NCBI GenBank assembly: GCA_026391835.1
Contig: JAPLDF010000076.1
Location: 1-64,000, forward strand
Direction: 5' to 3'
Origin: Bacteroidota bacterium
GTDB lineage: Bacteria; Bacteroidota; Bacteroidia; Bacteroidales; FEN-979
DNA length: 64,000 nt
In this document: one piece after another, positions 1 to 64,000 of the stretch
Numbering within the stretch: position 1 is the first letter of the stretch
How the letters are laid out: each line of letters starts with the position of its first letter
Program-made: the position numbers and the translations under genes
The notes under the pieces: generated by a model
The model's input: only the letters and a program-made list of their open reading frames with translations
Told to the model about the DNA's origin: nothing
Databases searched by the model: none

Positions 1-1
1 T

Positions 2-1546
2 AAAGTGAATGTCAATCCCACACCGCTGCCAACCATCACAGGCACGAATTCGATTTGCCTGGGGGCTGTAAATATTGCCTATACCACACAAGCCGGGATG
101 ACCGGCTACAACTGGACCGTCAGCGCAGGAGGAACCATCACGGCAGGTGCCGGAACCAATACCATCACCTTGACCTGGAATACGCTGGGATCCCAGACAG
201 TCGGGGTGAACTATACCAGCATTCTTGGTTGTACAGCCGCCACCCCTTCCATCATGAACGTCACTGTCAACCCCATGCCGGCGCCCGTCATCACCGGGAA
301 CGGCAGCATGTGCGTGTCGTCAGGGTATTACGACTATGCAACCCAAACGGGCATGACAAATTACACCTGGAGCATTTCACCGGGAGGAACCATCCTGTTC
401 GGTACAGGGACAAACCTGGTTACGGTGACCTGGGATGTTCCAGGCCCCCAATGGCTCAAAGTAAACTATACCAACAGCAGCGGCTGCACGGCCACTGCAC
501 CAACACAATTGAATATCATGGTTAACCCCCTGCCTGGTGCAGCCGGAACAGTCTTGGGGTCTGTCTCGGTTTGCGCCGGCGCAGCAGGGGTGAATTATTC
601 AACCACGCTTATTCCCGACGCGGTGACCTATGTGTGGAGTCTTCCAATGGGCGCTTCCATCGCTTCGGGTTCGGGAACAAACAGCATCCTGGTTGATTTT
701 GGCCCAAATGCCCAGCCCGGAGATGTGACCGTTTACGGCAACAATTTATGCGGCAACGGAACTTTGTCAGCTTCCTTGCAGGTGGCCGTTTCCGCCTTAC
801 CGGGCAATGCCGGCACCCCGACAGGGGAGGAGGAGGTTTGCCAGGGTGACACGGGCGTGATCTATTATGTTTCACCCATCGCGAATGCGGTGTATTATAT
901 CTGGGAAATTACCGGCGGCGGCGTGATCACAACCGGCAACGGAACCAATTCGATCAGGGCGAAATTCCCGGTCGGGCCTGCTACCTGCGGCATCACTGTT
1001 TATGCGTCCAACGCCTGCGGGGCAGGGCTGATCTCCGGTTTAAGAAGTGTCCTGGTGAATGCCTTGCCACCGGTGCCGGTGGTCACCCAGAACGGCAACC
1101 AGCTGGTGAGCAGCGCGCCGTTTGGGAACCAGTGGTACTTCAACGGAATACTGATCGCGGGTGCGGACCAGGCGACCCTCACCCCGGATAAATCCGGGGC
1201 ATATTCGGTGATCGTAACCTTATCAGGCTGCAGTTCGGAAGCATCCGACGGGTTCTTTTATGTCATGACCGGAACTGCCAGTCCTGAACCGTTCAGCGTA
1301 AAAGTTTACCCTGTGCCGAATGATGGCTTGTTCCGGGTTGATCTGAACGGCGGGAAACCGGAACTGGTCAGGTTATCGGTGCTGAACGGGCTGGGGCAGA
1401 AAATATATGAACACCAGGGGATTGAACTGAGCGGAGAGAGGCAGCATAAAGTCGATCTGCGGCCGGTGCCTCCAGGAGTTTATACCCTTATCCTGGAAAG
1501 CGGAACTTACCGGGTAATCCGGAAGATCGTAGTGGATGGTAATTAA
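2..1546 (+). CDS. Surface/secreted protein with repeated PKD-like (Ig-like) modules and T9SS C-terminal sorting domain; 5' truncated by window edge
   Basis: Frame open to the window edge; about four ~90-aa modules of the type 'ITG..SICLG..Y.W.V..GG.ITAG.GTN.ITLTW'; C-terminal 'VKVYPVPNDGLFRVDL...GVYTLILESGTYRVIRKIVV'. Confidence 0.85.
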   Translation, partial: KVNVNPTPLPTITGTNSICLGAVNIAYTTQAGMTGYNWTVSAGGTITAGAGTNTITLTWNTLGSQTVGVNYTSILGCTAATPSIMNVTVNPMPAPVITGNGSMCVSSGYYDYATQTGMTNYTWSISPGGTILFGTGTNLVTVTWDVPGPQWLKVNYTNSSGCTATAPTQLNIMVNPLPGAAGTVLGSVSVCAGAAGVNYSTTLIPDAVTYVWSLPMGASIASGSGTNSILVDFGPNAQPGDVTVYGNNLCGNGTLSASLQVAVSALPGNAGTPTGEEEVCQGDTGVIYYVSPIANAVYYIWEITGGGVITTGNGTNSIRAKFPVGPATCGITVYASNACGAGLISGLRSVLVNALPPVPVVTQNGNQLVSSAPFGNQWYFNGILIAGADQATLTPDKSGAYSVIVTLSGCSSEASDGFFYVMTGTASPEPFSVKVYPVPNDGLFRVDLNGGKPELVRLSVLNGLGQKIYEHQGIELSGERQHKVDLRPVPPGVYTLILESGTYRVIRKIVVDGN

Positions 1547-1575
1547 AAAAGAAGCCGCCCTTTCGGAACGGCTTC
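1545..1575 (-). terminator. Rho-independent-like terminator of the minus-strand gene 1619-4177, overlapping the end of the converging plus gene
   Basis: GAAGCCG...CGGCTTC hairpin; read on the minus strand it is followed by TTTTTTAATT. Confidence 0.6.
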
Positions 1576-1618
1576 CAACCAAACACAAATATTATAAGCT
1601 ATTCGTTTATCCCGGGTA

Positions 1619-4177
1619 CTAGAGTTTGATGATTTTCAGGACTCTTGTCCTGGTTCCGGATACAATATGCATGAAATACATCCCCGGGACCGCATTTGAA
1701 ATTGTAATTGCGTGATCGCCGTTGCCTGTAAACACACTGGTCAGAATGGCAACCCCGTTCATTCCAACGATGTTGACTTTTACCGGCTCCAAGTTCGTGA
1801 TGCCTTCGATGCTTAATGTAATATTGCCGGTGCTTGGGTTGGGATAGACTTTCATGAGGCTGTGATCATCCGTTTCTGTGAGTATCGCCGTCTCTTTGCC
1901 TTCTTTTACAGGGCTGCTGACCAATGGGTTCAGCGGTGTCATGCAGTACTGGCCATTTTCCGTGATATAAGCATACAGGTAACCGCCTTGTTCAACAGAG
2001 GCCCCGGGTAAATAGATGATGTTCTGCCCGGCGATCATGGTAACATTGCCGCCTGCCAGAATTGAGAAAGTTCCGCTGCCGGCAACCGTAATGGTTTGCA
2101 CGGCATCCATGCACTGGGTCTGACCGTCGGCGACGGTGAGGTTTTCAACGGAGGTGCTTGTTGCAACAACCTTGATGTACAGGGCAGGGGACTCAGCGCC
2201 AATACCACACGCGTTGGTTCCTTTTACAGTAATGTTGCCTGATATGGGGGGGCCGGTAAAACTGACTGTAATGCTGTTCGTGTTGTCGCCGGATGTGATG
2301 GAAGCACCGTTGGGCAATACCCAGGCGTATCCTGTTGCACCTGCAATCGGGTCAATACCGTAAACCACACTGGTCTGTCCCTGGATGACCGTTGCAGGAC
2401 CGTTCACAATAGTTGCGGCTCCGGGAGCCTGGCAGGCATTTGTTACTGAAACCAGCCAGTTCTGAGCGATGCAATTGTCCGCGAATACTTTGTAGATAAC
2501 CGCTCCGTTGCTGAAGTTCTGCGGGGTTCCCGAACCCGGAATGACGGATCCTCCCGGTGAAACGGTGATGACGGGGGACAAGTTGGTCAGGTTGGTCGAA
2601 GCCGTTACTTCACAGCTAACAGTATGATTAACCGGATCGATTACGGCAGGTCCGGTTTGTGTAGGCAGCACGAAAGTCAGAATATCATTTCCGGTTAGCT
2701 GCATGCTTTCGGTTACCAGGTACTTCTGGTTGATCGCAGGATTACAGAGGTGCTGGATGGTTCCTGACGGCCACCGGATGACCACTGAATCAACAGTTGT
2801 AGCTGTTCCGATGCCGATCGTTTGCACAAAACTGCTGCTGCAATATTGCCCGGTGGATGAAGCAACTTCCCTGATCTGTTTCTGGCCGCCTGTCCAGAGT
2901 GTGATGCGTGCCCCGATGCCAGACCGGTTCGATACGGTGCCCTCTAGTTTAAACTGGACCCAGTTGTTATTACCCCCTTTATTCCGGTACATGCCAGGTT
3001 CGGTTGTCGACGACCAGGAGTCAATGTAGATATCCGGATAACCATTGTTGTCATAATCCGAGATCGAAACCCCCATGCTCCTGAGCAAATCAGTCACAAC
3101 AGGTTCAGTCGTCTGGTTCGTGAACACACCGTTGCCGTCATTCCTGTAGAGGTAGTTGTGACGGTCGGTGGACTTATTGTTGGCAACCACCAGGTCGAGC
3201 CTGCCGTCGTTGTTGAAATCGAGCCAGCCCGATCCGAACGACTGGTTCCCATCGATTGACGGCTGCAGGCCGCTCATGAATGTAAATGTACCGTCACCAT
3301 TGTTATGATACAGGTAGTTATGCGTGGAATACCCTCCTGTGCTGGTATAGGCTGCGGTATAAAGGTCAAGGTATCCATCGTTGTCATAATCTCCCCAGGA
3401 AGCGGTTTGATCCGTCGCTCCGTCATTGTTAACAGAAAGAGAGGGATCTTTTGAAAATGTTCCGTCATGATTGTTGTGATACAGGGCATTGTTCTCACCC
3501 GGCAAGGTCGCAAAATAGTTGACAACATAACAATCCTGCCAACCATCATTATCATAATCAGCCCATACTGCTGTCCAATGGTGGGCGATGTCCGTTACAA
3601 TGGATCCGGCAGCGGTGTAATTGCGGGTAAACGTTCCGTTGCCATTATTGTGAAAGAGAAAATTCACAGTATCAGTGTTCACAATATAGATGTCGAGGAA
3701 ACCGTCATTGTCGTAATCCGCCATGGAAGCACCAATAGCTGAACCATGATTGGTATAGACAGGGCTGTCAGTAATAAGAGTCCACATCCCCTGGCCGTCG
3801 TTCCTGAACAGGTAATTATGATGATTTGCGGCTCCGGAATTCATATTGTTTACCAGGAGCAGATCAAGATTGCCGTCATTATTGTAATCACCCCAGCAGG
3901 AACTCATGGTGTTCACACTTGAAGTTGTATAAATAGGGTTCAGGGTGTCTTTCTGGAAAACTCCGTTACCCATATTTTTAAATAATGTATTTTTTTTGTT
4001 ATTGTCAGTCTGGATCAGGTCATCGAGACCGTCGTTGTTGTAATCATTCCAGGATGCAGAATACCCCTTTGCAAAGTTGTTTGCGGGCGGTTTTCCGGTT
4101 ACCTTTTCAAAATACTGCGCATTGGCCAGGCTGCAGGTAAAAAGCAGCAGGATCAGGACATGTAAGTTTTTTTTCAT
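1619..4177 (-). CDS. FG-GAP/VCBS-repeat protein with ASPIC/UnbV-like segment, PKD-like module and T9SS C-terminal sorting domain
   Basis: Signal peptide MKKNLHVLILLLFTCSLANAQ; repeated 'WGDYDNDGYLDLY' motifs; 'RSGIGARITLWTGGQKQIREV'; C-term 'MKVYPNPSTGNITLSIEG...MYFMHIVSGTRTRVLKIIKL'. Confidence 0.9.
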   Translation of the reverse strand: MKKNLHVLILLLFTCSLANAQYFEKVTGKPPANNFAKGYSASWNDYNNDGLDDLIQTDNNKKNTLFKNMGNGVFQKDTLNPIYTTSSVNTMSSCWGDYNNDGNLDLLLVNNMNSGAANHHNYLFRNDGQGMWTLITDSPVYTNHGSAIGASMADYDNDGFLDIYIVNTDTVNFLFHNNGNGTFTRNYTAAGSIVTDIAHHWTAVWADYDNDGWQDCYVVNYFATLPGENNALYHNNHDGTFSKDPSLSVNNDGATDQTASWGDYDNDGYLDLYTAAYTSTGGYSTHNYLYHNNGDGTFTFMSGLQPSIDGNQSFGSGWLDFNNDGRLDLVVANNKSTDRHNYLYRNDGNGVFTNQTTEPVVTDLLRSMGVSISDYDNNGYPDIYIDSWSSTTEPGMYRNKGGNNNWVQFKLEGTVSNRSGIGARITLWTGGQKQIREVASSTGQYCSSSFVQTIGIGTATTVDSVVIRWPSGTIQHLCNPAINQKYLVTESMQLTGNDILTFVLPTQTGPAVIDPVNHTVSCEVTASTNLTNLSPVITVSPGGSVIPGSGTPQNFSNGAVIYKVFADNCIAQNWLVSVTNACQAPGAATIVNGPATVIQGQTSVVYGIDPIAGATGYAWVLPNGASITSGDNTNSITVSFTGPPISGNITVKGTNACGIGAESPALYIKVVATSTSVENLTVADGQTQCMDAVQTITVAGSGTFSILAGGNVTMIAGQNIIYLPGASVEQGGYLYAYITENGQYCMTPLNPLVSSPVKEGKETAILTETDDHSLMKVYPNPSTGNITLSIEGITNLEPVKVNIVGMNGVAILTSVFTGNGDHAITISNAVPGMYFMHIVSGTRTRVLKIIKL

Positions 4178-4216
4178 AGGGTTGGTTTTTAATTCTTAAT
4201 TGATAAATTGCAGATA

Positions 4217-4259
4217 CAAATGTATTTCCAGCCGGACCGCGAGAAAAGAGTATATCTAC
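4217..4259 (-). promoter_or_regulatory. Promoter/operator copy 1: TACATTTG -7 box with GTAGATATAC near-palindrome 25 bp upstream
   Basis: Minus strand AAACAGGTAGATATACTCTTTTCTCGCGGTCCGGCTGGAAATACATTTG; aligns with the copy at 4685-4727. Confidence 0.55.
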
Positions 4260-4265
4260 CTGTTT

Positions 4266-4667
4266 TTAGTTTTCAGAGATAAATTTTGCCCGTGGATTAA
4301 ATTCCCCGGGAAATAGTTCGTTCAACAAATCGTCAAGCGAATCACCTACCGATGGTTTGAAGATGAAGGCACTGGCGCCTGCCAGTTTTCCGTCAACCTG
4401 GTAGCCAGGTTCGGAGAACATCGACATGAGGACGATCAGCATACCCGGAAAGAGCTGGTGAAGTTCCGAGGTCAGGGCAAAACAGTTCATCTTCTGAAGG
4501 TGAACATCGATGAAGACTATATCCGGACAGGTAGCGGAAACAGCTTGCACCAGGTCGGAATGGCTCGATGTCACACCCGCAATCCGGATACCCGTGATCG
4601 CTTCGAGCATCATCCGCAGTCCGTTTCTGAAGGCTTTGTGGTCGTCGATGAGGAATACGCTTTTCAC
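4266..4667 (-). CDS. Single-domain response regulator (REC only)
   Basis: SVFLIDDHKAFRNGL... phospho-acceptor context 'IVFIDVHL', conserved Lys in 'FIFKPS'; no HTH. Confidence 0.8.
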   Translation of the reverse strand: MKSVFLIDDHKAFRNGLRMMLEAITGIRIAGVTSSHSDLVQAVSATCPDIVFIDVHLQKMNCFALTSELHQLFPGMLIVLMSMFSEPGYQVDGKLAGASAFIFKPSVGDSLDDLLNELFPGEFNPRAKFISEN

Positions 4668-4684
4668 TGCATGGTTATTTGCAG

Positions 4685-4727
4685 CAAATGTATCCCGGGC
4701 CGGGGCATTGGGAAAGAGTAGATCTAC
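4685..4727 (-). promoter_or_regulatory. Promoter/operator copy 2: TACATTTG -7 box with perfect palindrome GTAGATCTAC 25 bp upstream
   Basis: Minus strand AAAACACGTAGATCTACTCTTTCCCAATGCCCCGGCCCGGGATACATTTG; same spacing as copy 1. Confidence 0.55.
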
Positions 4728-4742
4728 GTGTTTTATAAAAGG

Positions 4743-5396
4743 TCAGATGGAGACCAGGTTGTTTTTTATGGCGAAAATTACCAGTTCGACGATGTTCTTC
4801 GTGCGGGTCTTGCTGATCAGGCTTGCACGGTGGCCTTCAACGGTACGGGCGCTGATGAACATTTTATCGGCAATCTCCGGCGCCGAGAGGCCGCTGACAA
4901 GGTAATGCAATACTTCGACCTCCCGTTCAGTGAGTTTTTCACCCATTTTTTTAAGGATATCTTCTCCTTCCTGTCCTTCAGAATTCCCGGCAAGTTCGCT
5001 TCGCACACGGTGGGAAAAATAGGACTCACCATCACTGACGCGTTTGATTGCCTCCACCAGCTCATCCTTGGTAACATCCTTTTGTAGAAACCCCCTGGCC
5101 CCGGCTTCCGCCATCAGTTTATAATACTTCTGCTCACCAAACATGGTGAGGGCGATGATGTTCAGCCCCGGGATCTTTTCAAGAGCAAGCCGGGTTGCCT
5201 CAATACCGTTCATGCCTGGCATCCTGATATCCATCAGTACCACATCGGGCACATGGTGTTCCAGGTCGAGGAGGAACTCCATCCCGTTGCGGGCTTCGCC
5301 GATTACCTTGAATTCCACGACTTCGTTGAGCAGGAGCGAAAGCCCTTTCAGAAAGATGGAGTGGTCATCAACGAGATATATCTGGTAGATCTTCAT
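4743..5396 (-). CDS. LuxR/NarL-family DNA-binding response regulator
   Basis: REC domain (IYLVDDHSIFLKGL, DVVLMDIRMPGMNG) plus C-terminal HTH (LTEREVEVLHYLVSGLSAPEIADKMFISARTVEGHRASL). Confidence 0.93.
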   Translation of the reverse strand: MKIYQIYLVDDHSIFLKGLSLLLNEVVEFKVIGEARNGMEFLLDLEHHVPDVVLMDIRMPGMNGIEATRLALEKIPGLNIIALTMFGEQKYYKLMAEAGARGFLQKDVTKDELVEAIKRVSDGESYFSHRVRSELAGNSEGQEGEDILKKMGEKLTEREVEVLHYLVSGLSAPEIADKMFISARTVEGHRASLISKTRTKNIVELVIFAIKNNLVSI

Positions 5397-7246
5397 GTGC
5401 TTACAGAAGTTAAAGGAATCCTTATCTTGATTCCAAATGGGTTTTCATGGTCTGTTGTAAAATCATACTCCCCGTTCAGGGATTTTACACGACTGATGAT
5501 GTTCGGAAGCCCAAGCCCGTTTGACCGCCTCGAATTCAGCTCGGTCCAGTTCATCCCGATGCCGTTGTCGGTATATTCGAATTCCAGGAACCTGCCCGAT
5601 TCGCCGATCCTGATGCCTGCGCGGCTTGCCTTTGCATGCTTGAGGGTATTGTTGATCAGTTCAAATGCGATCCGGTAGATGGCTGTTTCAATGTCCCTGC
5701 TTGGCCTGATATCGAGCCCGGTTGAAGTGAACCTTATCCTGATGGTTCCCAGCCTGTTAATTTTGTCAATGTATACCGAAAGGGCTTCAAGTAAGCCAAA
5801 GTCATTCAATACGTTAGGAACCAGGTTGTTGGCAATCTCCTTGGTGCTGCGGATCGCCTCGTCGAGCAACTCATTGGCAAGCCGGATGTATTTCTCCTGG
5901 TCTTCCCGGTTATCCGTCCTTGAGCGTATCAGCTCCAGGTGGATCTTGACGGTTGAGAGCAATGGCCCAAGCCCGTCGTGGAGATCTTCAGAAAACCTGG
6001 CCCGCTCACGCTCTTCAGTTTCAATGGTATTCCGGAGGATCCGCTGTTCGCTCTCACGCAGTTCGCGCGTGCGCTCTGCCACTTTAACCTCGAGTATTTC
6101 ACTTTGCATCCGCTTCATCCTGTAAAGATAAAAGAGGATCACAATCCCGATGAGAATAAGGATTGATATGAATATAAATGAATTGCGAAGGTTTCGTTGC
6201 CTGTTGATCTCCAGTTTCTGCAGTGCGTTTTCTTTCTCCTTCGCCTCCGTTTCATACCTCACCTGCATCTCGGCAATCGAATTGTTCACCTGGGAGGTGA
6301 AGATGCTGTCGCGAACTTCATTGTATTTGGCAAAGGCAGACTGGAACAACTTGTAATTGCCGGTAGCGCTGTAGTAATTTGTCAGGCAGCGGTAACTGTA
6401 TAAAACAACGTCGAGGCTGTTGATCTGCCTGGCATACCTGAGGCCTCTTGTGAAGCAGGCCAGCGCTGAATCATACCGGTTCATGTCGAGGAATACTTCA
6501 CCGGTGCTGTTAAAAATGTAAGAAATCTCCCAGGGCTGGTCCAATGCCTCACTGGTTCGGAGGGCCTTCCTGTTGAATTCCAGTGCTTTCGCGAGATTTT
6601 TTTCATCACGGTACATCTGGCCAAGGTTGTTGTAGGCAGTTCCGAGCCTTGCCGAATCACCCGTTTCTTCCAGCAGTTTGATTGCATCCATCAGGTATCG
6701 CCATGACTCCTCTTTCCGGTTGGTCTGGCTGTACAACCTGCTGATGTTGATGTAATTTGCAGCCATACCTTTCTTGTCGGTACTCTTTTTCCTGATCTCC
6801 AGCGACTTTTGGTAATAGATCAGCGCCTTGTCATACATGTTGGTGGCCAGGTATACATTTCCGATGGAATTGCAGAGCATCCCGATAGAAGGAACGTCGT
6901 TGCGTTTGCCGGCAAGTGCAAGTGCCTGGAAAAAATTTTGAAGAGCCAGTTCGAAGGAGGTCGCATAATAACAGGCGACACCGAGGTTTTTAAGGATTTC
7001 GATCCGGCAACTGTCGTTACCCATTGCATCGGCCAGTTCCAGTCCCGACTTGCCATATTTCATGCTCCTGGCTGAAGAAACTTTCCAGTTCAGCCTGGTC
7101 AGTTCATTCAGTACCTGGAATTTTCGCATTGAAGTCATCCCAGGCCGGGCAAGCCTTGATTCAAGACTGTCGATGGCAGATTGCTTTTCACCTTGCCCCG
7201 GGAAAGTGCAAACCAGGAAAATAAAAATGAAAGTGAAGTTTCGCAT
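5393..7246 (-). CDS. TPR-containing sensor histidine kinase (HisKA_3/HATPase_c); likely start at 7246, not ORF start 7405
   Basis: Signal peptide MRNFTFIFIFLVCTFPGQG; TPR repeats; TM 'FIFISILILIGIVILFYLY'; 'ERARFSEDLHDGLGPLLSTVKIHL'; ATPase 'TDNGIGM..NGLGLPNI'; overlaps the RR by 4 bp. Confidence 0.9.
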   Translation of the reverse strand: MRNFTFIFIFLVCTFPGQGEKQSAIDSLESRLARPGMTSMRKFQVLNELTRLNWKVSSARSMKYGKSGLELADAMGNDSCRIEILKNLGVACYYATSFELALQNFFQALALAGKRNDVPSIGMLCNSIGNVYLATNMYDKALIYYQKSLEIRKKSTDKKGMAANYINISRLYSQTNRKEESWRYLMDAIKLLEETGDSARLGTAYNNLGQMYRDEKNLAKALEFNRKALRTSEALDQPWEISYIFNSTGEVFLDMNRYDSALACFTRGLRYARQINSLDVVLYSYRCLTNYYSATGNYKLFQSAFAKYNEVRDSIFTSQVNNSIAEMQVRYETEAKEKENALQKLEINRQRNLRNSFIFISILILIGIVILFYLYRMKRMQSEILEVKVAERTRELRESEQRILRNTIETEERERARFSEDLHDGLGPLLSTVKIHLELIRSRTDNREDQEKYIRLANELLDEAIRSTKEIANNLVPNVLNDFGLLEALSVYIDKINRLGTIRIRFTSTGLDIRPSRDIETAIYRIAFELINNTLKHAKASRAGIRIGESGRFLEFEYTDNGIGMNWTELNSRRSNGLGLPNIISRVKSLNGEYDFTTDHENPFGIKIRIPLTSVST

Positions 7247-7403
7247 GTCACTACCGGGTGAACTGCAAAAGTATGTTTTTTTATCATTCCTGCACGGGAG
7301 GTTGGGCGAGGAGATAACAGCCGGGAATTTGTCACGGAACTTCTCTATTTTTGCACATGGTATCCGGTGCCTAATACCGGGTAGTCTTAAAATAGTGTTG
7401 CAC

Positions 7404-8078
7404 ATGAAAAAAACGATACTTATCCTGCTGATAAGCTGGATTTCCTTTCAAATGAATGCCCAGAATTCAATCGGAATCCAGGTTGGGATATTGGGAACCC
7501 ACACCAGTGTTGCAGAGTACGAGCGGATTGAACGCTTTGACAACCTGCTTGACTCTGTCGACCTGTCGCCTGATGTGGCATCTGTGCAGGCTGCCATAAA
7601 TGTGGACATAGACCTTGGAAAGAATTTCTTCCTTTCAACGGGATTTCACTACAGTAAAAAGGGGCTTGCGAATGTTGTCTTTACCGACTCGACAGGATGG
7701 CCATGGCAAACGCCTGCCCGGCAGCATTACATGGGAATGTCGATGCTTATCGGCTATCACTTTCATTTTCGACACAGTAAATTCGGTTTGCAGGTTGCTG
7801 CCGGTCCGCAGGCCGATTTTGCCATCGGAACACCGAATGGCGGCGCACTCTTCTCAGGACCTTATTACCGGTTCTTTATGCCATTTTGCCGGTTCAACGA
7901 GGTTGACCTGGGTGTCAGGGCCGAAGTTGGAGCAAGTTACAAACTGGGCCCCGGGGATGTGGTTGTTAAATTGTCTTATCTCTACGGAATGAGTGATGTG
8001 CTTGAAGATGCATTCATTGTTGCCCGCAGCATGTCGTATGGCATATCCCTGGGTTATTCTCTGAGACTTTCAAAATAA
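7404..8078 (+). CDS. Outer-membrane beta-barrel-like protein
   Basis: Start MKKTILILLISWISFQMNAQ with signal peptide, alternating aromatic/beta pattern; TATTTTTG box upstream. The longer ORF start (7050) overlaps the kinase antisense. Confidence 0.65.
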   Translation: MKKTILILLISWISFQMNAQNSIGIQVGILGTHTSVAEYERIERFDNLLDSVDLSPDVASVQAAINVDIDLGKNFFLSTGFHYSKKGLANVVFTDSTGWPWQTPARQHYMGMSMLIGYHFHFRHSKFGLQVAAGPQADFAIGTPNGGALFSGPYYRFFMPFCRFNEVDLGVRAEVGASYKLGPGDVVVKLSYLYGMSDVLEDAFIVARSMSYGISLGYSLRLSK

Positions 8079-8169
8079 GGTTCCAAGGTTGAATACTCGC
8101 TCACCAGGGAGGGCGAAAAAAAATAACCGTAATACAACTGATGGCAGACCGGGGCGAAATATTTGCAGT

Positions 8170-9516
8170 CTAATCCGTATAAAACCTGATCATTTTTTGA
8201 ATGGCATCCCGGCAGGCAGGACAGAATTCGGGCGCTTCATTGCTCTTCATCCGGCAGTCCATCACCGGGCTGTAGATCCCTTTTGAAAGATAACCGCCGC
8301 CTTCGAACATGCCGGTAACGCCTTTGAATTTGTCTTCACGGGGCGTGGGGAGAGGGGTTCCCGAAGTCACCATCATTTTCCACTTCGACTGAAAGTTCAC
8401 ATTGGTGGTGATATTCGGCTCCCATGGTTCGAATTTCAGGTTGTAATAATCGGAGTAGGTGATTTCGGAGGCATAATACTCATCTGCCAGGCCTGCAAAC
8501 TCATGGCCGAATTCGTGCAGGGCCACGATGTTCGAAAGCTGGTGGTCAACGGTGCCTTGCCCGTAATGGTTGTAAAATCCTCCACCGCCATATCTTTTGC
8601 TGTTTACAAGGACAAAAATGATATCATAGGGCACATTCGCGGCGATGTCGTATACCGATTTTGTATCGGCAGTGGTGAGGTACCTGTCCATGTCGAAGGT
8701 GTAAAAATTGCTGTGGATATTGGTATTCACATAGATATCCTTACCCGGTATGGTCACGCCCGATTCGTCTGAAGGCGATTCAATGGCATAAAAATTAAAG
8801 GAGCCGGCATTGCTGGCATAGGGCTCAACCGACATAAAATAGGAACATACCCGTTTTGCATCTGCAAGGAATTTATCCATCTCCAGGGTGGTATAGCCTT
8901 CGGCAAGAAAAGCCACATCGACATGGTGCTGCGTGTCGCCGGAATCCTTGATCTTCGTGAACTTATATGGGTGAATGCTTTCGCGGGTGATGAAATAATC
9001 GGTGGGATTGATGTACTGCCCGTAGAACAGTTCAAACTCATTGGTTTCAAAAGATCTCTTTTCAATGACAAACCGGATGGTGTTTTTGGGAAAAGGCATC
9101 ACGGCAGTCATGGGCCAGGCGCGTTTCATTTTCTTTGCTTCGTCTGTGCCTTTCCATTCCTGGAACAGCGTGCTGAAACCACGGGAATAGAGCAGTTTGT
9201 TTGTTGCCGAATCGTAAGCAGCATACCGGTATGTGCCGTATCCAAAAGGATCGGTGAGATTTTTATGCGGGCCGCCCCACTGGGGCTCTTCCTTCATCCG
9301 GACAAAATAGGCAATCTCCGACTTTGAATCACCTGCCAGCAGGTAATCAACGCGAAGGGTTTTTGACACAAAATATTCGTCGAATGAAACCTGTTCATTT
9401 TCAGCCACAGCCGCAACTGGTTTACTTTTTGCAGTTTCAGCCTGGGATGTCGCGCGGCCCGGGGCCATCAGTGCGGCACCTGTCAGCAAAATCATTACAA
9501 TTGGCATTATTTTCAT
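8170..9516 (-). CDS. IgA-peptidase M64 family metallopeptidase
   Basis: HEFGHEFAGLADEYY; 'VDVAFLAEGYT..EMDKFLADAKR', 'IFVLVNSKRYGGGGFYNHY'; signal peptide at MKIMPIVMILLTGAALMAPG. Confidence 0.85.
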   Translation of the reverse strand: MKIMPIVMILLTGAALMAPGRATSQAETAKSKPVAAVAENEQVSFDEYFVSKTLRVDYLLAGDSKSEIAYFVRMKEEPQWGGPHKNLTDPFGYGTYRYAAYDSATNKLLYSRGFSTLFQEWKGTDEAKKMKRAWPMTAVMPFPKNTIRFVIEKRSFETNEFELFYGQYINPTDYFITRESIHPYKFTKIKDSGDTQHHVDVAFLAEGYTTLEMDKFLADAKRVCSYFMSVEPYASNAGSFNFYAIESPSDESGVTIPGKDIYVNTNIHSNFYTFDMDRYLTTADTKSVYDIAANVPYDIIFVLVNSKRYGGGGFYNHYGQGTVDHQLSNIVALHEFGHEFAGLADEYYASEITYSDYYNLKFEPWEPNITTNVNFQSKWKMMVTSGTPLPTPREDKFKGVTGMFEGGGYLSKGIYSPVMDCRMKSNEAPEFCPACRDAIQKMIRFYTD

Positions 9517-9595
9517 TTCCGGTGATATTGGTTTAAAATCCTGGATGGTTTGCGAATGCAAAATTATATCATTCCTGTTTCATTTTCCCTCTTCA

Positions 9596-10480
9596 TTATT
9601 TCCATTTTACCTGCACCACGATCATCCCCATCAGCATCAGTGCGCAGCCGGCCAGCATGCGGCCTGTGAGTCCTTCATGCAGGATCAGCCAGCCTCCAAG
9701 GACGGCAAATACTGCTTCAAGGCTCAGGATAATGGAAGCGTGGGCAGGATGGGCGGTTTGCTGGGCGATAACCTGCAAAGTATAGGCAATGCCAACCGAC
9801 AGGATGCCGCCATATGCAATGGGCAGCCAGGCCTGCATGATGGAGGAAATGTTCACCGGCTCAATGGCAAACGCAACGATAAGGTTAAGCAGGGCGCAAA
9901 TGGCAAACTGGGTGACGGCAAGCAGAAAACTGTTCATCAGCGGTGAGAGCCAGGCGATGAAAAGCACATGAAACGTGAAGATGACCGCACAATACAACAC
10001 CAGTTTGTCACCGTGGGCAATGGTGAACCCGCCTGTCATGCTCAGCAGGTAAAGGCCTGCCACCGAAAGGATTGCCCCGATCCACATGGTGAGATGGGAG
10101 CGCTGCCCGAAGAGCAGCCCGGCGATTGGAACAAAAACCACGTACAATCCGGTAATAAACCCGGCTTTACCCGCGGTGGTCTGCTGCAATCCCAGCTGCT
10201 GCAAGGCAACCCCGCCAAAGAGTAAAAGGCCCGTCATCAGGCTCCCGATGGCTATTTTGCGCCGGTCGGATGGATGTGATACCCTGACAAGTGGCTCGTT
10301 TTTGGATGCGCTCATGAACAGGAAGGGCAGCAGGACCAGGGTGCCAAGGGCAAAACGCACGCCGTTGTATGTAAACGGCCCCACGTATTCCATACCGATG
10401 CGCTGCGCCACGAAGGCAAATCCCCAGATAACCGCAGCTAGAAGCAGGATGAGGTCGGAGCGGAGGGTGGTTTTAAGCAT
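9596..10480 (-). CDS. DMT-superfamily (EamA) permease
   Basis: Ten hydrophobic segments; 'LLLAAVIWGFAFVAQRIGMEYVGPFTYNGVRFALG'. Confidence 0.88.
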   Translation of the reverse strand: MLKTTLRSDLILLLAAVIWGFAFVAQRIGMEYVGPFTYNGVRFALGTLVLLPFLFMSASKNEPLVRVSHPSDRRKIAIGSLMTGLLLFGGVALQQLGLQQTTAGKAGFITGLYVVFVPIAGLLFGQRSHLTMWIGAILSVAGLYLLSMTGGFTIAHGDKLVLYCAVIFTFHVLFIAWLSPLMNSFLLAVTQFAICALLNLIVAFAIEPVNISSIMQAWLPIAYGGILSVGIAYTLQVIAQQTAHPAHASIILSLEAVFAVLGGWLILHEGLTGRMLAGCALMLMGMIVVQVKWK

Positions 10481-10492
10481 CAGGAGGTATTT

Positions 10493-10527
10493 GCGATTTA
10501 CGATTTTTGATTTACGATTTACGATTT
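10493..10527. repeat. Degenerate heptamer tandem array, 5 units of ACGATTT
   Basis: gcgattt acgattt ttgattt acgattt acgattt. Confidence 0.75.
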
Positions 10528-10570
10528 GATGCCATGGAAGGGGTTACCAAAGGACTTACAGATTTGTGAA

Positions 10571-13531
10571 TTATTCTATCGTGATTTCATCGGCGAAGAT
10601 CCATGATTTGTTTCCGGCGCCCGGATGCCATGCGGGGCATGTGCCGCGGTTCTTTGCCAAGACTTTGATATAGCGGCACTTAATACCCTTTGAGGATAGG
10701 GAGAACTCTCTGGTTATTGCCCCGTCATGGTGTTCATCCACATCATTGGGTATGGCAGCTAATCGTTTAAAGTCCACGTTGTCGTCCGATATCCACCATG
10801 TAACCTCTTCCGGCATAAAGATCCATGCGCCCTGGTCCTGGATGAACCCTGCCGAAAGTTTGCGGATGGGTTTCGAAACTCCCAGGTCGATCACCGCTTC
10901 AAGGTCGACTCCCTCATATCCCTGCCAGGTACCTGTCCTGAAGTCGTCGCCTCCCCGCAGGAAATCTATCAGGCCAAGGTCCCCGCCGGCCGCATACTGG
11001 CTGGAATAGCTGTTTTTCAGGGTTATCTTGCGGTTTTTGGGGATCTGGATGAACTTTGCGTCGATGATAAGGCTTTTCTGCAATTCCTGGGTGACCGCAA
11101 AGGCCCTGAGCCTGGTGGTTTTCCGAAAAACAAAAGGCCTTTGATAAACAGGCGACCTCATTCCCGGCTCGGAGCCATCGAGGGTAAAGTGTATGTTCGC
11201 CCCCATGAGCGCACACGAAAGCCCTACCACCGTTGAATCCATGAATGTACGGTTGCCCTGGTGAACAGAAGGTACCGGGGTGATTGGATATTCGGAGATA
11301 AAGGAATCCGGGAAAACGCCATATCCCACACCCCATGCCTTGTTTGGCTGGGGGCCCAGGTTGAACACGAGTTCACCTCCCTTCAGGAGTTCAGCATGGC
11401 TGATGAAACATTTAGTATATGGTTTGCCATTCAGGCTGGCCGATTGAATATAGAAGTTCTTATCGCTGATGTTTATTGCCCGTATGGTCAGTGATTTTCC
11501 ACCTTCAAGGCTGACGACAGCCCTGGGAAATACAGGTGTCCCGATTGCGTAAATGCCCGAACCCGGTGTGACGGGATAGAAGCCCATCGCACTGAGAACA
11601 TACCAGGCCGACATCTGTCCGCAATCTTCGTTGCCAATCAGCCCCTCGGGGGTATTCTGATAAAACCCGGAACAGATGCGGTGTGCCATTTCCTGTGTTT
11701 TCCAGGGAGTTCCGGCATAGTCATACAAATAAGCCATGTGATGGCTTGGTTCATTGCCGTGGGCGTATTGCCCTATCATCCCGCTGATATCGGCCTGGTT
11801 GCGGCCCGTGGTTTTTGAGTCGGCTGAAAAGAGGTCGTCCAGTTTTTCGGCAAAGTTGTCTCGTCCGCCCATCAGTCTCATCAGCCCGCTCAGATCCTGC
11901 GGGACATAAAAACTATATTGCCAGGCATTGGCCTCGGTATAGTTGAAATTCACTTCGGCCGGATCGAACGGGGTCAGCCATGTTTCATTCGATTTGGGGC
12001 GTATGAAACCGGTGATCCGGTCGAACAGGTTCTTGTAATTCTGCGCCCTGACCAGGTAGTGCTTGTAATCTTCCTGCTTCCCCAACGATTTGGCCATCAT
12101 GGCAATGCACCAGTCGTCGTAGGCATATTCCAGGGTTTTTGAAACAGACTCCCCTTCACAGTCGGCAGGTATGTAGCCCTTCGCTTTATAATATTTCAAC
12201 CCGAGATGGTCCTGCTCTGCACTGTGTTTCATGGCCTGGAACGCTTTTTCGCCGTCGTACCCGCGGATTCCCTTTAACCATGCATCTGCAATGACAGGAA
12301 CTGCATGGTACCCGATCATGCAACCTGTTTCGTTGCCCGACAGTTCCCAAACGGGCAGCATCCCGCCCTCCTCATACTGGTGCAGGAAGGTGTTCACAAA
12401 ATCATTCACCCGTTTGGGTTCAATGATGGTATACAGCGGGTTTGCGGCCCGGTAGGTATCCCAAAGCGAAAACACGGTATAGTAGTCAAATCCGGTTGCC
12501 TGGTGTATTTTCAGGTCCCGGCCGCGGTACTGCCCGTCAACATCACTGTAAATGTTTGGCTGCAGCATTGTGTGGTAAAGCGCAGTATAAAACACCGCCT
12601 GCTGATCACGGGTACCTTCCTGCACCCTGATTTTCCCGAGTTCCGCATTCCACAGGGCAGATGCCTGGTTTGCAATTGAATCGAAATCCCAGCCCGCAAT
12701 CTCAGTTTCCAGGTTCTTACGTGCGCCTTCGATGCTCACCCCTGATATGCCAACCTTGACAAGGATTTGTTCATTCGAAGTGGTGGTAAAGGTAAACAGG
12801 GCTTTGATGTTGCTGCCATTCACCTCGTTCAGCCCCGATAAAAGCTTGTCATCCGACGAAAGTAAATAGGAGGTGAAAGGTTTCGAAAACTTCGCTACAA
12901 AGTAGATCATCTGCCTCGATGCCCATGCCTGCGATACCCTGAAACCTGCCAGTTCATCAATCCCTGTAACCGTGATCCCCGATTCAAGGACCTTGTCGCG
13001 ATGCTTTAAGTCGACCACTATACAGGATTGATCTGATGCGTGATAGGTATACCGGTGGAAACCCGCCCTTGCCGTTGCCGTCAGTTCGGCGGTCACCTGG
13101 TTTTTGAGCAATTTTACTTTGTAATACCCGGGTGAGGCAACCTCATCCTTTTTGCTGAAAGTACTTGAATATTCGTACTGCTTCAGGCTTACACTTCCTG
13201 TTGCAGGCATGACCAGGATATCACCGTAATCGGAACAGCCCGTGCCGCTCAGGTGGGTGTGGCTGAAACCGTAGATCACAGAATCGCTTCCGTGATAGGC
13301 TGAACAGCCGTCCCAGCCTTCGAGGCGGGTGTCGGGACTGAGCTGAACCATACCAAATGGCACACTGGCCCCGGGAAAGGTGTGCCCGTGGCCTCCCGTA
13401 CCGATGAACGGGTTTACGAATCCGGTGAGATCCTGGTTTTTTTGTGACTGAACTGCCCAGGAAACGCCTGCCAGCAGGCAGATCAGTAAAAACCTGGATG
13501 CACCCTTGTGATGGAACTGATTGCAACGCAT
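10571..13531 (-). CDS. GH92 family alpha-1,2-mannosidase-like glycosidase with C-terminal F5/8-type C-like region
   Basis: 'VNPFIGTGGHGHTFPGASVPFGMVQLSPDTRLEGWDGCSAYH', 'GNEDCGQMSAWYVLSAMGFYPVTPGSGIYAIGTP', chitobiase-like segment 'IHFTLDGSEP'. Confidence 0.93.
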   Translation of the reverse strand: MRCNQFHHKGASRFLLICLLAGVSWAVQSQKNQDLTGFVNPFIGTGGHGHTFPGASVPFGMVQLSPDTRLEGWDGCSAYHGSDSVIYGFSHTHLSGTGCSDYGDILVMPATGSVSLKQYEYSSTFSKKDEVASPGYYKVKLLKNQVTAELTATARAGFHRYTYHASDQSCIVVDLKHRDKVLESGITVTGIDELAGFRVSQAWASRQMIYFVAKFSKPFTSYLLSSDDKLLSGLNEVNGSNIKALFTFTTTSNEQILVKVGISGVSIEGARKNLETEIAGWDFDSIANQASALWNAELGKIRVQEGTRDQQAVFYTALYHTMLQPNIYSDVDGQYRGRDLKIHQATGFDYYTVFSLWDTYRAANPLYTIIEPKRVNDFVNTFLHQYEEGGMLPVWELSGNETGCMIGYHAVPVIADAWLKGIRGYDGEKAFQAMKHSAEQDHLGLKYYKAKGYIPADCEGESVSKTLEYAYDDWCIAMMAKSLGKQEDYKHYLVRAQNYKNLFDRITGFIRPKSNETWLTPFDPAEVNFNYTEANAWQYSFYVPQDLSGLMRLMGGRDNFAEKLDDLFSADSKTTGRNQADISGMIGQYAHGNEPSHHMAYLYDYAGTPWKTQEMAHRICSGFYQNTPEGLIGNEDCGQMSAWYVLSAMGFYPVTPGSGIYAIGTPVFPRAVVSLEGGKSLTIRAINISDKNFYIQSASLNGKPYTKCFISHAELLKGGELVFNLGPQPNKAWGVGYGVFPDSFISEYPITPVPSVHQGNRTFMDSTVVGLSCALMGANIHFTLDGSEPGMRSPVYQRPFVFRKTTRLRAFAVTQELQKSLIIDAKFIQIPKNRKITLKNSYSSQYAAGGDLGLIDFLRGGDDFRTGTWQGYEGVDLEAVIDLGVSKPIRKLSAGFIQDQGAWIFMPEEVTWWISDDNVDFKRLAAIPNDVDEHHDGAITREFSLSSKGIKCRYIKVLAKNRGTCPAWHPGAGNKSWIFADEITIE

Positions 13532-13564
13532 GTGTCGGGTATTGAATATTTAAGTCCGGTCAGG

Positions 13565-13602
13565 CCCCTTCTCCTTCAGGAGAAGGGGTTAGGGGATGAG
13601 GT
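13565..13602. repeat. GC-rich hairpin element CCCCTTCTCCT-TC-AGGAGAAGGGG + TTAGGGGATGAGGT (copy A)
   Basis: 11-bp inverted repeat followed by GGGGATGAGGT tail; recurs at 23472, 52153 and 54866. Confidence 0.8.
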
Positions 13603-13605
13603 GAA

Positions 13606-16140
13606 TTAATAACTATCTGTCAAGCTTTTAACCACGATCAACTCCGCCATTTTCGCATTCTTTTTCGGGGTGGTGAACTGTACATCTATTGATTCTCCCG
13701 GCAACATATCGAAGTAATTATCGGAAAATTCGCCCTTTACAGAAGTTGAAAGATACAGGTTCTTTACCAGCTTATCACAGCTGAGATGAATGTTATAGCC
13801 GGTTGGTGTGGCGGTTACCTTCTTTTCAATCGTTGGAACCGGCAATTCGAGATCCTTTGGCGAAACAAAATAAAGCGTGTTTTTCACCTGGGTTCCCATG
13901 ATCCCGAGGCTTTTGAAAGTCACCAGCAGCATCACCTCCTTTGGATTTAATTTTCCCAGCAGGGCTGACTGCAGTGTGTCGTAATATACCAGCGAGGAGT
14001 TTTCAGGAATATCAACCGTGAAACCTTCGTCGGAATACAGGGTTCCTGCAAAGTCAAGAACCTTCACCGTCATGATCGCCCGGTTGAATTTCGGATCATC
14101 CGTGGTGATGTAAACCTTGATATGGCCGTCTTCAATAACCGGGGAGATGAGGATCTGGTCATAGGCTGATGGAATCGCATACTGCAGTGCCTTTTTTTTG
14201 CCATAATAATCACGCGATGACCATGAAACAACGGGCCAGCAGTCGTTCAGCTGCCAGTAGAGGGTTCCCATGCAGTAAGGCTTGGCCCTGCGATGTGCCT
14301 CGATGGCAGAAACGACGCCTCTTGCCTGCAGCAACTGGCTCACATAGCCATATGATTCCAGGTCCTTCGGCTTTCTATAATCCCGCAGCAGGTATTCATC
14401 AATGGTTTCATACCCAACGGCATGTTTCTGGTGTGCCTTCATCACTGCCGATCCCTGGACACGGTCTTCGGGGGCGGTGAATTTTTTAATGGTCGAATAG
14501 TCCGGGAAACCCTGGAAACCATATTCCGACATGAAACGGCCAACTTTCTTTTCATAGTTCAGGAAAGGCTCTTTTCCCCACCACACGCCCCAGTAATGTG
14601 AATCTCCCTCGGTGAGGCTTTCGGCATGCCCCCATCCGTAGAGTGGCGAAGAGGGGATATAGGCCCGTGCAGAGTCAAACCGTTTGACATTGTTTGGCAG
14701 GATGAGGTTGAAGATCGTCCGGTATGTCCTGTAAATTGAAGCTGAATCAGAAGGGGTATACCCGTATTGTTTCTGCCATCCCCAGTTTTTCCAGCCCTCA
14801 TCGATCTCGTTGTTGCCGCACCACAGGGCGATACACGGATGGCGCCGCAACCGTACGATATTCTGAATGGCCTCGTCCCGCACATTGTCAAGAAACTCTT
14901 TGTCGCCGGGATACATGGAATTTGCGAACATGAAATCCTGCCACACCATGATGCCGTTCTCATCGCACAGGTCGTAAAAAATGTCATTCTCGTAAATACC
15001 TCCGCCCCACACGCGAAGCATGTTCATATTGGCTTTTTTGGCATCCGACACAAGTGCCCTGTAAGCCGAGTCTTTGACCCGCGGCACGAAATTGTCCTGC
15101 GGGATATAATTGGCGCCTTTTACAAATACCGGCACATTGTTGACTTTAAAATAGAAGGACCTGCCAGACGTATCTTTGTCCTGGACAAGCTCAATGGTAC
15201 GCAGCCCGATTTTCTGGCTGCCTTTGCCGGCCAGGATGCCATTGAAATAAACTTCATAGCCGAAATTATAGAGGAAAGGATATCCCATGCCGTTTGGCCA
15301 CCACCGTTTGGGATTTTTCACCGAAAAATCGCCCCTGACCACATTCGGCCCCTTATTCAGGATGACCGACTGGCGCAGGATTTCGGTGGAATCAAGAAAA
15401 AGCCTGATATCTGCAGAATCGCCAAGTTCAGAAAACAGGGTGAACTGGGCAGCAAGGTTTGCCACCGAATCGGTGAGCTTTTTCGTGATAAACTGAACGC
15501 CAAGCACATTCACCGCATCCCATTCGCGAATGTATACAGGACGCCAGATGCCGCTGGTAACCAGCGACGGGCCCCAGTCCCAGCCAAAATGATAGGCAGC
15601 TTTCCTGCAAACCACCTTTTCATCACCTGGAAGCTTGTATGCCAGCCTGGCATACCGGGCCTTGTTTTCGGGAACAACGGCCGGGAACTGGATCCGCAAC
15701 GTGTTCGGCCCTACATGGAGAGACTGCTTGATGTCGGCATACCATTCACGAAACATGTTGTCGGCAACAAGTACCAGGGAATCATTGAGATAAACATTCG
15801 CATAGGTATCGAGCCCCTTCATAACCAGGTCGATGTGGCGCCAGGCAAAATTCTTTTCATCATACTGGAAAGTCTTCGTGTATTCCCAGCCAACTTCTCC
15901 GATCCACTGCAGCTTTGATTCATTGTCCTGCAAATATGGATCAGGAATCATGTTGTTGCGCATCAGGTCAAGGTGAACCGTACCGGGTACCCTGGCCGGA
16001 AACCAGTCTTTTGTTCCGGCCCTGCGGAATTTCCATGCGCCGTCAAGGTCAAAGGTATGAATATCCTGCGCCGGAAGAAACTTCGAAAACAGCATGACAA
16101 GTGCAACGAATAAGAATGAAAGATAGCGGTTCATGGGCAT
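13606..16140 (-). CDS. GH2-family beta-mannosidase
   Basis: 'FDLDGAWKFRRAGTKDWFPARVPGTVHLDLMRNNMIPDPY', 'NMNMLRVWGGGIYENDIFYDLCDENGIMVWQDFMFANSMYP', 'MSEYGFQGFPDY'. Confidence 0.93.
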   Translation of the reverse strand: MPMNRYLSFLFVALVMLFSKFLPAQDIHTFDLDGAWKFRRAGTKDWFPARVPGTVHLDLMRNNMIPDPYLQDNESKLQWIGEVGWEYTKTFQYDEKNFAWRHIDLVMKGLDTYANVYLNDSLVLVADNMFREWYADIKQSLHVGPNTLRIQFPAVVPENKARYARLAYKLPGDEKVVCRKAAYHFGWDWGPSLVTSGIWRPVYIREWDAVNVLGVQFITKKLTDSVANLAAQFTLFSELGDSADIRLFLDSTEILRQSVILNKGPNVVRGDFSVKNPKRWWPNGMGYPFLYNFGYEVYFNGILAGKGSQKIGLRTIELVQDKDTSGRSFYFKVNNVPVFVKGANYIPQDNFVPRVKDSAYRALVSDAKKANMNMLRVWGGGIYENDIFYDLCDENGIMVWQDFMFANSMYPGDKEFLDNVRDEAIQNIVRLRRHPCIALWCGNNEIDEGWKNWGWQKQYGYTPSDSASIYRTYRTIFNLILPNNVKRFDSARAYIPSSPLYGWGHAESLTEGDSHYWGVWWGKEPFLNYEKKVGRFMSEYGFQGFPDYSTIKKFTAPEDRVQGSAVMKAHQKHAVGYETIDEYLLRDYRKPKDLESYGYVSQLLQARGVVSAIEAHRRAKPYCMGTLYWQLNDCWPVVSWSSRDYYGKKKALQYAIPSAYDQILISPVIEDGHIKVYITTDDPKFNRAIMTVKVLDFAGTLYSDEGFTVDIPENSSLVYYDTLQSALLGKLNPKEVMLLVTFKSLGIMGTQVKNTLYFVSPKDLELPVPTIEKKVTATPTGYNIHLSCDKLVKNLYLSTSVKGEFSDNYFDMLPGESIDVQFTTPKKNAKMAELIVVKSLTDSY

Positions 16141-16291
16141 GCATTTTAAGGTGCAAAATTATCATTTTCCGGCGTACCCTTTCCCGAATCGTTTGATTTG
16201 ATTTCAGAAAGTTACCCGGGAAATGCATTTTCTTTATAATTTAGCAGGTATATTGGAAACCTCTCAAATAAACCAACCATCAATCACTGCC

Positions 16292-17461
16292 ATGGATCTG
16301 CAAACATTAACCGGACTCTTTTTTGAACTGTACCATAAACGCGACGAAAAACCCAGGTGCTTCTTCGCCCCCGGCCGGGTCAACCTGATCGGCGAACATA
16401 CCGATTACAATGGCGGGTTTGTGCTGCCATGTGCCATTCAATATGGAACTTACCTTGTTATCCGCCCCAATGACGAAGGAGTTGTAAAGCTTGCTTCCAC
16501 AAACATGGAATTCAGGGCGGAAATTCCGCTTGCCGAACTGAAAAAAAAGGTGACCGGCCAGTGGGTGAACTACCCGCTGGGGATCTTCGATCAGTTTAGC
16601 CAGATGAAGGTTCCTTTCACCGGGTTCGACATGCTCTACTCGGGCGATATCCCTTACAATGCAGGCCTGTCGTCGTCAGCCTCCATCGAAATGGTCACAG
16701 CCTTTGCCCTTGCTGTGATGACCAATGCCGTTGAACTTGAAATGATCGACCTGGTAAAGATGTCGCAGCGTGCCGAACATGAGTTCGCAGGAGTCAACTG
16801 TGGCATCATGGATATGTTCGTGGTGGGTATGGGGCATAAGGATCACGCACTTTTCCTCAATTGCCTGACGCTGGAACACAAACGGGTACCCCTGGAACTG
16901 AACGGATTCAAAATCATCATTGGCAACACCCAAAAACAACGCGGGCTGGCAGAATCGAAGTACAATGAACGTGTTGCCGAATGCCAGCTGGCAGTGACTT
17001 ACATGAACCAGTTCCTCCCCGTATCCAAACTGGGTGAGATAAGTTTCATGCAATTTTATAAAATGCAGGAGAACATCCCCGATGAGCTGATCCGCAAAAG
17101 GGCACGTCATGTCATCTCTGAAAACCAGCGGGTGCTGAATTCTGTTTCAAGCCTGCTCAAGGGCGATATCCTGCAGTTTGGCGCACTGATGAATGCCTCC
17201 CATGAGTCGTTGCGCGACAATTACGAGGTGACCGGGTTTGAACTGGATACCATGGTTGCCGGGGCGCAGAAAATAAACGGCGTGATTGGCTCACGGATGA
17301 CCGGTGCCGGGTTCGGCGGTTGCACCGTGAGCCTGGTACGTGCGGAAATTGTGGACATGTTTGTTGAAACAGTCGGCCGGGAATACTTTGCCAGGACGGG
17401 CCTCAAAGCCGAGTTCTATCTTGCAGAACCTTCCGACGGGGTAAGGGAAATCAGTCAATAA
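16292..17461 (+). CDS. galK: Galactokinase
   Basis: 'FFAPGRVNLIGEHTDYNGGFVLPCAI', 'GLSSSASIEM', 'RMTGAGFGGCTVSLV'; start M at 16292. Confidence 0.95.
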   Translation: MDLQTLTGLFFELYHKRDEKPRCFFAPGRVNLIGEHTDYNGGFVLPCAIQYGTYLVIRPNDEGVVKLASTNMEFRAEIPLAELKKKVTGQWVNYPLGIFDQFSQMKVPFTGFDMLYSGDIPYNAGLSSSASIEMVTAFALAVMTNAVELEMIDLVKMSQRAEHEFAGVNCGIMDMFVVGMGHKDHALFLNCLTLEHKRVPLELNGFKIIIGNTQKQRGLAESKYNERVAECQLAVTYMNQFLPVSKLGEISFMQFYKMQENIPDELIRKRARHVISENQRVLNSVSSLLKGDILQFGALMNASHESLRDNYEVTGFELDTMVAGAQKINGVIGSRMTGAGFGGCTVSLVRAEIVDMFVETVGREYFARTGLKAEFYLAEPSDGVREISQ

Positions 17462-17489
17462 ACCACATAAGGCAAATTTTACCTATATT

Positions 17490-17517
17490 CGTAAATCGTA
17501 ATTCGTAAATCGTAATT
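17490..17517. repeat. Degenerate heptamer array, 4 units CGTAAAT/CGTAATT
   Basis: cgtaaat cgtaatt cgtaaat cgtaatt. Confidence 0.75.
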
Positions 17518-17531
17518 CCAATATCATCATT

Positions 17532-18419
17532 ATGGGCCACAAAAAGGATAAATCAAAGGATAAGCCAAAAAAGGAGAAGCCCAGAGAGGAATCTCTTGTT
17601 GCACCTCATGCAAACCTTACGAACCCTGAAGAGGATGGCATTGATAAACTGCCGAAGAAAACCTATGAGGATGAACTTGCCAAACTGCAGGTAAGTCTTG
17701 TCCGCCTGCAGGAGTGGATCAAATACAAAGGCCTTAGGGTGGTGATCCTGTTCGAGGGACGCGATGCCGCCGGAAAGGGCGGCTCCATCAAGAGGATCAC
17801 CGAAAGCCTCAATCCCCGCGTATGCCGCGTGGTGGCGTTGGGTGTGCCCACGGAGAAGGAGAAATCGCAATGGTATTTTCAGCGCTATGTTTCCCATCTG
17901 CCTGCAGCCGGAGAGATGGTCCTTTTCGACCGAAGCTGGTACAACAGGGCAGGGGTGGAGCGCGTGATGGGTTTTTGCACCGAAACAGAATATTGGGATT
18001 TCCTGCGGTCGTGCCCTAATTTTGAAAATATGCTGATCCGCTCCGGCATCATCCTTATCAAATACTGGTTTTCGGTAAGCGATAAGGAGCAGGAGAAACG
18101 GTTCATTCAACGGATCAACGATCCAACGCGCAGGTGGAAAATCAGCCCCATGGATGTGGAATCACGTACGAAATGGATCGATTATTCGAAAGCAAAGGAT
18201 GAGATGTTTGCCTATACCGATACGAAACAATCACCCTGGTTCGTGGTGGAGGCCGACGATAAGCGGAAAGCCCGTCTCAACTGCATCTGCCACCTGCTGA
18301 GCATGATCCCGTATGATGATGTGCCGCGCGAAACGATCATCCTGCCGCCGCTTGAACGCGACAAGGCCTATGTACGGCCACCCATGTCGGAGCAGACATT
18401 CGTGCCCCAGAGGTATTAG
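17532..18419 (+). CDS. ppk2: Polyphosphate kinase 2 family protein
   Basis: 'VVILFEGRDAAGKGGSIKRITESLNPRVCRVVAL', 'FDRSWYNRAGVERVMGFC', 'DPTRRWKISPMD'. Confidence 0.93.
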   Translation: MGHKKDKSKDKPKKEKPREESLVAPHANLTNPEEDGIDKLPKKTYEDELAKLQVSLVRLQEWIKYKGLRVVILFEGRDAAGKGGSIKRITESLNPRVCRVVALGVPTEKEKSQWYFQRYVSHLPAAGEMVLFDRSWYNRAGVERVMGFCTETEYWDFLRSCPNFENMLIRSGIILIKYWFSVSDKEQEKRFIQRINDPTRRWKISPMDVESRTKWIDYSKAKDEMFAYTDTKQSPWFVVEADDKRKARLNCICHLLSMIPYDDVPRETIILPPLERDKAYVRPPMSEQTFVPQRY

Positions 18420-18421
18420 GA

Positions 18422-18515
18422 CAATGAGCAGTAAGCAATGAGCAATGAGCAATGAGCATTCACTGGAGTTTTCACAGATATTGTTCATTGTTCATTGCTC
18501 ACTGTTCATTGCTAT
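18422..18515. repeat. Two opposed heptamer arrays (CAATGAG)n ... (TTGYTCA)n between convergent genes
   Basis: caatgag cagtaag caatgag caatgag caatgag cattcac ... ttgttca ttgttca ttgctca ctgttca ttgctat. Confidence 0.75.
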
Positions 18516-20641
18516 TTGTTCCCGGGTTCAATACCCATGTTGTAAAACATAAACGACCATTTGTCGGTCTCACTTTCGATGACCTTTGAAAGGGAAGCGC
18601 CGGAAGCCCCGTGTCCCTGGTTGATTTCGATCCGGATCAGTACAGGATTGGTGCCTTTCTGGTTTTCCTGGAGTGTCGAAATAAACTTGAAGGAATGTGC
18701 AGGCACGACACGGTCGTCATGATCGGCTGTCATGACAAGTGTTGCGGGATATTCAACGTCTTTCCTGATGTTATGCAACGGGGAATATTTGTAAAGCACA
18801 GGAAAATACTTTGCGCTGTCGCTGGAACCATATTCAACCGACCAGCCCCATCCCACGGTAAATTTCTGGAAACGAAGCATATCCATAACGCCTACTTCAG
18901 GAATGGCAACCTTGAAAAGGTCGGGACGTTGCGTCATGACAGCGCCGACAAGCAGGCCGCCATTTGAGCCTCCGTTGATGGCCAGCTTATCTCTTGTGGT
19001 GTATTTCTGATCGATCAGGTATTCAGCCGCTGCAATAAAATCATCAAAACCATTCTGTTTGTTCAGGAGATTCCCTCCTTTGTGCCATTTCTCACCGTAT
19101 TCGCCGCCACCACGGATATTGGGCATGGCAAATATGCCGTCATTCTCATACAGGATGATCTTTGAATTCGAAAAATAGGGGGTTGAACTTACACCAAACC
19201 CGCCATAAGCATAAAGCAGCGTGGGATGTGAACCATCGGCCTTAATCCCTTTTTTATGAACCAGGAACATGGGGATTTTCGTCCCGTCCTTGCTGGTGTA
19301 AAATACCTGTTCTGTTTCGAAATCATCAACATTTGCCTTGGGAGTGGATTTCCTGAATACTACCGATTTGCCGGTTGCGATATCGTACCTGTAAATGCCT
19401 GGCGGGTAGGTAAACGAGGAGAAATCATAAAACGCATAGGTATCACTGTTGTACCCGCCGATCCCGGAAGCTGATCCAATCGCCGGCAGGGGTACTTCAT
19501 GTTCAAAAGTGCCATCAGTTTTGTACTGGTATGTTTTGGTACTGGCATCTTTCAGATAACTCACAAACAACTTTCCTCCCAGCGTTGAGGCGGATTCCAG
19601 TTTCTCGGGTTTTTCAGGGATGATCTCCTTCCACAACTTTTTGTCCGGGTTGTTGGGATCCACCTCGATCACCCGGTAGTTTCCCGCTCCATCATTGGTG
19701 TAGGCGAGCAATTTATCACCTACATTGTTGATAATATCGTAATTGTATTCGAACCCCTTGAAAAGCAGTTTAAAATCCTTCTGTCCGTTGGTGAGGTTCC
19801 GGTATATGATCTCAGCTCCGTCGGTACCTGGTGATTTGATGACAAACAGGTACTTCTCATCTTCGGTAACCTCCGGGTTATAATACATCTGGGGATGGGC
19901 CTTGTCTTCGAAAACAAGCTTGTCCTGTTCCTGTTTATCGCCCACCTTGTGGTAGTATATTTTCTGGAATTCGCTTTTTGCTGAAAGTTCGGTTCCCGGG
20001 GCCGGTTTATTATACCGGCTGTAATAAAAACCAGGTCCCTGCCACGCAGCACCGCCGAATTTTATCCAGTCAAGCTGGTCATCCATTTTCTTCTGGGTTG
20101 CGATCTCCATGATATACATGGTTTGCCAGTCGCTTCCTCCCTTGTTTACATGGTAGGTCAGGTACTTTTTATCATTTGAAACCTGGTCAAGGGCAACTGA
20201 AACTGACCCGTCATCCGACAATTTATTGGGATCGATCAAAACTTTGGCCTCACCCTCCGGCCCTTTCTGGATGTAGTAAACAGACTGGTTCTGCAATCCC
20301 TCCTGTTTCGTGAAAATGATATAATCGCCAACTTTGAATGCACCGAAGAACTTGTCATAGTTTAACAGTTCCTTGTAACGGTTTTTGATCGTTTCCCTGA
20401 ATGGGATTTTCGACAGGTAATTCTCGGTAAAGCCCTGTTCTGTTTTTACCCACTCTTTGGTTTCCGCAGATGTGTCATTTTCCAGCCAGCGATATGGATC
20501 TGCCACGACAGTGCCAAAATAGGTGTCGGATTGCGTACCCTTTTTTGTTGTTGGATAGCTCAGCCTTGTGTCTGGTGATTTGCATTGTGAAAACACCAGC
20601 AGCGTGGCTATGAAGATTGGAATCAGGTGTTTGTTGCGCAT
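18512..20641 (-). CDS. Prolyl oligopeptidase family serine peptidase (S9)
   Basis: 'DPYRWLENDTSAETKEWV', catalytic 'LAINGGSNGGLLVGAVMTQRPDLFKVAIPEVGVMDMLRF', 'HDDRVVPAHSFKF'. Confidence 0.95.
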   Translation of the reverse strand: MRNKHLIPIFIATLLVFSQCKSPDTRLSYPTTKKGTQSDTYFGTVVADPYRWLENDTSAETKEWVKTEQGFTENYLSKIPFRETIKNRYKELLNYDKFFGAFKVGDYIIFTKQEGLQNQSVYYIQKGPEGEAKVLIDPNKLSDDGSVSVALDQVSNDKKYLTYHVNKGGSDWQTMYIMEIATQKKMDDQLDWIKFGGAAWQGPGFYYSRYNKPAPGTELSAKSEFQKIYYHKVGDKQEQDKLVFEDKAHPQMYYNPEVTEDEKYLFVIKSPGTDGAEIIYRNLTNGQKDFKLLFKGFEYNYDIINNVGDKLLAYTNDGAGNYRVIEVDPNNPDKKLWKEIIPEKPEKLESASTLGGKLFVSYLKDASTKTYQYKTDGTFEHEVPLPAIGSASGIGGYNSDTYAFYDFSSFTYPPGIYRYDIATGKSVVFRKSTPKANVDDFETEQVFYTSKDGTKIPMFLVHKKGIKADGSHPTLLYAYGGFGVSSTPYFSNSKIILYENDGIFAMPNIRGGGEYGEKWHKGGNLLNKQNGFDDFIAAAEYLIDQKYTTRDKLAINGGSNGGLLVGAVMTQRPDLFKVAIPEVGVMDMLRFQKFTVGWGWSVEYGSSDSAKYFPVLYKYSPLHNIRKDVEYPATLVMTADHDDRVVPAHSFKFISTLQENQKGTNPVLIRIEINQGHGASGASLSKVIESETDKWSFMFYNMGIEPGNK

Positions 20642-20674
20642 AATATGAAATGGTTAAGTGGTTATTAATATGAA

Positions 20675-21859
20675 TTATTTGATCACCGAAAAACGGTATA
20701 CTGTTGTTTCTGAAAATTTCACTCCTGGTTTCAAAACTGTATTTGGAAATGCCGGTTGGTTCGGGGAATCAGGAAAGTGCTGTGTCTCAAGGCAGAGGCC
20801 GTAATGCTTCCGGTATATTTTTCCCCCTTTTCCCCTGATGGTTCCATCCAGGAAATTCCCTGAATAGAACTGGATGCCGGGTTGTGTGGTCAGAATTTCC
20901 ACCTGGCGCCCGGTTCGCGGATCGTACAGCTGGGCGGCCATGGTTAGTTCGCCGGCTTTTTTCTTCAACACATAGTTGTGGTCATAACCGCCTTTCACCT
21001 TTGAAATGCGCTCTCCAACCGCAACGGTATTGTTAAAATCCATGGCAGTTCCCCGAACGGCAGGCAACGCACCTGTCGGGATCAGTTCACTGTTGACCTC
21101 GGTGTACTGGTCGGCGTAAAGTGTGAGAATATGTCCGAGGATGCTGGTGTCGGCCTCACTAAGGTTGAAATAGGTGTGGTTGCAGAGGTTTACCGGGCTG
21201 GGTTTATCTGTTTCAGCCTCAATCAGTATGGTCAGTTCATTGTGGTCATCCAGGGAGTAATGTACAACAATTTTAAGGTTCCCGGGATAACCCTCTTCAC
21301 CGTCCTTACTCAGGTAGGTCAGCTCCAGCATGGCTTTGGTGGAGTCTTTTATCTCCCTGGAATCCCAAACAACCTTGTCAAACCCTTTCAATCCCCCGTG
21401 CAGGCTGTTGTTCCCGTTGTTAACGGCCAGTTTGTAAATCTTCCCGTTCAACGTGAATTTTCCTTTTGCGATCCGGTTTGCGTAACGGCCGACGATCGCC
21501 CCAAAATATGGACTGTTGGCAACATATTGGCTCAGCGTGTCATAACCCAGGACAATGTCGCCCGTGTGGTCGTTTTTATCAGGCGTCTCGATGGAGGTTA
21601 TAATTCCTCCGTAGTTGCTGATCTTGACTTTTATCCCGTTGTTGTTGGTAAGGGTATAAAGGAAAACTTCCTTCTGATCTGCACTCCCAAACTTCTCTTT
21701 CATGATTTGCATTGTTGTGTGTGTGGCTTTGGCTGAACCAATCTCAACCTTCAGGGTGGAATCGAGGTCGGCAACATCCCCGGATGAGTTATTTTCATTG
21801 CACGAAACACATGCAAGGATCAGCAATACCGGGAACATTAACCCGAAGATGGTTTTCAT
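20675..21859 (-). CDS. galM: Aldose 1-epimerase (galactose mutarotase), predicted lipoprotein; start 21859 rather than ORF start 22195
   Basis: Lipobox 'LLILACVSCNEN'; 'GAIVGRYANRIAKGKF', 'NNGNNSLHGGLKGFDKVVWD', 'NLCNHTYFNL'. Confidence 0.93.
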   Translation of the reverse strand: MKTIFGLMFPVLLILACVSCNENNSSGDVADLDSTLKVEIGSAKATHTTMQIMKEKFGSADQKEVFLYTLTNNNGIKVKISNYGGIITSIETPDKNDHTGDIVLGYDTLSQYVANSPYFGAIVGRYANRIAKGKFTLNGKIYKLAVNNGNNSLHGGLKGFDKVVWDSREIKDSTKAMLELTYLSKDGEEGYPGNLKIVVHYSLDDHNELTILIEAETDKPSPVNLCNHTYFNLSEADTSILGHILTLYADQYTEVNSELIPTGALPAVRGTAMDFNNTVAVGERISKVKGGYDHNYVLKKKAGELTMAAQLYDPRTGRQVEILTTQPGIQFYSGNFLDGTIRGKGGKIYRKHYGLCLETQHFPDSPNQPAFPNTVLKPGVKFSETTVYRFSVIK

Positions 21860-21940
21860 GGATGGATATTTTATAATGACAAACCTATGAAAATAATGGC
21901 ATACAAACAACATTCTTTCTACTTTTGGCCTTTTTAAAAT

Positions 21941-21975
21941 CGTAAATCGTAATTCGTAAATCGTAAATCGTAAAT
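21941..21975. repeat. Degenerate heptamer array, 5 units CGTAAAT/CGTAATT
   Basis: cgtaaat cgtaatt cgtaaat cgtaaat cgtaaat just upstream of the SDR start. Confidence 0.75.
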
Positions 21976-21983
21976 CCTTTAAC

Positions 21984-22844
21984 TTGTCCCTATCCCACAA
22001 AATCATCCTCATCACCGGCGCCTCTTCCGGAATCGGCGCAGCCACGGCGCTTGCACTTGATGCCGCAGGGGCCACGGTTGCCATTGCCGCGCGCCGGAAA
22101 GAGAAACTTGACGACCTGGCTGCCCGCATGAACAATCCATTGGTCATTGCAGTTGATCTGTGCGATGAACCGTCGGCCCGTGAAATGGTTCGCAAGGTGA
22201 TAAACCGTTATGGCAGGATCGATGTACTAATAAACAATGCGGCCAGCATCATAGTTGCCAAAAGCGATGCGGTAAAACCGGCGGATCTGCTCAGTGCATT
22301 CACCACGAACCTGGTGGTTCCTGTAGTTTCAACGCAGGAGGCTGTTTGTTTTATGCGCATGCAGGGTGGGGGACATATCGTAAATATCGGTTCCCCCGGG
22401 TTTATGATGGGTATCCCGTTTTACGCACCCTATGTGTGTTCAAAAGCTGCATTTTCGGCATGGACCCGGACCATCCAGGCAGAATGGGCCGGCACGGAGA
22501 TATTCGTCAGTGAATATTTCCCTGGCTATATCAAAACCGATTCACTGCCCGATTCCAGGCTTGGTTCAATAGACCAGGATTTCCTGATGGCGGAGCGGCA
22601 AAATTTTATTGCGGCACTGTTTACGAAGCCAAAAACTCCGGAAGATGTTGCCCTGGATATTGTAAAACTCGTCAATCGTCCCAGGACACTCGTTTATTCA
22701 GATATCAGTGTGAAAATCGGCGCATTTATCTCCAATATTCCGGGGTTCCGTCTGAATATCGCCCGCCAGCTGGCTAAAAATGCCAGGAACAAAAAGAATC
22801 TTTCAGTTTTTACCGACTTAACACGTGGCGAAATAACGAAATAG
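21984..22844 (+). CDS. SDR-family oxidoreductase (probable TTG start)
   Basis: 'IILITGASSGIGAATALALDAAGATVAIAARR', 'VLINNAAS', 'YAPYVCSKAAFSAW'. Confidence 0.88.
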   Translation: MSLSHKIILITGASSGIGAATALALDAAGATVAIAARRKEKLDDLAARMNNPLVIAVDLCDEPSAREMVRKVINRYGRIDVLINNAASIIVAKSDAVKPADLLSAFTTNLVVPVVSTQEAVCFMRMQGGGHIVNIGSPGFMMGIPFYAPYVCSKAAFSAWTRTIQAEWAGTEIFVSEYFPGYIKTDSLPDSRLGSIDQDFLMAERQNFIAALFTKPKTPEDVALDIVKLVNRPRTLVYSDISVKIGAFISNIPGFRLNIARQLAKNARNKKNLSVFTDLTRGEITK

Positions 22845-22916
22845 TTAACTGGCGACATTGTCGGTTGCCTGAAATACCCGAAATAATTACATTTATAAAT
22901 TTTCAAATACTAAATC

Positions 22917-23426
22917 ATGAGACAAAACATCCCGCTCAAAGAACGTAAAACAGACTACATATATCTTGCTTTTTTCTTCCTGAATTTATTTTACATAACA
23001 TACATAGTTGACCTTGAGCAGCTTGTAATAAAAAACCCCGATGATTTTCAGTACCCGTTGTGGCCGTTCCCGTTTCTCGTCGACATGGTACACTGGTGGG
23101 GTAAAAGTTTCGACCCGCTGCAATGGGCGAGGCCAACCTGGTGGAAAGCAACCATCTGGCTTGATGCCGTATTTTTCGGCCCTTATTATGTTTTTGCCAT
23201 TTATGCGTTTATAAAGGGGAAAGACTGGATCAGGATACCCACCATCATCTACTCTTCAATACTCTTTACAAACGTATTCATTATCATGAGTGAAGAGTAC
23301 TGGGGGCCGCATGCCACCTTCGCACCGGTCGTCGTTACCCTCGCCAACGCCCCCTGGTTTTTATTCCCTATATTCCTTGTCTGGAAAATGTGGAAGCACG
23401 AGCACCCCTTCACCCGCCTGAAATAG
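22917..23426 (+). CDS. EXPERA-domain (TMEM97/emopamil-binding-like) membrane protein
   Basis: Four hydrophobic segments; 'FFLNLFYITYIVDLEQLV', 'FDPLQWARPTWWKATIWLDAVFFGPYYVFAIYAFIKGKDWIRIPTIIYS' matches the remembered TMEM97 pattern. Confidence 0.75.
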   Translation: MRQNIPLKERKTDYIYLAFFFLNLFYITYIVDLEQLVIKNPDDFQYPLWPFPFLVDMVHWWGKSFDPLQWARPTWWKATIWLDAVFFGPYYVFAIYAFIKGKDWIRIPTIIYSSILFTNVFIIMSEEYWGPHATFAPVVVTLANAPWFLFPIFLVWKMWKHEHPFTRLK

Positions 23427-23471
23427 AAAACTGTATTATCCTTTTTCATACTCAGAAGGGAAGACGATTCT

Positions 23472-23543
23472 CCCTTCTCCTCCAGGAGAAGGGTCAGGGG
23501 ATGAGGTGCATTAAGCCTTTACAGGGGATGAGGTGCATTAATT
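23472..23543. repeat. GC-rich hairpin element copy B with second partial tail copy
   Basis: CCCTTCTCCT CC AGGAGAAGGG TCAGGGGATGAGGTGCATTA ... AGGGGATGAGGTGCATTAATT. Confidence 0.8.
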
Positions 23544-23550
23544 CCTGAGC

Positions 23551-24786
23551 CTACTTCTCCAAATCCAGGTTCATCCTGGCAACCAGTTTCCTGAACCTCT
23601 CCATATCCGTCGCATCAACAGGTTTTGCCGGGGGCGATTCGAGTTTCAGGGGATCAACAGGCGAGCCATTGTGATACACGCGGAAATCAAGGTGAGGCCC
23701 GGTAGCCAGCCCGCTGCTGCCCACATAACCAATCACTTCGCCCTGCGAAACATTGCTGCCTGCCTTCAGCCCTTTTGCATAGCCCGAAAGATGCGCGTAG
23801 GTGGTCGTATAGACCGAGTTGTGGCGGATGCTGATAAAACGGCCATATCCCCCGTGAAACCCGAGTTCATTCACGTGACCGCTGCCAAGCGCCACAACAG
23901 GAGTGCCTTTTGGCGCCGAATAATCCACCCCGAAATGAGGCCTGACAATACGCAGGATGGGATGCATCCTAGCACGTGAAAATCGCGAACTGATGCGCGA
24001 AAATTTAAGCGGGGCCTTCAGAAAGGAGCGCTGCAGGCTTTGCCCGTTTTCATCAAAATATTCGCCTTTCCCTTGTTGTTCAAAATGATATGCATAAAAA
24101 TCCTTGCCGTTGCTGTGGAATTGTGAAGCCAGGATGCGATCGATGCCGACCATCTTATTATCCACAAAGACTTCTTCGTAGATCACCTTGAAATGATCCC
24201 CCTTCTGCAGGCCGTAAAAATCGACCGTCCAGGCATAAACATCCGACAGCGCAAGTCCGAGGTTGACATCGAGTTTGTTCTCCACAAAACAATTCCAGAG
24301 GGAACTGGTAATGATGCCGGTGGATGTCTTAACCAGCCGGGTAACTTTTTTCTTTTCCCGGTACACCTTCAGGGAATCCCTGAAGTCGTAAACAACGAAG
24401 TCGATCGGGTTTATCTCATAAATGAAATACAAGGTTGTCCTGGATGAATCCTTTGAAAAGATCCTGGCAAACCTGTTGCCGGCTTTGATCTTCCTGACAT
24501 CAAAAACATCACCCGCATCCCTGGCAATCCGATCGATCATGCCATCTGATATATAAGGAGAGAGTAATGCAGAGAGGTTCTGGTTATTCGCTACAAACCC
24601 ATGGACGATATCCAGGCTGTCGAGCCTGATGCCGTAAGCCACGGGAGGTGGGGCATGGGGGGCAGGGGCAACAGGTTTAACGATTACTTCACGCTGGTAA
24701 TAGAGCAGCACGCCAATAATTACAACAATGATGAGAACAACAAAGAGGGCAATGCCTGAGTATGTTCTTAATGAAATTTTCTGCAT
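23551..24786 (-). CDS. M23-family metallopeptidase (murein endopeptidase-like)
   Basis: 'HFGVDYSAPKGTPVVALGSGHVNELGFHGGYGRFISIRHNSVYTTTYAHLSGYAKGLKAGSNVSQGEVIGYVGSSGLATGPHLDFRVYHNG'. Confidence 0.93.
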   Translation of the reverse strand: MQKISLRTYSGIALFVVLIIVVIIGVLLYYQREVIVKPVAPAPHAPPPVAYGIRLDSLDIVHGFVANNQNLSALLSPYISDGMIDRIARDAGDVFDVRKIKAGNRFARIFSKDSSRTTLYFIYEINPIDFVVYDFRDSLKVYREKKKVTRLVKTSTGIITSSLWNCFVENKLDVNLGLALSDVYAWTVDFYGLQKGDHFKVIYEEVFVDNKMVGIDRILASQFHSNGKDFYAYHFEQQGKGEYFDENGQSLQRSFLKAPLKFSRISSRFSRARMHPILRIVRPHFGVDYSAPKGTPVVALGSGHVNELGFHGGYGRFISIRHNSVYTTTYAHLSGYAKGLKAGSNVSQGEVIGYVGSSGLATGPHLDFRVYHNGSPVDPLKLESPPAKPVDATDMERFRKLVARMNLDLEK

Positions 24787-24827
24787 GGTCCTGGTTTGTT
24801 TGTGGCTATATACCGGCCACTGAATGA

Positions 24828-25985
24828 TTAATCAAACGTCAGCCTTATCTGTACGATCTCGGGCCTGTTTCCGAGTCTCACCGGGGGCCCCCAGGTTCCA
24901 AAGCCGGTTGAAACATAAAAATTTGTGTTTCCGGTCAGTTTGTAACCGTGGCTGATTTCATACATGGCTGTTGTTATATAGTTGAATGGCCATAACTGCC
25001 CGTGATGGGTGTGGCCCGAAAGCTGAAGGTCAACTCCCTGCTTCACGGCCTGTTCAAGATGAAATGGCTGATGGTCCATCAGGATCACCGGGTACGACAA
25101 GTCAACCTGGTGCATGAGTTCAGCCAGTTCTTTGCGTGGTTTTCCGGTAAACCGGGATTTGTCGCGGTCGTCTCTCCCCACAAGGTAAAATCGCTGGTCA
25201 ATGAGGATTGCCGTATCCCTCAATACATTCACACCGTGCTCCCTGAGGTATTTCACGGCCGCCTCAGCCCCGCCGATATATTCGTGATTCCCGGTGATGG
25301 CGTAAACGCCCAGTTTTGCTTTGATCATGCCAAGGTTTGCCCCGAGGTCATTCTTGATCACCGGGGCAAGGTCTTCATCAACCACGTCACCTGCAAAAAG
25401 AACAATGTCAGGATGCAGCCCGTTGATGGTGGCAACAAGCCTGTTCGCCTTTCGCTTGGCGATGATTGTACCCAGGTGTATGTCAGAAGCCATCACGATG
25501 TTCAGCGTTTTTTCTCCCGCTGCTTTCTTTTTAACATGCAGGTCAAGTTTTGTGATCCGCGGGATCCGTGCATTGATGAAACCGCCTGCAACAACGAGTG
25601 CAACCAGCAGAAGCGAACCAAACAAAACAACCAGTTTGGTCTTCTGGTAATCAACATAAAAAAGTTGCGGAAAAATATGGAAAAAATGGTTGATCACCCT
25701 TGCAAAATCAACGAACACGGCTATGAGGATAAAATAGAGCATAAAGGCCAGCCAGAAGGAACCGATCCAGGTGATGATCCCGGTGAAGCCGCACGGGTAG
25801 GTCCGTTCCAATATCCTTGCCAGGACAAATGTTGACGCAATGATCCAGAAGCTGGCAATATACCATGGCCTCCAGCACGAACCTGCCGGAATGGCCTGCA
25901 ACCCGCGGATAAAAATATAACTGTTAACGAGTCCGTAAATGACCAGGACAATGGAGAAAAAAATTAAAAAGGCGCTTGCTTTCAA
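24828..25985 (-). CDS. Membrane-anchored metallophosphoesterase
   Basis: N-terminal TM helices; 'IVMASDIHLGTI', 'VLFAGDVVDE', 'ITGNHEYIGG', 'LSGHTHHGQLWP'. Confidence 0.92.
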   Translation of the reverse strand: MKASAFLIFFSIVLVIYGLVNSYIFIRGLQAIPAGSCWRPWYIASFWIIASTFVLARILERTYPCGFTGIITWIGSFWLAFMLYFILIAVFVDFARVINHFFHIFPQLFYVDYQKTKLVVLFGSLLLVALVVAGGFINARIPRITKLDLHVKKKAAGEKTLNIVMASDIHLGTIIAKRKANRLVATINGLHPDIVLFAGDVVDEDLAPVIKNDLGANLGMIKAKLGVYAITGNHEYIGGAEAAVKYLREHGVNVLRDTAILIDQRFYLVGRDDRDKSRFTGKPRKELAELMHQVDLSYPVILMDHQPFHLEQAVKQGVDLQLSGHTHHGQLWPFNYITTAMYEISHGYKLTGNTNFYVSTGFGTWGPPVRLGNRPEIVQIRLTFD

Positions 25986-26082
25986 GGTTTTTTGAACTTT
26001 TAATGATATTCAGGCGCCAAAGTTACCGTTAATAAAAATATACTTCTAAATTTGTTTGTTGTTTAACCTGACCCTATAAAAA

Positions 26083-27816
26083 ATGACAGACACAGGATTT
26101 GTTCTTAGCTTGATCGACTACACCATCATGATCGTCTATTTCGTCTTTGTGCTGGGCATCGGGTGGGCGCTCAAGCGGTACATGAAAGATGCCAACGCTT
26201 TCCTTGAAGCAGGACGCTCTATGCCGGCATGGGTAGCAGGACTTGCCTTTATCTCAACGAACCTTGGTGCACTTGAAGTGATGGGGATGACCGGGTCGGG
26301 AGCCAAATACGGAATGCTTACGACCCACTTTTACTGGATTGGCGCAATCCCGGCCATGGTTTTCCTTGCTTTGTTCATGATGCCATTCTATTACGGATCA
26401 AAAGCCCGGTCGGTTCCGGAGTACCTGAAGTTAAGGTTTGATGAAAAGACGCGCGGACTGAATGCCATCCTTTTTGCAGTGATGACGATCCTCGCATCGG
26501 GTATTTCCATGTATGCCCTTGCAATCCTGATGGAAAAGGTACTGGGGTGGAATTTCCATCTCAGCCTCGTACTCTCAGCCGCTATCGTTCTCGGATACAC
26601 TTACCTGGGGGGGCTTTCCTCCGCTATTTACAATGAGGTCCTGCAGTTTTTCATCATCGTCATCGGACTTTTGCCGATTGTCATTCTGAGTTTGCAGGAC
26701 CTGGGCGGCTGGTCGGGGCTGAAGGAGCAGCTGGCACCAATTGTAACCGCCAAAGGATTTGCGGCAGATACCTGGACAACCACCTGGAAATATACCGGGT
26801 CGGCCACCACGAACCCGCTGGGTGTCGAATGGTATGGCATTGCTGCAGGACTGGGATTTGTTCTTTCTTTTGGATACTGGTGTACCAATTTTCTCATTGT
26901 CCAGCGTGCCATGTCGGCCGAATCGCCCACGGCAGCCCGGAATACCCCCCTCATCGGGGCATTGCCCAAAATGTTCATCCCGTTCCTGATCATCGTTCCG
27001 GGAATTGCCGCCCTTGTTTTGCTGAACAAGCAGGGATCGGGTTTTACGCTGCCTGAGATTTCACCCGGGCATTACAACTACGATTACACGATCATCGCCC
27101 TGCTGAAGCAATACCTGCCTGCCGGCGTGCTGGGGTTGGGCATTACCGCGCTCCTGGCTTCATTCATGTCGGGGATGGCCGGAAATGTTTCTGCATTCAA
27201 CACTGTCTGGACCTATGATATTTACCAGAGCTATATCCGGCCCGTTACTGCCGACAAGGCAGCCGATGACAAACATTACCTGTTTGTGGGCCGTATGGCT
27301 ACCATCTTCGGTGTAATCGTCAGCATCGCTGCGGCATACCTGGCAAGTCTGTTCGGGAATATCATGGACTTCCTCCAAACCATTTTTTCCATGATCAATG
27401 CCCCGTTGTTTGCCGTAATTTTCCTCGGGATGTTCTGGAAACGGACCACCGGCCATGCCGCTTTTACAGGTCTGCTGTCCGGCTTTTTTATCGCACTGCT
27501 GCACCATGGGCTTACCGTTCCCGAAGGCGCTGCAACCCTCGTGAAAGGAGGATGGATATGCAACCTGCATACCTATCCCGTTGAAATGGCCCAGAACTTC
27601 TGGACCGCTATTTTTGCCTTTACCACCAGCGCTGTCATAACCGTTGGATTATCCCTGGCAACCAGGCAGAAAAAATCTGATGAAGAACTCAGGGGACTCG
27701 TATATTCCCTGACCCCAAGGCATGTTGAAACCAACATCCCCTGGTACCAGCGCTCTTCGACCCTGGCCATCCTTGTGCTGACGATAGCGACCATACTGAC
27801 AATATTGTTCTGGTAA
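26083..27816 (+). CDS. Sodium:solute symporter (SSS/SGLT-like)
   Basis: Many TM helices; 'LEAGRSMPAWVAGLAFISTNLGALEVMGMTGSGAKYG', 'GLSSAIYNEVLQFFIIVIGLLP'; TAAATTTG box upstream at 26047. Confidence 0.92.
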   Translation: MTDTGFVLSLIDYTIMIVYFVFVLGIGWALKRYMKDANAFLEAGRSMPAWVAGLAFISTNLGALEVMGMTGSGAKYGMLTTHFYWIGAIPAMVFLALFMMPFYYGSKARSVPEYLKLRFDEKTRGLNAILFAVMTILASGISMYALAILMEKVLGWNFHLSLVLSAAIVLGYTYLGGLSSAIYNEVLQFFIIVIGLLPIVILSLQDLGGWSGLKEQLAPIVTAKGFAADTWTTTWKYTGSATTNPLGVEWYGIAAGLGFVLSFGYWCTNFLIVQRAMSAESPTAARNTPLIGALPKMFIPFLIIVPGIAALVLLNKQGSGFTLPEISPGHYNYDYTIIALLKQYLPAGVLGLGITALLASFMSGMAGNVSAFNTVWTYDIYQSYIRPVTADKAADDKHYLFVGRMATIFGVIVSIAAAYLASLFGNIMDFLQTIFSMINAPLFAVIFLGMFWKRTTGHAAFTGLLSGFFIALLHHGLTVPEGAATLVKGGWICNLHTYPVEMAQNFWTAIFAFTTSAVITVGLSLATRQKKSDEELRGLVYSLTPRHVETNIPWYQRSSTLAILVLTIATILTILFW

Positions 27817-27864
27817 GCAGATATCGATTAAAAATTAAAAATTACAGGCAATGCCAACTATCTT

Positions 27865-27910
27865 CAGTCCGCCCGTCCGCCCGTCCGCCTGTCCGCCTGT
27901 CCGCCTGTCC
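27865..27910. repeat. Degenerate octamer tandem array CYGTCCGC, about 6 units
   Basis: cagtccgc ccgtccgc ccgtccgc ctgtccgc ctgtccgc ctgtcc. Confidence 0.75.
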
Positions 27911-27945
27911 AAACCATTAATTAACCAGCAAATCCAACCAACTCT

Positions 27946-28158
27946 ATGGGTATAGATATCAAATTTCCGATCGGCCTCATGTTCACCATCCTTGGCTTCC
28001 TTCTCACGGTATTCGGGGTCATTACAGGGGGCGATGAGGCCTTGTACCGCCGGTCGCTGGGCATCAACATCAACCTTTGGTCGGGATGCGGGATGCTGGC
28101 TTTTGGTCTCATCATGCTCTTCCTGGCCTGGAAAAGCTGGAAAGCAAAAACTTCGTGA
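27946..28158 (+). CDS. Small two-TM membrane protein
   Basis: 70 aa, two hydrophobic helices; stop one base before the next gene's ATG. Confidence 0.6.
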   Translation: MGIDIKFPIGLMFTILGFLLTVFGVITGGDEALYRRSLGININLWSGCGMLAFGLIMLFLAWKSWKAKTS

Positions 28159-28159
28159 T

Positions 28160-28651
28160 ATGAACACGCTGCATCGGGCATTTCTCAAGACACCTGCCGG
28201 CTACCTGGAGGTTACCGGCTCCGATAACGGGATAAAGACCTTGTACTTCCTTGATTTCAGGGTAAAACCACAGCATGTTCCGTCGTGTCTCCGGAATGCT
28301 GTTGTGCAACTCGAAGAGTATTTTCACGGTACCAGGCATCAGTTTGATTTAAAGCTCGACCTTGAAGGTTCTCCTTTCCAGCTTAAAGTCTGGAACGAAC
28401 TTCTTAAAGTACCTTACGGAACAACCATCTCATATCTTGAACTGGCGGCAAGAACAGGAAACATCAAGGCTTTCCGGGCGGTGGGTGGCGCCAACGGGAA
28501 CAACCCGGTTTCCATCATTGTACCCTGTCACCGGGTGATCGGGACGAACGGCAGGCTGGTAGGCTACAGGGGAGGGCTCAAACGAAAAAAATGGTTGCTC
28601 GAACATGAACATGCTTTTTCGCAACGGGACCTGTTCTATGGCAAGCTCTGA
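28160..28651 (+). CDS. ogt: Methylated-DNA--[protein]-cysteine S-methyltransferase
   Basis: Active site 'VSIIVPCHRVIGTNGRLVGYRGGLKRKKWLLEHE'; start at 28160 (MNTLHRAFLKT). Confidence 0.93.
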   Translation: MNTLHRAFLKTPAGYLEVTGSDNGIKTLYFLDFRVKPQHVPSCLRNAVVQLEEYFHGTRHQFDLKLDLEGSPFQLKVWNELLKVPYGTTISYLELAARTGNIKAFRAVGGANGNNPVSIIVPCHRVIGTNGRLVGYRGGLKRKKWLLEHEHAFSQRDLFYGKL

Positions 28652-28691
28652 AACATATTCGAAATTCCGCTAATGTGTGTTTACCACAATA

Positions 28692-31520
28692 ATGAAAAAA
28701 CTCTTCCGGATATTCGTAATGGTTTGCCTCCCGGCTTTTTTACTCGCACAGGGCAGTCTTCATAATCTCATATTTGATCCCGGAAATCCGTTCAATGTAA
28801 AGTCGGTTGTCAATCAGGAGGAAAGGATAGTCCTCCTTCCTGAACCACTGCCGTTTTTCTCAGTGGTCGTCGACAGTGTTCTCCAATCAACCTGCCCCGG
28901 TGCACAAATCAAAGGAGATACCCTTTTCTTTACCCTGGCTGGCAGCATCCTGGGTTGGGCGGTCATGGAAAAGAATTTCAGTCCGGGCGTGAAGTTCAAT
29001 GTGCGGTTCACGAACACCGGCAAGGGCAGCCACAGCATCGAAAACCTCGTACCGTTGGGCGAAAGCAGCGACAAGGTGTACATCACGGCTGCAGGGACAA
29101 AGCAATGGCCGCAATATCTTTGCCGGTCGCGGCTTTACCGCCCAGGATGCGGACCGATAGGAGTGGTGCTTCCCGACAATGTGTGGCACATGGGATTTGC
29201 CGATCTCCGGGTCGACAGCACCGTTTCAGTGGCCGCTGTTGCACGCAGGGGCGCCCGTGACAAGGATCATACGGATATCGACCGCTGGAAGGTAACCCTT
29301 AAACCCGGCGGGTGGGCCGAATATGCCATCTATGCCGATTGTCATAAGGGTGACTGGCATGCAGGACTCCGGATGGTGTTCCATGACAGGTGGCTTTACG
29401 ACCTGCCTGCATTTGACAACAGCATGTTCAGGCGCAGTGACCTTGCCTGGATGAAAAACAGTTATCTCATGCTGCTGCAGTTTGCCTGGGATAAGAAATA
29501 TTATGATTACGGCCAACAGAAATACACATTTTACAACAACCTTTTCGAATACGATTCGCTTACCGGCGGGTACGACATCTATACACTCTGGCCTACCTGG
29601 CCCAGGCTGGGACTTGACCAGCGCAACCAGTGGGATATGTACCGCGATCTCCCCGGCGGACTGGCCGAATTGCGCAAACAGGTTGATTTCACGCACAAGG
29701 CCGGTAAAAAATACTTTATCTCCTTCAACCCCTGGGATGAAGGGACCCGCAGGGAGGACCAGTTAAAAGGAATGGAGGACCTGCTCAGGGCAACAGATGC
29801 CGACGGCGTGGTGCTTGATACAAAGGGTTCATCAAGTGTCGAGCTACAGGCTGCCGCCGATAAGGTAAAGCCGGGGATCATAATGTACAGCGAGGGAATG
29901 GCCGTACCGAAAGACATGCCCGGCATTGTCACCGGCCGGGTGCATGATGCGCTCGTGATGCCGCCGCCCCTGAACCTGAACAAGCTCATCAAGCCCGATT
30001 TTGCCATTTTCAGGGTGCTTCAGCTTGCCGATGACAGGCTTCACCGGGAACTGGCCATCTCATTTTTCAACGGTTATGGCTTGGAGATCAATACCATGCG
30101 CCCGGGACGGCCGGAATGGATTGAGGAGGAGTTCGCCTACATGGGCAGGACAACCAGGATCCTGCGCGAGAACAAGTCGGTTTTCAACAATGAATCGTTT
30201 GGTCCCCTGTTACCCACTCTTGTTGATTCTGTGTATGTAAACTGCTGGAACGACACAGTGAAAAGACTCTTTACCATTTACAGCGCCAACCCGAAAGGAT
30301 GCGATGGAGCCCTGTTCGAATTACCGGACGCTCAGGGGCTGCCCAACGGCACCGCTTACCTGCCTGATCATCATTTCGTTGACCTTTGGAACCATGTGGA
30401 GGTTACACCAATTGTAAAAAATGGCAAAGCCTTTGTGCCGGCGAAAATTGACGCTTTTGATGCTGCCTGGCTTAATTCCCGGCGGGAGGGGAATGTTGGT
30501 TGCATCGCCATGTTTTCCAGGTTGCTGGATGTTCGAGTAAACGGCAGTACCCTGGTTTTGCGGTCCGGTTTTTCGACGGCTGACAGGATTGCTGTCACCG
30601 GGCAAAATCCCACATACCGTTCAAAACATTTCATTTACCCTAAGTCAGGCGCTATAGTTGATTACCGGAGCCTGTTTTTAAAACCGGTTGAGAAAATCGT
30701 CGTCCAGCTCTTTGCCGGCAGTGAATTGTGCGATGAGGTAATCATCACACCCGGGCTGGCTTTCCCCATCCTCATCAGCAAACCCGAAAGCACCCTGCCT
30801 GCAAATGATATCCCTGCCGAAATGGTGAAGATCCCGGCAGGACAATTCCGGTTCTACACCAAACGTGACCCTGGTACCCTTGAACCGTTTATTCCCTTCC
30901 CGGATTACAGTGATACGGTGGCCATCCCTTTGCACAGCTTTTTTATGGATAAGTACCCGGTGACCAATGCCAAATATCAAATATTTGTCAACCAAACATC
31001 TTATATTCCCAAAGATACAACAAACTATCTCAAGCATTGGTTTATGAATGCCCCACGCCCTGGTACCGAAAATTTCCCGGTGGTGTATGTCAGCCCGGAT
31101 GATGCCCACGCCTATGCAAAATGGGCCGGGAAGAGACTTCCCACGGAACAGGAGTGGCAGTATGCCGCCCAGGGAACCGATATGCGCAAGTACCCGTGGG
31201 GTGATAAAATGGACTCGCTGAAATGCAACTTCAACCTTAACCATGCGACACCGGTAAATAAATTCCCGCGGGGAAAGAGTCCGTTCGGGGTTGCCGACCT
31301 CACAGGCAATGTATGGCAGATGACGGCAGATGTTTACGACAACGGGAGTTATTACTACAACATCATCCGCGGGGGGAGTTTTTATCATCCGACGGAAAGC
31401 ATCTGGTATGTCACAGGCGGCCCATTGCCTGCTGACCACCCTGAAATGTTGCTGCTGATTGCCCCGGGACTTGACAGGAATGCCACCGTGGGGTTCAGGT
31501 GTGTGAAAGATGCCCGGTAA
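28692..31520 (+). CDS. Fusion of a large GH-like N-terminal region with a C-terminal formylglycine-generating-enzyme/sulfatase-modifying-factor domain
   Basis: N-term 'YFISFNPWDEGTRREDQLKGMEDLLRATDADGVVLDTKG'; C-term 'EMVKIPAGQFRFY..', 'AYAKWAGKRLPTEQEWQYAAQGTDMRKYPWGD', 'DLTGNVWQMTADVY..IIRGGSFYHP..VGFRCVKDA'. Confidence 0.8.
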   Translation: MKKLFRIFVMVCLPAFLLAQGSLHNLIFDPGNPFNVKSVVNQEERIVLLPEPLPFFSVVVDSVLQSTCPGAQIKGDTLFFTLAGSILGWAVMEKNFSPGVKFNVRFTNTGKGSHSIENLVPLGESSDKVYITAAGTKQWPQYLCRSRLYRPGCGPIGVVLPDNVWHMGFADLRVDSTVSVAAVARRGARDKDHTDIDRWKVTLKPGGWAEYAIYADCHKGDWHAGLRMVFHDRWLYDLPAFDNSMFRRSDLAWMKNSYLMLLQFAWDKKYYDYGQQKYTFYNNLFEYDSLTGGYDIYTLWPTWPRLGLDQRNQWDMYRDLPGGLAELRKQVDFTHKAGKKYFISFNPWDEGTRREDQLKGMEDLLRATDADGVVLDTKGSSSVELQAAADKVKPGIIMYSEGMAVPKDMPGIVTGRVHDALVMPPPLNLNKLIKPDFAIFRVLQLADDRLHRELAISFFNGYGLEINTMRPGRPEWIEEEFAYMGRTTRILRENKSVFNNESFGPLLPTLVDSVYVNCWNDTVKRLFTIYSANPKGCDGALFELPDAQGLPNGTAYLPDHHFVDLWNHVEVTPIVKNGKAFVPAKIDAFDAAWLNSRREGNVGCIAMFSRLLDVRVNGSTLVLRSGFSTADRIAVTGQNPTYRSKHFIYPKSGAIVDYRSLFLKPVEKIVVQLFAGSELCDEVIITPGLAFPILISKPESTLPANDIPAEMVKIPAGQFRFYTKRDPGTLEPFIPFPDYSDTVAIPLHSFFMDKYPVTNAKYQIFVNQTSYIPKDTTNYLKHWFMNAPRPGTENFPVVYVSPDDAHAYAKWAGKRLPTEQEWQYAAQGTDMRKYPWGDKMDSLKCNFNLNHATPVNKFPRGKSPFGVADLTGNVWQMTADVYDNGSYYYNIIRGGSFYHPTESIWYVTGGPLPADHPEMLLLIAPGLDRNATVGFRCVKDAR

Positions 31521-31533
31521 AACGGGGGAAGCA

Positions 31534-32583
31534 CTACCTCTTCAGCAACCAGGCGTCCCTGTAAGTTTTCTTTACCTCTTTCAGTTTCGTCATGACAAGG
31601 GTCTTATCCGGTGATTCAAAAACTGAAACCCGTAGTTTGCCATCCTTTTCCTGCACCATTGCACCGGGGTATTCGCCCAACCTGAGCACGCCGACCAGTT
31701 TATCAGCTGCTTCCCGGGACAGGTTTGTTTTCACAATGATGAAATAGGTGGCCGTTGCAGAATCTTTTGGCAAAGCAGGAGTGACCTTCCGTTCCGGCAC
31801 TGAATCGGCAAATTTTGCAGTAAGCGTGTCTGGCGCCTTTTTTGCCAGGCTGTCTCCCTTAAGTAAAATGGCTTTACCTGGCTTGGGTTTCTTTGGCTTT
31901 AACGGAGGCGGGATTACCGGTTTGATGGCAGGCTTAACTGTATCATTCACCTGTTTCACCGGCGGGCTGCCACATACATAAGTTTCGCCTTCAGGATCTG
32001 GTACTTCACCAAACCATGCGCAGGCATAATTTTCATAAACAGCGATCCCCAGCGCATTCCAGGTCTTCCCGGCCCATTTTCCCGTATTGAGCAAAAAATT
32101 GTTGAAATAGGCTTCGGTTTTCCACACCATGATGATGGTATCCCTGATCAACGGGTTATTCTCCCAGTAAACAATCTCATATGCTTTGGATGGGTACCTG
32201 GTAAGTTCACGGGGTTTATCCCAGACAGAACTCTTTTTTGTTTCATCTTTCGGATAACAGAAGGGTGTCCAGGAGCCTTTGCCTGACCAGGAATGAAAAT
32301 TGCATGCTCCCTGGTCGGGATGGTTTAAAAAAAGATCTTTGGCATGCAGTGCAGCAACCCGCGACAGTGATTTTGAAAGCGGAATGGGAGCGAGGCCCTG
32401 TTGTTTCCGGTATTCATTGATCATATGGTACAAATCCATTTCAACAGGATGGATGCAAAAATTTGCAGGCACTGCGGGTCCCTGCCTGGAGACCATTTGT
32501 CCGGACACCAGGCCGGAAATGAGTGAGTTAACTATCAGCACACAGGCCAATATCAATAGGTCCCTGAAGTTTTTCCTGGTCAT
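31534..32583 (-). CDS. CAP (SCP/PR-1)-domain protein with C-terminal SPOR-like region
   Basis: 'MYHMINEYRKQQGLAPIPLSKSLSRVAALHAKDL', 'GKTWNALGIAVYENYACAWFGEVPDPEG'-type CAP motifs; C-term 'TYFIIVKTNLSREAADKLVGVLRLGEYPGAMVQEKDGKLRVSVFES' SPOR-like. Confidence 0.75.
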   Translation of the reverse strand: MTRKNFRDLLILACVLIVNSLISGLVSGQMVSRQGPAVPANFCIHPVEMDLYHMINEYRKQQGLAPIPLSKSLSRVAALHAKDLFLNHPDQGACNFHSWSGKGSWTPFCYPKDETKKSSVWDKPRELTRYPSKAYEIVYWENNPLIRDTIIMVWKTEAYFNNFLLNTGKWAGKTWNALGIAVYENYACAWFGEVPDPEGETYVCGSPPVKQVNDTVKPAIKPVIPPPLKPKKPKPGKAILLKGDSLAKKAPDTLTAKFADSVPERKVTPALPKDSATATYFIIVKTNLSREAADKLVGVLRLGEYPGAMVQEKDGKLRVSVFESPDKTLVMTKLKEVKKTYRDAWLLKR

Positions 32584-34577
32584 TTGCTGCTTTCAGTTGG
32601 CAAGTTCTGGTTCGGGCTAACGACCAGGTTGTTGCTGGTGTCAATCAAACGTGCATAAAAGGAATATGCACCATAATTATTTTCTATTTTCAATAACAGT
32701 TTATTCCATCCTGCTTTCAGGTTCAGTTCCACCTCTGCCTGGTCGGGTTCTGCAACCCGCTCGCCAAGGTAACGATAAACCTCCCTGCCATTTAAAAACA
32801 CCTTGCTGCCGTCGTCGGATCCAATGAAGAGCATGGTTTTCCTGTTATCTGGTGAATGGATGTAGGTGACCGCATACGAAACAACCATTTCGTGGGGATT
32901 AATTAAGTCAACAAGCGAAACACACCCGTTACCCGGTGTTTTTACATATGTCCACCGGATGGGCTGCACGGTTGCTCCGTGGTAATCCTTCTGAAGATCG
33001 ATGATTGTTTCGGGTAGATAGACCGAATCCAGGCCACGCCTGGTGAAGCCTGCTTTATGCGGGTTGGGGAAAGGCCCGAGGATATACCATTCAGGGATGT
33101 ACACCCGCTTTGGCTCCATGCTGATCCCGTCAAGGCCAATGAAATATCCTTTTGAAAGCGTATTTTTCCCGGTAACTACAAACCTTATATCGATTGACTG
33201 CTTCTGATTTTTCAGATCTTTCAGGGTTACTTTCCCGCTTGGCAGGATGTATGGCGAATACCCGATGATCGTACCAGCCATGATCCCGTTTACAAAGATA
33301 TCCGCGTTGCCATAATCCGGGGCTTTAGAATAATAAAGGGTCAAATCGTATACTGGTTCCTTTAATCCATTGATGTCCAAACCGAAAGAAGACTTGTCGC
33401 GGGATTCTATCAGGATTTGCTTATTTGCACCCCATTCAGGTCCTTCGTTCGACATATCGATCACTTTCGATTTTAGTCCTTCAAGCCTGAATTTCAACTT
33501 CTCCGCTTCGTACATGCGCGCCGGTTTCACGATCCGCAACGGGATCCGCTGGCCGGCAATCGGAAAGCGCGGAAACGGATCATGGGGTTCCATCTGGTAC
33601 CAATAGGCCGTGGAACTGTAATCTGCTATTTCCTGGTTCCCGTGACCGTGTTCAATGGTGACTTTGATGTTTTTCTTAAACGGGATGGGATCCATAATAT
33701 AAAGACGGTAGGCAGCGATTTGACCAAGGGAGTCATTCTTGTAGACTAAACCACTGTAAGGCCCTGCAAATTCACCATTCCTGAAATACCAGCCTGCCGA
33801 AAAATAGTCTTCTGTTCCGGTGCCATGGATGGATGGCTTTTTCTCTCCGTCAACATAAATCATTTCGTCACCCTCCAGGAAACCGAGGCCGCCGTTGTAA
33901 GATTGCACATTGAGGTTAACTCCCACGAGATGCCCTTTCCCTTCGGCCTTGAGCATGACAAAATTCGAATCGTAATTGGTTCGGATGCTCCTTTTCCATT
34001 GTGCATGAAAATATGCGACATCAGACTCCAGTGCCCCCTCGAATTTTTGATAATCAACCTGGTATAGAAACCCGTCAACCTCTTGCCGGGTGTCATTTGC
34101 AATTTCTATTCGGGCCGACCGCTCGAAGGGCATCGGGAAGTAGCAAACATAACCGCCACTGGTCATCCCAAGGTACTGTGAAATATATGGATTGTATTTA
34201 AAACCGCATCCGAAAAAATCGCCGATCGGAACCTCAACGGATGGTTTTGATTCGCCATCCCAGAATATCCGGAGAACGATCCGTCGCAGAAAATAGGGAT
34301 CGCGTGAATCGATGGCAAACCACATCCGCACGATCATCCCCGGACCCTCCACATCAAAAATGGTCACTTTTTTACCGGGGTCAATGCTGATCCGGTCATT
34401 GTTCCCGCCCGAAGTGTCGACACTCGAAACCTGTATCAGCTTGCAGTTTTTAAGGTAGGGGAGTGCCGCAGGTGACAATAAATGCTGAATATCCGTACGG
34501 TACCCTGTATTGCATGATGACAAACTTAACAATGCAACCAGCGCAAAAACACCCGCCAGGGAAAAAAACTTTTTCAT
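32580..34577 (-). CDS. DUF2961/GH172-family protein with C-terminal PA14-like region, predicted lipoprotein
   Basis: Lipobox 'LLSLSSCNT'; 'VTIFDVEGPGMIVRMWFAIDSRDPYFLRRIVLRIFWDGESKPSVEVPIGDFFGCGF', 'IHGTGTEDYFSAGWYF'. Confidence 0.85.
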   Translation of the reverse strand: MKKFFSLAGVFALVALLSLSSCNTGYRTDIQHLLSPAALPYLKNCKLIQVSSVDTSGGNNDRISIDPGKKVTIFDVEGPGMIVRMWFAIDSRDPYFLRRIVLRIFWDGESKPSVEVPIGDFFGCGFKYNPYISQYLGMTSGGYVCYFPMPFERSARIEIANDTRQEVDGFLYQVDYQKFEGALESDVAYFHAQWKRSIRTNYDSNFVMLKAEGKGHLVGVNLNVQSYNGGLGFLEGDEMIYVDGEKKPSIHGTGTEDYFSAGWYFRNGEFAGPYSGLVYKNDSLGQIAAYRLYIMDPIPFKKNIKVTIEHGHGNQEIADYSSTAYWYQMEPHDPFPRFPIAGQRIPLRIVKPARMYEAEKLKFRLEGLKSKVIDMSNEGPEWGANKQILIESRDKSSFGLDINGLKEPVYDLTLYYSKAPDYGNADIFVNGIMAGTIIGYSPYILPSGKVTLKDLKNQKQSIDIRFVVTGKNTLSKGYFIGLDGISMEPKRVYIPEWYILGPFPNPHKAGFTRRGLDSVYLPETIIDLQKDYHGATVQPIRWTYVKTPGNGCVSLVDLINPHEMVVSYAVTYIHSPDNRKTMLFIGSDDGSKVFLNGREVYRYLGERVAEPDQAEVELNLKAGWNKLLLKIENNYGAYSFYARLIDTSNNLVVSPNQNLPTESSK

Positions 34578-34606
34578 ACAACCGTCTTTCAACCTGCAAA
34601 GGTAGT

Positions 34607-36751
34607 CTATTTCTGATTTTCATCCATCAGCAATTTCGCAATGATGGCATCCCATATGTAGTTGGGCGGGCAATTCAGCACTTCGTTGTCAGGACTATAT
34701 GACTCCCAGTAATTGTGATTCTTTGAAAGTTGAACGGTGACGGCGCTAACCATTTTCCCGGCAACCTGATGCGCCTGGTCATTGTAGCCATATCGTTTCA
34801 GCCCGTCGTAAACCATGTAATCCCAGAGCATCCACACCGGGCCGTTCCATTTGCAGCAATAGTCCACATAGGGGCTGTACCACGGATCACGGGCAGAGAG
34901 GGTTGGCACACCGTATTTTCGCCAGAATTTCGTCGTATCGGTAAGTGTCTGAACCAGCCTTGCTGCGCGGTCTTTTGGGGCAGCCTCAGCCCAGAGGGCG
35001 AGGAACCCGATGATCTCCTGCCGTTTCAGGTCGCGGGTCATGAATTGAAACGAATGATCCTTTTTGTTTACAGAGTAATAAAATCCGGTGGATTCATCCC
35101 ACATGCGTTCATTCACCAGTTTTGACGTCGAATCAGCCAGCCCCTGCCATTTCTTTGCCTCTGTGTTCTTCCCCAAAAGGTCTGCCATCTTTGAAAGACT
35201 GCGTTCCTCCTTGATGACCATCAGGGTAAGGTCGAGGCACTCCAGTTCGTCTGAGATATCCTCCTTGTCCACATCAAGGTAACGCTCGGCCGAAACCTGG
35301 AATACCGCATTGTACCAGTCACGCACATTTTCAATGATGCCGTTTGGCCCCCATTCAAACGTGCCGTCATGATCAGTATCCCGGTTTTGGATCAGCCAAT
35401 CCACGTACCTGGTGCCTGAGGCATATGCATCATTCAGAAACTGCTTGTCTTTACCCGCCTTATATACTTCCAGGTTGATCCAGCTGAAAAACGGCGCCGA
35501 CGTTGTAGGCACGTTCTGGTGAGGATAGTCCTGCAACCCGCGTGGCCCGTGACGGTAAGCGATCAACCCGTCTTCGCGCTGCTGTTCCATGTATACGCGC
35601 TGCGACCCTTCAGCCGATTTTGGATCCATCCAGGCATAGGCAATCATGCTCAGCGATTCATGTAGCACCTGGTGTCCGTGACCCCATCCCCACAATGGGT
35701 TGCGGGAAAAGACATAGAAGTTGTACTTCGTTTTTCCCGATGGCGGATACATGCATCCGCGGGCAAGGTTGAAGGCGCTAAGGTAGGCCAGCTTCTCCGC
35801 CTGTGTTTTAAATACGATCCTCGGAACTCTTGCATAAAGGATGAGGTTGTCTTCGTAATAGGTACGCAACATGAAATTTTTAACAGAGTCAACCGTCCTG
35901 ATCAGTGTTGCAGCGTCCTCCTTTTGATCCTCGAATCCGCGGAGATACCTGAAGCTGACCGATTCCCCGGGGTTCAGCCGCTTTTTCATCTGCAGTGCAA
36001 TAAAATCGACAAGTCCTTCCGGCTTCATGTTGAGGGAATCGACCCGTTTGCTGGAATAGAAATCGGTTTTTATGGAGTTGTAAAAGTCGTTCATATCGCC
36101 TGAGTAACCCCCGTGCGATTCTGTTTTTCGGTTGCAGGTGAAAAAATCCCTTACCTTCAGGGGATACCCGTATTCAACTTTCAGGCTGCTGATCAGGCGG
36201 TATGGGCTTTCATAACGCTGCGTGATGTACCCGTCGGCACTTTTGTCATACCGGATAATTTCAAGCGAATCGTTGCCCGTTTCAAGCACCGGGTAGGCGG
36301 TGACATCGTGCAGGATCTTATCCGTGTTCTTAATTTCCATATCAACCATGGCAACCGAGGAACTGTATACAAAGAAGGTTTCTTTGACCCTGATCCCCCT
36401 GATGGGCTCATACTCAAGGATAGCCATATCCGGGAAAGAGAACCTCACAGCCGGCTTCACAAGAAATTCACCAATCGTGGGAATGACCACCTCGTCAATT
36501 TTCCAGATGCAGAACATGCTCCCGGCATGATCGGATGAATAACTCACCGGGCGGCAGTCGGAAAAATAATCCATTTTATAAGCCTTGTCGCCATAGAGGC
36601 GCGAGCGGGACATGGCGGCTGCATAGGTTGTATAAAGCGGGTCATTGGCCTGTGCACTGATGCGCACATAATCCTCGATGGGCTTGAATTGCTGTGCCGC
36701 AACTGTAAGCCCGCTCAAGAGGCAAACAAGGAATTGAATGGTCTTTTTCAT
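34607..36751 (-). CDS. GH63-like (alpha/alpha)6 glycoside hydrolase, paralog 1
   Basis: 'YVFSRNPLWGWGHGHQVLHESLSMIAYAWMDP', 'YCCKWNGPVWMLWDYMVYDGLKRYGY'; signal peptide. Confidence 0.82.
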   Translation of the reverse strand: MKKTIQFLVCLLSGLTVAAQQFKPIEDYVRISAQANDPLYTTYAAAMSRSRLYGDKAYKMDYFSDCRPVSYSSDHAGSMFCIWKIDEVVIPTIGEFLVKPAVRFSFPDMAILEYEPIRGIRVKETFFVYSSSVAMVDMEIKNTDKILHDVTAYPVLETGNDSLEIIRYDKSADGYITQRYESPYRLISSLKVEYGYPLKVRDFFTCNRKTESHGGYSGDMNDFYNSIKTDFYSSKRVDSLNMKPEGLVDFIALQMKKRLNPGESVSFRYLRGFEDQKEDAATLIRTVDSVKNFMLRTYYEDNLILYARVPRIVFKTQAEKLAYLSAFNLARGCMYPPSGKTKYNFYVFSRNPLWGWGHGHQVLHESLSMIAYAWMDPKSAEGSQRVYMEQQREDGLIAYRHGPRGLQDYPHQNVPTTSAPFFSWINLEVYKAGKDKQFLNDAYASGTRYVDWLIQNRDTDHDGTFEWGPNGIIENVRDWYNAVFQVSAERYLDVDKEDISDELECLDLTLMVIKEERSLSKMADLLGKNTEAKKWQGLADSTSKLVNERMWDESTGFYYSVNKKDHSFQFMTRDLKRQEIIGFLALWAEAAPKDRAARLVQTLTDTTKFWRKYGVPTLSARDPWYSPYVDYCCKWNGPVWMLWDYMVYDGLKRYGYNDQAHQVAGKMVSAVTVQLSKNHNYWESYSPDNEVLNCPPNYIWDAIIAKLLMDENQK

Positions 36752-36913
36752 TGGTACGGGTGACGGATTTTAATGATGGGATGAAAGTAGTCATTTTTCA
36801 ATTTCTGCCATACGCCAGGATGCATTTTTATAACACACCGTCCGGGAAAACCGGTTTATTTTTTTTTCGCATCTTTGCAATATTATAAATTTAACCATTA
36901 AAAACACCAAAAT

Positions 36914-37444
36914 ATGGCATTACTTAACCTCATTGAAAAAGACCAGGCCACCGGCCGTGTAGCCGAGATTTATGAAACCATGATCAATACCATGGGCTTT
37001 ATTCCAAATGCTTTTAAAGTATTCAGTCCCAGCGCTCATGTGCTTGACGTCCAGGTCGGCAACCTTGGATATTTCATGCGGCATAAAACCCTGAGCGGGA
37101 AGTTGCTGGCTTTCATACGCCTTCTGGTCTCCGACCAGGAACAATGCAACTATTGCGTTGGCATGAATTCAGGGATCCTGCTGCAATATGGCGTTTTACC
37201 CGAGATGATTGCCGGGATCAAACTGGATCCGTCAACGGCTCCACTGGAAGAAAACGAGCTGGCAATGCTGCTCTTCGTCCTTCAGGTGGTGAAGAACTCC
37301 AACTCCATTGAACAACCTGATGTTGATAAACTCAGGAACCTTGGATGGAACGATACCGAGATCCTGGAAGCGACATACCATGCTGCCACCTCTGTTGGCG
37401 TCGACAAGATCTTCAACGCCTTTAAAATCGAGTCGGACAGGTAA
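36914..37444 (+). CDS. AhpD-like/carboxymuconolactone decarboxylase family protein
   Basis: 'RLLVSDQEQCNYCVGMNSGILLQYGV' (CxxC motif). Confidence 0.82.
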   Translation: MALLNLIEKDQATGRVAEIYETMINTMGFIPNAFKVFSPSAHVLDVQVGNLGYFMRHKTLSGKLLAFIRLLVSDQEQCNYCVGMNSGILLQYGVLPEMIAGIKLDPSTAPLEENELAMLLFVLQVVKNSNSIEQPDVDKLRNLGWNDTEILEATYHAATSVGVDKIFNAFKIESDR

Positions 37445-37459
37445 TAAACTGGGCAGGGA

Positions 37460-38116
37460 TCATCCTATTTCATCCGACTGGATGATCCTTTCCCCTTTTT
37501 CTTCAGAAAGAGCATGCACGATCATGCACCGTGCCACGGCATCGGCCTGCACGCCGCGGTATTTCCTTAACCCGCCGATCATCAATGGGCCCAGTACATT
37601 CATGATCACGATGCCTGCTTTCTCTCCCGGCCTGGACTCTTTCCGGTCGCCCAGCAAAAAGGAGGGTTGAAGGATAAAAAGTCCTTTGAAAGGAAGTTTT
37701 CCCAGGTCCTGTTCCGTCTCCCCTTTTGTCCGGAGATAGAAATTTGAAGATTTGGCATTTGCACCAATGGAGGAGACCACGGCAAAGCGGTCCACCCCGG
37801 CAGTCATGCATCCCTTCGCAAATGCAACCACGTAGTCATGGTCGATGATATACTGCTTTTCTTTGCTGCCGGCAACTTTGATGGTTGTCCCAAGCGCGCA
37901 GTAACCATGATCGGCTTTTAAATTTCGCAGTGCTTCCGGCAATTTATCGAAATCAACCACATGTTGTTCCAGTTTCGTTTGAACTAATTCCATTGGTTTC
38001 CTCACAACCGCGATCACCTTACCATACAAAGGGCTGGCCAAAAGCTGGTTTAACAATTGTTTTCCTACGAGCCCTGTGGCACCTGCAATCACTGCAGTTT
38101 TATATTGATTTTCCAT
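37460..38116 (-). CDS. NAD(P)H-binding (NmrA/HTATIP2-like) oxidoreductase
   Basis: 'KTAVIAGATGLVGKQLLNQLLASPLYGKVIAVVRKPM'; start at M12 of the ORF. Confidence 0.88.
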   Translation of the reverse strand: MENQYKTAVIAGATGLVGKQLLNQLLASPLYGKVIAVVRKPMELVQTKLEQHVVDFDKLPEALRNLKADHGYCALGTTIKVAGSKEKQYIIDHDYVVAFAKGCMTAGVDRFAVVSSIGANAKSSNFYLRTKGETEQDLGKLPFKGLFILQPSFLLGDRKESRPGEKAGIVIMNVLGPLMIGGLRKYRGVQADAVARCMIVHALSEEKGERIIQSDEIG

Positions 38117-38129
38117 CTTTGACTTTATT

Positions 38130-40274
38130 TTAATGGTTTGAATGTTCATCGATCAGGAACCGCGCGGCAATCCCTGCCCAGATGTAGGTCTTGTTCCATC
38201 CGGCCTGGTGATCGTCGGCACTGTAGAATTCCCAGAATGTATGGTCGCTTTTTAAATGGAAGATCATGTTGTCCAGCACCCGGTTTGCAAGCGTGCCGGC
38301 CACCTCACCGTAACCATAATCCCGCAACCCCCGGTAGAGCAGGTATTCCCACTGAACCCAGACCGGCCCGTTCCAATAGCCGATCGGGCAATAATAGCTG
38401 TCTGCCGCAGTGAGCGAGGGCACCCCGAACGGACGCCAGAATTCGGCGGGATCCTGCATCTTTGCAACCAGCAATTTTGCTTTCTCTGCATCCGCCCCGC
38501 CTGACCACAGGGGAAGGAAGCCGATGATCTCCTTTATCTTCAGGTCATTGGGCGATTGAAAGGTGAATGAATGGTCATTCTTTGTTACGTTGTAATAAAA
38601 ATTCGTTTCCGGGTCCCACATGGTCTTGTTTATCAGATCACTCCTGCGGCGGGCGTCATCCTGCCATTGCTTTGATTCTTCGGCCAGTCCCAGCTGTTTT
38701 GCCATTTCCGAAAGCGACCCGGCCTCTTTCACCAGCATCGAATTCACATCAGGCCCTTCAAAATTGGCAGCCCATCCAACCTTGTCCCAAACGGCCACCC
38801 GGGCATCCCGCACCGATTCCAGCTCAGCATGGGCGCCCCATTCGCACAAGCCGTTGTTGTTGGAATCCCGGTTGGCTACATAATATTGGTAGAATTTTTT
38901 GCCCGATGCATAGGCTTTCTTCAGGAAACGTACATCACCGGTAATCTTATAGATTTCAAGATTCTCGTAGTTGAACCATGGCGCCGAACTGGTTGGCTTG
39001 CCATTGGTTTCAATGGTCTCATCAAGGTAGGGTCCCGTGCGGTAATTGATGTAACCGCCCGGTTGCTGGCGGTCCATGAAAACCCGCTGGGAATTCATCG
39101 CGCCCATGGGGTCCATATAGGCATAGGCCAGCATCACGAGGCTTTCATGAAACACCTGCCCTCCATAACCCCAGCCCCATCTTGGTTCACGCGAAAAAAC
39201 ATAGTAATTGTGCCTGCAGGCTGCTTCGGGTGGCATCATACACTGCCGCATCAGCGAAAATGCGCTCCAGTAAAGCATCTCCTGGTTCCTGTTGGTAAAA
39301 CTCAGCTTTGGGATGTTCGCATATGCCTGCTCATCCTCTTTGACCAGGTTTTCCAGGTCAAATTTATCCAGGTTTCCAGGTTCTGACAGCTTTTGAACCT
39401 CTTTCCCGGCTACTTTTCTGGAGGTATGCAGAGATCCCTGCCTGCCGGAACCCTTGTTGACAAGGTCAGCAGCAACCCTGAACGAAGTCGCATCGCCCGG
39501 TTGGAGGGTAAAACTCCTGCTGCTGATGATCCCGTTCACATATTTGCTGCTGCGCTTTTGAAGGTTCATGGATTCAATAAGCTGTTTGTATTGATCATCG
39601 TCAGTCTGCCTGGCATTTTTCTCAGTACTCCGCACAAATACCCGTCCTGTCAGGGCACTGCAACCTGTTTGCATGTAAAACCCTGTGAGGGTGTCGGCTA
39701 AAGGTATGTTGTGCTCCTGCATCCAACCATCACGTTTTTTTAACAGGGAAAATGCAAACCCATCCGGGTATGGCTGATGCTCAATTTTAAGCAAACTGTC
39801 GGCATAGGGATAATAAAGATAGGGCAGTGCTGAAAAGGAGAGGGGGATAAGCCCTTCATTCACAAAACGATATTGTACAATTGCGGTTTCAGAACTGTAA
39901 ACGGCAAAGAACACTTCCACGCGGAAATCCTTCACCGGGTAATAAAAATACCTGACCAGGTCGCTGTATGAAGAAGTCACAACCGGCTCCCTGTAAAGCT
40001 CCGCGAGTTTGAATATCAACCGGTCCCCGGTTTTAAAGGCGATTCCCAGGTTCGGGCCATCTTTTGAAATGAATTCCACGCCCGATCCATCATCAAACCA
40101 TTGAAACTGGTATCCCTGGTCGGTTTTATAATGTGTCCGGGCCGAGGGGGCTGCATAGGTTGTATACAATGCATCCGATTTAACCGCCTTCAGGGTGGAG
40201 AGAAATTGCGCAGATCCCGTTACGCCAACCTGCAGGAGGGTGACAAATAGGATATATCTGATAGTTTCCATCAT
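38130..40274 (-). CDS. GH63-like (alpha/alpha)6 glycoside hydrolase, paralog 2
   Basis: 'YVFSREPRWGWGYGGQVFHESLVMLAYAYMDP', 'GYWNGPVWVQWEYLLYRGLRDYGYGE'; same size and motif order as 34607-36751. Confidence 0.82.
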   Translation of the reverse strand: MMETIRYILFVTLLQVGVTGSAQFLSTLKAVKSDALYTTYAAPSARTHYKTDQGYQFQWFDDGSGVEFISKDGPNLGIAFKTGDRLIFKLAELYREPVVTSSYSDLVRYFYYPVKDFRVEVFFAVYSSETAIVQYRFVNEGLIPLSFSALPYLYYPYADSLLKIEHQPYPDGFAFSLLKKRDGWMQEHNIPLADTLTGFYMQTGCSALTGRVFVRSTEKNARQTDDDQYKQLIESMNLQKRSSKYVNGIISSRSFTLQPGDATSFRVAADLVNKGSGRQGSLHTSRKVAGKEVQKLSEPGNLDKFDLENLVKEDEQAYANIPKLSFTNRNQEMLYWSAFSLMRQCMMPPEAACRHNYYVFSREPRWGWGYGGQVFHESLVMLAYAYMDPMGAMNSQRVFMDRQQPGGYINYRTGPYLDETIETNGKPTSSAPWFNYENLEIYKITGDVRFLKKAYASGKKFYQYYVANRDSNNNGLCEWGAHAELESVRDARVAVWDKVGWAANFEGPDVNSMLVKEAGSLSEMAKQLGLAEESKQWQDDARRRSDLINKTMWDPETNFYYNVTKNDHSFTFQSPNDLKIKEIIGFLPLWSGGADAEKAKLLVAKMQDPAEFWRPFGVPSLTAADSYYCPIGYWNGPVWVQWEYLLYRGLRDYGYGEVAGTLANRVLDNMIFHLKSDHTFWEFYSADDHQAGWNKTYIWAGIAARFLIDEHSNH

Positions 40275-40296
40275 CGTGTTAAATGATCAGGTGGTA

Positions 40297-43200
40297 TTAC
40301 CGGGTTAACGGAATAGAAACAGTTTTATTCGAATATTTTAACTCCGACCGCTCAAAATCCACGGCAAACCTGTATGTCCTGCCGTCCTGGCCCAGGTACC
40401 GTGCATTGTCCGCATGGTGCAGTTCCTCGCCGCCCGACCAGAATTCAACAACACCCGAACTTCCTGCTTTGCCTTGCACCTCAACCTCGTAACTGTTTCC
40501 CGACAGCCGTGCAGAAATTATCCTCAAACCTTCGGCAGGATCACCCGGCCTGGGATCTGAAACTACAGATAAAACTGATATTCCCGACCCGGTTTCAACC
40601 ACAAGGTTTGCATCGGAGCCCAGGTCAAACGAAACGATCAGCGTCATGGATTGCGCAGATTTGAAAGAGGTGAACGGAACCACTTTCCCGTTCAGTGTCA
40701 CGCCCACAAACCGGGTTCCGGCTGGAAATGAGGGCATAAACTCAATCCGCACAGGCGCACCCTGGTCGAGCGAGAACCTGTATTCATTCGCACCATTCAT
40801 ACGGGTAAAATGCAGGTCGACCCGCTGGTCTGCCATCCTGATATGCCGGATGTCAATGGAGTCCCATTGTGGCGGAAATTGAGGAGCCAGGAACATTTTT
40901 CTTTCCTGTGCCCTGGTCTCCAGCCCGAGCATGCCTTCTATGGCTGGCTGCAAAACCATGGTCTCCGACCAGCATTGGTGGGCGCATACCCCCGAAGGCT
41001 GGTATTCGGCTCCATTCAGGACCTCTTCCACGAAGCCAAGCCCCCAATTTTTGTAGACATCCAGGTTATTCATCAGGTGCGAAAACCCCTGGACAGGATT
41101 GTATGTGGTATATTCGGCAAGTGAAGCCCAGCCTGTAAACAAAGGCCATACGCTCCCGTAATGGTAACCGGTTGGTTTGAACCAGGGACTGTCTTCCCGC
41201 AGGATCCGTGCGCCCCAGTTGGTGGTAAAGGCATTCCCGGCAATATTTTTTAAGACCAGGGCGGATTTGTCTGGATCAGCCATCCTGAAATAGATGGGTA
41301 CCGAAGGGAGGATGGTCTGTTCAGTGCGGAATGAGCCGTCTTTGTTCATTCCGTAAGCAAAATACTGCTCCTTGTCGCTCCAGAACCTGCTGTTGATGAT
41401 CCCTGCCTGTTCTCCAGATTCCAGCCTGTAGCTTTCTTCTTCAACATCTTTCATGAAGCCTGCCATGTTGGCTGCTTCCCTAAGTGCGGCGCCCCATGCA
41501 CCGGCCATATAAATGGTAGCATGGGAGCCGTACAGTTCCCCGCCTTCAACCCATCCATGGCCAACATTGGTGTTTTCGACCAGGTGGTCATGGTCGGTAT
41601 CGGTGAGGAAACAGAAGTTGAGGGCGCGTTTTACGTTTGGCCATATTTTCCGGAGGAATGCAGTATCATTGGTATGGCGGAAGTATTTGCCTGCGAGCAC
41701 AATATATAACGGGGTAGCGTCGGCCGCATCATAATGGATCAGCCCCGAAGTACTTGCTTCATGAAAAATTTTCCCGTTCAGGTCCTGGTACGTGTTAAAG
41801 AATTCAAGTTGCGATTTTACCTTTCCGAAGTCGCCGCAGTCGAGCAGCGCAAAACTGCTCCACTCGGCATCGCGTCCAAAATACCAGCCATACCCCGGTC
41901 TGCCATTCACCTTATGACCTCCATCCCAGCCGTGACGGGTTGTCGAATAGCCTGCAACCAATGCTTTCCCCATTCCCGGGGTGTTTACAAAAAAGCGGTC
42001 GGCTGCCAGCAACGCCCATCGGTAGCCGGTATTGAAATTGCTGTCGGGGGTCGTGATCACCAGGTTGTTTGCGAGTATATCCCGTGAATGTTGGATGGCA
42101 TCCTGGTAAACAAGTGCCGGGTTATGGAGTGTTTTGTCAAACTGTGCATGGGTGTCGGCATATCCTTCGGCAGAAGCACTGAAAACCACGTCCAGGTCTT
42201 CATTCATGCCCAGGTTATAACACAACAGCCCCCCGGCCTGGAGTTTCCCGGTAGGGATGCCTTGAAATGTAGTGTCCTTCCTGCTGTAGCTGAATCCGTC
42301 GAACTGACCTGAAATATGGTAAACCGGTTTTTTTGTTGCACCGATCATCACATTCATATCCCCTGATCCATCCTGCATTGCAATGGCATTGAGGCCGGCA
42401 TCCCAGGAATGGCAGATCGACCCTGTAACCCGCTCCGAATATGGCCACATCCACCGCATGGTTGACTTAAACCGGATGATCAGTTTGCACGGGTAGACTC
42501 CCCTGTACGCATAATGTATCACCCCGGCCGGTCCTGAAGGATCATTGACCATCAACTCTTCCAGGTAGGCCCGCCTGAACTTGTACTGCCTCGAGAAAAA
42601 TGCCGGATTCACCGTAATTTCAGGCCGTTCGTCGCTGAGCCAGAGAATGGTGTCGTTATACTCAAACTGGATCCCGGCTTCATAATCCCGCAACGCCATG
42701 AAAGGATGGGACCACACCTCTTCAATACCGCCGTTTTCAGAACCCATAGTCAGCATCCGCTCACCCGCCACATCCCAGAAATTCCCGGAGGCGTAACGCC
42801 GTTTAAGGTCAATCCCTGTTGACGATTCTTCCCATTTTACCGAAGGCGGAACTGCAACAAGCAACTGGTCTGTTTCCGGCAGGGGAGGGCAATCAACTAC
42901 CCTTGCAGGGGAATAATCCCAGTAGTATAAGGGCATGCCGTTATATTGGTCCAGCAGGTAATTGAAACAATTTCGTGTGAACAGGGCGAGGTGCGAATCA
43001 TTGCTGTTCGGGATGCTGAAATTCATATAGCCGCCCACTGCAAGTACTTTCCCTTTTCCCGGGCTGTAATCAAGAACCAGTTTCGATTCCTCCCGTAAAA
43101 ATATGTAGTCCCAGTCAACGGCTGCAACCTTGCCTTGCTGAGGCACATTGTCGCCGAACAAGCCAGCAACCCTCACAGTGATATCGGCTGCGGGCCGGCA

Positions 43201-43794
43201 TATATAGGCACCCCCGTTCAAGCCTGTAAACAAAGGATGCTCCCGGCAGGCATGGAACCCGAGCCGGCGCCCGTAACCCTCATCAACGCAGCGTTTGGTG
43301 CTGTCCTGGAGTTTAGTTGTTTCAAAACCAAGCAGGTTCAGGTAATGTACTGCCTGAAGGGTAAGCAGCAGCCGGCCCCCGTTTTCAACATAGTCCTTTA
43401 GGGTTTGAACCAGTTTTGGGTTGTTCTCTGCCTTACCGAACAGGAGGGTATCAGGCCTGTGGATCCAGATGGCCGAATACTGCCCGGTTTTGCCCGGTTG
43501 CTTTGCCAGTTCCCCTGTGGTCAGATATTCCACATTGAATTCAGTAAATGCAGACAACTGCCGGTAGGCATCTTTTATTTCAGCATCAGCTTTTTCAAAC
43601 GGAAGCGGGTTGACAAATGCCACCAGTGGTTTGCTGCCAGGTTTTGCATCCGCCGCTTTTTTCTTTGCAAGCGGTATGGAATGCATGCGCATGCTTTGTC
43701 CTTTGATTGCCTGGGAAGATGCGGGATGAAAGGAACAAATTAAAAGTGTTATTAAACAGTATGTAAATATATTACGCGGTATTATCATAATCAT
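40297..43794 (-). CDS. Large secreted glycosidase: N-terminal ThuA/GATase-like domain plus six-hairpin (GDE-like) catalytic domain
   Basis: 'LVAFVNPLPFEKADAEIKDAYRQLS..YVENGGRLLLTLQAVHYLNLLGFET'; 'TDTDHDHLVENTNVGHGWVEGGELYGSHATIYMAGAWGAALREAA', 'GYHYGSVWPLFTGWASLAEY'; ATG overlaps upstream HAD stop (ATGA). Confidence 0.75.
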   Translation of the reverse strand: MIMIIPRNIFTYCLITLLICSFHPASSQAIKGQSMRMHSIPLAKKKAADAKPGSKPLVAFVNPLPFEKADAEIKDAYRQLSAFTEFNVEYLTTGELAKQPGKTGQYSAIWIHRPDTLLFGKAENNPKLVQTLKDYVENGGRLLLTLQAVHYLNLLGFETTKLQDSTKRCVDEGYGRRLGFHACREHPLFTGLNGGAYICRPAADITVRVAGLFGDNVPQQGKVAAVDWDYIFLREESKLVLDYSPGKGKVLAVGGYMNFSIPNSNDSHLALFTRNCFNYLLDQYNGMPLYYWDYSPARVVDCPPLPETDQLLVAVPPSVKWEESSTGIDLKRRYASGNFWDVAGERMLTMGSENGGIEEVWSHPFMALRDYEAGIQFEYNDTILWLSDERPEITVNPAFFSRQYKFRRAYLEELMVNDPSGPAGVIHYAYRGVYPCKLIIRFKSTMRWMWPYSERVTGSICHSWDAGLNAIAMQDGSGDMNVMIGATKKPVYHISGQFDGFSYSRKDTTFQGIPTGKLQAGGLLCYNLGMNEDLDVVFSASAEGYADTHAQFDKTLHNPALVYQDAIQHSRDILANNLVITTPDSNFNTGYRWALLAADRFFVNTPGMGKALVAGYSTTRHGWDGGHKVNGRPGYGWYFGRDAEWSSFALLDCGDFGKVKSQLEFFNTYQDLNGKIFHEASTSGLIHYDAADATPLYIVLAGKYFRHTNDTAFLRKIWPNVKRALNFCFLTDTDHDHLVENTNVGHGWVEGGELYGSHATIYMAGAWGAALREAANMAGFMKDVEEESYRLESGEQAGIINSRFWSDKEQYFAYGMNKDGSFRTEQTILPSVPIYFRMADPDKSALVLKNIAGNAFTTNWGARILREDSPWFKPTGYHYGSVWPLFTGWASLAEYTTYNPVQGFSHLMNNLDVYKNWGLGFVEEVLNGAEYQPSGVCAHQCWSETMVLQPAIEGMLGLETRAQERKMFLAPQFPPQWDSIDIRHIRMADQRVDLHFTRMNGANEYRFSLDQGAPVRIEFMPSFPAGTRFVGVTLNGKVVPFTSFKSAQSMTLIVSFDLGSDANLVVETGSGISVLSVVSDPRPGDPAEGLRIISARLSGNSYEVEVQGKAGSSGVVEFWSGGEELHHADNARYLGQDGRTYRFAVDFERSELKYSNKTVSIPLTR

Positions 43795-44435
43795 TTGATT
43801 AAGTCTTTCAACGAGTATATGATGGGGACCCCCATCAGTTCCAGCCGCTTTTCGCTGTGGTGCCCGTTGGGAACCAGGACACAATCGATCCCTATTTCCG
43901 CGGCAACCTCGGCATCATGGCGCGTATCCCCGATGAACAACATCTTCTCTTTAGCCACCCCGATCTCCTTCATGAGCTGCCGTCCCACATCAGTCTTGCC
44001 GTGGGCAAAATGGTCGTCGAGGCCCTGTATGCGGTCGAAGTAGCCGAAAACGCCAAGTGATTTTGTTTCCGAGATAAGTTCGTTATGCTCCCTGGCCGAA
44101 AGGATATTCTGGGAAAGACCTTTTAACGCTATTCCTGCAAGGACTTCCGTAACTTCAGGGTGAAGAATGGTTTCGTGTTGCCGCGCATTGTAGCGCATGA
44201 TGAACTCCATCCCGACTTTGTCAAAGGACTCTTTGTTAAAGTCAAAACCCAGTTTTTCGTAATAATCTTTCACCGGGAAATCAAACAGTTCCTGGTACTC
44301 CTCCACTGTTTTCAGCGGCATGTCGCGCTCTTTGAGCATGCCATTCATCACATCGACGCAAAGCCAGGCATCATCGAGCAGGGTGCCGTTCCAATCCCAG
44401 ATGATATGCGTGTAGTTTTTCAGTTCGATCATCAT
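43791..44435 (-). CDS. HAD-family hydrolase (phosphoglycolate-phosphatase-like)
   Basis: 'IIWDWNGTLLDDAWLCVDVMNGML', 'MLFIGDTRHDAEVAAEIGIDCVLVPNG'. Confidence 0.9.
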   Translation of the reverse strand: MMIELKNYTHIIWDWNGTLLDDAWLCVDVMNGMLKERDMPLKTVEEYQELFDFPVKDYYEKLGFDFNKESFDKVGMEFIMRYNARQHETILHPEVTEVLAGIALKGLSQNILSAREHNELISETKSLGVFGYFDRIQGLDDHFAHGKTDVGRQLMKEIGVAKEKMLFIGDTRHDAEVAAEIGIDCVLVPNGHHSEKRLELMGVPIIYSLKDLIK

Positions 44436-44509
44436 TTATCCGTAGTTTTGTACCTGTTATCCGGCTGTTTGGGTTTGCATAAAATGCAAAGTGAGCCGTT
44501 CGGTATAAT

Positions 44510-45481
44510 TTGTCAAAAATAACGAAAAAACCAACCTCTATTTTGAATTTTGATGCATTTACCGCGCCGTTGAAGGAACTTGAAAATTGTGCGTTGTGCC
44601 CGCGGAATTGTAACGTTAACCGGCTTACCGGGAAGGTTGGCTATTGCAAAAGCGATGCGGTTTTCAGCATTGCCTCCATTTGCATCCACAGGGGAGAGGA
44701 ACCGGCCATCAGCGGTGCAGGTGGGATCTGCAATGTGTTTTTTACAAACTGCAACCTGCAGTGCATCTATTGCCAGAACCACCAGATCAGCAGCAACCGT
44801 CTCACATGCGCGAGTTATCGGCTGGAACTTCCTGAAATCATCGGGCAAATAACCGCAATCCTCGACCAGGGGGTCAACAGGGTGGGGTTTGTCTCCCCTT
44901 CGCATTTCATTCCGCAAATGAAGGTGATCATCAGCATCATCCTTTCGATGGGCTACAAACCTGTATGGGTATACAACTCCAATGGCTATGACAAGCCTGA
45001 AACCCTGGTTACACTGGAAGGGCTTATCGACGTTTACCTGCCCGATTTCAAATACATGGACCCGGAACTTGCCCGGCAGTTTTCAGGCGCACGCGATTAT
45101 CCGGTATACGCTGCACAAGCTTTGAGGGAGATGTACCGCCAGAAAGGCGCTGTAATGCATACAGATGAAAACCAGGATGCTGTATCGGGGATCATTGTGC
45201 GGCACCTGGTATTGCCCGGCCTGGTCGAAAACAGTCTGGGCGTACTGCGGTTTCTTGCCGAAGAGATTTCTCCCAGGATCCATGTCTCGCTGATGGCACA
45301 ATACTATCCCACCAAACAAGTCGCAAAGCATTCGCAACTCAGCCGTGGCGTCACGGAGCAGGAGTACAGGCAGGTAACCGAAGAAATGGAAAAACTGGGA
45401 ATGTACAATGGCTGGATCCAGGAATTCGAAAGCAGTGAATTCTACCGCCCCGACTTCAACCAGGCCCATCCCTTCGAATAA
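44510..45481 (+). CDS. Radical SAM protein, PflA-like (probable TTG start)
   Basis: 'CALCPRNCNVNRLTGKVGYC..ICNVFFTNCNLQCIYCQNHQIS', 'LPDFKYMDPELARQFS'. Confidence 0.88.
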   Translation: MSKITKKPTSILNFDAFTAPLKELENCALCPRNCNVNRLTGKVGYCKSDAVFSIASICIHRGEEPAISGAGGICNVFFTNCNLQCIYCQNHQISSNRLTCASYRLELPEIIGQITAILDQGVNRVGFVSPSHFIPQMKVIISIILSMGYKPVWVYNSNGYDKPETLVTLEGLIDVYLPDFKYMDPELARQFSGARDYPVYAAQALREMYRQKGAVMHTDENQDAVSGIIVRHLVLPGLVENSLGVLRFLAEEISPRIHVSLMAQYYPTKQVAKHSQLSRGVTEQEYRQVTEEMEKLGMYNGWIQEFESSEFYRPDFNQAHPFE

Positions 45482-45519
45482 CCCGCCCCGCCATCCTGCC
45501 ATTAATATTCGTCCCCCTC

Positions 45520-45575
45520 GTCACCTTTGTCACTCGTCACTTGTCACTCGTCACTTGTCAGTTGTCATTTGTCCC
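45520..45575. repeat. Degenerate heptamer tandem array GTCACTY
   Basis: gtcacct tt gtcactc gtcactt gtcactc gtcactt gtcagtt gtcattt gtccc. Confidence 0.75.
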
Positions 45576-45621
45576 AATTTTCCCCGTTCATCGTCAATTT
45601 CTCCCGGTTCAAATAAATTTC

Positions 45622-45652
45622 TTGCCTTGTCAGGGTTATCTCATTACATTTG
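45622..45652 (+). promoter_or_regulatory. Bacteroidota-type promoter TTG-N20-TACATTTG upstream of the C1 peptidase
   Basis: cTTGccttgtcagggttatctcatTACATTTG. Confidence 0.5.
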
Positions 45653-45728
45653 AAGCGTAATATCCTGAACCATTTACATTGCCTCAAACGCCACTCGTTA
45701 CAAATTTTCATTTATAACATTTCAAACC

Positions 45729-46937
45729 ATGAGAAAAATTTCAACCTGCATCCTGTTAACCTTGTTCCTTACCTCTTTTTCAGCTGGTTTTGCGCAAGAT
45801 AAAGAGAAAAAAGCCGATTCCGGGTATGTCTTCACTGTGTTAAAACAATTGCCGGCTACTGCAATTAAAAACCAATATCGTTCGGGCACCTGCTGGAGCT
45901 ATTCTGCGATTTCTTTCCTTGAATCCGAACTTCTGCGAACAGGCAAAGACACGTTTGATTTGTCCGAAATGTTTTGCGTCCGCAACGCTTATTCCGATAA
46001 AGCCTCATTGTATATCAGGTTCAACGGGAAACACAACTTCGGGGGTGGCGGGGCAGCACATGATGTGACCAGCGTGCTCCGGAAATACGGAATGATGCCG
46101 GATGCGGCATACACCGGCATGACCATCGGCGAGCCGAACCCGGTGCATGGCGAAATGGATGCAGTGCTTGAAGCTGATGTTGAAGCCGTTCTCAAGAATT
46201 CAAATAAAAAACTCACCCCGGTCTGGCACCAGGGTTTCGACGGGCTGCTTGATGCGTACCTTGGCAAGGTTCCGGAGAAATTCACCTACAAAGGCAAGGA
46301 TTATACGGCCAAATCGTTTTCCGATATGATGGGGCTCAACCCCGACGATTATGTTGAATTGAGCTCTTACACCCATCATCCATTTTATGCGCCGTTTATC
46401 CTGGAAGTTCCGGATAACTGGGAAATGGGTCAGGTATACAATATTCCTGTTGATGAGCTGATCCAGGTGATTGACAACTCGATCAACCAGGGTTACACGG
46501 TTGTTTGGGGAGCCGATGTCAGTGAAAAAGGATTCGCATGGAAAAGCGGCGTTGCCGTTGTTCCCGATAAGAATGCCACTGAAATAGCAGGTATGGAGAG
46601 CGGTAAATGGTCCAAGATGTCGGATGCCGACAAGGATAAATTGCTCTACAAATTTGACAAGCCAAATCCGGAAAAGAAGGTCACACAGGAGATGCGCCAG
46701 GTTGAATTTGACAATTACCAGACAACCGACGATCACGGCATGCACCTCACCGGGATCGCCAAAGACCAGAACGGTACCAGATACTACCTGATCAAGAACT
46801 CCTGGGGCCTTGACGGAAGTCCCTACAAGGGCTACTTCTATGCATCAGAATCGTATATGAGATTGAAAACCATGGATATCATGGTTCATAAAAATGCCAT
46901 CCCGAAAGAAATAAGGAAGAAACTTGGCATAAATTAA
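45729..46937 (+). CDS. C1-family cysteine peptidase (aminopeptidase C/bleomycin hydrolase-like), secreted
   Basis: Signal peptide; 'NQYRSGTCWSYSAISFLESELLR', 'DDHGMHLTGIAKDQNGTRYYLIKNSWG'. Confidence 0.93.
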   Translation: MRKISTCILLTLFLTSFSAGFAQDKEKKADSGYVFTVLKQLPATAIKNQYRSGTCWSYSAISFLESELLRTGKDTFDLSEMFCVRNAYSDKASLYIRFNGKHNFGGGGAAHDVTSVLRKYGMMPDAAYTGMTIGEPNPVHGEMDAVLEADVEAVLKNSNKKLTPVWHQGFDGLLDAYLGKVPEKFTYKGKDYTAKSFSDMMGLNPDDYVELSSYTHHPFYAPFILEVPDNWEMGQVYNIPVDELIQVIDNSINQGYTVVWGADVSEKGFAWKSGVAVVPDKNATEIAGMESGKWSKMSDADKDKLLYKFDKPNPEKKVTQEMRQVEFDNYQTTDDHGMHLTGIAKDQNGTRYYLIKNSWGLDGSPYKGYFYASESYMRLKTMDIMVHKNAIPKEIRKKLGIN

Positions 46938-46976
46938 TCACCTTGATTAATAATCCCCGCCTGCGTAAGCATGCAG

Positions 46977-47009
46977 AAGGCTCCGGAATTGACCGGGGCC
47001 TTTTTTTTA
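46977..47009 (+). terminator. Rho-independent-like terminator after the C1 peptidase
   Basis: AAGGCTCCGG aattga CCGGGGCCTT followed by T-tract. Confidence 0.7.
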
Positions 47010-47261
47010 TTACCTCCCCTTCCGTCATTGAATTATCTTCCATTCCCCGTCCTGAAGGTAATAGTTATCCCAACCGGTAAACACCACAACACAAACTGCC
47101 AGGCATCACTCCCCATCGAAATCTTCATGTGGTTTTATCTGCAACATCCAGGTGTCATGCTACATGGCATTTGGCAATACAGATACATAACAATCACTTG
47201 TTTTACAGTTCATGGCAGCTTTGGAATTGGTATGTAATAATGAAAAAATATTTTAAATGAC

Positions 47262-47290
47262 TTGACAAAGCTATTATCATATAGTATATT
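47262..47290 (+). promoter_or_regulatory. Classical sigma70-like promoter TTGACA-N17-TATATT in AT-rich leader
   Basis: TTGACA aagctattatcatatag TATATT; about 210 bp upstream of ATG 47499. Confidence 0.5.
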
Positions 47291-47481
47291 AGCGCAAAAA
47301 ATAGATATATACCCTCATTGTACTGCCTTGCTTTTTTTAAAGTCCGGTAAATACATGTATTTGTTTGAATATGATAAATAAGTACAACATCTTATATCAC
47401 TACAAATATAGATCAAATATATTCTAACATACTAACAACAAAGAAGTTGATGTTATATTATTATCAATGCAATTATAAACT

Positions 47482-47492
47482 AAAAAAGGAGG
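47482..47492 (+). promoter_or_regulatory. Strong Shine-Dalgarno AAAAAAGGAGG, 6 nt before ATG
   Basis: aaaaaaggaggaaacctATG. Confidence 0.75.
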
Positions 47493-47498
47493 AAACCT

Positions 47499-49592
47499 AT
47501 GAATCCATTAAATCCTGCAAGTGCTCAGCATGCAGATGATCCGTTAAACCTTTGGGAGATGTCGGTCGAAGAGATGGCCGGTTTTGGAGAATCGGCAGAT
47601 GGTATGAACAGCCCGGCCCATGAAGGTGAGGGTGAAAACTTAACGGCAGCCGGTGGCACCTTGAACCCGGAGCCAAAACCTGTGAAAACACCAATTGTAT
47701 TGGCATTAAAAAAGAACCCGGTCAGCGGCCGCTACCGCGGGACTTTTAGCATGTTCCAGCTCGAACTGCGTGTAGATGTTGACCGTACACGGCCGATGAA
47801 CCGCCTGAGTGCCGATTTCTTCCAGGTAAGCGGGGCAACGACCACCTATTATGGTTCATTTGTCGTGAACCTGCCAGCAATTACAGTAAGCAATACACAG
47901 GTTGTCGTAAGGGGAGCCGGGAACTTTACCTTCGCCAATACCTACTCGGTGGTCCAGGTCACTATTCCGCGGCGAACCATCTTACAATCAATGGCACCCG
48001 CCACCGTGCAGTTTTTTACAACAGGCGGTGCTGCAGGTGCAACCTACATATGTTCCTTTGAATCCATCTATTTCAGAACCGTGCGGGTTGAAACCGACCG
48101 TGTTTTAAATGTGGCTACCCCCGTGTTTAACAGCTACAATACAGGCGCTCTTCCTTCCGGCGGACCGGCCCGGAACCTGAGTGTTATCAGTTCCTATGCC
48201 GAAGCAGGCATCGAAATGATCTCCACCCCGGGCAGTGATATCGTCAATATTGGTGAAGCTGGTCCAAACGTCTCATGGAGCAATGCTGAATTGCATGCTT
48301 CCATGCAGCGTCACTTTTCATTGTGGGCTGACACGCAGCAATGGTCGGTCTGGCAGCTTGTGGCCCAACTGCATGATCAGGGTCCCGGGCTGTACGGCAT
48401 CATGTTCGACCAGCAGGGCAAACAACGACAGGGCTGTGCCGTTTTCCATGCCAGCATAGGGGGGGCGGCAGCAGCGCAGCAGCGTCTCCAGCTATATACC
48501 TATGTGCATGAACTTGGCCACTGTTTCAACCTAATGCATTCATGGCAGAAGCAATACGCTTCTCCGCCGGGTGTAAACAAGCCGAATGCAATGTCGTGGA
48601 TGAACTACCCATGGAATTATCCAGCCGGCGGGGCAGTTGCATTCTGGAACTCATTCCCGTTCCAGTTCGACAACGAGGAGATCATCCACCTTCGCCACGC
48701 CTATCGCAACAACATCATCATGGGCGGAAACGACTTTATGATCAATGCAGCCCTGGGCAGAAATGTAATGGCAGACTCGGTAAAAGAAGATTCCGGGGTG
48801 TGCCTGAACATATCCACTCATCAGAAGAGTTTCGCACTGGGCGAGCCTGTTGTACTGCAGATTGAACTGTGCACGACCGATTCAAGGGGGAAACGTGTTC
48901 ATACCTGGTTACACCCGAATTTCGGGATGGTGAAGGTTGTTATTCGCAAACCAAACGGTGAAGTCGTGGCATATGAGCCATTGATAGATCACCTGGTGGG
49001 AGCCAGTGAAACCACCCTTGGCAGGGACGATGTCATAAAGGACAGCGCTTACATCGGCTACGGGAAAGACGGCTTCTATTTTGACCAGCCCGGCTATTAC
49101 CTGGTTCGTGCAACCTATGCGGCACTGGATGGTTCAGAAGTGATGTCTGACGTCATCAGGATCCGGGTCCGCTACCCGGTATCTGTAACCGAGGAGTCAC
49201 TGGCCGATCTATTCATGGGTGAGGACCAGGGTACATTGCTTTACCTCCTTGGTTCCGACAATGAATCGCTCAAACACGGCAACGATGCCTTTGATGAGGT
49301 TCTGGAGAGATATGAGAAACATCCGATGGCAAACTATGCCCGTTTGATCAAAGGAATAAACGCCAGCCGTAATTTTAAGACAATTACGGATGAGGCAGCA
49401 AACCGGATGATCATAAGAAAGGCACAATTGACCGAAAGCACCAGTTTGTTGACATCTGTGGCTACTTCCGGGATCCTCGATCCTGTTTCAGCTCAAATGA
49501 CATTGTCGAGCCTGGCGGATGTTCAAACCAGGGACGGCAACAAGGCAGGCGCAAAAAAAACACTCAGCACGCTTTCAGGGTTGAAGGGTTGA
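47499..49592 (+). CDS. Leaderless metzincin-like metalloprotease homolog with Ig-like and helical C-terminal regions
   Basis: 'YTYVHELGHCFNLMHSWQK' (HExxHxxNxxH) with downstream Met-turn-like 'PNAMSWMNYPW'; no N-terminal hydrophobic signal; no T9SS CTD. Confidence 0.8.
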   Translation: MNPLNPASAQHADDPLNLWEMSVEEMAGFGESADGMNSPAHEGEGENLTAAGGTLNPEPKPVKTPIVLALKKNPVSGRYRGTFSMFQLELRVDVDRTRPMNRLSADFFQVSGATTTYYGSFVVNLPAITVSNTQVVVRGAGNFTFANTYSVVQVTIPRRTILQSMAPATVQFFTTGGAAGATYICSFESIYFRTVRVETDRVLNVATPVFNSYNTGALPSGGPARNLSVISSYAEAGIEMISTPGSDIVNIGEAGPNVSWSNAELHASMQRHFSLWADTQQWSVWQLVAQLHDQGPGLYGIMFDQQGKQRQGCAVFHASIGGAAAAQQRLQLYTYVHELGHCFNLMHSWQKQYASPPGVNKPNAMSWMNYPWNYPAGGAVAFWNSFPFQFDNEEIIHLRHAYRNNIIMGGNDFMINAALGRNVMADSVKEDSGVCLNISTHQKSFALGEPVVLQIELCTTDSRGKRVHTWLHPNFGMVKVVIRKPNGEVVAYEPLIDHLVGASETTLGRDDVIKDSAYIGYGKDGFYFDQPGYYLVRATYAALDGSEVMSDVIRIRVRYPVSVTEESLADLFMGEDQGTLLYLLGSDNESLKHGNDAFDEVLERYEKHPMANYARLIKGINASRNFKTITDEAANRMIIRKAQLTESTSLLTSVATSGILDPVSAQMTLSSLADVQTRDGNKAGAKKTLSTLSGLKG

Positions 49593-49619
49593 AAATGACG
49601 GCCTGATGCATTGAAAATC

Positions 49620-49655
49620 GCCGGCAATGACTAACTTTGTCAGTCATCAGCCGGC
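49620..49655. other. Hairpin 1 between the two islet genes
   Basis: GCCGGC A ATGACT [aactttgtc] AGTCAT CA GCCGGC. Confidence 0.7.
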
Positions 49656-49672
49656 CTTCACACCTAGTTCAC

Positions 49673-49707
49673 GGGGCCGACCTGCACCTTAGGTTGCAGC
49701 CGGCCCC
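49673..49707. other. Hairpin 2 between the two islet genes
   Basis: GGGGCCG AC CTGCA [ccttaggt] TGCAG C CGGCCCC. Confidence 0.7.
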
Positions 49708-49730
49708 GGTGCTGGTAGAATCTCAAACTT

Positions 49731-49738
49731 AAAGGAGG
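49731..49738 (+). promoter_or_regulatory. Strong Shine-Dalgarno AAAGGAGG, 6 nt before ATG
   Basis: aaaggaggaatatcATG. Confidence 0.75.
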
Positions 49739-49744
49739 AATATC

Positions 49745-50038
49745 ATGCAGTTATATGTCAAACTTCGGGATGGTTTTAAAAATGACACGGTCTCCATCAC
49801 CGTGGATGGAAATGAGATTTATCATAAAACCGGCGTCACCACCGACCTGACGATATCATTTGCAGATGGTGCGGATGTTCCTGTTGATAACCCGGTTGTT
49901 ATGCTTGAGGTCTTGGTAAAGGGTGGCCTGCGAAACGCAAAAGAGATCCGGGTAAAAGAGACTCCCTATGTGGGTGTATGGATCATGGATGGTAAGATGG
50001 AACTCAGGGCGACACAGGAGGAAGTCCCCATGATGTAA
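49745..50038 (+). CDS. Conserved-looking 97-aa protein of unknown function
   Basis: 'MQLYVKLRDGFKNDTVSITVDGNEIYHKTGVTTDLTISFADG...' predicted beta-rich; own strong SD. Confidence 0.75.
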   Translation: MQLYVKLRDGFKNDTVSITVDGNEIYHKTGVTTDLTISFADGADVPVDNPVVMLEVLVKGGLRNAKEIRVKETPYVGVWIMDGKMELRATQEEVPMM

Positions 50039-50056
50039 GCATCTGCGGGAGGCCGT

Positions 50057-50734
50057 CTATCGCCAGGAACCGCTGGCAGTGGGTATCAGCAATGCTTTTT
50101 TTAATAATTCAAGATAATCAGGCCTTGGGATCAGGGTTGCGCCAAATCGCATCAGGTGGGATGTCTCAACCTGGCAGTCGATAAACATAACCCCATGCTG
50201 CCGGCATCGTTCAACAAGCGCATTGAAGGCAACCTTGGAGGCGTTGTTCATGGTGAAGAACATGCTTTCGCCAAAAAACGCATCGCCCAGTGCCAGGCCA
50301 TAAAGACCACCTACAAGTTCTTCCCGGTAAAACACCTCCACTGAATGTGCATATCCCTGGTAGTGCAGGTTTTTGTAAGCTTCAATGAAATCATCGGAGA
50401 TCCAGGTGCCGTCCTGCCCGGGCCTCGGCGTGGCTGCACAACTTTCAATGACCTGGTCAAAAGCTGTGTCATACCTGACTGTGAACCTGTTGCTCCTGAT
50501 CACCCGATTAAGCGAATCCGTGAGGTTGAACTGATCGGGAAACATCACCATCCGCGGATCGGGAGAGAACCAGAAAAAATCGTCTTCGTCCCTGAACCAG
50601 GGAAAGATGCCATGGGTATAAGCTTCCAGCAACCGTTCTACCGACAAATCGCCGCCAATGGCGACCAGCCCGTCCGGCTCGGCTTCATCAACCGGCGGAA
50701 AATACGGCTCTTCAGGTAATAAATATACTGTCAT
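50057..50734 (-). CDS. aat: Leucyl/phenylalanyl-tRNA--protein transferase
   Basis: 'GLVAIGGDLSVERLLEAYTHGIFPWFRDEDDFFWFSPDPRMVMFPD', 'GGLYGLALGDAFFGESMF'. Confidence 0.96.
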   Translation of the reverse strand: MTVYLLPEEPYFPPVDEAEPDGLVAIGGDLSVERLLEAYTHGIFPWFRDEDDFFWFSPDPRMVMFPDQFNLTDSLNRVIRSNRFTVRYDTAFDQVIESCAATPRPGQDGTWISDDFIEAYKNLHYQGYAHSVEVFYREELVGGLYGLALGDAFFGESMFFTMNNASKVAFNALVERCRQHGVMFIDCQVETSHLMRFGATLIPRPDYLELLKKALLIPTASGSWR

Positions 50735-50749
50735 GACTTATGAAATCCC

Positions 50750-50819
50750 ATTCAAAATTCATTATTCGTTATTCGATATTCATTATTCGATATTCATCAT
50801 TCGTTATTCAGTATTCGAT
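50750..50819. repeat. Degenerate heptamer array, 10 units ATTCNNN
   Basis: attcaaa attcatt attcgtt attcgat attcatt attcgat attcatc attcgtt attcagt attcgat. Confidence 0.8.
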
Positions 50820-52009
50820 CTTCCCCCGGCCTCCGTCAGTGCCAGAATCACCTTCCCACACGCCAGTTCAATCTCATCATCAGTAATGGTCAGGGGAGGG
50901 GCAATGCGGAACGTTGCCGGCTTAAAGAGATACCAGTCGATGATCAACCCCTGTTTCAGTGCTGCTTCCATGAACTGTCCTCTTTTTTCGGGGTTCGCAA
51001 GGTCGATGCCCAGCGCCAGGCCTGCGCGCCTGATTTCCCGGACACCAGGGTGGTGCGCAAGTTTTTCTTCAATTTTTTTGCCTTTTTCTTCAGCCAGAGG
51101 GATGAGTCCTTCCGAGATCAGCACGTCAAGCCCCGCCAGTGCTGCCGCACAGCTCACCGGGTGCCCCCCGAACGTGGTGATATGCCCCAGCTCGGGGTTG
51201 AACGCCAGGGTATCCATCACCTTCTTCGGAGCAATGAAGGCCCCAAGCGGCATGCCGGCACCCAGTGCCTTTGCAAGGACAAGGATGTCGGGAACAAAGT
51301 CGTGGTGCTCAAAACTGAACAGCTTGCCGGTGCGCCCCATGCCCATCTGCACATCGTCGACAATGATCAGCACACCGTCGCGGGCACACCGTTTTTTCAG
51401 CTGGTGCAGGAAATACTTCTCCACCGGGATGATCCCCGCCTCGGCCTGTACAAGCTCAATGACGACGCAGGCGGTGCGTTTCGAGATCTTTTCGAGGTGG
51501 CAGTAGTTGTTGAATTCAATCTGCCTGACATCGGGAAGCAATGGCCTGTAGGCATTTTTCAACGCCTCGTTGCCGAGGATGCTCAAACTTCCATGGGTGC
51601 TCCCGTGATAAGCGTCAATGAATGAGATGATTTCGGTGCGGCCGGTGAAGCGTTTGGCCAGTTTCAGCGCACCCTCAATGGCTTCGCTGCCGGAATTGAC
51701 AAAATAGACGGAGTCGAGTTTCTCAGGTAAAAGTCCGGCCAGCCGTTCGGCGAGGTGAACCTGCGGCGACTGGATAAACTCGCCGTAGACATTCAGGTGC
51801 AGGTATTTGTCAAGCTGATCCCTGATCGCTTCAAGCACTTTCGGATGGCGGTGCCCGGTATTGCTCACGGCGATTCCTGAAACCAGGTCGATGTACTGCT
51901 CGCCCGACGTGTCGTAAAGGTAGATCCCTTCTGCTCTTTCAATCTCCAGCCCCACCGGGTAAAACGACGGCAACCCGAGGTGCCGGTAAAACAATTCTCG
52001 CTCAGTCAT
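50804..52009 (-). CDS. Class III PLP-dependent aminotransferase (acetylornithine/ornithine aminotransferase-like)
   Basis: 'YIDLVSGIAVSNTGHRHPKVLEAI', 'LIIVDDVQMGMGRTGKLFSFEHHDFVPDILVLAKALGAGMPLGAF'. Confidence 0.92.
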   Translation of the reverse strand: MTERELFYRHLGLPSFYPVGLEIERAEGIYLYDTSGEQYIDLVSGIAVSNTGHRHPKVLEAIRDQLDKYLHLNVYGEFIQSPQVHLAERLAGLLPEKLDSVYFVNSGSEAIEGALKLAKRFTGRTEIISFIDAYHGSTHGSLSILGNEALKNAYRPLLPDVRQIEFNNYCHLEKISKRTACVVIELVQAEAGIIPVEKYFLHQLKKRCARDGVLIIVDDVQMGMGRTGKLFSFEHHDFVPDILVLAKALGAGMPLGAFIAPKKVMDTLAFNPELGHITTFGGHPVSCAAALAGLDVLISEGLIPLAEEKGKKIEEKLAHHPGVREIRRAGLALGIDLANPEKRGQFMEAALKQGLIIDWYLFKPATFRIAPPLTITDDEIELACGKVILALTEAGGRSNTE

Positions 52010-52082
52010 TGATCAGTCAACTTGGTATTATTGCTCAAAGATATAAAATCGGGATGGAATAATTACTTTTGCAGGTGAAGTG

Positions 52083-52146
52083 GTGAACGGGTGAACGGGT
52101 GAACGGGTGAACGGGTGAACTGGTAAACGGGTGAACTGGTAAACAG
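52083..52146. repeat. Octamer tandem array GTRAACGG, 8 units
   Basis: gtgaacgg x4, gtgaactg, gtaaacgg, gtgaactg, gtaaacag. Confidence 0.8.
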
Positions 52147-52152
52147 TAATTT

Positions 52153-52191
52153 CCCCTTCCCCTTGAGGGGAAGGGGTCAGGGGGATGAGGT
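52153..52191. repeat. GC-rich hairpin element copy C
   Basis: CCCCTTCCCCTTGAGGGGAAGGGGTCAGGGGGATGAGGT. Confidence 0.8.
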
Positions 52192-52211
52192 ATTGATTAA
52201 ATTGCAAACCA

Positions 52212-53006
52212 ATGAAAGATAAAGTAGTCATCATCACCGGTGCCTCTTCCGGCATCGGCAGGGCACTTGCGTTTGAGTTCGCAAGGCGCGGGGCGAAAAT
52301 TGTCCTGGCATCCCGCTCGGGCATGTCCGATCCGGGATTGTTACAGTTATCTCCGGATATGCTGGATGTCCGTACGGACGTTACCAGGGAATCCGACTGC
52401 AACGCCCTGATCCAGAAGACAGTTGAGAAATTCGGCCGGATCGACATCCTGGTCAACAATGCCGGTATCTCCATGCGTGCGCTGTTCAGCGAAGTCAGCC
52501 TGGTTGTGATCCGCCAGCTGATGGATACCAACTTCTGGGGAACGGTGTACTGCTCCAAGTTTGCATTGCCATACCTGCTTGCGTCAAAGGGGTCGTTGGT
52601 CGGCGTCTCTTCTGTTGCCGGCTACAAGGGGCTTCCCGGGCGGACCGGCTACTCCGCCTCGAAATTCGCCATGCAGGGATTTCTCGAAGTTGTCCGCATC
52701 GAGAACATGAAAAAAGGGCTGCACGTATTGATTGCCTGTCCCGGGTTTACTGCGTCGAACATCCGCAATGTCGCGCTGTCAAAGGATGGCTCCGCACAGG
52801 GCGAAACACCGCTCGACGAAAGCCGGCTCATGACTGCTGAACAGGTTGCGGTCCATATCATCCATGCCATTGAGAATAGAAAGGACCGGCTTACCCTCAC
52901 CACCATGGGAAAAATGACCGTATTGCTGAATAAGTTCTTCCCGAAGTTTATGGACAAGATGGTTTACAATCATATGGCGAAGGAGGCGAATTCACCGTTT
53001 AAGTGA
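52212..53006 (+). CDS. SDR-family oxidoreductase
   Basis: 'VVIITGASSGIGRALAFEFARRGAKIVLASR', 'ILVNNAGISMRALF', 'RTGYSASKFAMQGF'. Confidence 0.93.
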   Translation: MKDKVVIITGASSGIGRALAFEFARRGAKIVLASRSGMSDPGLLQLSPDMLDVRTDVTRESDCNALIQKTVEKFGRIDILVNNAGISMRALFSEVSLVVIRQLMDTNFWGTVYCSKFALPYLLASKGSLVGVSSVAGYKGLPGRTGYSASKFAMQGFLEVVRIENMKKGLHVLIACPGFTASNIRNVALSKDGSAQGETPLDESRLMTAEQVAVHIIHAIENRKDRLTLTTMGKMTVLLNKFFPKFMDKMVYNHMAKEANSPFK

Positions 53007-53017
53007 TTGGGAAATGG

Positions 53018-53049
53018 GTAAACGGGTAAACGGGTAAACGGGTGAACGA
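53018..53049. repeat. Octamer tandem array GTRAACGG, about 4 units
   Basis: gtaaacgg x3, gtgaacga. Confidence 0.75.
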
Positions 53050-53073
53050 TTTCCTCGCGCCGTAGGTGCGCAA

Positions 53074-54762
53074 TTATTTATTGATGATAATTTTTTCTGA
53101 AAAATTCATCCTGCCATCTGAAAGCAGGGCATTGTAAATTCCCCTGGGTTTATCCGAAAGGTCCAGGGAGATTGTATCCGCGTTCACATCCACCGGCATC
53201 TGTTGTACAACCATTCCCAGGTTGTTATATATTGTTAGCACGAGATGTTGCCCAAGCCGGAATTCACCGGGGAGGATGACAGTACATTTGCCATCATTCG
53301 GATTGGCATAGATGACCAGTTGATTTCCCGGTTTCCTCTCTTCCACGCCAAACCCATAGAATGGCCCGTATTTCGCCACGAAGATGTCTCTTTCGCCGTT
53401 ACTGGTTAATGTATCCGGACCGAAATTTGTGGCATTCCTGAATTGCCCCGCAACGATGCAATACCCGTTTGAATCAACTGCCACCGAAGTACCCCCTTTA
53501 GAATGTGTTTGGGCATAATCAGTTAGCGCCTGGTTAACCCCGATACAATTCCCGTTATCATCATACCCGACAATAAACATAACTACATTCATGGGAGAAT
53601 CTCCAGCAGTCACCGAACAATTTCCAAAGTACGAAGCAGGATTTTCAATACCACTGAAAGATATATATCCAGTTATATAGATATTGTTATTTATTCCAAA
53701 AGTCATTTCGGCTGGTTCAACCCAGTTATTCCCATTGCCACTTGATGCCCTCACCCATATTGGATTTCCCAAATAATCAAATTTTACGAGATAAAATTGC
53801 ATTCCTCCTGTGTGGTTTATTATTGTGTCATTCCCAAATATGAAATCAGCACCACAATCGCCACTTATATAAAAATTATTATTATTGTCAATCCCTGTAT
53901 TTATGATCCCGTTTATTGGTCCATTCCCTTCAATTTTAGCCCATTGGGTTGTACCATTTGCATCAATCGATGCAGCAAATATGGGCGACTCCGAAGGATC
54001 CAGTACAAAAGAATCGAAATTGAATGGAGTGTTCACAGTGGCCTTTCCAGCAAGAATTACCTGGCTGCCATTTGTAGCCATACCACACGTATAGAAGGAT
54101 TCATCTCCTATGCTCCTTGCCCATTGGCATTTCCCCTGGGCATTGTATTTTGCGATATAATTGCCGGGACCAATGGTGATACTGTCAAAAGCGGCTGTAC
54201 CATAGGCGCTTCCGGCAATAAAAATGTTCCCGTCATTGTCAACACAGGCTTTTTCTGCATAGTCATGCCCGCTTCCGCCGGCTTGTGTTGCCCAGATGCA
54301 ATTCCCGTCAGGATCATACCTGGCCAGGAATATATTTACTGTATTGCTTTGAAAATAATTGCCCCCTATTGAAACATTATAAATATATTGTCCATAGAAA
54401 TAAATATTGTCGATGTTTTTATTCATTGCAACCGAGGCAAAGGCCCCGGAATATTCCGGTCCGGTGATACCTTTAACCCACTGAAAAGTTCCGGAAGGAT
54501 CGATTTTACAAAACATGACAGGCAAATAAGGCCCTCCCAATGCACCAGACACCAGGGTGTCATGCCCGAAAACCCCCATCCCGGAATATTTTCCGGTCAT
54601 ATATGTATTGCCGGCTTTATCGGATGCAATCGTGGCATAATCATCATACATTCCCTTTCCGCAACTTGTTGCCCATTGCCAGCTTTGGGCATGACAGTTT
54701 AATGAAACAGCAAACAACATCAATAAAAAGCCAAAAACGGGAAAACTTTTCAGGTTGTTCAT
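53074..54762 (-). CDS. SBBP-repeat-like surface protein with T9SS C-terminal sorting domain
   Basis: Repeated 'DNDGNIFIAGSA..G'/'NNNFYISGDC..' units; C-term 'VIYANPNDGKCTVILPG...GIYNALLSDGRMNFSEKIIINK'; signal peptide. Confidence 0.85.
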   Translation of the reverse strand: MNNLKSFPVFGFLLMLFAVSLNCHAQSWQWATSCGKGMYDDYATIASDKAGNTYMTGKYSGMGVFGHDTLVSGALGGPYLPVMFCKIDPSGTFQWVKGITGPEYSGAFASVAMNKNIDNIYFYGQYIYNVSIGGNYFQSNTVNIFLARYDPDGNCIWATQAGGSGHDYAEKACVDNDGNIFIAGSAYGTAAFDSITIGPGNYIAKYNAQGKCQWARSIGDESFYTCGMATNGSQVILAGKATVNTPFNFDSFVLDPSESPIFAASIDANGTTQWAKIEGNGPINGIINTGIDNNNNFYISGDCGADFIFGNDTIINHTGGMQFYLVKFDYLGNPIWVRASSGNGNNWVEPAEMTFGINNNIYITGYISFSGIENPASYFGNCSVTAGDSPMNVVMFIVGYDDNGNCIGVNQALTDYAQTHSKGGTSVAVDSNGYCIVAGQFRNATNFGPDTLTSNGERDIFVAKYGPFYGFGVEERKPGNQLVIYANPNDGKCTVILPGEFRLGQHLVLTIYNNLGMVVQQMPVDVNADTISLDLSDKPRGIYNALLSDGRMNFSEKIIINK

Positions 54763-54842
54763 CTGAACTGATTTTTGTTGAAAATTGTTCCGTTCGAATT
54801 TCTATGCTAAATTAACATTAAACCTAAAATAAGCAAAACAAA

Positions 54843-54903
54843 CCCTCTCCGCACGGAGAGGAATCCCCCTTCTCCTTCAGGAGAAGGGGCCAGGGGATGA
54901 GGT
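54843..54903. repeat. GC-rich hairpin element copy D with adjacent smaller hairpin
   Basis: CCTCTCCG CA CGGAGAGG ... CCCCTTCTCCTTCAGGAGAAGGGGCCAGGGGATGAGGT. Confidence 0.8.
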
Positions 54904-54905
54904 AC

Positions 54906-55850
54906 TCAAGACCTCGGATGATACTGAATAATCGTACTCCTTAGGTAATCCCTGTCCAGGTGTGTATATATCTCGGTGGTTGTGATCGATTCATGCCCCA
55001 GCATCTCCTGCACGGCCCGCAGGTCGGCGCCGCCTTCAACCAGGTGCGTGGCAAAGGAGTGGCGGAAGGTGTGCGGGCTGATGTTCTTTTTGATCCCGGC
55101 ATCACGCGCAAGCCTCTTGATAATGTTGAAGACCATCACGCGGGAGAGGCCGGCACCGCGGCGGTTCAGGAACAGAATGTCCTCCTGCCCCTTTTTTACC
55201 GGGATGTGCGGCCTGAGATCGGAGAGGTAGAACAAAATTTCATGCTGCACGACGGAACCGATGGGCACAAGCCGCTCCTTGTCGCCCTTGCCGGTCACTT
55301 TGACAAAACCGTCCCTGAAAAAGAGGTTTGAAATCTTCAGGTTAACCAGCTCCGAAACACGCAGGCCGCAGCCATAAAGGGTTTCCAGCATGGCCTTGTT
55401 CCTTTTTTCCTCCGGTTTGCTGAGGTCAAGTTTCCCGATCATCTGGTCAATCTCAAGCACATTGAGCGTGACAGGCAGTTTCAATCCCAGTTTTGGGGAG
55501 TCGAGCAATTCGGTCGGATCCTGCCGCACGATGTTCTCCAGCAGCAGGTAATGGTAAAATGCGCGCAAACCGGAGATAACCCTGGCCTGGGTGCGCGCCG
55601 TCATCCCCAGCTCGGTGATCCACTTTAAAAAAGCCTGGAAATGATGGAGTTCCAGCTTCTCCGGGCCAAGCTGCAAATCCTGCATCTCAAGAAATTGCGT
55701 TATCTTTGCCACATCATGGAGGTAAGCCTCCACCGAGTTCTTTGAAAGGGATTTTTCAAGTTGCAGGTATGCTTTAAAACCGAGGATATATGAATTCCAG
55801 ATGCTCAAGTGGTGGTGGTTGATAATGGTTGATAAAGAAAAGTCATTCAT
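54906..55850 (-). CDS. xerD: Tyrosine recombinase XerD-like
   Basis: 'TLYGCGLRVSELVNLKISNL', 'ISPHTFRHSFATHLVEGGADLRAVQEMLGHESITTTEIYTHLD'. Confidence 0.93.
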   Translation of the reverse strand: MNDFSLSTIINHHHLSIWNSYILGFKAYLQLEKSLSKNSVEAYLHDVAKITQFLEMQDLQLGPEKLELHHFQAFLKWITELGMTARTQARVISGLRAFYHYLLLENIVRQDPTELLDSPKLGLKLPVTLNVLEIDQMIGKLDLSKPEEKRNKAMLETLYGCGLRVSELVNLKISNLFFRDGFVKVTGKGDKERLVPIGSVVQHEILFYLSDLRPHIPVKKGQEDILFLNRRGAGLSRVMVFNIIKRLARDAGIKKNISPHTFRHSFATHLVEGGADLRAVQEMLGHESITTTEIYTHLDRDYLRSTIIQYHPRS

Positions 55851-55906
55851 TTCGGCTGCTCAAATAGCGATTTACCCCAACCGGGAAATAAAAGTATGAA
55901 ATATTT

Positions 55907-55937
55907 TTTGTTTATCCCGGGAAATAGTTTAATTTTG
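55907..55937 (+). promoter_or_regulatory. Consensus Bacteroidota promoter TTTG-N19-TAATTTTG upstream of rpmG
   Basis: TTTG tttatcccgggaaatagtt TAATTTTG. Confidence 0.75.
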
Positions 55938-55965
55938 CAGTCCCGAAAAATAAAGAATTCAGAAG

Positions 55966-56154
55966 ATGGCAAAAAAGAGCAAAGACCAACGGATTCAGGT
56001 GATTTTAGAATGTACTGAGCAAAGAAGCAGCGGTGTTCCCGGCATCTCAAGGTACATTACAACTAAAAACAAAAAAAACACACCTGAAAGAATTGAACTG
56101 AAGAAGTACAATTCCTATTTAAAGAAAATTACAGTTCATAAAGAAATTAAATAA
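55966..56154 (+). CDS. rpmG: 50S ribosomal protein L33
   Basis: '[62 protein letters not shown]'. Confidence 0.95.
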
Positions 56155-56162
56155 CTTAGGAT

Positions 56163-56324
56163 ATGGCAAAGAAAGTAGTTGCTTCGTTTAAAGCTACCTC
56201 CGGAAAAGATTTTACGAAAGTCATCCGCATGGTAAAGTCCCAGAAATCAGGAGCCTTTGTTTTCAAGGAAACGATTGTTGCCAATGAAATGCTGAAAGAT
56301 TTTTTAGCAAACAAAGAAAACTAA
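56163..56324 (+). CDS. DUF4295-family 53-aa protein (absent from supplied ORF track)
   Basis: Translation MAKKVVASFKATSGKDFTKVIRMVKSQKSGAFVFKETIVANEMLKDFLANKEN*; conserved position between rpmG and ftsY. Confidence 0.9.
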   Translation: MAKKVVASFKATSGKDFTKVIRMVKSQKSGAFVFKETIVANEMLKDFLANKEN

Positions 56325-56344
56325 CACAATATTTTTTCCTGTTG

Positions 56345-56380
56345 AAAAGCTTTTTTCCCCGGAAAAAAGCTTTTTTTATA
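56345..56380 (+). terminator. Terminator-like hairpin between DUF4295 gene and ftsY
   Basis: AAAAGCTTTTTTCC CC GGAAAAAAGCTTTTTTT. Confidence 0.65.
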
Positions 56381-56396
56381 TACTAAAGGTCGTCCT

Positions 56397-57347
56397 ATGG
56401 GATTTTTCAACATATTCTCCCGCGAGAAAAAAGAACGTCTTGACCAGGGGCTGGAAAAAACGAAATCCAACATCTTCACCCGGATATCAAAGGCCATCGT
56501 CGGCAAATCGACAATTGATGATGAAGTTCTTGACAACCTGGAGGAGATCCTTGTTACCTCCGATGTTGGCGTGGAAACAACGTTACGGATCATCGAACGC
56601 ATCCAGAAACGTGCATCAAAAGACAAATACCTTGGAACCGGGGAACTGAACAACCTGCTCAAGGAGGAGATCGTAGCCCTGCTGCAGGAAAACAACATCC
56701 TCGATTTTACCGAATTCTCTGTCCCCGACAACAAAAAACCTTACGTCATCATGGTGGTAGGGGTGAACGGCGTCGGAAAAACAACCACCATCGGTAAACT
56801 GGCCTACCAGTTTAAGAAATCGGGAAAATCTGTCCTGATCGGTGCTGCAGATACCTTCAGGGCGGCTGCGGTTGAGCAGATCACCATATGGGCCGACCGG
56901 GTGGGCGTTCCAATCGTCAACCAGGGCATGGGCGCCGATCCGGCCTCTGTGGCATATGATACGGTTAATTCAGCCATTGCCCGCAACATGGATGTCGTCA
57001 TCATCGATACGGCCGGGCGCCTTCATAATAAAATAAACCTCATGAATGAACTTTCCAAGATCAGGAAGGTAATTCAAAAACTGATCCCCGACGCACCCCA
57101 CGAGGTACTGCTCGTGCTCGATGCATCCACAGGGCAAAACGCCTTCGAACAGGCCAAGCAGTTTACCATGGCAACGGAAGTCAACACACTGGCCCTCACC
57201 AAACTTGACGGAACGGCAAAGGGTGGCGTGGTGATCGGCATCTCCGACCAGTTTAAGATTCCTGTAAAGTATATCGGCGTTGGCGAAGGCATCGAAGACC
57301 TGCAGGTGTTCAACCGCGTGGAATTTGTCGACAGTCTCTTCAATTAA
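56397..57347 (+). CDS. ftsY: Signal recognition particle receptor FtsY
   Basis: 'VMVVGVNGVGKTTTIGKLAYQFKKSGKSVLIGAADTFRAAAVEQ', 'DTAGRLHNKINLMNEL', 'TKLDGTAKGGVVIGI'. Confidence 0.97.
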   Translation: MGFFNIFSREKKERLDQGLEKTKSNIFTRISKAIVGKSTIDDEVLDNLEEILVTSDVGVETTLRIIERIQKRASKDKYLGTGELNNLLKEEIVALLQENNILDFTEFSVPDNKKPYVIMVVGVNGVGKTTTIGKLAYQFKKSGKSVLIGAADTFRAAAVEQITIWADRVGVPIVNQGMGADPASVAYDTVNSAIARNMDVVIIDTAGRLHNKINLMNELSKIRKVIQKLIPDAPHEVLLVLDASTGQNAFEQAKQFTMATEVNTLALTKLDGTAKGGVVIGISDQFKIPVKYIGVGEGIEDLQVFNRVEFVDSLFN

Positions 57348-57358
57348 CCCCGAACTTC

Positions 57359-58669
57359 TTGAAAACAAAATCCGGACCTCACAATATCGGTTTGATATCC
57401 CTGGGATGCGCAAAAAACCTGATCGATGCTGAACTCCTGATGAAACAGCTGGAAGCGAACAAGTTCAACCTTGTTTTCGACCCGGTTGATCATACAAAGA
57501 TCGATACAGCCATCATCAACACCTGCGGGTTTATCAACGATGCAAAGCAGGAGTCCGTCGATACCATCCTTCAGTACGTTCAGGCCAAGCAGCACGGACT
57601 TATTGAACATGTATATGTGATGGGTTGTCTTTCGGAGCGCTACCTGGCGAAAATGAAAGAGGAGATCCCCGAAGTTGATGCCTTTTTTGGCGTAAACGAC
57701 CTCAAAAGAATAGTTACCCACATTGGCGGGATCTACAAAAGCCAGCTGGTGGGTGAACGAAAACTGACCACGCCATCCCATTATGCCTACCTGAAAATTG
57801 CCGAGGGCTGCGACCGGAGTTGTTCTTTTTGTGCAATACCCCTGATCCGCGGCAAGCACATCAGCAGGCCGATGGAGGATATTGTCAGCGAAGCTTCCCG
57901 CCTCGCAGCTGCAGGAATTAAAGAGGTGAATATCATTTCACAGGATACAACTTATTACGGGCTCGATCTTTATAAAAAACGGCTCCTGCCCGAACTGCTT
58001 GATACCCTGGCCAACATACAAGGACTCGAATGGATCCGGCTCCATTACACCTACCCGGATGGATTTCCGCCCGAACTGCTCGAGGTGGTGAGGTCGCACA
58101 ACAATATCTGCAATTACATCGACATCCCTCTCCAGCACATCAGCGAACGTATCCTGAAATCGATGCATCGCGGGATGGATGGCAAAACCACCCGCAAACT
58201 GGTGGATACCATTCGCTATACCATCCCGGGGGTGGCCATAAGGACTACCCTCATTGCAGGCTACCCGGGTGAGACTGAAAAGGAGTTCCGCGAACTCAGG
58301 AGCTTTGTTGAGGAATACAGGTTCGACAGGCTTGGCGTGTTTTCATATTCCCATGAAGAGGACACGGGTGCATTCAATCAAAAGGATTCAGTTCCGCAAA
58401 AACGTAAAACGGAACGGATGGAAGAATTGATGTCCATCCAGGAGGGCATATCACTGTCGCTCAACCAGGCAAAGGTGGGACAAACCATGAAGGTGCTGGT
58501 CGACAGGCTGGAAGGTGATTTTTATGTTGCCCGGTCGGAACACGATTCTCCCGAAGTGGACAATGAAGTACTGATTCAGAAACAAGGTAAGGCCTTGGAC
58601 CCCGGAACCTTCTGCAATGTAAAAATTAACAGGGCCGAAAGTTTTGACTTATTTGCAGAAATGCAATAA
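57359..58669 (+). CDS. rimO: Ribosomal protein S12 methylthiotransferase RimO (probable TTG start)
   Basis: 'ISLGCAKNLIDAELLMKQL', 'AEGCDRSCSFCAIPLIRGKHISRPMEDI', C-term TRAM-like domain. Confidence 0.95.
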   Translation: MKTKSGPHNIGLISLGCAKNLIDAELLMKQLEANKFNLVFDPVDHTKIDTAIINTCGFINDAKQESVDTILQYVQAKQHGLIEHVYVMGCLSERYLAKMKEEIPEVDAFFGVNDLKRIVTHIGGIYKSQLVGERKLTTPSHYAYLKIAEGCDRSCSFCAIPLIRGKHISRPMEDIVSEASRLAAAGIKEVNIISQDTTYYGLDLYKKRLLPELLDTLANIQGLEWIRLHYTYPDGFPPELLEVVRSHNNICNYIDIPLQHISERILKSMHRGMDGKTTRKLVDTIRYTIPGVAIRTTLIAGYPGETEKEFRELRSFVEEYRFDRLGVFSYSHEEDTGAFNQKDSVPQKRKTERMEELMSIQEGISLSLNQAKVGQTMKVLVDRLEGDFYVARSEHDSPEVDNEVLIQKQGKALDPGTFCNVKINRAESFDLFAEMQ

Positions 58670-58674
58670 ATTTG
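58643..58674 (+). promoter_or_regulatory. Bacteroidota-type promoter TTTG-N20-TAAATTTG overlapping the 3' end of rimO
   Basis: TTTG acttatttgcagaaatgcaa TAAATTTG; the -7 starts at the rimO stop codon. Confidence 0.65.
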
Positions 58675-58694
58675 CACTTTAGAAAACTAAAACC

Positions 58695-59483
58695 ATGAAA
58701 AAAAATCTTTCTCTTTTTTTGGCAATGATCTTTGCCATTTCAATGCATGTGAATGCCCAGGATGCAACAAATGACAAGAAGGTTCCTGATACGGTAAACC
58801 GCACCGACGCCAGCGGGAACATGTATGGCTATTGGATTGAAAAGCGGGGAGAATTGACTTTCAAAGGCCAGTTTGCCGCAAACAAGAAAATTAAGGACTG
58901 GGTTGGTTATTACCCGAACAACATGGTCTTCCGTGTTGAATATTACACGAATGGCATTAAGGAAGGCATTGCCCTCCAGTTTGACCGCAAAGGGAAAATC
59001 TCCCTGGTCGAACATTTTAAAAACGGGTTGAATGAAGGCCAGAGCATTTACTACAGCGCGTTCAACGAACAGATTACATCCGAAACAGAGTATGTTGCCG
59101 GCAAGAAAAACGGGCTGTACCGCCAGTTCTATGAAAACTCCAAGATCCAGGAGGAGTCCATGTACAAAGATGACCTGAAAAATGGCCTCTCGCGGTGGAA
59201 TAACAAGAACGGTCAGCGTATCGCCGAGTACAATTACAAGGCAGGTAATTTTGACGGATTGCAGAAGACTTTCTACGAAAACGATTCACTGCAAACAACC
59301 AACTATTATATTGATAATAAACTGGCAGGAGAAAGCAAAGAGTATTACCGCAACGGGAAATTGAAGGTTTCCGGCAAATATGTGAACGGACTCAAAGAAG
59401 GTCCGTGGACCGAATACGATGAACTTGGCAAGGTTGCAACAGTCACCCGGTTCAAGGAAGGGGAGGAAGTCAGGAAAAAGTGA
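58695..59483 (+). CDS. MORN-variant (YwqK-like) repeat protein, secreted
   Basis: Repeats such as 'YYTNGIKEGIALQFDRKGK', 'YRNGKLKVSGKYVNGLKEGPWTEYDELGK'; signal peptide. Confidence 0.85.
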   Translation: MKKNLSLFLAMIFAISMHVNAQDATNDKKVPDTVNRTDASGNMYGYWIEKRGELTFKGQFAANKKIKDWVGYYPNNMVFRVEYYTNGIKEGIALQFDRKGKISLVEHFKNGLNEGQSIYYSAFNEQITSETEYVAGKKNGLYRQFYENSKIQEESMYKDDLKNGLSRWNNKNGQRIAEYNYKAGNFDGLQKTFYENDSLQTTNYYIDNKLAGESKEYYRNGKLKVSGKYVNGLKEGPWTEYDELGKVATVTRFKEGEEVRKK

Positions 59484-59968
59484 AAAAACTCAGGAACCCG
59501 TTTACTGAACTTGAAGGATACAACTGTTTTGGTTGTTCCCCGCACAACCCGCTGGGCCTGCACCTGACCTTCGTTGAAGAGCAGGATGAAATTGTAAGCA
59601 GGTGGGATCCGGATACCAACTTCCAGGGTTATTTCAACATCCTGCATGGAGGTATCCAGGCCACACTGATGGATGAAATTGCAAGCTGGACGGTATATGT
59701 CAAGGTGAAAACGGCCGGTTTCACGTCGAAAGCCGAAATCCGCTATCTCAAAACCGTGGGAATGGACCAGGGCCCGATCACCCTGCGTTCAAGGCTGAAG
59801 CAAATGCGGAGAAACCTGGCTGATATTGAAGTGAAATTGTTGGATAAAAACAATACGCTGTGTGCGGAAGGAATACTCACTTTTTTCACCTTCCCGCTCG
59901 ACAAGTCAAAACAATCAATGTATTATCCGGATCATAAGGAGTTTTACGAAAGCCGGCAGAAGCCGTAG
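59480..59968 (+). CDS. PaaI-family hotdog thioesterase
   Basis: 'GYNCFGCSPHNPLGLHLTF', 'FNILHGGIQATLMDEIASWTVYV'. Confidence 0.88.
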   Translation: MKKLRNPFTELEGYNCFGCSPHNPLGLHLTFVEEQDEIVSRWDPDTNFQGYFNILHGGIQATLMDEIASWTVYVKVKTAGFTSKAEIRYLKTVGMDQGPITLRSRLKQMRRNLADIEVKLLDKNNTLCAEGILTFFTFPLDKSKQSMYYPDHKEFYESRQKP

Positions 59969-59973
59969 TCCTG

Positions 59974-60192
59974 TTATTTCCTGCTATTCCTTATCACGTA
60001 GGCTTTCCTGACCGGCTTGACCTTGTAACTGTATTTGGATCCGTAACTGCTTTTGTTCTTCTTCATTTTTTTAGTCTTGTACGGACCATCCACACGGCAG
60101 GCCGCTGTTCTCGATTTACACGACGAACCGGGAACTGCCAGGCAAAGGATGACCAGGGAAAGACCGATTGAAATTATTCGTTTTATATTCAT
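59974..60192 (-). CDS. Small basic lipoprotein-like protein
   Basis: MNIKRIISIGLSLVILCLAVPGSSCKSR..., Lys/Tyr/Ser-rich C-terminus; start at 60192. Confidence 0.6.
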   Translation of the reverse strand: MNIKRIISIGLSLVILCLAVPGSSCKSRTAACRVDGPYKTKKMKKNKSSYGSKYSYKVKPVRKAYVIRNSRK

Positions 60193-60290
60193 TACACCTT
60201 GAATTGAAGAAGGAACCAACAAAGCAAAAATAATAAATAATCAGTTACCACTGATTTTTTCTATTTTTGTATAGCAAAGTTTGCCTTAAA

Positions 60291-61301
60291 ATGAAGTTGA
60301 TGAGTATATTTTTCCCGCGTACAATTCTATTGATCAGTGGATTATTTGTTTCAACGATTTTATTCGCCCAGTATCCGCCCCCGGCAGGCCAGCCCGGTAC
60401 AACAGCCATGTATAAAGACAGTTCAGCGTTTATCGGCTGGGCCTCAACCTGCACCATCGAACGGGGATATATAAACATTTCGGATACGACAATCTTATAC
60501 AATGGGTCCAATAAATCCACCTATGGCAGCTATCTTTACGGCAGCGGCCCGGCAGATGAACTGGTTATCAGCCTTGGCGACAACGGTTCAGCCCTGCTTG
60601 GGTTTGATAACCCTATCGTAAACCGCACCGGTCCTGATTTTGCCATCTTTGAAAATTCCTTTGGCGATAGCTTCCTCGAACTTGGTTTTGTAGAGGTGAG
60701 TTCCGATGGCCAGCGCTTTGTCAGGTTCCCTTCGATCTCGCTGACTCCCGACACTGTACAGGTCAATACCTTTGATACCATCGATGCTACAAAAATAAAC
60801 AACCTGGCAGGGAAGTACAGGCATTCCTATGGTACACCGTTCGACCTGGACGATATCAGGGATAGTTCGGGAATCGACCTGCATAACATCATCCGGATGC
60901 GGATCGTCGATGCCGTCGGCTGCATCCAGGGGCCTTTTGCTACGCATGATTCACAGGGCCACAAGGTAAACGATCCCTGGCCGACTCCCTTTGATACCGG
61001 AGGCTTTGACCTTGATGCGGTAGGGGTGATCCACAACCAGACTGACGGGATGACCGACGAAGGAAACCTTTCGTCCATCCTGATCTATCCAAACCCGGTT
61101 ACTGATTTCGTTACCTTCGATACGCGCGGGTTTTCGAAAGTTAACCTGGTAATTTCCGATCCCGAAGGCAAAACCCTGGTTGAGTCCGTGGTATCCGGAA
61201 AAGTCAGTATCAATATGTCTGCATTCCTTCCCGGTATCTATTTTGCAGGCTTTACGCTCACCGATGGTACCTCTGTCAAAAAGAAAATCATTAAATATTA
61301 G
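60291..61301 (+). CDS. Cell-surface protein with T9SS C-terminal sorting domain, first gene of the TonB-receptor locus
   Basis: Signal peptide; 'SILIYPNPVTDFVTFDTRG...GIYFAGFTLTDGTSVKKKIIKY'; TATTTTTG box at 60262. Confidence 0.85.
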   Translation: MKLMSIFFPRTILLISGLFVSTILFAQYPPPAGQPGTTAMYKDSSAFIGWASTCTIERGYINISDTTILYNGSNKSTYGSYLYGSGPADELVISLGDNGSALLGFDNPIVNRTGPDFAIFENSFGDSFLELGFVEVSSDGQRFVRFPSISLTPDTVQVNTFDTIDATKINNLAGKYRHSYGTPFDLDDIRDSSGIDLHNIIRMRIVDAVGCIQGPFATHDSQGHKVNDPWPTPFDTGGFDLDAVGVIHNQTDGMTDEGNLSSILIYPNPVTDFVTFDTRGFSKVNLVISDPEGKTLVESVVSGKVSINMSAFLPGIYFAGFTLTDGTSVKKKIIKY

Positions 61302-63234
61302 TCTTCTGAGCAAGTACGCTATTTTTCTGCTGTATTCTTCCGGCCTTCTGTGTTTCCCGCTGTTTACGCATGCCCAAAACCTGAAGGATACACTGAGACT
61401 TCCTGAATTTGAGTTTAAATCCAATTTTATCATTGATAACCAGGGATTTAAACGGGTGAAAATGGATTCCACCCTTTTTATTCCCAACCTTAGTGCCGAC
61501 CTGTCAACCATCCTGTCGGAGCACTCTTCCATTTTTATTAAATCATATGGCAACGGCACACTGGCAACACCCTCGTTTCGGGGAACTTCGGCCCAGCATA
61601 CCCAGGTTGAATGGAACGGGATCAACCTGAACTCGCCAATGCTCGGCCAGATGGACTTTTCGCAGGTTCCGGTTGCCCAGTTCGACGGACTTGAAATACT
61701 CTATGGTGCTGCCGGGATATCAAGGACAAGTGGCGCCTTTGGTGGTGTAATTGACCTTGTTACGATGCCTGACTGGAACAACCGATTTAAGGCATATCTT
61801 GCACAGACCATTGCCAGTTTTGGCAATTATGTCACCAACTTCAATGTTGCTGCGGGGGGACGGTCGTTTCAATCGCATACAAAAGTCAACTATGCATCTG
61901 CCGTTAACAATTTCCCGTATACAAACGATTTTGGTGATGTTGTCAGCCAGCAGAATGCATCCTATACCGCATTCGGGTTGTCGCAGGAACTATTCTGGAA
62001 AGTGAAGGACAGACACCTTTTTTCAGCGAAGATCTGGTACTCCCGCGATGACCGGAACCTGCCCCCGACGACACAGGACGATCCGCAAAAAATTGAAACA
62101 TTAAAAGACAAGGCCCTTCGGGGTGTGGTTGAATATAAGCTGGTCGAATCTAAATGGAACCTCCTGGTGAGGTCAGCCCTGAACGACCAGTATATGAAGT
62201 ATACCAACAACGTGCTGGAACTTGAGTCTGTCCATCAATTTTACTCCTGGATCAACCGCGCCAGGTTTTCTTACAGTGGCGTCAGGAACCTGACCATCAG
62301 GCCGGGTGTTGATTTTGTCTACGACCGGGTAAATTCAGATGAGTACCAGGGAATCAAAACACGCACCACGACAAGCTTGTTCACGGAAATTAACTACAAC
62401 ATTACCCCAAAACTCAAATCATCACTGGTTTTGCGGGATGACCTGATCGATGGAAAATTCAGCCCGTTGATCCCCGCCCTCGGTGTCGAATACCGCCCGG
62501 CGGATAAAATTAATCTTGCCTTCTCAGCCAATCTAGCCAGGAACTACAGGTCCCCCACGTTGAACGAGCTTTATTGGAAAAACAGCGGCAACCCTGACCT
62601 GGCGCCGGAGACGAACTATTCCATTGAGGTTGGCAGTACCTATAATTTCAGGTCCAGGAACAATTTGTTTTACCTGGAAGCAAGCCTTGCCGGGTATTAC
62701 TCCTGGATATATGATATGATTGTATGGACGCCCATTGAGGGGAGCGGACTCTTCATACCTCAGAATGTCAGTGAAATACTTGCGCGTGGCATCGAACTGG
62801 GATTGAACCTCAACGGAACAGTTTGGGGATTTGATGTCGGGATGAAGAACAATTATAACTTTTGCCGGTCAACCTATGAAAAGGCCAGCTCCGGTTTTGA
62901 TAATAAGATTGGAAAGCAACAGCTTTATATCCCTGTAAACACCTTCAATACAACCATATCAATTGAAAGATGGAATTATTATTTTAACTATAATTTTACA
63001 TTTACAGGCGACAGGTTTACCGGGGTCGAAAACAATTCACTGATGCCCGGTTATAACTTGTCAAATATTTTTATTGGAAAGAATATCCATATCAAACATT
63101 TTATTTTATCTTTACAAATTGATATAAATAACCTGTTCAACCTCGACTATCAATCCATAAAAAACCGGCCAATGCCCGGAATCAATGGAGCATTCACGAT
63201 AAAACTGGCATTTTCAGGAACCAACAGGCCGTAG
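61264..63234 (+). CDS. TonB-dependent outer membrane receptor (BtuB-like)
   Basis: Plug-like 'SIFIKSYGNGTLATPSFRGTSAQHTQVEWNGINLNSPMLGQMDFSQVPVAQFDGLEILYGAAG'; TBDR 'NLARNYRSPTLNELYWKNSGNPDLAPETNYSIEVGS'; ATG 61264 preferred over ORF start 61180. Confidence 0.88.
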   Translation: MVPLSKRKSLNISLLSKYAIFLLYSSGLLCFPLFTHAQNLKDTLRLPEFEFKSNFIIDNQGFKRVKMDSTLFIPNLSADLSTILSEHSSIFIKSYGNGTLATPSFRGTSAQHTQVEWNGINLNSPMLGQMDFSQVPVAQFDGLEILYGAAGISRTSGAFGGVIDLVTMPDWNNRFKAYLAQTIASFGNYVTNFNVAAGGRSFQSHTKVNYASAVNNFPYTNDFGDVVSQQNASYTAFGLSQELFWKVKDRHLFSAKIWYSRDDRNLPPTTQDDPQKIETLKDKALRGVVEYKLVESKWNLLVRSALNDQYMKYTNNVLELESVHQFYSWINRARFSYSGVRNLTIRPGVDFVYDRVNSDEYQGIKTRTTTSLFTEINYNITPKLKSSLVLRDDLIDGKFSPLIPALGVEYRPADKINLAFSANLARNYRSPTLNELYWKNSGNPDLAPETNYSIEVGSTYNFRSRNNLFYLEASLAGYYSWIYDMIVWTPIEGSGLFIPQNVSEILARGIELGLNLNGTVWGFDVGMKNNYNFCRSTYEKASSGFDNKIGKQQLYIPVNTFNTTISIERWNYYFNYNFTFTGDRFTGVENNSLMPGYNLSNIFIGKNIHIKHFILSLQIDINNLFNLDYQSIKNRPMPGINGAFTIKLAFSGTNRP

Positions 63235-63257
63235 ATCGTTTAACAAATTACACGAAA

Positions 63258-64000
63258 GTGAAGAAAATTCGATGCTTAATATATAATTTCACGGTTCTCT
63301 GCTCTTTAATAGTTCTGTCCATACTTCCCTCCGCCTGCTCCAAAGACCCGATTCGTGAGAAGATCATAACGCCTCCCGATACCACCAAAGTCGCTACCTA
63401 CGAAAATGGAATTTTTATCGTCAACGAGGGAAATTACAATTGGGGAAATGCCTCGGTAACCTACCTTGACAATAAAGACAATACAGTCATCCAGGATATT
63501 TTCAACAAATCAAATAACCGGAGTCTCGGTGATGTGGCTGAATCAATGACAATTTCCGGAAACCTTGGCTACCTGCTGATCAACAACTCTAACAGGATCG
63601 AAGTGGTTTCACTGAAGGATTTTAAATCGGTGAGCACCATAACGGGACTTCATTCTCCCCGGTACCTCGAAGTAGTTGATTCATCTAAAGCCTATGCTAC
63701 CAACCTGCAAAACTATATTTCGGTCATAAACCTGAAAACCAATACAGTAAGCAGCACAATTCAAACGACAAGCTGGACCGAAAATTTGATCCGGTATGAC
63801 AGGTTTATGCTTGTAACGTCAATCGGCCGGTTCAGTGAGCCAACAGCCGTGCGCAAAGCACAGATTCTTGTCATTGATACCCAAACTGATGCCATTGTCG
63901 ACAGCATTCAATCCGGCAAAGAACCAATAGGCATTGTTATTGACAAAAAACAAAAAGTCTGGGTGCTGTGTTCAGGCGGTTATGATAACTTTGAAGCCCC
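63258..64000 (+). CDS. DUF5074/YncE-like beta-propeller lipoprotein, GTG start, truncated by window end
   Basis: Translation VKKIRCLIYNFTVLCSLIVLSILPSACSKDP...NGIFIVNEGNYNWGNASVTYLDNKDNTVIQDIFNKSNNRSLGDVAESMTISG; repeated blade-like segments. Confidence 0.8.
   Translation, partial: MKKIRCLIYNFTVLCSLIVLSILPSACSKDPIREKIITPPDTTKVATYENGIFIVNEGNYNWGNASVTYLDNKDNTVIQDIFNKSNNRSLGDVAESMTISGNLGYLLINNSNRIEVVSLKDFKSVSTITGLHSPRYLEVVDSSKAYATNLQNYISVINLKTNTVSSTIQTTSWTENLIRYDRFMLVTSIGRFSEPTAVRKAQILVIDTQTDAIVDSIQSGKEPIGIVIDKKQKVWVLCSGGYDNFEA

Follow-up and report, generated by a model that had tools for sequence, protein, structure and literature searches.

Strong Shine–Dalgarno (SD) sequences are unusual in the Bacteroidota, a phylum that rarely uses them, and the closest described case is the autoregulation of the strong-SD gene rpsU in Flavobacterium by ribosomes lacking bS21 (PMC9976891). 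Such ribosomes reportedly favour mRNAs with a pairing energy below -13 kcal/mol, and strong SDs mark rpsU or rpsR (PMC9976891). Other described systems to be considered are the metzincin peptidases of clan MA(M) and the small horizontally transferred cassettes that lack a mobilisation gene. Here, we describe a two-gene islet in the draft genome (5.35 Mb, 86 contigs) of a member of the Bacteroidales. It lies in a window of 64,000 nucleotides, i.e. the whole stretch of DNA that was analysed. The islet is very probably a module that was transferred between phyla and inserted at this site, and whose donor SDs were kept and tolerated.

The islet starts with a putative promoter motif, TTGACA-N17-TATATT (47262..47290, plus strand), and with the AT-rich leader of the protease gene (47291..47498, plus strand, about 25% GC). 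The SD AAAGGAGG, contained in AAAAAAGGAGG, is found at 47485..47492 (plus strand), 6 nt ahead of the protease ATG (47499), and AAAGGAGG occurs again at 49731..49738 (plus strand), 6 nt ahead of the ATG of the partner gene (49745). The three elements TTGACA-N17-TATATT, AAAAAAGGAGG-6-ATG and AAAGGAGG-6-ATG are present exactly where a preliminary description of this DNA had located them. Its AT-rich leader is equally real, with 24.8% GC over 250 nt, which is the level of the lowest 0.01% among 34,110 overlapping windows sampled from the genome. That the motif is a classical sigma70 promoter can be accepted in part only. It scores 11/12 and is the best sigma-70-like match of the region, and TTGACA-N16-18-TATAWT has 14 genomic occurrences (4 for the control), but it comes near the Bacteroidota type as well, whose consensus is TTTG-N19-21-TAnnTTTG. 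Read as CTTG-N20-TATATTAG each box is one mismatch off this consensus and, therefore, the promoter is not clearly foreign. Since the exact consensus is barely enriched genome-wide (152 vs 130), promoter typing is weak in general; rpsU of this genome carries the exact form.

General use of SDs in this genome is almost nil. In a scan of 545 gene starts (from a 0.86-Mb genome sample, with start codons picked mechanically) the mean anti-SD energy was -0.98 kcal/mol versus -0.83 kcal/mol in shuffled upstream regions, and AGGAGG at proper spacing was found for 6 of 470 long ORFs versus 5 for the reversed motif. The 16S gene is absent from the assembly and the anti-SD was taken from a congener, whose 16S retains CCUCC. 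Both islet SDs form an 8-bp pairing of -11.6 kcal/mol, a value reached by about 1.1% of gene starts and by none of the 545 shuffled regions. Throughout the 5.35-Mb genome AAAGGAGG-N4-8-ATG has 41 matches, compared with 16 for the reversed control. About twelve of the first 30 matches are situated ahead of plausible gene starts. The two SDs had been supposed to be outliers; they are outliers in being rare, but they are not unique. Among the few other strong-SD genes is a ribosome hibernation factor-like gene (G000:C34:42196, L019) about 1 kb from rpsU.

The first gene (47499..49592, plus strand) codes for a putative metzincin-like zinc metallopeptidase of 697 amino acids with the zinc motif HELGHCFNLMH and the Met-turn MSWMNY. 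In 21 sequences the motif HExGH.FNL.H with its three histidines and one glutamate is invariant, the glycine usual for metzincins (HExxHxxGxxH) being replaced by asparagine in all of them, and the Met-turn SWMNY is likewise invariant at 366-370 in the 21 relatives. In the structural model the catalytic part is flanked by beta domains on its N- and C-terminal sides, and the C-terminus is helical. Profiles of the M12 reprolysin-like Pfam families PF13688 and PF13583 match weakly (E 0.012-0.043, below the gathering score), a search of NCBIfam gave no match, and the top Foldseek matches, OgpA/Amuc_1438 among them, are mixed and of low TM-score. The protein is presumably active as a protease. Inspection of the protease by eye revealed no signal peptide. 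A role as anti-phage defence system was considered and rejected, as PADLOC was negative and only a weak match to Cas13-ApeA (E 0.014, 58 residues) was obtained. Homologues of the protease on plasmids are distant only, and two of them, on a Rhizobium plasmid (L132) and on a B. thuringiensis plasmid (L133), are located near LodA-like, PF12902 ferritin-like and Dyp-type peroxidase genes.

The second gene (49745..50038, plus strand) codes for a protein of 97 amino acids that is confidently predicted as an eight-strand beta-sandwich (pLDDT 93). A solved homologue was not found by sequence, the predicted fold resembles general beta-sandwiches only, and there was no match on plasmids. Its gene adjoins the protease gene in relatives too, and the protein probably acts together with the protease. 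In three relatives (L033:5962-6078, L034:8096-8236 and L046:8137-8253) the partner has an in-frame upstream extension that is signal-peptide-like (..LLMGSAC). The partner in the window has no extension of the LLMGSAC type, and the second strong SD directly precedes its core ATG. A signal peptide in the window was discarded, as the open frame ends only 4 codons upstream and the arm of the hairpin does not lie in frame. In Geobacter (L043:8191-8709) and Pyrinomonadaceae (L044:8373-8885) a common protein of ~170 amino acids replaces the 97-aa partner.

Both genes are separated by a gap with two strong hairpins (z -3.0 and z -3.4). Hairpin 1 (GCCGGC...GCCGGC, 49620..49655, plus strand) is seen in the window only. 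Hairpin 2 (49672..49708, plus strand) is conserved across phyla; it aligns with stems in L033 (6003-6041), L034, L046 and L041, which represent four phyla besides that of the window, and 5 of its 14 pairs show compensatory changes among these five sequences. At this position other relatives carry stems that differ from it, some of them very strong, and the stem of L033 is followed by a T-run in a terminator-like manner. No known RNA family was detected in the islet with Rfam. We infer that the stem sets the ratio of protease to partner, either by limiting read-through or by protecting the protease message.

The islet is located between a C1 peptidase gene (45729-46937, plus strand) and aat (50057-50734, minus strand), which gives 46938..50056 as outer limits of the inserted segment, its ends being only approximate. 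This gap comprises 3.1 kb in the window. In 16 of 17 congeners having the aat locus the two genes are convergent direct neighbours with a gap of 6-316 bp, and the site is a clean empty site in these congeners. None of the 42 further genomes of the family, which include 18 congeners, has the protease gene, and among 392 sampled genomes of the class no full-length homologue besides the window copy was found but only short and weak metzincin matches. Neither a repeat nor an att-like site was detected at the ends of the insert, and there is no integrase within it. The stretch from the C1 peptidase terminator to the islet leader holds, on the minus strand (47020-47140), what looks like the decayed end of a gene (..VFTGWDNYYLQDGEWKIIQ*) containing stops. 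The codon usage of the protease gene is ordinary for this genome (46th percentile), as is the GC content of the coding part, and its branch in the protease tree is fairly long (0.32-0.36). This means that the transfer is not a very recent one and that no donor can be named.

Protease and partner occur, usually in the same order and with up to 68% identity, in Pseudomonadota, Cyanobacteriota, Chloroflexota, Acidobacteriota and Verrucomicrobiota. The pair is found together in Methylococcaceae, Microcoleus, Undibacterium, Massilia, Anaerolineae, Chloracidobacterium, Verrucomicrobia and a Bacteroidales MAG (L048), some of these relatives being MAG contigs with possibly mis-binned labels and several Massilia genomes being isolates. 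Beyond the pair itself neighbour genes are not generally common to the relatives; a valS gene lies head-to-head with the protease gene in Massilia (L037:2956-5790) and in the Bacteroidales MAG (L048:3156-5828). This family of protease and partner is widespread, has been transferred across phyla and is without a Pfam or NCBIfam model. In the phylogenetic reconstruction the window protease belongs to a fully supported (100/100) clade of 11 rows from five phyla, comprising Pseudomonadota, Chloroflexota, Cyanobacteriota, Verrucomicrobiota and the one Bacteroidales MAG, and this clade is separate from two Chitinophagaceae-type groups. Constraining all Bacteroidota to one clade is rejected (p-AU 4e-135). 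As neither a grouping of the window copy with L048 (p-AU 0.315) nor one with L033 (0.295) is rejected, the tree singles out no donor; with L048 as a possible sister of the window copy, the module may have come directly from another member of the Bacteroidales.

The SD energy ahead of the protease gene ranges from -6.4 to -12.5 kcal/mol in L048 and in the bacterial relatives outside the Bacteroidota, from +1.7 to +2.2 in L049, L050, L052 and L056 (Chitinophagaceae or unnamed Bacteroidetes), and is also weak (-1.0) in the archaeal-labelled contig L055. Start codons were picked by eye from the in-frame candidates, so that an SD is more readily found where there are several. The simplest reading is that the module brought the SDs along and that they disappeared where the gene has been resident in Bacteroidota for a long time.

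Horizontal acquisition of the pair is well supported. A metzincin-like zinc protease and its small beta-sandwich partner, moving between phyla, were inserted into the convergent C1 peptidase–aat gap after the genus had diversified. Both SDs and the intercistronic stem-loop would have entered with the module and the leader probably too, the SDs representing translation signals of SD-using donor lineages retained after transfer. In the new host transcription probably starts from the hybrid promoter, and translation probably follows the Bacteroidota mode for the most part, relying on A-rich start regions and not on the tolerated SDs. A recent acquisition from outside the Bacteroidota had already been proposed in the preliminary description. 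Acquisition as such is borne out by the absence from the family, the flanking genes that adjoin in the congeners, the multi-phylum protease clade in conflict with the species tree and the SD contrast. Its recency is not, as the compositional check revealed no atypical codon usage.

The same description had offered a module read by SD-accessible ribosomes as the other possibility, and this found no support. It would mean that the strong SDs are functional and that the module is preferentially read by ribosomes with exposed anti-SD (e.g., those lacking bS21), which would link protease output to the state of the ribosome. That two consecutive genes both have the 8-bp pairing and that the congener 16S has kept its CCUCC speak for it, and so does the protease SD, which at -11.6 kcal/mol compared with -8.8, -7.9 and -6.4 in the nearest relatives has not decayed despite adapted codons. 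On the other hand, calculated with the 13-nt congener 16S tail in ViennaRNA the islet pairings amount to -12.2 and -12.0 kcal/mol and so miss the range below -13 kcal/mol (PMC9976891), although the energy model of that paper may differ. Moreover, rpsU reaches -8.8 here without a GGAGG core, no SD is evident for rpsR, and SDs of donor lineages account for those of the islet without any regulation. We consider such a function of the SDs unlikely, and it is similarly doubtful that they were kept because they are used, i.e. that this is a protease operon with SD-dependent translation responding to the fraction of ribosomes with free anti-SD.

An old, vertically inherited gene that every sampled congener and family member has lost, and that is kept here with unusual signals, would agree with the ordinary codon usage and with the existence of a second Bacteroidales copy (L048). 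Nevertheless, it is highly improbable because many losses in genus and family would be needed, each restoring tight convergent neighbours, and because the tree rejects one Bacteroidota clade. An artefact of assembly or binning, by which a foreign piece was joined to this genome, is conceivable for a draft of this kind, but here both flanks lie on one contig in native synteny with the congeners and both GC content and codon usage match the genome, so that there is very little chance of it.

Transfer of the module with its donor SDs offers a natural experiment on translation signals that cross a phylum border. Two Bacteroidales copies of the orthologous gene have SDs, as do those of the donor phyla, and four copies of the Chitinophagaceae type lack them; the fate of SDs in Bacteroidota is thus directly testable. 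With small horizontally transferred cassettes the islet shares the patchy cross-phylum spread and the empty site in relatives, and it differs in having neither an integrase in the insert nor detected flanking repeats. Like the metzincins (PF13688/PF13583; ADAMTS and OgpA/Amuc_1438 in the PDB) its protease has an HExxHxxxxxH zinc site followed by a Met-turn, but it falls into no family at curated cut-off and has asparagine for glycine, other flanking domains and a conserved partner gene. With the rpsU system of Flavobacterium it has in common a strong SD within a phylum where SDs are seldom used; in contrast to it, the pairing stays under the reported threshold, the genes are unrelated to the ribosome and the signal is common to relatives from SD-using phyla.
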